A DNA stretch of 31,503 bases from a virus, in the IMG/VR virus record IMGVR_UViG_3300030090_001532, positions 1 to 31,503 of that record, one strand, 5' to 3'. Position numbers and translations under genes: made by a program. The notes below the pieces were generated by a model. It ran no database searches. It was not told the origin of the DNA and saw nothing but the letters and a program-made list of their open reading frames with translations. This document shows, in pieces, positions 1 through 31,503 of this stretch. Each line of letters opens with the position of its first letter. The first letter of the stretch is position 1.

Positions 1-1062
1 ATTAGGATTGCTATAACTAAACCTACCACTTACTGTACCACCTCTATCATTACGCATAGGGTGAGCTTCAGCGTGTATACGTCCGTTAAATACATGATTT
101 CCTATCATTTTATCTATAAACGTTGTTCGTGCTTTATTAAGTTTTCTAGCTCTAACAATTAATTTAGGCAACTCATGTTCGTGTCCTTCTAACCACTGCC
201 TTTGAAAACTCGGCGTGCCTTTTTCTGTTCGTGGATACCATAAATTGTTGTTGTCGAAAATATTTTGTAAAGAAGCGTTAGCCCATAGGTTTACATCTGT
301 GCCATACTTTCGTTTTATTTCTACCTGTATTAATTGTTCTTCTTTAGATAAACGATCACTTATTTCATCTGCTTTATTAGTATCTACCCTTACTCCTCTC
401 CATCTCATTTCTATAAGTAAAGGAATAAGACTAAGCTCCATAGCTAAAACTTTTTCTAAACCTTGTTCTTTGATTTGTTGTTCTAAAGTATGCCATAGCT
501 TATACGTAAGTCTTGCGTCTTGTTCTCCATAGGGTCCAACAAATTTTGCAGGTAAGCGATACATCTCACTTTTAGGATTACAACCATAAGCTAGTGCAGC
601 GTCTTGTAATAAACTCTCGTCTTTAGTTTCATCACACCAATCTTTACCAAGATTGTCTAATGAATATGAAAATCTATTTTCATCTAAAAGAGGAGCGGCA
701 ATGATAGTGTCCAGAACTTGTCCGTGAATATCAATGCCCTCCCTTTTTAACCACCCAACATCATATAAAGCATTGTGGAAGATTACTTTACGTTGAGTAG
801 ATAAAACGTTTTTGAGCCACCGTAAAACCATACCTTCGTCTAAATTACCACCGCCCTCATGTCTAATAGGAAAGTAGCCTACCCAATCTTCAGTAGCTAC
901 ACCTATACCAACAATATAACCTTTTCCTGTAGCCCATCCTGGACCATTAACAGTAAGGTCGGGATCATAGGTTTCAAGGTCGATTGCTACGGTTTCATCA
1001 GGATTAAATTGAGGAAACACATCAGGCACCGACCAAGAACTTTGAGGTGTAAATAAAGGCAT
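1..1062 (-). CDS. polA: DNA polymerase I (family A), N-terminal part, cut by window edge
   Basis: Replicative phage DNA polymerase of family A; 354 codons are inside the window and the gene runs off the left edge, so the palm catalytic motifs are not visible. The 3'-5' proofreading domain is complete: DLETYD near residues 29-34 is ExoI, FHNALYDVGWL near 100 is ExoII, and YGEQDARLTYKL near 180 is ExoIII. At the far end GTVSGRFSYSNPN matches the conserved G-R-x-S-x-x-N-P-N segment at the start of the family A polymerase core. The ATG at 1062 gives MPLFTPQSSW. An in-frame GTG at 1080, overlapping the upstream stop as GTGA, would add six residues; neither start has a clear ribosome site. It is the last gene of the leftward metabolism block. 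Identity is sure, the exact start is not. Confidence 0.95.
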   Translation of the reverse strand, partial: MPLFTPQSSWSVPDVFPQFNPDETVAIDLETYDPDLTVNGPGWATGKGYIVGIGVATEDWVGYFPIRHEGGGNLDEGMVLRWLKNVLSTQRKVIFHNALYDVGWLKREGIDIHGQVLDTIIAAPLLDENRFSYSLDNLGKDWCDETKDESLLQDAALAYGCNPKSEMYRLPAKFVGPYGEQDARLTYKLWHTLEQQIKEQGLEKVLAMELSLIPLLIEMRWRGVRVDTNKADEISDRLSKEEQLIQVEIKRKYGTDVNLWANASLQNIFDNNNLWYPRTEKGTPSFQRQWLEGHEHELPKLIVRARKLNKARTTFIDKMIGNHVFNGRIHAEAHPMRNDRGGTVSGRFSYSNPN

Positions 1063-1076
1063 AGGCGTTTGTAAAA

Positions 1077-1382
1077 TCACTTTTTCTTTTTAGTGTTTTT
1101 CTTAGGTGCTTTACCGCCTTCCCATGCTTCATTAAAATCTGGAGTAGACTTATCATCTGCTTTATATCTGCCTTTTTTAGTTCTTGCACGTTTAGGTTTC
1201 ACAGGCACTATTGTTTCTACTTTACCTGCTGCTTTTGTAATAGGCTCTAGTTCTATCGTAGCTTCTTTAACTGCTGCGTCTAAGACTTCTGCCTCTTTTA
1301 AAAGTTTTTTAGCTTTCGCTACTTCTGCTTCACCTTCCATTTGAGGTGTAAAAAAGTTTACTATCTTTTTAAACCAACTCAT
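1077..1382 (-). CDS. Small lysine-rich protein, unknown function
   Basis: A 101-residue protein that I do not recognise. It begins with an amphipathic MSWFKKIVNFF segment, has an alanine/glutamate-rich helical middle (about residues 15-55) and ends in a strongly basic, proline- and lysine-rich tail finishing KKNTKKKK. The layout suggests a helix followed by a flexible nucleic-acid-binding tail, which is inference only. It starts in an ATGA overlap with the Nmad1-like gene upstream and ends just before or overlapping the DNA polymerase start, so it is probably co-translated with replication genes. Confidence 0.7.
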   Translation of the reverse strand: MSWFKKIVNFFTPQMEGEAEVAKAKKLLKEAEVLDAAVKEATIELEPITKAAGKVETIVPVKPKRARTKKGRYKADDKSTPDFNEAWEGGKAPKKNTKKKK

Positions 1383-1744
1383 GATATTTCCTCCTGTTCG
1401 TTAGTATTGTTTCCTTCGTTTTCGTACGGCACATCCATATCTTGTTCATCGTATGTCGCAGTTTGTGTTAGTATTTCTTGTTCTACAAGTAATAGATATC
1501 TACGTAAATCACGCACGTCGTCTAGTAGACCTGCTTCACCACGATAGACAGCACCTGCTTCAAAGACATCCCACCCGTGTTTTTCCGACTGGTGTTCTAT
1601 CCTATCGAACTTACGGGCTAACATCATAAAAGCACCGACACCGCCACGTCTTTTCCAAGAATCACCGTAAGACTGTTCAGCTCGTTGTAGAGCTTGTAAA
1701 TCTTGTTGTGCGACCTCTTTCATAAGGTTAAAATCTGCACTCAT
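1379..1744 (-). CDS. Nmad1-like (DUF1599-type) protein
   Basis: A 121-residue protein whose core YGDSWKRRGGVGAFMMLARK (about residues 26-45), followed by a D-R-I-E segment and then GLLDDVRDLRRYLLL (about 73-87), resembles the phage domain called nucleotide modification associated domain 1 (DUF1599). The helical arrangement with acidic pairs also recalls the all-alpha NTP pyrophosphohydrolase fold (MazG-like), which would fit trimming of the nucleotide pool. The C-terminal 30 residues are acidic and probably disordered. It lies directly downstream of the thymidylate synthase family gene (one base between them) and upstream of the polymerase. The family call rests on motif memory, not a search. 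Confidence 0.5.
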   Translation of the reverse strand: MSADFNLMKEVAQQDLQALQRAEQSYGDSWKRRGGVGAFMMLARKFDRIEHQSEKHGWDVFEAGAVYRGEAGLLDDVRDLRRYLLLVEQEILTQTATYDEQDMDVPYENEGNNTNEQEEIS

Positions 1745-1745
1745 A

Positions 1746-2780
1746 TTATTCTCCTTTTTCCGCTAGTTTATTTTTACGCTCTTCTCGTGTGCGGAGCCAA
1801 CTAAGACAAGCGTCTTTCCAATCTTCTGGAATTATTTTGTTACAATGTTCGTAAGCCTCTGTATATTCACCTGTTTTATATAGATAGTATGTATGAGCCA
1901 TAGGAACTGCAATATCTCTATAACATGGGTTTACCCAATTATTTGCACCTACAATATCAGCAGGATGATAATTAAAAAATCTTTCATGCTCAAAATCTAA
2001 ACAATCGTGTTCTATAAATAAATCACTGTGTTTGTAATTATAAAGCGTATCGTATGGATTTGCTGCTGCTCTAATAGAGTATGCGTCTATAGATAGATGT
2101 TTTACTCTATCCCACACCTCATTCAAATAGACATGAAAACTGTCGCTTACTTGTCTATAAACACCAACAGGCACACCAAGTCTATGTGCTATAAATTCTT
2201 GCAATACTGACATATGTACCACGTTAGCACCATATGCACCCCATAGCATATCGTTAGACCTATTACATACTGTCATATTTAAGACACCGTCTCTTATTTT
2301 AAAATATATATTCGTATTACATGGCACGTCTTTACTTACCCTAGCTAAATCTTTGTTAGCGTCCCACATCTGCAACACCGCACGTCTATCATCAGGGTTT
2401 TCTTTTAATACTTTTACAACCATATCTAGTTGATCTTTATGAAAATACTGTCGCCACCTATAGCCATAAGCACCCCATAGAGTTTCACCATCGTCAGAAA
2501 AATTAGACATACTAGCAACATAGTAAGTAAGTGATTCTAAATCGTTTCTACCTGCTAACATCCACATACTTTCAATAAAATGAAAAAACGGGTTAGCGTC
2601 TCTTTCAGGTATTAAACAAACTCTTTCTGTAGGTTTAAGGTAAGTTGTAGTTACAGGCTCTACTGCTTCTAAAGTTTTACCGTTTCTACTTTCTTGTTCT
2701 CTATAATTTATTTCATCTTTAAATAAATCAATGCCTCTAAGTATAGCCCCGTTTACGTTTCTAGCTGTTATCGTTTTCAT
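1746..2780 (-). CDS. thyA: Thymidylate synthase family enzyme (ThyA-like)
   Basis: A 344-residue folate-dependent pyrimidine C5 transferase. Visible family landmarks are the RRAVL pair (residues 132-136), the catalytic cysteine in VPCNTN (Cys154), the nucleotide-binding CNRSND (172-177), Asn186 in WGAYGAN, and H-x-Y in SFHVYLN (His216, Tyr218). Canonical enzymes convert dUMP to dTMP. Asn186 points to a dUMP rather than dCMP substrate. The segment that in E. coli ThyA holds Trp80 and Trp83 reads MSNF here, so loss of those tryptophans, as in hydroxymethylases, is possible. The start lies in an ATGA overlap with the zinc-ribbon gene and has a good AAAGGAG site. It sits next to a thymine-hypermodification-type gene, so a dUMP hydroxymethylase is a real alternative. 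Confidence 0.85.
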   Translation of the reverse strand: MKTITARNVNGAILRGIDLFKDEINYREQESRNGKTLEAVEPVTTTYLKPTERVCLIPERDANPFFHFIESMWMLAGRNDLESLTYYVASMSNFSDDGETLWGAYGYRWRQYFHKDQLDMVVKVLKENPDDRRAVLQMWDANKDLARVSKDVPCNTNIYFKIRDGVLNMTVCNRSNDMLWGAYGANVVHMSVLQEFIAHRLGVPVGVYRQVSDSFHVYLNEVWDRVKHLSIDAYSIRAAANPYDTLYNYKHSDLFIEHDCLDFEHERFFNYHPADIVGANNWVNPCYRDIAVPMAHTYYLYKTGEYTEAYEHCNKIIPEDWKDACLSWLRTREERKNKLAEKGE

Positions 2781-2926
2781 ACTTTCTCCTTTGGTAAATA
2801 AACTATGGCAATAGAGTCACAGTTCGGACAACTTAAATTGGTTTCCATCCTATATTCTGAATCTTCATGTTCTATATCATGGTCCCCACCCCATACTAAT
2901 TTTGTATTACAATGCCAACAATTCAT
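2777..2926 (-). CDS. Small zinc-ribbon protein (49 aa)
   Basis: A short gene easily missed by size. It encodes 49 residues starting MNCWHCNTKLVWGGDHD, with two CxxC knuckles, C3-W-H-C6 and C33-P-N-C36, the signature of a zinc ribbon. The middle is acidic and polar. The gene fits between its neighbours with ATGA overlaps at both ends: its ATG overlaps the TGA of the hypermodification-type gene, and its own TGA overlaps the thyA ATG. That spacing strongly supports expression. The function is unknown; a DNA- or protein-binding accessory to the neighbouring nucleotide enzymes is a guess. Confidence 0.85.
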   Translation of the reverse strand: MNCWHCNTKLVWGGDHDIEHEDSEYRMETNLSCPNCDSIAIVYLPKEKV

Positions 2927-3822
2927 AAACCCTCTATTAATGGTAATGTGTCGTCGTGTTTATAGATTGACCTTGTTCTGCCTTCCCCTTTATATATACG
3001 TGAGTATTTATCAAACTCACATAGACCACCCTCTATCTCCCTAAGTTCGTAGGGTAAATCGTTCCTTTTTATTATATGTGAGGGTAATCGTTCTTTAGCT
3101 ATATCGTATAGAGCTGTCATCTCACTACACCAATCATAACTACGTTGACAAAAATCTAATGGTCTACCTGTTAATCTATTTAACCCTCGCATTGCTCCTG
3201 GACCTGCATTAGCCCATGTTAGTTTATCTTTAGCTTCATCTAATAAATAAGTAAACCGTAAATCTGTTACAACTTCATACGCCATAAATGGTCCCATGTA
3301 TGGGTATTCTCTCAATAAATTCCAACAATACTTTAGTGTGCTTGTATTGTTCTCTGCTGCTTCGTCTAGTTTTTCTAGCATATAGTTTTTACGTTCCCAC
3401 ATATGTGTAATACACTCTGCTACTCCTGTAACTTTATCCATACCATTAGGAGACTTTACTATATATGCTCCTGTTACCCATTTATCTTGTTTAGTTATTT
3501 CTTTTATAGCTTTCTTCCTATCCCAATTTGTAAGTAAGTTATGTTCTATAAGAGTTCTTCCTGTAGGTATCCAATTAAACCACCTAAAAATTACAGTAGC
3601 CATAAGAACATCTGTATTTTCTCGCATAGGCTCTCTAATATGTTTTTTAAACCACCTAGTAGTCCTATCTTCTTCACGAAAAACCTGACAGAACTTATAT
3701 TGTTGTAGTATCGGATCATCAGTCCAAGGAGCGGGAAGGTTAGAGACTTCCTTCTGTAGTCTGATGTTTTCTCTTTCTACTTGCCAATACAAGTATCTAT
3801 CAAGTTCTTCTTGAATAAACAT
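2923..3822 (-). CDS. Putative DNA base hypermodification protein (aGPT-PPlase-like)
   Basis: A 299-residue protein whose N-terminal block PWTDDPILQQYKFCQVFRE, followed by E-D-R-T-T-R-W (residues 32-57), matches my memory of the alpha-glutamyl/putrescinyl thymine pyrophosphorylase family (clade 2). Members are thought to replace the pyrophosphate on 5-hydroxymethyluracil in DNA with an amine or amino acid. The rest is helical, with a probable helix-hairpin-helix-like stretch around WANAGPGAMRGLNRLTG (about 200-216) of the glycosylase-fold type. It lies between a SAM methyltransferase and the zinc ribbon/thyA-like pair, a context that fits thymine modification. The 5-hydroxymethyl-dU kinase expected for the full pathway is not in the window. 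Alternative: a DNA-binding glycosylase-fold protein with another role. Confidence 0.6.
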   Translation of the reverse strand: MFIQEELDRYLYWQVERENIRLQKEVSNLPAPWTDDPILQQYKFCQVFREEDRTTRWFKKHIREPMRENTDVLMATVIFRWFNWIPTGRTLIEHNLLTNWDRKKAIKEITKQDKWVTGAYIVKSPNGMDKVTGVAECITHMWERKNYMLEKLDEAAENNTSTLKYCWNLLREYPYMGPFMAYEVVTDLRFTYLLDEAKDKLTWANAGPGAMRGLNRLTGRPLDFCQRSYDWCSEMTALYDIAKERLPSHIIKRNDLPYELREIEGGLCEFDKYSRIYKGEGRTRSIYKHDDTLPLIEGL

Positions 3823-4670
3823 TACTTTTTACGTAATACCCATGAACAGTTATTTGCATACTCTGGATAAAACGTAGCAGCAACTACTCTTAAAAACTGT
3901 TTACCGTATCTATTTGTTAACATATTAAACTGTTCTGGTGTCCAACCGTTAGGATAAGCTTCGTTTAGTTTCATAGCTTTCCTTAAATTAGGTATTTGTA
4001 TAAAAGTTCCTGTAACTGCAACTATATCGAAGTTTCTTTCTAGTTCTTCTTTTAGTTCCTGAAATCCCCACTCGTATACGTGGTCTTCAGGTAGTTTATC
4101 GTTAGACCCGTCATGGTTAGGTGTAGACACGAATCCAAGTGCATTAGGTCTCATAACCCTAGCTACATCATCTAACCATGCAGGAACAAACTCTCTACCC
4201 ATGTGTTCAATAACTTCCGTAGACCAAAAGAAATCTATACTTTCATCTTCTAGTTTAAACACAGGGTCAACTGTTAAATCTTGTATTACTATTTGTGGAT
4301 TAAAGTTCTTAAACCATGTAGAGTCCATGAGGTTACCACCTGCGTTCGACCAATATGGTAATTCTTTTTCACAAGCAGGGTCTATATCTGTTCCGTAGAA
4401 CGACCGTATAACATCAGACTTTTTAATTACATAAGCCTTGTATAAGTTTCTAAGAGCCCAACACTCCCCACAACCAACTTCAAAAGTATCTAAAGGTCTA
4501 CCTAGTTTTTTAGCTTCCTCTATACACATAGAAGCAATCTTGTCGAAACGACTCATATGAGCTATCTCATCTGGTCGCCAGTTAGCTAACACACCCGCAC
4601 TAGCTATATCCATTCTTGTATTTTTACTATCGTTTTCATTCACGAGTAGTTTCTTTCTAATTGAAGACAT
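3822..4670 (-). CDS. Class I SAM-dependent methyltransferase
   Basis: A 282-residue Rossmann-fold methyltransferase. Motif I is FEVGCGEC (residues 63-70), the acidic loop holding the ribose is GTDIDP (93-98), and the post-motif region IDFFWSTEVIEHM (145-157) is typical of the Methyltransf_11 type. There is no DPPY/NPPY motif, so an N6-adenine or N4-cytosine DNA methylase is unlikely, and no PC motif for C5-cytosine. The substrate is unknown; a small molecule, a sugar or a pre-modified base are possible. It is the first gene after the 4.7-kb promoter and has an excellent AGGAGGG site. Its stop shares a base with the start of the hypermodification-type gene. Confidence 0.85.
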   Translation of the reverse strand: MSSIRKKLLVNENDSKNTRMDIASAGVLANWRPDEIAHMSRFDKIASMCIEEAKKLGRPLDTFEVGCGECWALRNLYKAYVIKKSDVIRSFYGTDIDPACEKELPYWSNAGGNLMDSTWFKNFNPQIVIQDLTVDPVFKLEDESIDFFWSTEVIEHMGREFVPAWLDDVARVMRPNALGFVSTPNHDGSNDKLPEDHVYEWGFQELKEELERNFDIVAVTGTFIQIPNLRKAMKLNEAYPNGWTPEQFNMLTNRYGKQFLRVVAATFYPEYANNCSWVLRKK

Positions 4671-4693
4671 ATGTCCCTCCTTTCTTTATTAAT

Positions 4694-4723
4694 AATATAC
4701 TTTACTTTTTATTCCAAAGTAAA
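4694..4723 (-). promoter_or_regulatory. Sigma70-like promoter P1 with overlapping dyad
   Basis: Reading leftwards, a -35 TTTACT (4723-4718), an 18-base spacer and a -10 TATATT (4699-4694) lie 24 bases before the methyltransferase start. A perfect 9-base inverted repeat, CTTTACTTT and AAAGTAAAG with a 7-base loop (4700-4724), overlaps the -35 and spacer and could be an operator. The same module CTTTACTTTGG followed by TATATTA recurs at 10.0 kb. Function is inferred from sequence only. Confidence 0.6.
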
Positions 4724-4728
4724 GAACT

Positions 4729-6225
4729 TTATATTTGAAAACAGCGTGTTGTTTTTGGCTCTATTAAATATAAGTTTTCTTTAGCTCTAGTCATACCGAC
4801 ATAGAACACCCTATTTTCATCATCAGGATTTTTCTGATAATTTTTATAAACTCTTGTAGTTATATCGGTAAGTAATACAACGTTAGTTGCTTCACCACCT
4901 TTTGCTGCATGTATAGTCGATAAACGTATTCTAGGTTGTTTTGTAATTTTTTCTCCTCTACGTAACATAGCCCGTATATAACTTATTTCTTTTGGTCTAA
5001 GTAATGTAAATACGTCATACCAATGACCAGTTGGTAAATCTGGAAACTGTTCTTGTAATGTATCTATACTGGGTTTTATAGACGCTTCTAATAAATCTAA
5101 CTTTTTATAATCTTTAACCTTTATATATTTCAATATATTCGCACACTCTGCTAAAGATATTTGTGCTCCTTTTCTTAATTTTTCCCAATTTATAACAGCT
5201 CTTACTTTGCTTTCTGGTAAACTTGTTTTACCTTTAACTTCAAAAAACCATCCCTCGTTTCTACAATATTCATCTACTTCTTCTAGTAAGTAGTTTGTTC
5301 TGGCTAATACTAACCAGTCGCCTTGTTCCATATTTAATAATGTTATACTTGGCTCCCATCTTACAAGACCTTGTTGTTTTCTTGGGTGCCACGTTTTATG
5401 TATTCGTGAGCTAACTTGTGATATACATTTCTTGGCATACTCATGTACGCTTGCAGGTATTCTATAAGATTGTTCTAGCACCATAGCGTTTTTAGAATTA
5501 CTTATAAGATAGTCAACGTCAGCACCCGCCCACTTGTATATTGCTTGATCATCGTCGCCTGCAACATAAATACGTTTTGCTCTTTCTGCTAGTTTACGCA
5601 CCACCGCCCACTGTATCGGTGATAAATCTTGTGCCTCATCAACAAACATGACCTCTAGTTTTGGTATAGTTCCTTCGTGTAAAAACTTATGTAGCATATC
5701 AGTATAGTCAACTAATAATTTATCTTCTTTAAATAACTTTAGCCCTCTAGCATAACGTTCTAATTCAAACCACCCAACAGCTTCGTCTACATCGTGCCAC
5801 TGTTCTTCTAACGACACATATCTCATCCTTGCTAAATTTTCTATAAACGCTAACCTGTCGTCGTGAGTCATAGCAAATAAATGACCTTCTTCTGACTGTG
5901 TTCTACCTGTTAGTTTTAAATTTAATTTCTCGTTTAGTTCTGCTATATCTTCCCTACCCATTACATTTTCTCTAGTTAATCCTAGTTGTCTAAACGCTAA
6001 TGAGTGTAATGTTCTAAAATAAGGTAATTCTTTATTAGTTATACCAAACTTTGTCATAGCTCTTTCTTTACCTTCATTTACTGCTTTACGTGTAAAAGTA
6101 AAGAAACCTATGTTTGTAGGTTCTGTGCCTGATTCTAATTCTTTTTCTATAAGCTCTAACAGTGTTGTAGTTTTACCTGTTCCAGGAGGTCCAAGAATAA
6201 CTTGTGTATGGTTTGGTAAAGTCAT
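4729..6225 (-). CDS. UvrD/Rep-type superfamily 1 DNA helicase
   Basis: A 498-residue ATP-dependent DNA helicase. The SF1 motifs are in order: Walker A GPPGTGKT (12-19), Ia FFTFTRKA (41-48), TLHSLAFR (72-79), Walker B VDEAQD (195-200), motif III AGDDDQAIYKWAGA (222-235), motif IV with LEQSYRIP (near 250), motif V STIHAAKGGEA (near 440) and motif VI FYVGMTRAKENLYLI (near 470). It is shorter than bacterial UvrD (about 720 residues), so the accessory 1B/2B domains are reduced. Probable role: unwinding at the phage fork or in recombination. It overlaps the AlkB-like gene by four bases. Identity is firm; the exact subfamily is not. Confidence 0.93.
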   Translation of the reverse strand: MTLPNHTQVILGPPGTGKTTTLLELIEKELESGTEPTNIGFFTFTRKAVNEGKERAMTKFGITNKELPYFRTLHSLAFRQLGLTRENVMGREDIAELNEKLNLKLTGRTQSEEGHLFAMTHDDRLAFIENLARMRYVSLEEQWHDVDEAVGWFELERYARGLKLFKEDKLLVDYTDMLHKFLHEGTIPKLEVMFVDEAQDLSPIQWAVVRKLAERAKRIYVAGDDDQAIYKWAGADVDYLISNSKNAMVLEQSYRIPASVHEYAKKCISQVSSRIHKTWHPRKQQGLVRWEPSITLLNMEQGDWLVLARTNYLLEEVDEYCRNEGWFFEVKGKTSLPESKVRAVINWEKLRKGAQISLAECANILKYIKVKDYKKLDLLEASIKPSIDTLQEQFPDLPTGHWYDVFTLLRPKEISYIRAMLRRGEKITKQPRIRLSTIHAAKGGEATNVVLLTDITTRVYKNYQKNPDDENRVFYVGMTRAKENLYLIEPKTTRCFQI

Positions 6226-6809
6226 ATGCCTGTTCTAAAAGTTAAGTTTATTCTTTCTCCTGCACCGATCATATCAGGAACTGCATGAGTAGATTTCATT
6301 TGACTATGACCATCAAAAATCAATACATCACCATGATTTAAAATATAAGTATCTTCTGTTTTTATAAAATTTTCTGATACTGTATCTATCTCACTTGTGT
6401 TTGTTTTTACTTTAACTGCGTTTTGATAATGTCTCCATGTAAAAACTCTTGGAGTACCAAAAGATATAGACACAACTAAGTCGTCTAGTGTTGGTACGGT
6501 ATCTGAATGATGAGGTATACCTTTGCCGTCTGTGCCGTAGTAACCACATAAACAAAAAGAAAACTCAACATCCATCTTATATTCAGTTGACAACATATGC
6601 TCTGTTAAAGTTTTTATTCTAAAAATACGATGGTTATCTGACCATGGACGTCCTTTATAGTTTTTGCCTGCGTATGCAAATGTATTACCGTATCCTGCTG
6701 TTTTTCTACCTAAAACTTTATGACCTTTAAACTCTCTTATAGTTGGCTCATCCCATTCAGTAATTATTGGGTTTTGGTTTTTAAAATACTCTGGTTTATA
6801 ATCTATCAT
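6222..6809 (-). CDS. AlkB-like 2-oxoglutarate/Fe(II) dioxygenase
   Basis: A 195-residue non-haem iron oxygenase. The iron triad is H101-x-D103 in IPHHSDT and a distal histidine in STHAVP (His175). The 2-oxoglutarate and substrate-binding R-x5-R is RINLTFR (Arg186 to Arg192), the spacing characteristic of AlkB. AlkB proteins remove alkyl lesions from DNA or RNA bases. In this operon it could repair genome damage or oxidise a modified base. It overlaps the helicase downstream and the primase upstream by four bases each. Confidence 0.85.
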   Translation of the reverse strand: MIDYKPEYFKNQNPIITEWDEPTIREFKGHKVLGRKTAGYGNTFAYAGKNYKGRPWSDNHRIFRIKTLTEHMLSTEYKMDVEFSFCLCGYYGTDGKGIPHHSDTVPTLDDLVVSISFGTPRVFTWRHYQNAVKVKTNTSEIDTVSENFIKTEDTYILNHGDVLIFDGHSQMKSTHAVPDMIGAGERINLTFRTGI

Positions 6810-8329
6810 ATCTTCATATCATTAAACTCTGGTAAGTCGTGGGGCTCACTTTGAGTTATAAATTCGTTTATATGCCATACATTTACACCTTTGCCTTTTA
6901 TATTAAAAAAGTATGGCTCTCCCTCTAATTGTTTTAGTTTAGATGTAAGTTTGTTTCTTTGGTATTCTTTAAAATTATTTCTATGTAAATAATCCATCAA
7001 ATCAGCTAATCTAAAATATGTTTTACCTTTGTTAGTCCAAGGTTTATGTAATAATAACTCATCTCTTTCTCTAGCAGGTCGTTCAGTACAAAAAGCTTCT
7101 AGTAACTCCATAAAGTGTCCTTCAGTAGAACTTTCGGCAGGAACTTCTACTATAGTAATAACATCTAATAATTGTTGTATTATTTGTCTCCACACATTGT
7201 CTTTAACTTTAGGTGGTATTTTATTAAGGGCTTCCATACATTTACGTTGGAATCTATTTTGATTTAATAAATCATCTGTTTCTAATTCTAATCGACCACC
7301 CTCTACATCTAAAAACCATATAGGTGGATCACTGTCTTGTTTTGTTAAATTACTAAATAAAGGTGTTCCACCGTTAGCACCAATACCGTATTTTCTAGTT
7401 CTACATAAAGGACTATTACAATGACTAGCTATGGGTTGGTCGTTACACTTATAAAAATAATCTTTACGTTTAAGTTGTTTAATAACTGTTAAAACTTCTT
7501 GTGCACCTAAAGGTGGTTGCATGTATTGTATATTTATATCTTCTAACCTTTTTTCCCAATCGTCTGCAAACTTTTTTCTTAAAAACACACCCACATTAAA
7601 CAAACCTGAATTACGTGTGCCCTTCGGAAAACCCTGCACTACTAAGTGTTGTATGCATGGAGGTGCTTGATCTAACCATTCTTGTTGTTCATTAAGGGGA
7701 CTAGCTTCTAGTTGTTCTAAAAGTTTTGGTGTTATCTGTATTTTATCTATATATTCTATAAACTCGTTAGGCGTAAGTGCTTGCCCTTCTTCACCATAAG
7801 CGTATCTTGTTGAGTTTTCTCCGCCAAAATAAGGCATATTTAATGTGCTACCCCTGTCGCCCCTATCTAATAATAGTTTAGTTTGTTTAGGAAATATTTC
7901 TGCTTGACCATAACCTATGGCTGCCGCTACTTGTCTAAGTTTTCTTTGTAACATAGAGGCAGGGATAGGCTCTACTAAGAAAATAAATATATGAGCACCA
8001 CCGCTTTTGCTTCTACAAAGCACAAGTGGGAGTTGTTGTTGAGCAAGTCGGATAGCAAGACTTTTTAAATCTAATTGATACTCATCAACATCGATGGCTC
8101 CCCACACACACTCGTTATCTTCATTTATAGGTACTATCCCTAAACTTTGTTGTCCGTTAAGATGTTTAGTCCATAAGTCTATAACATCTTTTTCTTCTAA
8201 ATTTTTAGAAATGGTAATATTTTTACCACTAGCTTTACCATCTTCCCGTGTTTCATTGGTAGATGTAAACGTTCCGTATGCAGAACGTAGTCCTGCATAC
8301 CGTTTTGCGAACGTTTCAGCTAACGACAT
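6806..8329 (-). CDS. Archaeo-eukaryotic-type primase (AEP, TOTE/PrimPol-like)
   Basis: A 507-residue primase. The catalytic D-x-D is in GAIDVDEY (Asp80, Asp82) and the second motif is SGGAHIFIF (s-x-H, His113), both AEP hallmarks. A downstream region has Cys225 in PPCIQHL and a Cys295/His303/Cys304/Cys309 cluster, the zinc-binding arrangement seen in primases of the TOTE conflict-system type. The last 130 residues, after about 370, look like a winged-helix DNA-binding region. It should make primers for the phage polymerase and replaces a DnaG/T7-type primase here. It overlaps the AlkB-like gene by four bases and follows the DNA-binding-type gene by two. Confidence 0.85.
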   Translation of the reverse strand: MSLAETFAKRYAGLRSAYGTFTSTNETREDGKASGKNITISKNLEEKDVIDLWTKHLNGQQSLGIVPINEDNECVWGAIDVDEYQLDLKSLAIRLAQQQLPLVLCRSKSGGAHIFIFLVEPIPASMLQRKLRQVAAAIGYGQAEIFPKQTKLLLDRGDRGSTLNMPYFGGENSTRYAYGEEGQALTPNEFIEYIDKIQITPKLLEQLEASPLNEQQEWLDQAPPCIQHLVVQGFPKGTRNSGLFNVGVFLRKKFADDWEKRLEDINIQYMQPPLGAQEVLTVIKQLKRKDYFYKCNDQPIASHCNSPLCRTRKYGIGANGGTPLFSNLTKQDSDPPIWFLDVEGGRLELETDDLLNQNRFQRKCMEALNKIPPKVKDNVWRQIIQQLLDVITIVEVPAESSTEGHFMELLEAFCTERPARERDELLLHKPWTNKGKTYFRLADLMDYLHRNNFKEYQRNKLTSKLKQLEGEPYFFNIKGKGVNVWHINEFITQSEPHDLPEFNDMKI

Positions 8330-8331
8330 GG

Positions 8332-9096
8332 CTACAGTGTAACTGTGTCGTTTAACTGTTCTTCTTTAACTTCAACTTCTCCTGATCTAGCGGCAGTCAT
8401 AAAAGTTTTAGCAACTTGTGCATCTGCTAAAGAAGTCTGACCTTCTTGGCTTATACTAAAGCTATTCCATGTGCCTTTATCATTAGATTGCGAAGTAGTA
8501 GTGAGTCTATAAGTATAAGCAAACATAGGTGCTTCTACGTGTTGACCTTGTGAGTTTTGTACTCTAGCCATTCTCATCATAGTTAACCATTTACGTGCTA
8601 CACTTAGTTGTGTAGAAGTAAATGCTATAACAGCCTGTTGTGGCTCTGGATCAAGAACTAACACATAGAACTGTGCAGTCTCTACAATCTCATTACCATC
8701 TTTAGTATAGAATCTTCTAGACTCTGGGTCTTTTCTACACTCACTTAAAATAGAAATATCATGGTTAGCGTTTACTAAACCACCACCTTTCTCTCTTGGT
8801 ACCCATTCAATATATTTTTTAACATAAGCACTAGGAACTAAAACAATTCCTTTATCACCTGAATAAACACTGTTAGTAACTGTGTTATAAAGATCACCTG
8901 CACTTGCATTATCTACATATGAGCCACTAGCTTTATTAAGTTGTGGCGACATGGGTTGTAAAACTCTGATAAAAGGAATCGCAAAATCCTCTACCGTAGT
9001 TTCTTCTAATCCAGTTCCCTCCGATAACAATGTATCATCGAAAGTTACTACATCGGTTGTAGCTTTTGGAGCTACTTCTTTATTTTCATCAATCAT
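8332..9096 (-). CDS. Probable DNA-binding protein (ssDNA-binding candidate)
   Basis: A 254-residue protein of a type common in marine phage replication modules. It has an acidic N-terminus (about 1-35), then IPFIRVLQPMSPQLNK and a beta-rich core with YIEWVPREKGGG (about 96-107). A single-strand DNA-binding or annealing role is suggested by its position directly upstream of the primase and by an OB-like alternation of short strands. I see no diagnostic motif, and the C-terminus lacks the usual acidic tip of bacterial SSB. The function is therefore an inference from context. Confidence 0.5.
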   Translation of the reverse strand: MIDENKEVAPKATTDVVTFDDTLLSEGTGLEETTVEDFAIPFIRVLQPMSPQLNKASGSYVDNASAGDLYNTVTNSVYSGDKGIVLVPSAYVKKYIEWVPREKGGGLVNANHDISILSECRKDPESRRFYTKDGNEIVETAQFYVLVLDPEPQQAVIAFTSTQLSVARKWLTMMRMARVQNSQGQHVEAPMFAYTYRLTTTSQSNDKGTWNSFSISQEGQTSLADAQVAKTFMTAARSGEVEVKEEQLNDTVTL

Positions 9097-9105
9097 GTTC
9101 TACTC

Positions 9106-9675
9106 CTATTTGATGATAGCCTTCGTGCCTATATAGACTCCGAAAGGCTCAGTTGGTATATCATTCCCCGTCGTTAACTGCTCTTTTACAAAAGCTTTTA
9201 ACGTAGACGGATGAATACTCTGTTTTACCTCTGGCGATAAACCTCTAGATTTAAGAGCTAATACTGTTTCATCAACAATACCACTCTCACCACGACCAAA
9301 TTTTAAAGAAACTTCGTTCTTTATAATTCCTTCATGTCCGTTTTCTAAAAGCCATTGGTAAGCTTGTTGCTGATTAGCTTTTGAAATATGAGCGGCATAG
9401 AACTCGTTAATAGATATCTTTTCTCCTGTGGATAAAGTTATCTGCGTAAGTCCTGCTGCTGACATAGCGTCAGGTAGCTCTTGTTCTTGGCATAATCGCA
9501 ATTCTTCTTTTTTAGCTTTCAACATATCTTCTATTCCTGAAACTTCGTTTGCAAGATTTAATTGTTTTTGAGCTAAACTAGAAACTGTAGCTAATTCATT
9601 GTCGGTAACTTCACTATCCCATGAGTCTGGTTTAGTATCACCAACAAGTTCTTCAAAAGTAGGTTTTTCACTCAT
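9106..9675 (-). CDS. Replication-module protein of unknown function
   Basis: A 189-residue protein I cannot name. Residues 25-65 are a strongly helical, probably coiled-coil stretch (NELATVSSLAQKQLNLANEV and onward, rich in E/K/L). A mixed alpha/beta part follows, containing AAGLTQITLSTGEKISINEF, and then helices to the end. The long helix followed by a small folded domain recalls phage DNA-binding or recombination mediators, but there is no catalytic signature. It is translated just ahead of the DNA-binding-type gene and overlaps the 108-residue gene upstream by eight bases. Confidence 0.55.
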   Translation of the reverse strand: MSEKPTFEELVGDTKPDSWDSEVTDNELATVSSLAQKQLNLANEVSGIEDMLKAKKEELRLCQEQELPDAMSAAGLTQITLSTGEKISINEFYAAHISKANQQQAYQWLLENGHEGIIKNEVSLKFGRGESGIVDETVLALKSRGLSPEVKQSIHPSTLKAFVKEQLTTGNDIPTEPFGVYIGTKAIIK

Positions 9676-9994
9676 TTAGTTCTCCTTTCTGATGTATATC
9701 TATTTCTACAGGATAATACAAGCCTTCTTGTTTATCCCACTTTAATATACTATATTTACCTCGATTAAAAAATGCAGCTAAAGAACACGCTACGCCAATA
9801 GCCGCAGGGTCTCCTATTAACAATAAGTAATCGCCCTCTTTATAGTCTTGTAGTAGTTTTTTCATTCTACGAACAGAAGGTCCAGAGCTTAACATGATTT
9901 GTGCGTTAGAAGGTAACAAAACTTCAAAGTCGCCGTACTGTCTAGCACCTGCGATATTTCGTCCTGGAACTTCTTGAACAACATATACTGTCAT
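9668..9994 (-). CDS. Small hypothetical protein, first gene of the leftward metabolism operon
   Basis: A 108-residue protein starting MTVYVVQEVPGRN. It contains GDYLLLIGDPAAIGVACSLA (about 54-73), an alternating hydrophobic/glycine segment that could be a small nucleotide- or metal-binding fold, but no Walker motif is present. Similar short proteins occur at the head of replication modules in marine phages as far as I recall. A strong AGGAG site precedes the ATG, and promoter P2 lies upstream. The function is unknown. Confidence 0.6.
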   Translation of the reverse strand: MTVYVVQEVPGRNIAGARQYGDFEVLLPSNAQIMLSSGPSVRRMKKLLQDYKEGDYLLLIGDPAAIGVACSLAAFFNRGKYSILKWDKQEGLYYPVEIDIHQKGELNE

Positions 9995-10243
9995 TTTTTT
10001 CTCCTTTCTTATTTCTAGGCTATTAATATATAGGCGACTAATACCAAAGTAAAGTTATTAGTATTAATTATTTTAAAAAGATTTTATTTTATATAAAAAA
10101 TTTTTTAAGATTTACTAATATCGTTAATATTTTAATAGATTCTGTGGATTACCCTCTACTAATCGGATAAGAAGATTATTATTTTGGGCTATATTTTCTA
10201 TTAGATATAGATTATATTATTACTTAGAAATTAGAAAGTTAAG
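9995..10243. other. Very AT-rich divergent intergenic region
   Basis: This 249-base gap separates the leftward operon from the only rightward gene. It holds promoter P2 for the left side, long A/T tracts (about 10066-10140) and, near the right end, AT-rich repeats such as CTATAT and ATATAG (about 10189-10210). A rightward -10-like TATATT lies near 10212, but no convincing -35 or ribosome site precedes the ATG at 10244. The A-tracts and divergent layout would suit a control region or replication origin. I see no repeated iteron, so an origin is only a possibility. Confidence 0.5.
10025..10053 (-). promoter_or_regulatory. Sigma70-like promoter P2
   Basis: Reading leftwards, -35 TTTACT (10053-10048), a 17-base spacer and -10 TATATT (10030-10025) lie about 31 bases before the 108-residue gene. 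The stretch CTTTACTTTGG at the -35 and TATATTAATA at the -10 are nearly identical to P1 at 4.7 kb, although the spacer sequences differ. A 6-base dyad, TAATAC and GTATTA (10039-10044 and 10061-10066), flanks the -35. Confidence 0.6.
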
Positions 10244-11692
10244 ATGGAAATAAATTATAAGTTTAAAACTAAACCATACGCACACCAATTAAAAGCGTTG
10301 AAAAAATCGTGGAGGAAGCACGAGTACGCATATTTTATGGAAATGGGTACAGGTAAATCTAAAGTATTAATAGATAATATTGCTATTTTATATGATAAGG
10401 GAGTTATAAATTCGGCTATTATAATCGCTCCTAAAGGAGTTTATAGGAACTGGTTAGAAAAAGAAATACCAGCACATATGCCTGATCACGTAGAATATAA
10501 AACGGCTATTTGGAATCCTGCACCTAACAAAAAACAAAAGAAAGATTTAATTGAATTATTTGAACCGTGTTATGAACTTAAAATACTTATTATTAATGTC
10601 GAAGCGTTTAGTACTAAAAAAGGTGTAGCTTATGTTGATAAGTTTATTATGGGTAATTTATGTTTGATGGCGGTAGATGAATCTACAACAATAAAAAACC
10701 CGAAAGCACAAAGAACTAAAAATTTAATTAAACTAGCGGTAAATACAAAGTATCGTAGAATACTTACAGGTTTCCCTGTTACACGCTCACCACTTGATTT
10801 ATATAGTCAATGTGCTTTCCTTAATACACACTTGCTTGGATACGGCTCCTTTTATTCTTTTCAAAATAGATACGCACAAGTTATGAATAGAAAACTAGGA
10901 ACACACAGTTTTAGACAAGTCGTAGGTTATCAAAATTTAGAGGAACTAACTTCATCTTTAGATAGTTTTTCTTATAGAGTTTTAAAGAAAGAGTGTTTAG
11001 ATTTACCTGATAAAATCTATACAACTCGTGAAGTAGAATTAACACCTGAACAAAAGAAAGTTTATAAAGATATTGCAAAGTATGCCATAGCTGAATTAGA
11101 ATCGAATGAAACAGTAAGTGTAACTTCAATACTTACACAAATACTTAGATTACATCAAGTTGTTTGTGGTTTCGTAAAACACGATCAAGGGGAAGAAGTT
11201 GAAATTAAAAATAATAGGTTAGATGAACTTATAAATATTTTACAAGAAACACAAGGTAAAACTATTATATGGGCGAACTATCAATACGATATAAAAAGAA
11301 TATTAAAAACTTTACAAGAATTTACAGGAACAGATAGTGTAGCTACTTATTATGGTGAAACACCTGATGAAGAAAGACAAGAAATTATACGTAGGTTTCA
11401 AGACCCTAATTCACAACTACAGTATTTGATTAGTAATGTACAAACAGGTGGTTACGGTATTACATTAACAGAAGCTAAAAATGTAATTTATTATAGTAAT
11501 AATTACGATTTAGAAAAACGTTTACAATCTGAAGACCGTGCTCATCGTATAGGACAAAGTAATAAAGTTACCTATATCGATTTAGTTGCTAAAGGAACAG
11601 TTGATGAAAAAATTGTAAAAGCACTTAGAAGTAAACTTAACTTAGCTCAAGAAGTATTAGGCGACGAAAAATGGAAAGATTGGATTAAGTAA
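10244..11692 (+). CDS. SNF2-type superfamily 2 helicase/translocase
   Basis: A 482-residue DNA translocase and the only rightward gene. Motifs: Walker A EMGTGKSK (33-40), Ia IIIAPKGVYRNW (59-70), Walker B/motif II VDEST (144-148, in place of the usual DEGH/DEAH), motif III LTGFPVTR (174-181), motif IV KTIIWANY (near 345), motif V NVQTGGYGITLTEA (near 400) and motif VI SEDRAHRIGQ (near 430). The single-unit SNF2 layout without extra domains is typical of phage versions. It probably remodels protein-DNA complexes or assists replication. Its 3' end overlaps the convergent virion gene by eight bases with no terminator between them. Confidence 0.92.
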   Translation: MEINYKFKTKPYAHQLKALKKSWRKHEYAYFMEMGTGKSKVLIDNIAILYDKGVINSAIIIAPKGVYRNWLEKEIPAHMPDHVEYKTAIWNPAPNKKQKKDLIELFEPCYELKILIINVEAFSTKKGVAYVDKFIMGNLCLMAVDESTTIKNPKAQRTKNLIKLAVNTKYRRILTGFPVTRSPLDLYSQCAFLNTHLLGYGSFYSFQNRYAQVMNRKLGTHSFRQVVGYQNLEELTSSLDSFSYRVLKKECLDLPDKIYTTREVELTPEQKKVYKDIAKYAIAELESNETVSVTSILTQILRLHQVVCGFVKHDQGEEVEIKNNRLDELINILQETQGKTIIWANYQYDIKRILKTLQEFTGTDSVATYYGETPDEERQEIIRRFQDPNSQLQYLISNVQTGGYGITLTEAKNVIYYSNNYDLEKRLQSEDRAHRIGQSNKVTYIDLVAKGTVDEKIVKALRSKLNLAQEVLGDEKWKDWIK

Positions 11693-12152
11693 TATTTCTT
11701 AAATAATTAGCCCTAGCGTTTACATCACCACCGTCAGCCATAAAACCCATTTGGTTTCTTACACCTACATCAAGTTTTTGTAAGCCTTTATTACCTTCTG
11801 GTATTGGTCTAAGTGGACCACCGCCTTCCATCATTTGTGGTTCACGTTGACTACCCTCTATACTTTGCATTATTATGCCTTTTGCTCCGTCTATAATATT
11901 TAGAGCTAGTTGAGGATCACCTTGTGATCTTTGTATAACAGCTGAAGCTAAATTTTGTGCGTCTTGTCCTGCGTCTACAGGCTCAGGTCTTTCTGCTACC
12001 ATTTCAGGTGCTTGATCTTGCATTAGTTCTGGAGAGGGTGCTGTTGGCGGCATAGGTGCTGGACCTGCCATAGGTGCTGGACCTGCCATAGGTGCTGCTC
12101 CGCCACCTTGTCTAAGTTGATCTAGTTTACTCATTATACCTTGTTGCATCAT
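11685..12152 (-). CDS. Small proline/glycine-rich probable virion protein
   Basis: A 155-residue protein with a low-complexity N-terminal half: two copies of APMAGP followed by APMPPTAPSP (about 19-40), encoded by an 18-base tandem repeat near 12056-12091. The C-terminal half is helical and ends with MGFMADGGDVNARANYLRNI, a tail resembling those of other proteins in this block. It is the last gene of the virion block in transcription order, four bases after the proline-rich gene. A structural or assembly role is inferred from position and composition only. Confidence 0.55.
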   Translation of the reverse strand: MMQQGIMSKLDQLRQGGGAAPMAGPAPMAGPAPMPPTAPSPELMQDQAPEMVAERPEPVDAGQDAQNLASAVIQRSQGDPQLALNIIDGAKGIIMQSIEGSQREPQMMEGGGPLRPIPEGNKGLQKLDVGVRNQMGFMADGGDVNARANYLRNIT

Positions 12153-12155
12153 AGT

Positions 12156-13217
12156 TTATCTCCTTGGCTTAAATGCATTTTGGAATACTCTTGTTGTCAT
12201 TATATCCCCTTGTTGACTTTGCGGCAACCGCATAATACCTTTATTTAAACGCCCACCAAATTTTTTCTCTAAAGGCTCACTAAACAAATAACTCATATCA
12301 TCTCTTGGGTTTTCAGGCTGTTGAAAAAATATAGGATCTCCTGGACGAAAAGGTGGGTCTTTTGGAGGAACAAAAATTGGTGGTGGTGGTTTTGGAGGAA
12401 ATACAGGAGTTGGTGGTTTCGGAGGCATAGGAGTTGGTTCTGGTTGACCGTATTTTCCTGGAGCTCTCCCAAAGCTGTCGATAGAAAGTCCTGACGGAAG
12501 TTTAAATGCAGGTACACCACTTTCAAAAGATGTTGGTCGCTCGTAATAAGGTCTTTTTTCTTCGACAACAATAGGACCACCTCCTGGTGGTGGTGGCGGT
12601 GGCGGTGGCGGCGGTGTCGGCTTAACAGGAGGTAGTGTCGGCTCATATCCTGGAGGTGGTGGCACAGGTCCTCCGTAAGAAGGTGGTGGTCTATATCCTG
12701 GAGGTGGTGTTGGAATAGGTCCAACAGGGGGCTCTATAGGTGGTTGATATATTGGATCAAATGGATCTACTGGACCTGCTCCAGGATCAAGACTAGGACC
12801 ACCAATAGATGGTGGTGGCTCAGGTTTTTCTGATACAGGCGGGTCAAAAATAGGGAAATAAGGGTTTTCTATAGGAGCGTCTGGTGGTGGCATAAATTCT
12901 TCGGGAGGTATAAAAGGTGTTGGCTCAATAGGTCCTAGATCATCTATCGGATTAAAAGGCACACTAAATTCATTAGGCATAGGAGATACTATCATGTCGC
13001 TTGGGAGTTCTTCAACTATAGGGGATTGCATAAACATAGGGTTATCAGAAAAACCCCCAGTAGACATAAAATCGTTTTCTATTTCTCTAACACGATTATC
13101 TTTAAAATCAGCTACGTCTGCTTCGTACTGATCTCTTGCTTTATTTCTAGATATATTAGCGTCTCGCCTAGCGTTTGCTAATGAAAGAATGCCGTCTCTA
13201 TTATTTAATAACATCAT
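12156..13217 (-). CDS. Proline-rich probable virion protein
   Basis: A 353-residue protein. The first 50 residues are charged and helical. Residues about 75-305 are extremely proline- and glycine-rich, with runs of up to ten prolines and many PPP-G-Y-x-P and I-F-x-P-P units, and the end is basic. Such a region would form an extended, disordered or polyproline-II rod. The start overlaps the 1105-residue gene stop by four bases (ATGA). Probably a linker or ejected component of the particle; there is no domain to name. The low-complexity DNA also opens a long false frame over 12293-12724. Confidence 0.55.
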   Translation of the reverse strand: MMLLNNRDGILSLANARRDANISRNKARDQYEADVADFKDNRVREIENDFMSTGGFSDNPMFMQSPIVEELPSDMIVSPMPNEFSVPFNPIDDLGPIEPTPFIPPEEFMPPPDAPIENPYFPIFDPPVSEKPEPPPSIGGPSLDPGAGPVDPFDPIYQPPIEPPVGPIPTPPPGYRPPPSYGGPVPPPPGYEPTLPPVKPTPPPPPPPPPPGGGPIVVEEKRPYYERPTSFESGVPAFKLPSGLSIDSFGRAPGKYGQPEPTPMPPKPPTPVFPPKPPPPIFVPPKDPPFRPGDPIFFQQPENPRDDMSYLFSEPLEKKFGGRLNKGIMRLPQSQQGDIMTTRVFQNAFKPRR

Positions 13218-16200
13218 TTTCTTCTATTGTTCATATACTCTGTAACTACATCGAGTATTGCTTGTTCATCTTCTAATGTAAGTTCTTCTTTTTGATTTAT
13301 TTTTAGTTCTTTTAGTTTTGTATCATAATACTGTAACTCATTTCCAAAATCTTGCATATATACATTATTATAAGCACTTAAAAAATTGGCGAATTGTTGT
13401 ATTGACATCCTACCTTCTGCTGCTCTAACTACTTGTCTAGCAAGTTTTGGATCAGCTATTATTTGTCTAATAAACTCTTCAGAACGAGTGTTCATAAGTA
13501 AATCAAGGGCAGTAACCCTTCTACCTGTTTGCGTAAGCGGTGGTATTAACATTCTTTGTAATAATTTAAATCCAGGAGCTGCTGAAGTTTGATCAACATT
13601 CATCATTGCTAAAGTTAACCCTTCAGAAGGGTCAAGCCCAACTTCTCTTTGTACTAAATCATTTAATAATTTAAAAGCTTTTATATTATCTGCAGAATCT
13701 TTTCCTAATAATTTACCAAAAGATTCTTCAAAAGTTAATCTACCTGCTAGTTCATCTGGTCCGAAACCTTCATTTAAAATACTGTTTAGAGCTTGTGGGT
13801 TTATTTCAAACTGACCTCCTGCTCCTTTACGTAAGCCTAAAAAATCTCTTAATAAAATATTTCTTGTTAGTGCTGCGACTTGTTCTTCTAAAATAGGATT
13901 ATCACCTATAGTAGTCATTAAAAAATCTATATCATTTTGTAGTTGTCCGCTACTTCTAACATCAGACCCTGCTCTAATAATATTATTTACTATATCGTAA
14001 ACAGGATTAACAGAATCTACATCTACTCCAAAAGTATTTTTTAAAACATTTATTTGACGGTCTTGTATTTCTATTTTTCTACCAACTTTATCTAGCTGAT
14101 TTTTGTTTAATATCGTTCCAAAATCATCTTTAAATATTGCATCTAACGTGCCTTTGTTTTTACTTATAAAATCTTTTACGGCTTTATTATTTTGTAAGGG
14201 AGTATTATCAGGTTTTATTACTGTGTTTCGTATATAATCTAACATTTCTTTTTGTACATAAAAAACGCCATCATTACCACCACTTTCTAAAACTTTAATA
14301 AAATCAGTAACAGGTGTATTAATTCTAGCACCAGCTTGATTAGTGTTTAATAAAGCAGGAATTAATTCTTCTGGTCTTTCGTTAGCTATTAATTGTTTTA
14401 AAACTTGATTATTAACGTCGGCATACGCTTGATCCATTTCTCTATAAGCTAATGTTAAATCATCACCAAAGTTGTTTTCTCTCCTATATTCTCGTATTTT
14501 ATCTAAATCTTTTTTATTATAGTTAGTTCTTACAGTTATACCTAAACGTTTAGCTACTTCATCATTAAAACTTTTATCTATTTGTTTATTTATATTTTTT
14601 ATACCTTCACGAGCAAAAACTCTTGATCCTTGAATTTTAGAATTTACCCTTAATTCATTTAAAACAATTTGTAACTCGAATAACTCTCTTAACGTAAAAT
14701 CTGGACTTTTAAACACAGCACTACCATCGGGGGATTGACCTGCTAATCTATATAATAATGTTTTTTCTTTATTACCTAATCCTAATGTTTGTTCTATTTC
14801 TTTAACAACTTCTTGTCTTTTAAAGTGTTTTGTTGTATTGTTACGCAACATTTTAAATTCTTTAGCAATATTTTTAGTAAAACCTGCACCTGTAGAAAAT
14901 TCTGCATAACGTGGGTCATTAAGTATTTTATTGAAATTGTCTTGATAGTCTTTTAAATAATTATCTCTAACGGCTGCTAAGTTAGAGGTCGTTTTCGGTA
15001 AAATATCTGCATCACCTTTAACAGTTTTATCGAATAAAGTTGTATTTGGTGTAGGTATACTTTCATCAGCTTCTCTAAGAATACGGTTAATAGCTGCTGA
15101 CCCTTCTGTAACATATCGATCTATTTGTTCTTGGGCACTAGCACGAACTGCTTCATCAACTTCGGTGCCTGTAGGTATATCTTTTAATGGTTTACCTTCG
15201 AATTCTTCACCTAATTCTCTCATTAATAAATTTATAACACTTTGATTACCGCTTTTCATTTCCTTATATAAACCCGTTAGTTTTGGGTCTTTTGCTAATT
15301 TCAGCCATATAAATTCTAAATCTGCTGCGTCTTGATCTAATGGATTAGCTCCTGCTAGGGAAGGGTTATAACCTTTATATTCTTCACCTGCTTCTTTTAC
15401 AAAATAACGTATTTGATCATTTATTTCGTCTACGGTTGCAACATCTACACCATAAATAGTTCGTTCTGCACCTTTACGTTGTAAAACAGCACCTTGTCTA
15501 TCTATTACTGCTTGTATTTTAGCTAATACATCCGCAGGAATTAATTCGCCTGATAACGCTCTATAAAAAGCAGGTACAACTTTCATAGCGGTGTTTACAA
15601 GACCTGTCCCTACTCCCGCCCAAAGACCCATTACTTGTGCTTCGTCTACTATTTCTTCTATAGTAAGGTCGTTATAACCTTGTTGTTGACCATAAATTAA
15701 CCTAGCTACATCACCACCTACAGCACCTGCAGTAGAACCTGCTGTTGTTTTTAAAATATTTTTACCAGCCTCCCATACACTTGTAGAGCCTACACCCGCA
15801 CCTCTGGTGAATGCAGCAGAAGCAGCAATTCCTCCGATATCCCCTATTATTGCAGGAGATTCTTGTATAAAAAATTTTCTTATATCGTCTCTCGTTAATC
15901 TAGGGTTTCGTAATATTTGATATTGATCGCTACCTTCTGGTTTAAATCTAAAACCTAAATCAGGCTTTGATGGGTCTACGTATAATAGATCACCTTTTAT
16001 ATCTGATTTATCTAAGACATATTGAACGTTTTCTTTTGATAACTTTCTAGGTCCAAAAGCTAATAAATTATAAAATTCTCTTTCTTTTGTTTTGTCTTCG
16101 AATTCATATGGGTTATCAGGGTCTATACCATAACTTGCTATTCTTTGCCTCTTTTTAAAACCTATAGGTTCTTTAGTTTCAAAAGGTACATAGCCTTGTG

Positions 16201-16531
16201 GAAAATTACCACGTACCCCTGCTTCTATTTGTCTTTGCATTGCTGCAAATGTTTCAGGTTCACGTTCTTCTAAAGTATACGAAATAGGAGCTATATTGTA
16301 TGTTTTTAGTTTTTCTTCTATTACGGGAACAGCTTGTAATATTCTATTATAAGTTTCTGCATCAAGATTGCCTGCTTGTATTTCTCTATTTCTTGTATTT
16401 TCATCTCTAGCTATAGCTAAAATTTTAACTTCCATTGGTGACAATACACTGCCATAAGTTAAATTAGGATTATTATTTAAAGGTGAACTATAAACTGCAT
16501 CTATAACTTCTTGTGTTGCTTGTTGGCTCAT
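13214..16531 (-). CDS. Large internal virion/ejection-type protein (1105 aa)
   Basis: The largest protein of the window. It is mostly alpha-helical and polar, rich in N, K, D and E, with one hydrophobic glycine/alanine zone at about residues 226-330 (AIIGDIGGIAASAAF, STAGAVGGDVARLIYG, GLWAGVGTGLVNTAM). That zone could insert into membrane during DNA entry, as in podovirus ejection proteins. The stretch ERTIYGVDVATVDEINDQIR is followed by long helices up to the C-terminus. There is no lytic transglycosylase or protease motif. It lies between two other probable internal proteins and overlaps both by four bases. The ejection role is inferred from size, composition and neighbours. Confidence 0.6.
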   Translation of the reverse strand: MSQQATQEVIDAVYSSPLNNNPNLTYGSVLSPMEVKILAIARDENTRNREIQAGNLDAETYNRILQAVPVIEEKLKTYNIAPISYTLEEREPETFAAMQRQIEAGVRGNFPQGYVPFETKEPIGFKKRQRIASYGIDPDNPYEFEDKTKEREFYNLLAFGPRKLSKENVQYVLDKSDIKGDLLYVDPSKPDLGFRFKPEGSDQYQILRNPRLTRDDIRKFFIQESPAIIGDIGGIAASAAFTRGAGVGSTSVWEAGKNILKTTAGSTAGAVGGDVARLIYGQQQGYNDLTIEEIVDEAQVMGLWAGVGTGLVNTAMKVVPAFYRALSGELIPADVLAKIQAVIDRQGAVLQRKGAERTIYGVDVATVDEINDQIRYFVKEAGEEYKGYNPSLAGANPLDQDAADLEFIWLKLAKDPKLTGLYKEMKSGNQSVINLLMRELGEEFEGKPLKDIPTGTEVDEAVRASAQEQIDRYVTEGSAAINRILREADESIPTPNTTLFDKTVKGDADILPKTTSNLAAVRDNYLKDYQDNFNKILNDPRYAEFSTGAGFTKNIAKEFKMLRNNTTKHFKRQEVVKEIEQTLGLGNKEKTLLYRLAGQSPDGSAVFKSPDFTLRELFELQIVLNELRVNSKIQGSRVFAREGIKNINKQIDKSFNDEVAKRLGITVRTNYNKKDLDKIREYRRENNFGDDLTLAYREMDQAYADVNNQVLKQLIANERPEELIPALLNTNQAGARINTPVTDFIKVLESGGNDGVFYVQKEMLDYIRNTVIKPDNTPLQNNKAVKDFISKNKGTLDAIFKDDFGTILNKNQLDKVGRKIEIQDRQINVLKNTFGVDVDSVNPVYDIVNNIIRAGSDVRSSGQLQNDIDFLMTTIGDNPILEEQVAALTRNILLRDFLGLRKGAGGQFEINPQALNSILNEGFGPDELAGRLTFEESFGKLLGKDSADNIKAFKLLNDLVQREVGLDPSEGLTLAMMNVDQTSAAPGFKLLQRMLIPPLTQTGRRVTALDLLMNTRSEEFIRQIIADPKLARQVVRAAEGRMSIQQFANFLSAYNNVYMQDFGNELQYYDTKLKELKINQKEELTLEDEQAILDVVTEYMNNRRK

Positions 16532-18126
16532 TTTTCTTCTACGCCAAGAATATTGTCTAAAGAACTGTTCAGATCAAATATATCTGAGCTACCCCCAGAT
16601 GGAGTAAAAGTTGATCCTTCTATCATGTACGTATTTGCACCTATTCCTGGACGTCGTACATTAAATGGTCTAAAAGTATAATCTGATAAAGCTAAACTAT
16701 AGGTATCGTCATTTGGCAAATAAAAATCAGATAAAAAAGATTGTACATAAGGATCATCTATTTCTAATTTCATCTTAGGAAATTGTTGTTGTATACCTAG
16801 TTTTATAGAATTATCTACTTGATTAATACTGTCAGCTACAAAACTTTTTAAATTTGCTACTAAAACTTCTGGGTTAGTCGTTTGCCCTAAACCTACAATT
16901 TGTATATGGTACGCTAAATCTTTATCAGAAAGTGTTCTACCTGTTTGTCCGTTAACTGCTGCTGCTACGTACGCTAATTGTAAAAATCTTGATCTAGCTC
17001 TAACGTCATTATAAATAGTTTCACCAAATAATTCTTTAAGGTCTTTTTTAGTCTCAACCACTAACATACTTTCAAACTGTGCTAAAGCTTGTTCTTTAGC
17101 TTCGTCTGTTGCATTTTCGTCATTTAAAACTTTATATAAATTTGCAGATATTTGACCGTCACCTACTCGCCCATAACTACCACCTGTTTTTTCAGACGTA
17201 CCGAATAAACTTTCGCCTGTAGGTACCCCCATAACTTTGCCTAATTCGCCTACTTCTCTATTTACTCTATCAGCAAAATTTACTATATCTGCTACAAAAG
17301 TTCCTGGAACTATATCATCTTCAGATAATCCTTCGTATTGTTCTATTAAAGGAGTTGCGATACTTATTAAACCATTTAAAGAAGCTTCTTTTTCATAAAA
17401 AGCACCAAAAGTTTCATCTATAAATTCTACATTTGGGTTTTTAGGTATAGTTACATTACCTGTACCTGTTTTTAAAATATAATTTTCATCCGCAGTAACA
17501 TAGCCCTCAGGTGTTAAAATTTCTAAACGACCTGATGGACTTTCTCTCCTACCTTGAAAATATGGGTTTCGTTCTTTTTCTGCAAGTCTTTTATCTATTA
17601 ATGTTACTGGACTATAAGTTACTTTTTGCGGTTTTAAGTATTCTTTTATAAGTTGCCCTCTTTGCGTATTTATATTTGTATCTCTTACGTCTTCTGCTTG
17701 TCTTAATTTTAATGCAGATGAAACATAATCTTTAGCACCTCTACCTAATTGTGAAGCAGCTACTAAATCTACAATATCCATACCTCTAAAACCACCTACA
17801 TCACGTTGTGGACCATAAGCTGTATAAGCTGCATATTGGGCTTGATCTTCTAAACTAGGAGCTGTAGGGTCAGCGTTTATACTTTTGTAAAACTCGGGTG
17901 CAGATAATGTTTGTTCAGGTTGTCTTCTTTGTTGTACAACTTGTTGTAACAAACGTGGTATTAAAGGCAATATACCGCCTATTTTTTCTTCAAGTTCTGG
18001 TTCTGGTGTTCTACGTACAGGACCTCTAGCAGTTGGAAACGATGGTCTTGCCTGTGGAAGTTGTATAGGTTGTATACCCGTAATTCCTTGTTTATTAGTA
18101 AATGTTGGAAAAGGCGTAAATTTCAT
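16528..18126 (-). CDS. Probable internal virion protein (532 aa)
   Basis: A 532-residue protein with a proline-rich N-terminus (about 1-75), helical middle and mixed C-terminus. It contains TGRTLSDKDLAYHIQ (near 395-410), a helix-capping G-R-x-L-S-D-K-D motif that recurs several times in the 385-residue protein encoded at 19246-20403. The shared motif suggests that the two touch the same partner in the virion. It lies just upstream of the 1105-residue gene (four-base overlap) and eight bases after the 372-residue gene. I cannot give a specific name. Confidence 0.55.
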   Translation of the reverse strand: MKFTPFPTFTNKQGITGIQPIQLPQARPSFPTARGPVRRTPEPELEEKIGGILPLIPRLLQQVVQQRRQPEQTLSAPEFYKSINADPTAPSLEDQAQYAAYTAYGPQRDVGGFRGMDIVDLVAASQLGRGAKDYVSSALKLRQAEDVRDTNINTQRGQLIKEYLKPQKVTYSPVTLIDKRLAEKERNPYFQGRRESPSGRLEILTPEGYVTADENYILKTGTGNVTIPKNPNVEFIDETFGAFYEKEASLNGLISIATPLIEQYEGLSEDDIVPGTFVADIVNFADRVNREVGELGKVMGVPTGESLFGTSEKTGGSYGRVGDGQISANLYKVLNDENATDEAKEQALAQFESMLVVETKKDLKELFGETIYNDVRARSRFLQLAYVAAAVNGQTGRTLSDKDLAYHIQIVGLGQTTNPEVLVANLKSFVADSINQVDNSIKLGIQQQFPKMKLEIDDPYVQSFLSDFYLPNDDTYSLALSDYTFRPFNVRRPGIGANTYMIEGSTFTPSGGSSDIFDLNSSLDNILGVEEK

Positions 18127-18134
18127 AAATATTT

Positions 18135-19253
18135 TTAAACAATTTGTCCGTAAGGTTTCATTCCACCTGTAATACCTGTTCCAAACGATGGTCCTGCTCC
18201 AAACGATGGTCCTCTAAAATTAAATCCAGGACTACCACCTGCAAACATCATACCACCACCTATACTTGGTAATCCACCGCCCTGCATACCTGCTGTGCTT
18301 TCCAACTGTGTGTTAGTTCCTTGTTGGAAAGGTAAAAAGTTTTGATTAGGAAGTCCACCCATAACAGCTCTTGGAAGGTAACTTGGCTGTGTTGTAGGAT
18401 CACCACCAGCATAACCGTAACCACCTGCTAAAGGACCAAGCGAAGCGGTTAGTGAACCTAAGTTTTGTATTAATTGCATAGGTAAGTTGTATTGACCTGT
18501 AAAGTTTTGATACGCTAAATCCATTAAAGATTGTTGTCGACCTCTACCTAACCCACCAAAACCCATAGTTCTTTGTATATCTTGTGATTGTAGTTGTGGG
18601 AATAATTGACCTAATCCTTGAAAATTAGACCCTATACCTGCGATTTGTCCTGCACCTTGTAATCCTCTACGCTGTGCTTGTTCATAAGCATTCGATGCAA
18701 GTTGCGAAGCTTGACCGAAACCACCACTTCTAATTTTACCTACGGCTTCTGCTGCACCTCTACCTGTTTGTCTAGCTAGTTCTTCTTGTGCGATTCTACC
18801 TCTAGAACCACCAAAAGCTCCTTGACTTACGGCTCTATCACGTAAACCTTTATCCTGTGTAGCATAGTTTCTATCTATATCTGTTAACGTTTGTTGAACA
18901 ACGTCTTCTTCAAATGGATTATAAAACCTATCGATTCTACTAGGGTCGAACTCACCTGTACTCGCAGATGTTTGTAAAGCAGCTCTATCAAAAAGTTGAC
19001 CTGACCTATCTAAATAAGGTCTATAACTACCGATAGCAGCATCAGACATTTGCATAGCAGCTAATTCTCTAGGATCAAAATCAGCTACTCTATCGCCTGT
19101 GTACGTAAATGGGCTACTATCTTCTCTACCTAAATTAGCAAACTGGTCTCTAAAATAAGATTGTGCATAAGGGAATATTGTTCCCGATAATAAACTTCCT
19201 ATATACCCTGCGGGGGCTTGACTGGAATATTCTTGTTCTTCTCTACTAGCCAT
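18135..19253 (-). CDS. Glycine/glutamine-rich virion protein (372 aa)
   Basis: A 372-residue protein of a type I recall beside internal proteins in marine podoviruses. The N-terminal half is polar, the middle (about 130-220) is alanine/glutamine/arginine-rich helix (GSRGRIAQEELARQTGRGAA and onward), and the tail from about 270 is glycine-, methionine- and proline-rich with tandem GPSFGAGPSFGTG. The last element comes from a duplicated 16-base DNA unit near 18183-18212. The start overlaps the preceding gene's stop by eight bases. A structural or ejected protein is likely; no enzyme motif is present. Confidence 0.6.
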   Translation of the reverse strand: MASREEQEYSSQAPAGYIGSLLSGTIFPYAQSYFRDQFANLGREDSSPFTYTGDRVADFDPRELAAMQMSDAAIGSYRPYLDRSGQLFDRAALQTSASTGEFDPSRIDRFYNPFEEDVVQQTLTDIDRNYATQDKGLRDRAVSQGAFGGSRGRIAQEELARQTGRGAAEAVGKIRSGGFGQASQLASNAYEQAQRRGLQGAGQIAGIGSNFQGLGQLFPQLQSQDIQRTMGFGGLGRGRQQSLMDLAYQNFTGQYNLPMQLIQNLGSLTASLGPLAGGYGYAGGDPTTQPSYLPRAVMGGLPNQNFLPFQQGTNTQLESTAGMQGGGLPSIGGGMMFAGGSPGFNFRGPSFGAGPSFGTGITGGMKPYGQIV

Positions 19254-20403
19254 ATACTCTATTGCCTCTATTATTTAACTTTTCTAGTGCAGCTATGCCT
19301 TTATTATGGTTACCACCACCTACTAAATCTACCGTAGCTTTAGATAACATAAACTCACCATCACTAGCCATTACAGGAATTAAATCATCTTTAGGTCCTC
19401 CTGGACCGTCAAGTTCTCCACCGCCTAACATAGGTTTAAACATTTTTCTATCTAAAACGCCACCGCCTTCCATACCTTTCAATAAAGACATTTGATATTC
19501 TCTATCTTTATTAGATATCATTTTACCCATTTGCGTAGTAGGTTGTGCTAAAAGATTAGCTATATCTAAATCTGACAAAGTTGCACCTTCTAAAAGTTGT
19601 GAATAGTACTCTCTATCTTTATCCGATATTCTTCTACCTTGTTGAGTGTTTGCCATAGCTAACATTTCAATAACTTGATTCATGTCAGCATCCGATAATG
19701 TTTTACCTGTAGCACCGCCATTATTCATACCTATAGGTTTAAATTGTAATCTTCTTCTATTTGCATTACCTGCAGGCGGTAAAGTTCTAGTACTTACTCT
19801 ACTCATACCAGGATCATCATCGTCATCAAACAGTTTCATAAGTGTAGTTGAACCTATACTTCCTAAACCTTCTGTTACAGCTTCTTGAACCTTTGGGTCT
19901 AACTCTGCAAATTTTGCTAAAAATTCTTCGTAACGAGATAGTTCAGGCATAGGTACATCTATATCTGCAGGATCAAGATTCATACTTAAATCAGGCATAT
20001 AGTTATTAAGCATACTAAGTATAGGTATATCGTTTATTAAAGATGCTAAACCAGCAAAACTTCCACCATTTGACATTTTTCTAACTAAACCACCTACATA
20101 CATTCCTGGAATACCAAATTCTTGCAAATCTTCTAAACTAACACCTGCTTTTTCTAATTCAGCCATAATCATATCTTGATCTGCTTGCGAAGGTGTAGTA
20201 AAGTCTGTACTTGTAAACTCATCAAAATCTTGTACAGTACTTCCTGTTATATCTTGTATTTCTGTTTCAGGTCCAGGAGTAAGTGATGGTGCTGTACCCG
20301 TACCTATTTGTTTAGGCATTTTAGGGTCACCTATAATCTTTTTACTAATAAGATTTGTTCCTACGCCTATAGCTATAGCTGTAGCGATACTAGCCATAGT
20401 CAT
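19246..20403 (-). CDS. Virion protein with repeated SD-x-D motifs (385 aa)
   Basis: A 385-residue protein. The N-terminus (MTMASIATAIAIGVGTNLIS) is hydrophobic. A serial motif follows in residues about 230-310: GKTLSDAD, GRRISDKDREYYSQLLEG, ATLSDLD and GKMISNKDREYQMSLLKG. The C-terminus, GPKDDLIPVMASDGEFMLSK with a following VGGGNHNKG stretch, matches a widespread ending of phage tail and virion proteins (D-x-I-P-x-M-x-S-x-G-E-F). An assembly or tail-associated role is inferred. ATG at 20403 is used; a second ATG two codons on is equally possible. Confidence 0.6.
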   Translation of the reverse strand: MTMASIATAIAIGVGTNLISKKIIGDPKMPKQIGTGTAPSLTPGPETEIQDITGSTVQDFDEFTSTDFTTPSQADQDMIMAELEKAGVSLEDLQEFGIPGMYVGGLVRKMSNGGSFAGLASLINDIPILSMLNNYMPDLSMNLDPADIDVPMPELSRYEEFLAKFAELDPKVQEAVTEGLGSIGSTTLMKLFDDDDDPGMSRVSTRTLPPAGNANRRRLQFKPIGMNNGGATGKTLSDADMNQVIEMLAMANTQQGRRISDKDREYYSQLLEGATLSDLDIANLLAQPTTQMGKMISNKDREYQMSLLKGMEGGGVLDRKMFKPMLGGGELDGPGGPKDDLIPVMASDGEFMLSKATVDLVGGGNHNKGIAALEKLNNRGNRVYG

Positions 20404-20948
20404 AGTACGTTCTCCATTATTTTATCTATTTGTTTTATATCAAAACCTTCTAACTTTAGTTCTGCAAAATCATCAACGACTACTTCATTAACAATATCAT
20501 CTACATTTAAACAATCTGTTTTATGTACTGTTATAAAAGTACATTCTTCGTGTACATACAATACTCTTTTTGTTCCTGCTTCTGTAATACCGTGATGTGG
20601 TGCTTCTATATGGTCTACGCCTTTATCACTATAAATAGATACTTTTCCTGATAAAATAAAATAAGGATGATTTTTTGCGTGGATTTTAGTAGCAACTAAT
20701 AATCCTGCTGGCATAACAATTTTACGTATATATTGACCGTCTGCGAAATCGTGCGTTACTGCTCCTTCTGTTTCGCCTCTAATTTGTTTATTTAAGTTTT
20801 GTTTATTGTTTTCTACGCAATGCTGTGCAATAGCTACTTCGAACTCTTTAATTTTATTTTGAAATTGTTTTTTATTTTCCCTATAATCTAAAAACTCACA
20901 TGCATCTTGGTATGTAAGTTTTGTATTATTTCTTAAAGATAAAGCCAT
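20400..20948 (-). CDS. Cupin-like protein
   Basis: A 182-residue protein with a single beta-barrel cupin core at about residues 70-145. The metal-site-like histidines are H90 and H94 in KIHAKNHPYFILSGKV, with a further histidine in VHKTDC (His142). The loop GVDHIEAPHHGITEAGTKR gives additional histidines. N- and C-terminal helices surround the barrel. Cupins bind metals or small ligands; here the substrate is unknown and a structural or virion role is possible. It opens the virion block, behind a 93-base leader, and its stop overlaps the next gene by four bases. Confidence 0.65.
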   Translation of the reverse strand: MALSLRNNTKLTYQDACEFLDYRENKKQFQNKIKEFEVAIAQHCVENNKQNLNKQIRGETEGAVTHDFADGQYIRKIVMPAGLLVATKIHAKNHPYFILSGKVSIYSDKGVDHIEAPHHGITEAGTKRVLYVHEECTFITVHKTDCLNVDDIVNEVVVDDFAELKLEGFDIKQIDKIMENVL

Positions 20949-21041
20949 ATTGTACTATTCCTCAGCGTGTTTTCACGTTATTGCGAGTTAAAGCTCACCT
21001 CGTAAGCTGCAGCACAAAATGGCTGATATACTGATTATATA
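20949..21041 (-). promoter_or_regulatory. Leader between cyclase and cupin genes with inverted repeats
   Basis: The only real gap between 11.7 and 30.7 kb, less AT-rich than its surroundings. Read leftwards, arms TGATATA and TATATCA with a 7-base loop begin at the cyclase stop codon. They are followed by a CGAG/CTCG pair, a tight CGTG-AAAA-CACG hairpin, and then GAGG 13 bases before the ATG. No T-run follows, so a classical terminator is not supported. A leader RNA structure, RNA-processing site or phage late control element is possible. Confidence 0.4.
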
Positions 21042-22778
21042 TCAAACTGTATAGATTTTTAAAGGTTTTTCTTTACCTTTTACTTTAATAGGTTTTAATG
21101 ATTGAAGCGTATATCCACAATATTTTTCTGTTTCTTCGCCTATAAGTATATCTACACCTGCTTCTTTTGTAGCTGATTCTAACCTTGCTGCCGTATTTAC
21201 AGCGTCGCCGATAGCCGAATAATCAAACCTAGTATCACTACCCATATTACCTATAACAGCTTCTCCAGTATTAACACCAACACCTATAGCTACGCCGATA
21301 TCTGCTGCTATTATGTTTTCTTGTATCTCTTTCGCACAATCTACAGCTATATTCTCATGATGTTGTAAATCAAGTGGTGCATTGAATATAGCCATCATTG
21401 CATCACCTATATATTTATCAACCATACCTCCATATTTTTTAACTGCATCAGACTGTATAGTAAGTGCTTTATTCATTATTTTTGTTACTTCTTCAGGTTC
21501 TAACGTTTCTGATAGTGCAGTAAAGCCTCGAACATCTGTAAATAGAAAAGTACAACGTCTTTTTTCACCACCTAATTTCAGTAAGTCTGGGTCTTGTTGT
21601 AAACGTTTTACCTGTCTAGGGTCTAGATAATGTTCGAATTGTTTTTTAATTTGTAGCCGTAACTTATATTGTTCTCTAAATCGTAGGTAAAACGCTACAC
21701 TTGCAGTTATAAAACCACTTACTAAAGCCCATGTAACGTCTATTAAAAAACCTTGACCTATCGTATAAACGCCGTAAACGCCCGTAGCCGTTATTAAAGC
21801 TAAAGTAATACCTAAGCCCCAATAAATACCTAAGCGTACTATAGCGATCCATATAAGGCTTATTAAAACTAAAACTATACTAAGCTCTACAACTAAAGCG
21901 TAATCAGGTATATACGGGCTATTTTGTATAAGAATACTTTCTGCAAGTGCTGTTTGTATTTTATGAGGTTCAACAAGTCCAACAGGCGTAGCGATTTGCG
22001 GCATTACACCATTAGCTGTAACACCAACAATAACAAATTTATTATTAACTTCCATTTCTTGTAAATCTGTTTGTGGTGTATTTACCCAACTAATCCATTT
22101 ACGACCTAAACTATCTGTTTTAATTGGTGGTATACCTTGTATGGATATTTCTTCTATACCGTTTTCGTTAGTTTTTATAATATAAGTTTTTATACCAAAC
22201 AATGATTTATATATTTGTGTACCAAAACTAGGTATCCATTCGTTGTTAGGTGTTTTAACTAATAAAGGCATTCTTCTTACTAGCTGATCAACATCAGTAG
22301 GAGCTATGGCTAAACCCTGCAGAACTTCATCGTAAAATGAATGGTTAGCCTTAACTCCTGAACTAATAATACCACCTACACTATTGCCTAGAACAACTGT
22401 TCCAGGAGAAGCAGGATAAATACCTTTACCGTCTTCGAACATCGCAATAACAGAAGGAGCATAACCTAACGACCTAGCTAGATCATTATCGCCACCAAAT
22501 CTATCGGCTTGTGGAAAAGATATAGCCCAACCTACACCTATCGCACCTTTAGCTAAAAGCTCCATGTTTATATCAGCTAAACGCTTACGAGGAAAAGGAT
22601 AACCACCTTCACGCTCTACATCTTCTTCAGTAATATTTAGAATTACAAAATTACCACTAGGCTCTGGTGTTTGTATAAACGCATCATAAGTTTTTAATTT
22701 AAGTATTTCTAACGGTGTGGTTTGGAATATTAGAGGAAGTGTTAATAAAACAGTAAGTGCTAAATATATTTTTTTCAT
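21042..22778 (-). CDS. CHASE2-domain class III adenylate/guanylate cyclase
   Basis: A 578-residue membrane enzyme that makes a cyclic nucleotide from NTP. A signal-anchor (residues 4-20) precedes an extracytoplasmic CHASE2-type sensor (about 25-290), three transmembrane helices (about 293-315, 320-340 and 345-366) and a cytoplasmic catalytic domain (about 405-560). Catalytic residues are present: metal-binding Asp415 (FTDVRGF) and Asp459 (IGDAMMA), base-specifying Lys455, Ser521 in FDYSAIGDAVN, and transition-state Asn528 and Arg532 (NTAARLE). The K/S pair favours ATP, hence cAMP. It overlaps the FecR gene by four bases; such pairs are familiar in bacteria. In a phage lysis/virion region it is unusual. 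The enzyme call is firm; product and signal are inferred. Confidence 0.92.
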   Translation of the reverse strand: MKKIYLALTVLLTLPLIFQTTPLEILKLKTYDAFIQTPEPSGNFVILNITEEDVEREGGYPFPRKRLADINMELLAKGAIGVGWAISFPQADRFGGDNDLARSLGYAPSVIAMFEDGKGIYPASPGTVVLGNSVGGIISSGVKANHSFYDEVLQGLAIAPTDVDQLVRRMPLLVKTPNNEWIPSFGTQIYKSLFGIKTYIIKTNENGIEEISIQGIPPIKTDSLGRKWISWVNTPQTDLQEMEVNNKFVIVGVTANGVMPQIATPVGLVEPHKIQTALAESILIQNSPYIPDYALVVELSIVLVLISLIWIAIVRLGIYWGLGITLALITATGVYGVYTIGQGFLIDVTWALVSGFITASVAFYLRFREQYKLRLQIKKQFEHYLDPRQVKRLQQDPDLLKLGGEKRRCTFLFTDVRGFTALSETLEPEEVTKIMNKALTIQSDAVKKYGGMVDKYIGDAMMAIFNAPLDLQHHENIAVDCAKEIQENIIAADIGVAIGVGVNTGEAVIGNMGSDTRFDYSAIGDAVNTAARLESATKEAGVDILIGEETEKYCGYTLQSLKPIKVKGKEKPLKIYTV

Positions 22779-23857
22779 CCGCTACCTTGTGTAATAGTTA
22801 TAACAGAGTCGCTACCGCCGTTTATCTTAATTATATTAGATACTCCGTCTTGTATCAAAATAAGCGTATAAGCGTTACCAGAATTTAAATCAAGCTGTAA
22901 ATTTTGGTTTACCTTTCTTTGTAAACTAATTACTTGACCTGCAATTATTGTTGTTATTTGTGTTTGAGTATCTTGTCCAAAATTAGTGCCTGTAAGGTTT
23001 ATACTAGTTGCTAAACCTAGTTGTTCTTCTTCTTCCTCTACCCCTAAAGCGTCTATAACATCAAGTAAATCTTCTAAAAAATTAACATCTAAATAATTTA
23101 TATCTAGTTCTGTAAACTCTAAATTACCTTCTTCTAAAAAATCTTCAGCTAGATAATCAATATCTAAATCATTAAAATCTAAAACACTATCGTTTTGTGT
23201 TGTGCTTGTTTCTTCTTCTTGTATAGTTTCTTCTTTAGGTGGTGTAACTATTAGCATATTATCTATAATATCTAAAGATAAATCTAAAATTACTGGTTTT
23301 GTTGGTGCTGCTTCGAAAACACTTACTGTCGTGGCTTGATAGGGTTTATTAAGTAAAACGGAGCCCATAGCCGTTACTACTTCTATTTCTCCACTAGATA
23401 AACCGAAAGGGTCTGGTAGAAGTATTATTAAACTTCTACCTAACTCGTCTACCGTAGCAGTAAAATCAGTTCCACGAATTGCAATATTTGCTGTTGGTGT
23501 ACTAAGTTTTATATTTTGTTTATCTATACGTTGTAAATTACCTGTTATAAACCTAGCTGTACCTAAAGCAAAATTAAGGGACATTTTAGATTTACTAGGA
23601 TCAGGGTCGTATATATATTCGTCTATTACAAGTTGTGAATGTTCTGTAAGCCTTACAACAGAATCATCAAGGAATTTAATACCTAAACGACCATTACTCG
23701 TTATGGCTTGATCATTGCTTTGTATTGCAAAATCTAACTCTGCACTATACGGCTGATCACGAACTATCTGAGCGTTACCCGATAATTCAGCAATATCACC
23801 TATATCAACAACTAGTGCTTGTACCGCCGTCGTCTTGAACCACACAGACAGTACCAT
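22775..23857 (-). CDS. FecR-domain extracytoplasmic protein
   Basis: From ATG 23857 this is 360 residues. The open frame continues upstream to 23983, but that part lies over the curlin-like gene. MVLSVWFKTTAVQA resembles a short signal peptide; a TTG at 23890 would give a longer, better one. A FecR-type beta domain covers about residues 18-140, with LNFALGTARFITGNL and TPTANIAIRGTDF as its landmarks. An acidic region then carries a tandem 20-residue repeat (F-x-x-L-D-I-x-Y-L units, 60-base period near 23070-23180), followed by a beta-rich tail ending ITQGSG. FecR domains sense or transmit envelope signals; here the partner is probably the CHASE2 cyclase. Start uncertain. Confidence 0.8.
   Translation of the reverse strand: MVLSVWFKTTAVQALVVDIGDIAELSGNAQIVRDQPYSAELDFAIQSNDQAITSNGRLGIKFLDDSVVRLTEHSQLVIDEYIYDPDPSKSKMSLNFALGTARFITGNLQRIDKQNIKLSTPTANIAIRGTDFTATVDELGRSLIILLPDPFGLSSGEIEVVTAMGSVLLNKPYQATTVSVFEAAPTKPVILDLSLDIIDNMLIVTPPKEETIQEEETSTTQNDSVLDFNDLDIDYLAEDFLEEGNLEFTELDINYLDVNFLEDLLDVIDALGVEEEEEQLGLATSINLTGTNFGQDTQTQITTIIAGQVISLQRKVNQNLQLDLNSGNAYTLILIQDGVSNIIKINGGSDSVITITQGSG
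23070..23180 (-). repeat. 60-base tandem duplication inside the FecR gene
   Basis: Two imperfect copies with a 60-base period (about 23071-23120 and 23131-23180) share TCTTCTAAAAAAT on the plus strand and encode two acidic F-x-x-L-D-I-x-Y-L-x-x-x-F-L-E units. The copies differ at several positions, so the duplication is not recent. Confidence 0.6.
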
Positions 23858-24509
23858 TAGAACCAGTAGATGTGATTTTGAGCCAATCAAGTGCCAAAGT
23901 TGAAGATTGCGTAATATCGAATGTTCTGCTATTACCTGTTTGGTCAAGATAGAAATAACCTCCCGCATAACCACTTCCTTCAAAATTTACTGTGTTGCTA
24001 TCTCCATCTACGTCAACGTAACTTGTACCTGTATCGTAATTAATATCAAAATCAAAAACGTTGCTATCGCCTTGAATAATCCAATCTAGGTCTGTAGTAC
24101 TTGCTAACGCTGTAGTAGCTAAATCTAAAGTAAATGTATTAGAACTACCTGTTACATCTACGTTTAGATCAGAATTATCTGCACCGTAGGTATTTGTAGG
24201 ATCAACTTGTATAGTAAAAGTATTGCTATCACCATCAAACTCAAAAAAGCCTGTTAAACTATCTGCTAAAATATCACCTAAAAATTTGTTGCTATCACCT
24301 ATTTGGTTAATATCCAAAGTTAAAGAATCGCCATCTAAATCTAAAGCTGTTAAAGTTCCAGCTACAGAATTTAGACCACCAATAATATTAGATGAACCAA
24401 GTTGTTCTAAATCTATGTTAGCAGTTGCTCCTGATTGATCAACATATATTTCATTGTCTGCTATAATCAGAAAAGGTAATACTAAAATAAAACTAATTAA
24501 TCTATTCAT
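23805..24509 (-). CDS. Secreted curlin-like repeat protein
   Basis: A 234-residue exported protein from ATG 24509, which has a GGGAG site; the frame opens at 24536. The signal peptide is MNRLISFILVLPFLIIA, cleaved before DNEIYVDQ. The mature part has about eight beta-repeats centred on Q-x-G-x-S-N or D-G-D-S-N (EQLGSSN, NQIGDSN, DGDSNTF, TGSSNTF, QGDSNVF, DGDSNTV, QTGNSRTF). They alternate short strands and turns like CsgA/CsgB, but with aspartate in place of many glutamines. It ends with two cysteines (TVCVV and TSTSC). Placed right after CsgG, it is the obvious substrate. Amyloid formation is inferred; a non-amyloid beta-solenoid adhesin is the alternative. Confidence 0.8.
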   Translation of the reverse strand: MNRLISFILVLPFLIIADNEIYVDQSGATANIDLEQLGSSNIIGGLNSVAGTLTALDLDGDSLTLDINQIGDSNKFLGDILADSLTGFFEFDGDSNTFTIQVDPTNTYGADNSDLNVDVTGSSNTFTLDLATTALASTTDLDWIIQGDSNVFDFDINYDTGTSYVDVDGDSNTVNFEGSGYAGGYFYLDQTGNSRTFDITQSSTLALDWLKITSTGSNGTVCVVQDDGGTSTSC

Positions 24510-25374
24510 ATTTTTTCTCCCAATATTTTCTATCATACCCTATTTTTATTATTTCCAAAACAGCATCTTCAATCGCTCTTTGTAAAGCTATTGTTACTGA
24601 ATCATTTTCTACGTCACCACCTTCTAATTCTACTAATTCTGTTCCTGCTTCTATAAATTTAAAAACGTCTTGTGATTTTCCGTAACTATAAATTTGTTTA
24701 CTAACTAAAACATCTATCAACACTTCTCCTGTAGCTACACTAACCATACGTAAAGATAAAGTTACGCTATCTATCCTGTATTGTTTACTTGCTCCTAGAC
24801 CTAGATATCTAGCTCCAACACCACCGCTTTTAATATTAGTGTCATAACCAACTACAGCTCCTTCCATAAGAACGCCTGCAAATAATAAAGGCATTAAAGG
24901 TTTTGCATCATCTTCATCTTGTCTAGCAGAACGTATTAATTGTCTTTCTTTAGTTAGGTTATCTAAACCAACTCTTTCCGCTACTCTAAAAAAGTTTCCA
25001 TCAGCTGTATGTTTTAATGCACGAATAAGAAGATGATTTGGTGCTTGGGTTATAGCACTACTAAATAAAGCAAATTCACTATTGCTTTTACGTTGACCTG
25101 TTTGATCAGTAAATGCTGTTGGGTAAACAGCAACAACTATGGGGTTTTTAGGAACTGCTACTTCTAATAATTGTTGTGATTGTATTTCTAAAACTTTAGG
25201 TAAGTTTTCTATGTAAGGCTCTCTTTCTACACACTTTCTATAAACCGTGCCTTCTAAAACTGTTTTATATTTAAGACATTCGCCTTTTTGTTCAAACTGT
25301 TGTAGTACGGGAGCTACGCTACAACTAGAAAGAAAAATCACCAACAGGCAACTGTATCGTTGTAATATTTCCAT
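24502..25374 (-). CDS. csgG: Curli secretion channel lipoprotein CsgG
   Basis: A 290-residue homologue of CsgG, the nonameric outer-membrane channel that exports curli subunits. The signal peptide ends in a lipobox LSSC (Cys18). Recognisable blocks are VVAVYPTAFTDQTGQRK (80-96), LDNLTKERQLIRSARQ (137-152), MEGAVVGYDTNIKSGGVGAR (170-189), YLGLGASKQYRID (190-202), TGEVL and FKFIEAGTELVELEGG. Compared with E. coli there are about 25 extra residues before the core, with two cysteines (C33, C48). The constriction loop also differs: the E. coli Y-P-A-S-N-F region reads N-S-E-F-A-L-F. It overlaps CsgF by 50 bases and the curlin-like gene by eight. The homology is very clear. Confidence 0.95.
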   Translation of the reverse strand: MEILQRYSCLLVIFLSSCSVAPVLQQFEQKGECLKYKTVLEGTVYRKCVEREPYIENLPKVLEIQSQQLLEVAVPKNPIVVAVYPTAFTDQTGQRKSNSEFALFSSAITQAPNHLLIRALKHTADGNFFRVAERVGLDNLTKERQLIRSARQDEDDAKPLMPLLFAGVLMEGAVVGYDTNIKSGGVGARYLGLGASKQYRIDSVTLSLRMVSVATGEVLIDVLVSKQIYSYGKSQDVFKFIEAGTELVELEGGDVENDSVTIALQRAIEDAVLEIIKIGYDRKYWEKKYE

Positions 25375-25831
25375 CTGGGTCTGTTATTGTTAAAGTTATA
25401 ATTCCATCTACAATACTGTATTCAATAGTATTACCTTCTAATTCTAATGTACCACTATCACTTGGAGTTTCACCGAATAAATTTTCTACAAGTTGTCTAG
25501 ATAACTGTGCATAAATACGGCTCTCAAGATTTCTAATAAATCTAGCAAGTGTTGTGTTTTCTTTATCTCTTTCTATTTCATCTTGTAAAGCTTTAATTTC
25601 TGCTTTAATAGTCATTTTTCTATTAAACTCTTGGTTTTCAATAGTTAAATAATGTGATGACGTATTAACACCACTAAAGCTAGGATTTTTAAATTTGAAA
25701 GTTATGGTATCTGCTTTTACATTAATTACAAAAACACCTAAAAACAGAATAACACCTATTAACGCTATTATTCTTAGTAACAACTGTTTTTCTGCTTCTT
25801 CTTTTTCTATTTTAATCTTTTCTTTGGTCAT
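25325..25831 (-). CDS. csgF: Curli assembly factor CsgF
   Basis: A 168-residue CsgF homologue. After a long N-region (1-17) and a hydrophobic segment (18-38), cleavage at VKA before DTITF leaves TITFKFKNPSFSG, matching the E. coli N-terminus TMTFQFRNPNFGG, the part that plugs into the CsgG channel. The end, TIEYSIVDGIITLTITDPDG with ITTIQLPVGDF, matches the CsgF C-terminal strands. The middle (about 70-118) is a charged helix unlike the E. coli protein. CsgF couples subunit export to nucleation. The start overlaps the upstream membrane/coiled-coil gene by 20 bases. No CsgE gene or CsgB-type nucleator was found in the window. Confidence 0.9.
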   Translation of the reverse strand: MTKEKIKIEKEEAEKQLLLRIIALIGVILFLGVFVINVKADTITFKFKNPSFSGVNTSSHYLTIENQEFNRKMTIKAEIKALQDEIERDKENTTLARFIRNLESRIYAQLSRQLVENLFGETPSDSGTLELEGNTIEYSIVDGIITLTITDPDGNITTIQLPVGDFSF

Positions 25832-26162
25832 CTCTATCCGCCTTTGCTAATCTATCAGACTGCATAAGTTGTGGAACACCTAGTATAGTCTTTAAAAGTG
25901 TGTCTTGCCTAATTATTTCATTATCAACAGAACGAACTCTATCTATAAGTGCTACTAATATACCGTGTTGTGAATCTAGTTTTTGTCCTAATCTTTCTTC
26001 TATTTCAGATATTTGAGCAGATACTTTTTCATCAAGAACATCTACTTTGGTTTCCATACCGTCAATTATTTTATTTATAAGTTTCCAAATAAATAAACCT
26101 AACCCTAGTGCTGCTGCTATTGGAAAACCTACTTCATTAATTAAGGTTACTACTGCTTCCAT
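25812..26162 (-). CDS. Membrane/coiled-coil protein, holin-like candidate
   Basis: A 116-residue protein with one transmembrane helix near the N-terminus (about 10-30, VGFPIAAALGLGLFIWKLI) and a long coiled coil of heptads (about 35-90), ending in a charged tail. The form resembles the YvrJ/phage membrane-coil proteins sometimes assigned as holins or lysis accessories. The cytoplasmic lysozyme encoded upstream needs a holin, and this is one of several candidates. The start overlaps the nuclease stop by one base. Confidence 0.55.
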   Translation of the reverse strand: MEAVVTLINEVGFPIAAALGLGLFIWKLINKIIDGMETKVDVLDEKVSAQISEIEERLGQKLDSQHGILVALIDRVRSVDNEIIRQDTLLKTILGVPQLMQSDRLAKADRDDQRKD

Positions 26163-26545
26163 TAATAATCACCCCAAACTTTAGTCTTTTTTCCTCCGTC
26201 GTATTTAACAGCGTGTCCTTCGTCTATAAGCATCTGACATATATCTTTGCCATCTTCTGTATAAGGTATACCAAGTATACGACCATACTTACCTTTACCT
26301 AGTGATTGAACTTTCATATTACCACAACAAAGTTCTTTTAATCTTTCTTTAGCAGCAAGACCTAGTTTCTTTTCTGCTAAATCTCTAGTTCTAGATTCAG
26401 GTGTATCAATACCTGCTAGTCTAACTCTTTGTTTATGAAGTTTTACATCAAAACCTAAATCTAATATACAATCAAACGTATCTCCGTCAACAACCCTATC
26501 TAAAGTTGCGTTATATACAAATGCATCTGGTGCTTTTTTACTCAT
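26162..26545 (-). CDS. Staphylococcal-nuclease-type thermonuclease
   Basis: A 127-residue SNase-domain nuclease. The catalytic set is visible: VDGDTFD (Asp20 and Asp22), RLAGIDTPE with Arg42, Asp47, Thr48 and Glu50 in the family spacing, and YGRILG with Arg89. These enzymes cleave DNA and RNA using calcium. There is no signal peptide, so it would act in the host cytoplasm unless released on lysis. Its likely use is host nucleic acid degradation. It lies between the basic small proteins and the membrane/coiled-coil gene. Confidence 0.9.
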   Translation of the reverse strand: MSKKAPDAFVYNATLDRVVDGDTFDCILDLGFDVKLHKQRVRLAGIDTPESRTRDLAEKKLGLAAKERLKELCCGNMKVQSLGKGKYGRILGIPYTEDGKDICQMLIDEGHAVKYDGGKKTKVWGDY

Positions 26546-26845
26546 TTAACATTTCCACCTTTTACGTGCTTGACGTAATCTTGAATTAGGATTTTTTGCT
26601 GCTTTTGGAAACTTTTTCATCTGTCCTGCACTTCTAGCACAGTAAGACTTTCTTCTTTTTGCTGCTTTACTTCCTTTTTTAACTTTACCTGTAACTGCTG
26701 TTTTTAATTTACTTCCAGGATTTTTTCTCCTGTAAGCTTTTACGCCTTTCTTAGTCATACCTGCTCCACTTTTCGTAGGTCGGTAATTCGCTCCTTTACC
26801 TTTGGTGGTGCGTCTTATAGACTTTTCTTTGCGTTTTTTAGCCAT
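26546..26845 (-). CDS. Very basic small protein (99 aa, DUF6321-like)
   Basis: A 99-residue lysine/arginine-rich protein. The central block GAGMTKKGVKAYRRKNPGSK (about 27-46), followed by KGSKAAKRRKSYCARSAGQM (about 58-77), recalls a conserved phage family that I remember as DUF6321. It ends in a tryptophan and cysteine (RKRWKC). Such charge suggests binding to DNA or RNA, for instance DNA condensation or packaging. It shares one base with the 66-residue gene upstream. Confidence 0.7.
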   Translation of the reverse strand: MAKKRKEKSIRRTTKGKGANYRPTKSGAGMTKKGVKAYRRKNPGSKLKTAVTGKVKKGSKAAKRRKSYCARSAGQMKKFPKAAKNPNSRLRQARKRWKC

Positions 26846-27045
26846 TATTTTTTCTTGCTTCTCTTTTTAGGTTTTTTAGCTGTTTTAGCAGAACGTTTAA
26901 AAGCTGCAGCAGTAGGTGCACCTTTAGCTCCTTTCTTACGCATTTTTCTGCCTTCTTTACGTTTTTTATTTATATTGTAATAAAGACCTTTTTTAGCTCG
27001 TCTGCCGTCTTTAGTGGTGTGATATTTACTTTTAGCTCTAGCCAT
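26845..27045 (-). CDS. Very basic small protein (66 aa)
   Basis: A 66-residue protein, about half of it lysine or arginine, with a conserved-looking core RAKKGLYYNINKKRKEGRKM (about 15-34), then GAKGAPTAAAFKRSAKTA and an all-basic end. The K-G-L-Y-Y-N-I-x-K-K-R pattern is familiar from marine phage genomes, but I know no function. An AGGAGAT site, located inside the previous gene's stop region, precedes the ATG. Confidence 0.75.
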   Translation of the reverse strand: MARAKSKYHTTKDGRRAKKGLYYNINKKRKEGRKMRKKGAKGAPTAAAFKRSAKTAKKPKKRSKKK

Positions 27046-27047
27046 AC

Positions 27048-27143
27048 TTATCTCCTTTTTTTCTTCATTTTCTTTTTATAGGCTTTAGCTGCTGCTTTTC
27101 CTTTTTTAGTATATGAAAATTTTTTATTACCTACTTTTGGCAT
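27048..27143 (-). CDS. Tiny basic protein (31 aa)
   Basis: A short gene below usual size limits. It encodes 31 residues starting MPKVGNKKFSYTKKGKAAAK and ending in a lysine/arginine run. The M-P-x-V-G-x-K-K-F-x-Y-T-K-K-G pattern recurs in marine phages as I remember it. An AAAGGAG site sits seven bases before the ATG, and the stop is followed two bases later by the next gene. Nucleic-acid binding is inferred from charge. Confidence 0.75.
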   Translation of the reverse strand: MPKVGNKKFSYTKKGKAAAKAYKKKMKKKRR

Positions 27144-27144
27144 A

Positions 27145-27234
27145 TTATTCTCCTTTATTATGTAATTTATCAGCGTAGTTTTGCCAAGATTTTTCTATAA
27201 ATCTATCAATCCATGCTAATAATTTTTGTTTAAT
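27145..27234 (-). CDS. Candidate 29-aa gene with an ATT start
   Basis: An open frame of 29 codons, KQKLLAWIDRFIEKSWQNYA and onward, fills the gap between the lysozyme and the 31-residue gene. It has no ATG, GTG or TTG; an in-frame TAG lies four codons before the ATT. An excellent GGAGG site lies five bases before the ATT at 27234. The peptide is an amphipathic helix rich in aromatic and charged residues, unlike random noise. ATT starts are rare, so a sequencing or assembly error in an ATG is equally possible. Confidence 0.45.
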   Translation of the reverse strand: MKQKLLAWIDRFIEKSWQNYADKLHNKGE

Positions 27235-27679
27235 CTTGCCCTCCTAAGAGAACTCTATCTCTAAGTCTAGTCGCTCTTGGTCCTACTTGTGTAGCCCAAC
27301 GACTATCCATCATTTCAACTGCAGCAGTTTCCCAATTATGTTCTTCTAATGCGGTTAAAAACTTTTTAAATTTTAATAACCTAGTTATACCTAAATTAAA
27401 ACCCATGTTTGCTAAAACTCTTTTTATATCTTCTGGTAGGTGTATCCACCATGATAAATTTCTATCTAATTCTTTTGTTACTGTATTAATATCGTTTTCA
27501 AAACATTTTTTAATTCTGTCGTTAGAAACAGGCGTACCTACTTCTTTTCCGTGTTCTGGGTCTGTTTCTAGAATAAGATGACCTATACCAAAAGTTGGGT
27601 AGCCTAAATGATCTAAGTATATTTTATCAACACACCCCTCATCAAAAGTAAGTTCTTCTCTTAATTTATCAATGTTCAT
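27230..27679 (-). CDS. T4-type lysozyme (endolysin)
   Basis: A 149-residue glycoside hydrolase of family 24, which cleaves peptidoglycan between N-acetylmuramic acid and N-acetylglucosamine. The catalytic triad has the exact T4 spacing: Glu14 (FDEG), Asp23 (YLDHLGYPT) and Thr29, followed by FGIGHL. The C-terminal MGFNLGITRLLKFKKF and DSRWATQVGPRATRLRDR match the T4 lysozyme core. There is no signal peptide, so release needs a holin. ATG 27679 is chosen because it overlaps the preceding stop as ATGA; the longer frame up to 27796 lies over that gene and has no family match. Confidence 0.93.
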   Translation of the reverse strand: MNIDKLREELTFDEGCVDKIYLDHLGYPTFGIGHLILETDPEHGKEVGTPVSNDRIKKCFENDINTVTKELDRNLSWWIHLPEDIKRVLANMGFNLGITRLLKFKKFLTALEEHNWETAAVEMMDSRWATQVGPRATRLRDRVLLGGQD

Positions 27680-28002
27680 AATATTGGCACCGTTGTTGCT
27701 CCATTGGTTTTTATGCTTACTTTCCCCAAAGCCATGTTGCCTTGTACTCCTTTTTCTTCCCCAACGTATAAGTCTATCCATTTTATTCCATTCCATAATT
27801 GTAATTGATCCGTACTTAAATTATAAATTATATCTCCTTTATTAAATAAATTTAAATTTCTTTGGTTTTCATTTACAGTTTGCGTTGCGTCTATATCTTT
27901 ACTGCCTAAAGATAGCTCTAATATTCTTACCAATCTATTAAATATTGCAGGATCAAGAGGTCCTACTGCAGTAGGAAGTTTAGTCTCTAAAATTTTTGTC
28001 AT
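27676..28002 (-). CDS. Probable virion-associated protein (108 aa)
   Basis: A 108-residue protein beginning MTKILETKLPTAVGPLDPAI, with a helix near 17-35 and a beta-rich centre (GDIIYNLSTDQLQLWNGIKW, about 56-75) typical of small tail or fibre domains. It begins in a TAATG overlap with the 627-residue virion gene, which supports a role in the same structure. I recognise no named family. Confidence 0.6.
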   Translation of the reverse strand: MTKILETKLPTAVGPLDPAIFNRLVRILELSLGSKDIDATQTVNENQRNLNLFNKGDIIYNLSTDQLQLWNGIKWIDLYVGEEKGVQGNMALGKVSIKTNGATTVPIL

Positions 28003-29885
28003 TATCTTTTACCATCAGGCTTTATATCTAAACGTGTAGCCCCTAACCTAAAAGCCATACCTGTTACAGCTGAATTATCGTCGTTAGATTGAACTCTTAA
28101 AACAATCTGTCTTGCTCTTAAACGTGTATCTATTTTAGTTGTATTTGAAAAACAATTAGCGGTGGTTGCTGTGCTTAAATCTTGTCCTGGAAAATCTCTT
28201 TTCTTTAAAACAAAATCTAATTGTTGTCCTGAAGACCCAGTCGAACCATCACCTATAAATTTAACGTCAGGGATTAGTCTACTTATTGCTGTAAAATTTT
28301 CTCCCGCAGGGTCTATATCGAAATCACTAGATTCTATAAATACGTTTTGCATAGCTGTTCCATCGTCGTCGTAACCAACTTCATGACTATATAATGTACC
28401 TGTGTTTGAAGTTGTATACGTTGCTAAAGGTTTATCTAGTATACCTTCATCTAACCAAGCTGTTCTTGAGAGTTCTCCTATAGACCATACATTTTCTAGA
28501 TAATTATAAACAACATATTTATTTGGACTTGTTTGATCTTGTGTGCAATAAAACCAACCAACTTCATTAAAAGCTTTATTTGAAAAAGCAGTTATTTGGA
28601 ATGTTTGAGTTTCATCTATATTGTCAAAAACATGAGCTTCTACACTACATGGTAATGTTTGTACTGATCCAGTATAATTGTAAAAACCTTTTTTATCCAT
28701 CCAAAAAACACCTTTAGGCGTATTTACCATAGCGTTTGGTCCTGCTAAACCAACACCCTCATTTACTAAATTTAAACCAAACGTAAAGGGCTGTCCTATA
28801 AAACTTAAAGAGTAAAGTGCTGTATCTGTCCATATAAGAGTTTCTTGTCTTGCTCGTATACCACCTATAATAGAAGAACCCGCTGACAATCTTAAAGACC
28901 CTGCTGTATTAGTTGCTAGTGGCTCCCATTCTGTAACACTTTCTTGATCACTAAACGCTATAAGCATAGGATCAATCGTGCCTGTTCTACTAGAGTTTTC
29001 TATGGGGTCTGCACCTAAACAAAGTACGTGTCTATCTACATCACTAACTAAAACCTGTATAGCTTTTGTAGGAGCTAAATTTGCACCTGCAAGATCAGAT
29101 AAAGCTACTGCTCTACTTGTTAAACCACCACTTGTGTCCCAGTAATAAACTCCACCGTTACGCACGTTTAATATTAAATCTTCACCAAAATTATCATGTG
29201 ACCATGTTCTAAGTTGATCCGAACTAGCTAACGCAGTTACACTTCCAAAAGTTCCAACACCCCAACTTCCTGCACCCCAACCAGAAGAAGGTACGTATAC
29301 ATCTAAACCAACGTTAATTTGATAAACACCGTCAACACCAGAACCTCCATTACTTGTGTCGCTAGCATTAGCAGTAACTGTATTTCCATCAGTATCTTTT
29401 GCACTAAAGGTGTATGTGTTTGTTGTTACAGAAGTTATTTGATATTCTTGATTTAAAACTGCAGCTGTAATATTACCACCTAAACTAACAGCGTCGCTAA
29501 AAGTAACAAAATCATTTTGTACAGCACCATGACTATTGTCGGTAGCTGTAATTTCTGAACTACCATTAGTAGCAGCGAAAGTAACACCATTGGTAGTTGT
29601 TTTCCTTATAGGTGTTATATCGTAATAAGATATTCCTTGTAATACGTAATATTTTTGCGTAGCACCTAAACCAATATATTTAGTGCTATCTAATGCAACC
29701 CATGCGTGAAGTCCTCTACCTTTAGAACTAAAGGTATTATTAGAATATTTTTGCCAACCACCAATTTTTTCAGGTAAACCTTTACGAAAACGTACTAAAT
29801 TTGCATCAAACCAACCACCTTCATTAGAATAGGTCGTATTTTCTTTATTTATTCCTGGTTTGAATAAAAATTTTTGTAAAGGCAC
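28002..29885 (-). CDS. Large beta-rich virion protein (tail/stabilisation type)
   Basis: A 627-residue beta-rich protein. The N-terminus MPLQKFLFKPGINKENTTYS, followed by W-F-D-A-N-L-V-R-F-R-K-G-L-P-E-K, is a start that I recall from a widespread marine phage virion family, sometimes annotated as a P22 gp10-like stabilisation or tail protein. Residues about 85-190 form an Ig-like, threonine- and serine-rich insertion. The rest looks like a propeller or repeated strand fold (SVEAHVFDNIDETQTF near 405-420). It lies immediately upstream of lysis genes. A particle component is likely; the exact place is inferred. Confidence 0.75.
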   Translation of the reverse strand: MPLQKFLFKPGINKENTTYSNEGGWFDANLVRFRKGLPEKIGGWQKYSNNTFSSKGRGLHAWVALDSTKYIGLGATQKYYVLQGISYYDITPIRKTTTNGVTFAATNGSSEITATDNSHGAVQNDFVTFSDAVSLGGNITAAVLNQEYQITSVTTNTYTFSAKDTDGNTVTANASDTSNGGSGVDGVYQINVGLDVYVPSSGWGAGSWGVGTFGSVTALASSDQLRTWSHDNFGEDLILNVRNGGVYYWDTSGGLTSRAVALSDLAGANLAPTKAIQVLVSDVDRHVLCLGADPIENSSRTGTIDPMLIAFSDQESVTEWEPLATNTAGSLRLSAGSSIIGGIRARQETLIWTDTALYSLSFIGQPFTFGLNLVNEGVGLAGPNAMVNTPKGVFWMDKKGFYNYTGSVQTLPCSVEAHVFDNIDETQTFQITAFSNKAFNEVGWFYCTQDQTSPNKYVVYNYLENVWSIGELSRTAWLDEGILDKPLATYTTSNTGTLYSHEVGYDDDGTAMQNVFIESSDFDIDPAGENFTAISRLIPDVKFIGDGSTGSSGQQLDFVLKKRDFPGQDLSTATTANCFSNTTKIDTRLRARQIVLRVQSNDDNSAVTGMAFRLGATRLDIKPDGKR

Positions 29886-29893
29886 TTTATCTC

Positions 29894-30076
29894 CTATATA
29901 AAACTAGCAAACACTATAGAGCCTAGTATAAATGGATAAACCCCCCAAAGTAACATTTCTAATCGCTTAAATTTAGCAGAGCCTTCATCTAATCTTTTTT
30001 CTATGTATTCATAGCGAATAGCACATTCTCTTTCATGTGCATTTAACTCTGCTAAAGCGTCTTTAACTGTTGGCAT
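29894..30076 (-). CDS. Small C-terminally anchored membrane protein (60 aa)
   Basis: A 60-residue protein with a charged helical N-terminal part (HERECAIRYEYIEKRLDEGS, about 13-32) and one transmembrane helix at the end (about 42-59, MLLWGVYPFILGSIVFASFI). I recall similar proteins near lysis genes of marine phages. A holin, antiholin or lysis accessory is plausible. It starts in a TAATG overlap with the 53-residue gene. Confidence 0.7.
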   Translation of the reverse strand: MPTVKDALAELNAHERECAIRYEYIEKRLDEGSAKFKRLEMLLWGVYPFILGSIVFASFI

Positions 30077-30237
30077 TACTTATCTTTAGCTTTACCTATA
30101 TTTAAAGCACACCAATCTATAATTTTATATAGTTTACCAAACCAGACATCGTCTTTAGGTGTTGGTGTGATAGCAGCTATTACTGAAGCAATAGCTATGA
30201 TAGCTGTAATCCATACTAATATATTTAACCAGACCAT
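30076..30237 (-). CDS. Small membrane protein (53 aa)
   Basis: A gene too short for usual cut-offs, encoding 53 residues. It has an N-terminal transmembrane helix (about 3-23, WLNILVWITAIIAIASVIAA) and a cytoplasmic tail DDVWFGKLYKIIDWCALNIG with basic end KAKDK. Both ends fit the neighbours by TAATG overlaps (30237 and 30076), which strongly supports translation. It is a lysis or membrane accessory by context and a candidate holin. Confidence 0.8.
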   Translation of the reverse strand: MVWLNILVWITAIIAIASVIAAITPTPKDDVWFGKLYKIIDWCALNIGKAKDK

Positions 30238-30506
30238 TATTCCTCCTGTTCTTCTTCGTTTTGTAATTCGTTAGTTTGTTCGTCTACTTCTTCAACAACC
30301 GTATCAACTACATCGGATACGGAATCTCCAACTGTATCAACAACAGAACTAACATCATCTAGTACCGCAGTAGTTATATTACCTGCTGTTTCAACAGATG
30401 AATCAATAACACTGGTTACTAAATCTTGACCACCATCTATAACTGCACCAAGACTGGCACAAGAAGTTATAAATAAAGGTATTAATATTAATGATATATT
30501 TTTCAT
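30237..30506 (-). CDS. Acidic lipoprotein (89 aa)
   Basis: An 89-residue lipoprotein. The signal peptide MKNISLILIPLFITSC ends in a lipobox (ITSC, Cys16). The mature part is small-residue-rich with repeated V-V-D-T-V-G-D-S-V-S-D heptad-like units (about 48-72) and ends in a run of glutamates. It would be anchored in the inner or outer membrane with an extended acidic helix. In the lysis region an outer-membrane spanin subunit is possible, but no matching inner spanin was identified. Confidence 0.75.
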   Translation of the reverse strand: MKNISLILIPLFITSCASLGAVIDGGQDLVTSVIDSSVETAGNITTAVLDDVSSVVDTVGDSVSDVVDTVVEEVDEQTNELQNEEEQEE

Positions 30507-30748
30507 TAGTCATTCTCCTTTTCTGTGTTTTCTTCTGTTTCTTCTTGTTCTAAAGAATCAACAAAAGCTTTTTGAAAAACAGATAAACTTGCATTTACTT
30601 GATCAAGTTCAAACTGTGCCCTTCTTTGTTTATTAGATAAATCTAATATTTGTGAATGAAGATATTTTTGCTCTGGAGCTAAATCTTCTATTTTAATTTC
30701 AGTGCCGTCTTCTTGCACTAAAGTATCTATTTTTAAAGTGTTTTTCAT
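30506..30748 (-). CDS. Small acidic coiled-coil protein (80 aa, DUF6447-like)
   Basis: An 80-residue protein: a short beta start (KIDTLVQEDGTEIKIEDLAP), then a helix of about 45 residues with heptad spacing (YLHSQILDLSNKQRRAQFEL and onward), and an acidic tail ending TEKEND. The pattern recalls small phage proteins annotated DUF6447. The ATG lies behind AAAAAGGA and 30 bases below promoter P3, making this the first gene of a gapless run to 21042. The function is unknown. Confidence 0.7.
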   Translation of the reverse strand: MKNTLKIDTLVQEDGTEIKIEDLAPEQKYLHSQILDLSNKQRRAQFELDQVNASLSVFQKAFVDSLEQEETEENTEKEND

Positions 30749-30777
30749 AGCATTCCTTTTTTAAAAATTAATAATTA

Positions 30778-30806
30778 ATTATAATGCATAATGCGATTAA
30801 ATTAAA
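30778..30806 (-). promoter_or_regulatory. Sigma70-like promoter P3
   Basis: Reading leftwards, -35 TTTAAT (30806-30801), a 17-base spacer and a perfect -10 TATAAT (30783-30778) lie 30 bases before the 80-residue gene, in an otherwise AT-rich 60-base gap. It is the nearest promoter-like site upstream of the whole lysis-curli-cyclase run. It does not share the TTTACTTTGG element of P1 and P2. In AT-rich DNA chance matches are common. Confidence 0.5.
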
Positions 30807-30808
30807 AG

Positions 30809-31492
30809 CTATGCATCCCAACAATTAAGGTTAGAAGCTATTGTTCGCCTTTCACCTGCACCTTTGAAAGGATAAACCATATGTTGTAACCAAGAAGGGA
30901 ATAATAATAACTTACCCACTTCTGGTGTCATTACAAATGATTGAGCTGGTTTTAATCTGTCGCTATCTATAACTGAAACTTGTCCGTATTGAAAAGCTAT
31001 ACATCCATCTGAATGTCCACTTTCGTTGTATAACGAATAAGTTGGTGATTGAGCGTTAACATCACCTATTTGTGACGGTACTTTAGTCCAAGCTGTAGTA
31101 GATATACCCATCAATGTTTTAGTACCGTGGTCGTGTATTGGGTTGTAATCTCCGTCGTAACTATGTACTGACCATGTTTCGTCAATAGCTACTTGTTTTG
31201 TACCCTTAATTTTATTACCTGACTTAGCGAAATTATTGATATATTCAGCTCCAAGATTACAGATAAAATTATTATACCCAACCATTCTTTTATCATTGTG
31301 GTCTAACAGCAACTGCTCCCCTTTATCTATTTGTCCCACTAATGTTTTAGCTAATGATTCTTTATTTTTACTTTCTCTATATTCATCCATATAGTCATTG
31401 ACATCATCAATCATATCTTGCGGCATTTGTGTCTCTAAGACATATACCGCAGGCATGTTATGAAATTTGTATTGAACGTCCCCCTCGCTCAT
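30809..31492 (-). CDS. 2-oxoglutarate/Fe(II) oxygenase (2OG-FeII_Oxy_5 type)
   Basis: A 227-residue non-haem iron oxygenase different from the AlkB-like one. It has NPIHDHGTKT (His120, His122 as first metal ligands), a distal histidine in SWLQHMVYPF (His204), and the 2-oxoglutarate-binding arginine in GERRTIASN (Arg215/216). This family is common in marine phages as a putative prolyl hydroxylase-like enzyme; substrates are unknown. The start ATG at 31492 lies 11 bases from the window edge, so upstream signals cannot be judged. Confidence 0.85.
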   Translation of the reverse strand: MSEGDVQYKFHNMPAVYVLETQMPQDMIDDVNDYMDEYRESKNKESLAKTLVGQIDKGEQLLLDHNDKRMVGYNNFICNLGAEYINNFAKSGNKIKGTKQVAIDETWSVHSYDGDYNPIHDHGTKTLMGISTTAWTKVPSQIGDVNAQSPTYSLYNESGHSDGCIAFQYGQVSVIDSDRLKPAQSFVMTPEVGKLLLFPSWLQHMVYPFKGAGERRTIASNLNCWDA

Positions 31493-31503
31493 ACTTAACT
31501 AGG

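Follow-up and report, generated by a model that had tools for sequence, protein, structure and literature searches.

The locus considered here raises the question of what use a phage would have for curli-type secretion genes, and of how many genes the set comprises. The original prediction had claimed a phage-borne trio of CsgF, CsgG and a secreted curlin-like protein in the window (the whole 31,503-nucleotide stretch of phage DNA analysed), and all three genes are there, at 23805-25831 on the minus strand. They do not form the minimal three-gene unit then envisaged, however, as genes for a FecR-domain protein and for a CHASE2 cyclase follow on the same strand, giving a module of five to seven genes. 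Read from Pfam matches and open reading frames, the whole module spans 21042-26162, all on the minus strand, in the order small membrane protein (UP), CsgF, CsgG, curlin, FecR-domain protein and CHASE2 adenylate cyclase. The curlin and FecR genes overlap by 86 bases, the FecR stop and the cyclase reading frame by 4 bases, and pairwise dN/dS across five module genes is 0.06-0.28. Nearby lie a tail-fibre/adhesin-like gene (PHROG tail; 20400-20948) and a phage lysozyme gene (27230-27796). We consider the locus to be, probably, a phage copy of the alphaproteobacterial-type curli (type VIII) secretion module, its most likely function being to export fibres under the watch of a cAMP sensor in the periplasm.

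The secretion pore and its curlin-like substrate

The homology of CsgF and CsgG to their curli namesakes, also part of the original prediction, holds on profile evidence. CsgF (25325-25831, minus strand) matches PF10614 over its whole length (E 5.2e-20, profile positions 4-132 of 132), while a CsgF profile search of solved chains returned none at E <= 0.001. The CsgG outer-membrane pore (24502-25374, minus strand) matches PF03783 (E 6.5e-48) and has a visible LSSC lipobox, and a profile built from seven phage CsgG proteins matches solved CsgG chains (E 3.5e-64). The absence of CsgE, likewise anticipated, extends past the window, itself a fragment, to all of the 30 related phage records and genomes searched with PF10627 (for which the E. 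coli control was positive), and the same search found no CsgE in two Caulobacteraceae genomes. As CsgE is absent from the alphaproteobacterial curli systems described in PMC3521004, it is not required for curli membership. CsgG was found in 3 of 79 Pelagibacter-family genomes, in two of the three on phage-type contigs.

The candidate substrate is a 243-residue protein (23805-24536, minus strand), with a signal peptide probably read from an internal ATG at 24509. Its own score against the curlin repeat (PF07012) is 17.6 bits, below the curated cut-off of 20.7, whereas among 52 aligned relatives 28 reach that family at E <= 0.1, the best of them at 6.2e-10; it qualifies as a curlin-repeat substrate at the level of the family, on profile, repeat-spacing and model evidence. 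About eight G-x-S-N repeats had been claimed. Residues 21-243 do hold repeats beyond those of shuffled sequences, although eight is the count of the looser GxxN (reached by 3 of 20,000 shuffles) and exact GxSN motifs number six (reached by 0 of 20,000). The AlphaFold2 model is all-beta (pLDDT 85.6, pTM 0.81), and we predict a beta-solenoid with good confidence; the outcome that might have told against the original prediction, an unstructured protein, did not arise. In a fold comparison the fibril of E. coli CsgA scores Z 11.5 (rmsd 8.9 over 110 residues), with SufB/SufD beta-helices ranked above it (Z up to 17.4), and Foldseek found no match to the model in the PDB at E <= 0.001. The gene is under purifying selection, with dN/dS of 0.07-0.14 in seven comparisons. 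It is the single curlin gene of the window, in keeping with the predicted lack of a CsgB-type nucleator, and there is no separate second curlin in the stretch.

The trio had been thought much rarer than CsgG itself, which a census in IMG/VR refutes. Two CsgG scans returned at least 585 and at least 581 relatives, from each of which the best 80 loci were kept; the profiles comprised seven to nine sequences, all from these phages. Among the matches listed (172 IMG/VR loci, excluding one, L017, which shares its contig with L004, and ten genome_contigs loci), curlin follows CsgG in 164/164 viral loci that extend 300 bases or more past CsgG, and CsgF is present at 154/154 with at least 600 bases upstream. 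FecR and cyclase, counted at any position in the locus (upstream in the case of the L139 cyclase), are found in 138/138 and 83/83 viral loci with enough sequence, respectively. Relatives that keep CsgG and lack the repeat protein were therefore not encountered, and a pore without a substrate is disfavoured, there being no testable viral locus without curlin among these matches. A second curlin gene is detected by profile in 0 of 52 close relatives, versus 27 of 31 T4-like loci.

Upstream protein, FecR-domain protein and cyclase

UP (25812-26162, minus strand; 116 residues) has, as read by eye, one N-terminal hydrophobic helix followed by a coiled coil, and it matches phrog_18771 (E 7e-16) and the holin family phrog_4898 (E 4.3e-4). 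In the phage collection it matches 6 of 50,697 records, from HTVC008M and Melnitz only; among loci from the matches listed, it is present at 126 of the 138 CsgG loci with at least 1.5 kb of upstream sequence. Conversely, 52 of 62 further UP loci (80 minus 18 already included) carry CsgF or CsgG, and nine of the remaining ten stop no farther than 443 bases from UP. The tenth (L222) continues for about 1.1 kb beyond UP and there has a further open frame but lacks CsgF, which contradicts a strictly module-bound UP. Judging by position and copy number, UP is probably the 'HK' of the published pelagiphage module (PMC9599517). No kinase domain was found in UP, nor in nine homologues that come from five further loci, which speaks against a histidine kinase at this position and, if UP is that gene, corrects the published label.

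The exported FecR-domain protein (22775-23890, minus strand) presumably starts at a TTG at 23890, as relatives suggest, the longest reading frame being 22775-23983. PF04773 (E 5.5e-10) is its sole Pfam match, and the PupR cell-surface signalling domain fits the model over residues 57-216 (Z 15.5; rmsd 2.4 across 137 residues); from sequence and model, the protein has the periplasmic domain of FecR iron-signalling regulators. Neither Pfam nor the model reveals an N-terminal cytoplasmic anti-sigma domain: the N-terminal helix (residues 4-20) leads straight into the FecR domain, which is followed in the model by a disordered acidic linker and a C-terminal beta segment. This last part (22775-22912) appears to be a curlin-repeat-like tail. 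On a custom curlin-unit profile, built from related sequences with units chosen by their GxxN motif, the median score is 7.1 bits for 124 tails and 1.0 once tails are shuffled, and a regular expression, written after the tails were inspected, fits 107 of 119 versus 2% of shuffles. Standard tools give weak signals (the Pfam curlin family matches a single tail of 27, at E 0.057; hhalign probability against curlin 3.5%), so that the custom profile alone separates tail from shuffle, and in a fold search of the C-terminal segment the matches listed were filled by the FecR domain. The published label 'iron regulator' is corrected by the FecR tail and the Caulobacteraceae operon described below.

The last gene encodes a CHASE2-domain adenylate/guanylate cyclase (21042-22778, minus strand; PF05226 E 1.1e-25, PF00211 E 8.3e-21). 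At what we take to be the catalytic positions of class III adenylate cyclases, both metal-binding Asp are kept in 112/112 aligned cyclases, Lys and Arg in 110 each, Asn in 91 and the base-specific Asp in 85; the catalytic residues are retained. Cyclic-nucleotide-binding domains were found in only 4 of 79 Pelagibacter-family genomes and in none of 28 related phage records; therefore no cAMP reader is known. Such a pairing has a precedent in Burkholderia, where a FecR gene neighbours that of a CHASE2 sensor in an operon that regulates biofilm (PMC5192318).

Proposed function and its alternatives

We propose that the co-oriented, overlapping genes would be made together in infection, that CsgG would form a pore in the outer membrane with CsgF as its cap, and that the curlin-like protein would be exported by Sec, pass unfolded through the pore and fold into a beta-solenoid, whereupon solenoids may stack as fibres on the surface of the infected cell. 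In the periplasm, the FecR-domain protein would adjoin the CHASE2 cyclase, and its curlin-like tail may sense curlin traffic and set cAMP output. Computation establishes the identities of the genes, their conserved order, the kinship and fold of the curlin, purifying selection and the retained cyclase residues; expression in infection, secretion, fibre formation and the sensing step are what we infer here. More specifically, the tail might dock onto, cap or nucleate periplasmic curlin and signal to the translationally coupled cyclase that curlin is being exported or has jammed, a possibility that we rate as speculative; if true, a feedback loop linking amyloid export with cAMP would be common to phage and Caulobacteraceae curli, which is not described in the literature searched.

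The family matches, solenoid model, census, dN/dS, Caulobacteraceae counterpart, Burkholderia precedent and reported expression of module genes in ocean metatranscriptomes (PMC9599517) all count for a fibre exporter. Against it count the sub-cut-off Pfam score, the Foldseek null, the single curlin, the scarcity of cyclic-nucleotide-binding domains, the MAG contig L097, where no cyclase was found, and the Melnitz cultures, for which one study reports no clumping (PMC9004378). The same source proposes an outer-membrane leak for Melnitz, and a fibreless CsgG-CsgF pore might here aid uptake or time lysis, with the repeat protein as plug or accessory. The holin-like match of UP, the lysozyme gene at 27230-27796, the absence of a CsgE gate (0/30 phage records and genomes) and the unclumped cultures would suit such a leak, but we regard it as unlikely, given CsgF at 154/154 and curlin at 164/164 testable viral loci among the matches listed, a curlin gene under purifying selection, and alphaproteobacterial curli (PMC3521004), including two Caulobacteraceae genomes, that also lack CsgE.

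A superinfection-exclusion coat, suggested in PMC9599517, would have the exported protein cover the infected cell and block adsorption of competing phages; a coat does not need a sensor-cyclase pair, and this explanation, though less doubtful than a leak, remains improbable. Finally, the curlin gene lies between the tail-fibre/adhesin-like gene (20400-20948) and small proteins near the lysozyme gene, as might be expected if its product were a virion fibre or decoration. The same module order recurs beside different genes in T4-like HTVC008M and Melnitz, though, and curlin always adjoins secretion genes that a virion protein would not need, which makes a virion part very improbable. As to the benefit of a fibre exporter, we favour an adhesive coat, which would either hold new hosts close to the burst or protect the infected cell, albeit tentatively, as any single benefit is less likely than not. 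If the module works as proposed, ocean phages would bring amyloid secretion to hosts without it, and the sticking and sinking of infected cells and their meeting of new hosts would change.

Comparison with known systems

Two Caulobacteraceae MAG contigs (L101, L102) carry csgF-csgG-curlin-curlin-fecR-CHASE2 cyclase, in the same family order as the phage module, without CsgE and with a similar tail on FecR. They differ in that a pair of curlin genes precedes FecR, that no UP gene was detected, and that their GC content is about 52% (versus 33% in the phage module), which fits their own contigs and not phage. Another MAG contig, L097, has csgF-csgG-curlin-fecR, with no cyclase in about 6 kb past FecR; L103 and L104 end too early to judge the cyclase, L106 has a CsgG-like gene only, and 10 other csgF-bearing Caulobacteraceae-family genomes showed no FecR or cyclase within the 5-16 kb examined. 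As for a possible phage origin of the Caulobacteraceae operon, the CsgG tree groups both of its proteins with phage CsgG (support 98/89), although a topology that unites the Caulobacteraceae survives the AU test (p 0.08), and L106 and the outgroup are very long branches. With the FecR tail and this operon in view, the regulation and origin of the module become testable.

The module is already known from a 2022 description of HTVC023P-type and T4-like pelagiphages (PMC9599517), which lists CsgF, CsgG, CsgA/B-like, FecR and adenylate cyclase as a type VIII module. The window has this order on one strand, as published, with one or two short genes before and no CsgE; and since 023Pt_psg01, HTVC027P and HTVC023P are within the top four helicase matches, it belongs to the same phage type as HTVC023P. 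It differs from the published module, as described there, in its single curlin gene and in the gene at the 'HK' position, which, if UP, is not the preceding histidine kinase. HTVC008M (gp014-gp019) and Methylophilales phage Melnitz show the same succession of CsgF, CsgG, curlin, a FecR-like gene and cyclase, with HTVC008M gp016 annotated 'curlin minor subunit CsgB' and two Melnitz genes annotated curlin-repeat in their records. Unlike the window, these are T4-like genomes of ~141-147 kb, in which a longer gene, the second with curlin repeats, separates FecR from the cyclase. To the published picture we add the Caulobacteraceae operons, a FecR protein with a curlin-like tail and no anti-sigma part, a non-kinase UP and the scarcity of cyclic-nucleotide-binding domains. 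With E. coli curli the window has in common the CsgG and CsgF families and curlin-type repeats; the CsgA/CsgB pair, CsgC, CsgD and CsgE were not found in it, and it adds FecR and a CHASE2 cyclase, making it a small, gene-complete curli system with its sensor built in, which can be tested in E. coli.

Module layout and curli identity

The original prediction of a phage-borne curli-type unit, comprising CsgF, CsgG and a curlin-like repeat protein (23805-25831), proved correct, and this unit forms part of a longer csg module encoded entirely on the minus strand of the 31,503-base virus record. In order of transcription, the module consists of a 116-aa membrane protein (UP; 25812-26162), CsgF (25325-25831), CsgG (24502-25374) and the curlin-like protein (23805-24536); it continues with a protein carrying a FecR domain (22775 to about 23890) and closes with a CHASE2 adenylate cyclase (21042-22778). 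Each gene runs into the next by 20 to 86 bases, or by 4 bases where FecR meets the cyclase. On one side of the region lies a phage lysozyme gene (27230-27796), on the other the gene for a tail-adhesin-like protein (20400-20948). Nearby is a tandem pair of small Lys/Arg-rich, possibly DNA-binding proteins (26546-27045), of which one (26546-26845) matches DUF6321. The phage is likely of HTVC023P type, given the nearest relatives of its SNF2-type helicase (in the phage collection, 023Pt_psg01, 57.6%; DSL-LC04, 54.1%; HTVC027P, 51.6%; HTVC023P, 47.5%) and of the protein at 28002-29885 (DSL-LC04, at 39.6%, and phages of Roseobacter come closest, followed by HTVC027P); we infer a SAR11 host. In the replication region, the protein at 6806-8329 carries a primase domain of the archaeo-eukaryotic TOTE type (PF22548, E 2.9e-13).

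By sequence comparison, the CsgG and CsgF assignments are secure, although the phage CsgF profile retrieved no solved CsgF structure. The substrate assignment is weaker for the single protein, which scores 17.6 bits against a curlin-repeat cut-off of 20.7, but is secure for the family: of the 52 members aligned, 28 reach E <= 0.1 against the curlin repeat, and the invariant columns in 52 sequences are mostly repeat Q, G and N positions. Structure prediction, proposed originally as a check, returned an all-beta AlphaFold2 model (pLDDT 85.6, pTM 0.81). Foldseek found no match to this model at E <= 0.001; a second structural comparison ranked SufB/SufD beta-helices highest (Z up to 17.4), and aligned 110 of the 111 residues of the E. 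coli CsgA fibril 8enq (Z 11.5, rmsd 8.9, 20% identity). The dN/dS of the curlin gene was 0.07-0.14 over seven comparisons; in the four more distant of these, dS exceeded 1, near saturation. A C-terminal Cys pair, possibly a disulfide cap, is conserved in window-type curlin proteins, with the last Cys at least 90% conserved (n=43 sequences).

Distribution among viruses

Modules of this kind are already known. CsgF and CsgG were reported in T4-like pelagiphages, with 'sibling capture' proposed, in PMC7029224. PMC9599517 describes the full module of HTVC023P-type podophages, with CsgA/B, FecR and cyclase, its global distribution and expression, and proposed roles in aggregation, defence against superinfection, or import. 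For the Methylophilales phage Melnitz, PMC9004378 proposes a lysis role, notes that clumping was not observed, and states that csgA and csgB are missing. Contrary to this last statement, the Melnitz record annotates two curlin-associated repeat proteins (5761-6480 and 7530-8555 of locus L016), both recovered by our profiles. Later experimental studies of phage curli were absent among the literature matches listed.

IMG/VR scans with CsgG returned 13, at least 585 and at least 581 relatives; with the best 80 kept from each of the last two, and one duplicate removed, the census comprised 172 loci. Where sequence sufficed, CsgF (154/154; at least 600 bases upstream), curlin (164/164; at least 300 bases downstream), FecR (138/138; at least 1.5 kb) and cyclase (83/83; at least 5.5 kb) were invariably present, and UP was found in 126 of 138 loci with at least 1.5 kb upstream. 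A second curlin gene distinguishes T4-like loci (27/31) from window-type loci (0/52), all with at least 5.5 kb downstream. Seven window-type loci (L019, L050, L064, L071, L082, L085, L087) carry an additional ~0.4-1.6 kb between FecR and cyclase. Among 50,697 annotated phage records, phage-type CsgG, FecR and UP occurred only in two HTVC008M entries and four Melnitz isolates; a seventh CsgG match, in the unverified 1.5 kb 'Salmonella phage' fragment OR851715.1, looks like host DNA.

Accessory proteins and proposed mechanism

On the most probable reading, the module mediates, during infection, the curli-type export of a fibre subunit. Computation establishes what the genes are and that they are conserved, while secretion, fibre formation, sensing and a benefit to the phage are inferred. 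UP has a holin-like PHROG match, and no kinase domain was found in the window protein or nine homologues. In seven T4-like loci (L132, L145, L147, L148, L163, L173, L186), paired UP genes lie outside the csg genes on the opposite strand, yet beside the module, which speaks for a functional tie.

The FecR-domain protein lacks an anti-sigma domain, and its FecR domain is similar in fold to the signalling domain of PupR (Z 15.5). In its model (overall pTM 0.50), a disordered acidic stretch precedes a terminal predicted beta segment (residues 301-370, pLDDT 82-89). A curlin-unit profile scored a median of 7.1 bits on the last 45 residues (n=124); shuffled tails had a median of 1.0, and eight other module-protein segments had medians no higher than 0.7. 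Curlin C-termini and a mid-curlin segment scored 3.9 and 14.0 bits. As standard tests of the tail as curlin were weak, we grade this putative curlin-repeat-like tail no higher than likely.

Together, FecR and the cyclase would on this reading constitute a periplasmic sensor. Both metal-binding Asp residues of the cyclase are kept in 112/112 sequences. Within the family of a Pelagibacter MAG, however, only 4 of 79 genomes have a cyclic-nucleotide-binding domain, that MAG (G003) among them, and none turned up in 28 related phage records, which include fragments. A precedent for the FecR and CHASE2 pairing is offered by a Burkholderia biofilm operon, in which, according to PMC5192318, a FecR gene adjoins a CHASE2 sensor gene; output there is via a histidine kinase.

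A cellular counterpart in Caulobacteraceae

CsgG patterns run over 84,980 species genomes identified 10 loci, of which two, both on contigs of Caulobacteraceae MAGs, have the order csgF-csgG-curlin-curlin-fecR-CHASE2 cyclase. Their GC is close to that of their contigs, and neighbouring frames are, by our own reading, glycosyltransferase-like and peptidase-like. The first curlin of one (L101, 8859-9539) likewise terminates in two Cys. CsgF was detected in 12 of 99 genomes of one MAG's family; because FecR and cyclase were absent from the 5-16 kb examined in the other 10 CsgF-bearing genomes, and at E <= 1e-40 FecR was matched in the same MAG alone among 289 genomes of the class, cells rarely have an operon of this form. 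In the CsgG tree, a relationship of the Caulobacteraceae proteins to those of phages is favoured, though not decisively. Canonical bacterial curli operons are without FecR and cyclase, as described in PMC9599517, and the Caulobacteraceae operons have both. This cellular counterpart of the phage module is one of four points that the present analysis adds to the known picture, beside the features of the FecR protein, the lack of a kinase domain in UP and the cyclase results.
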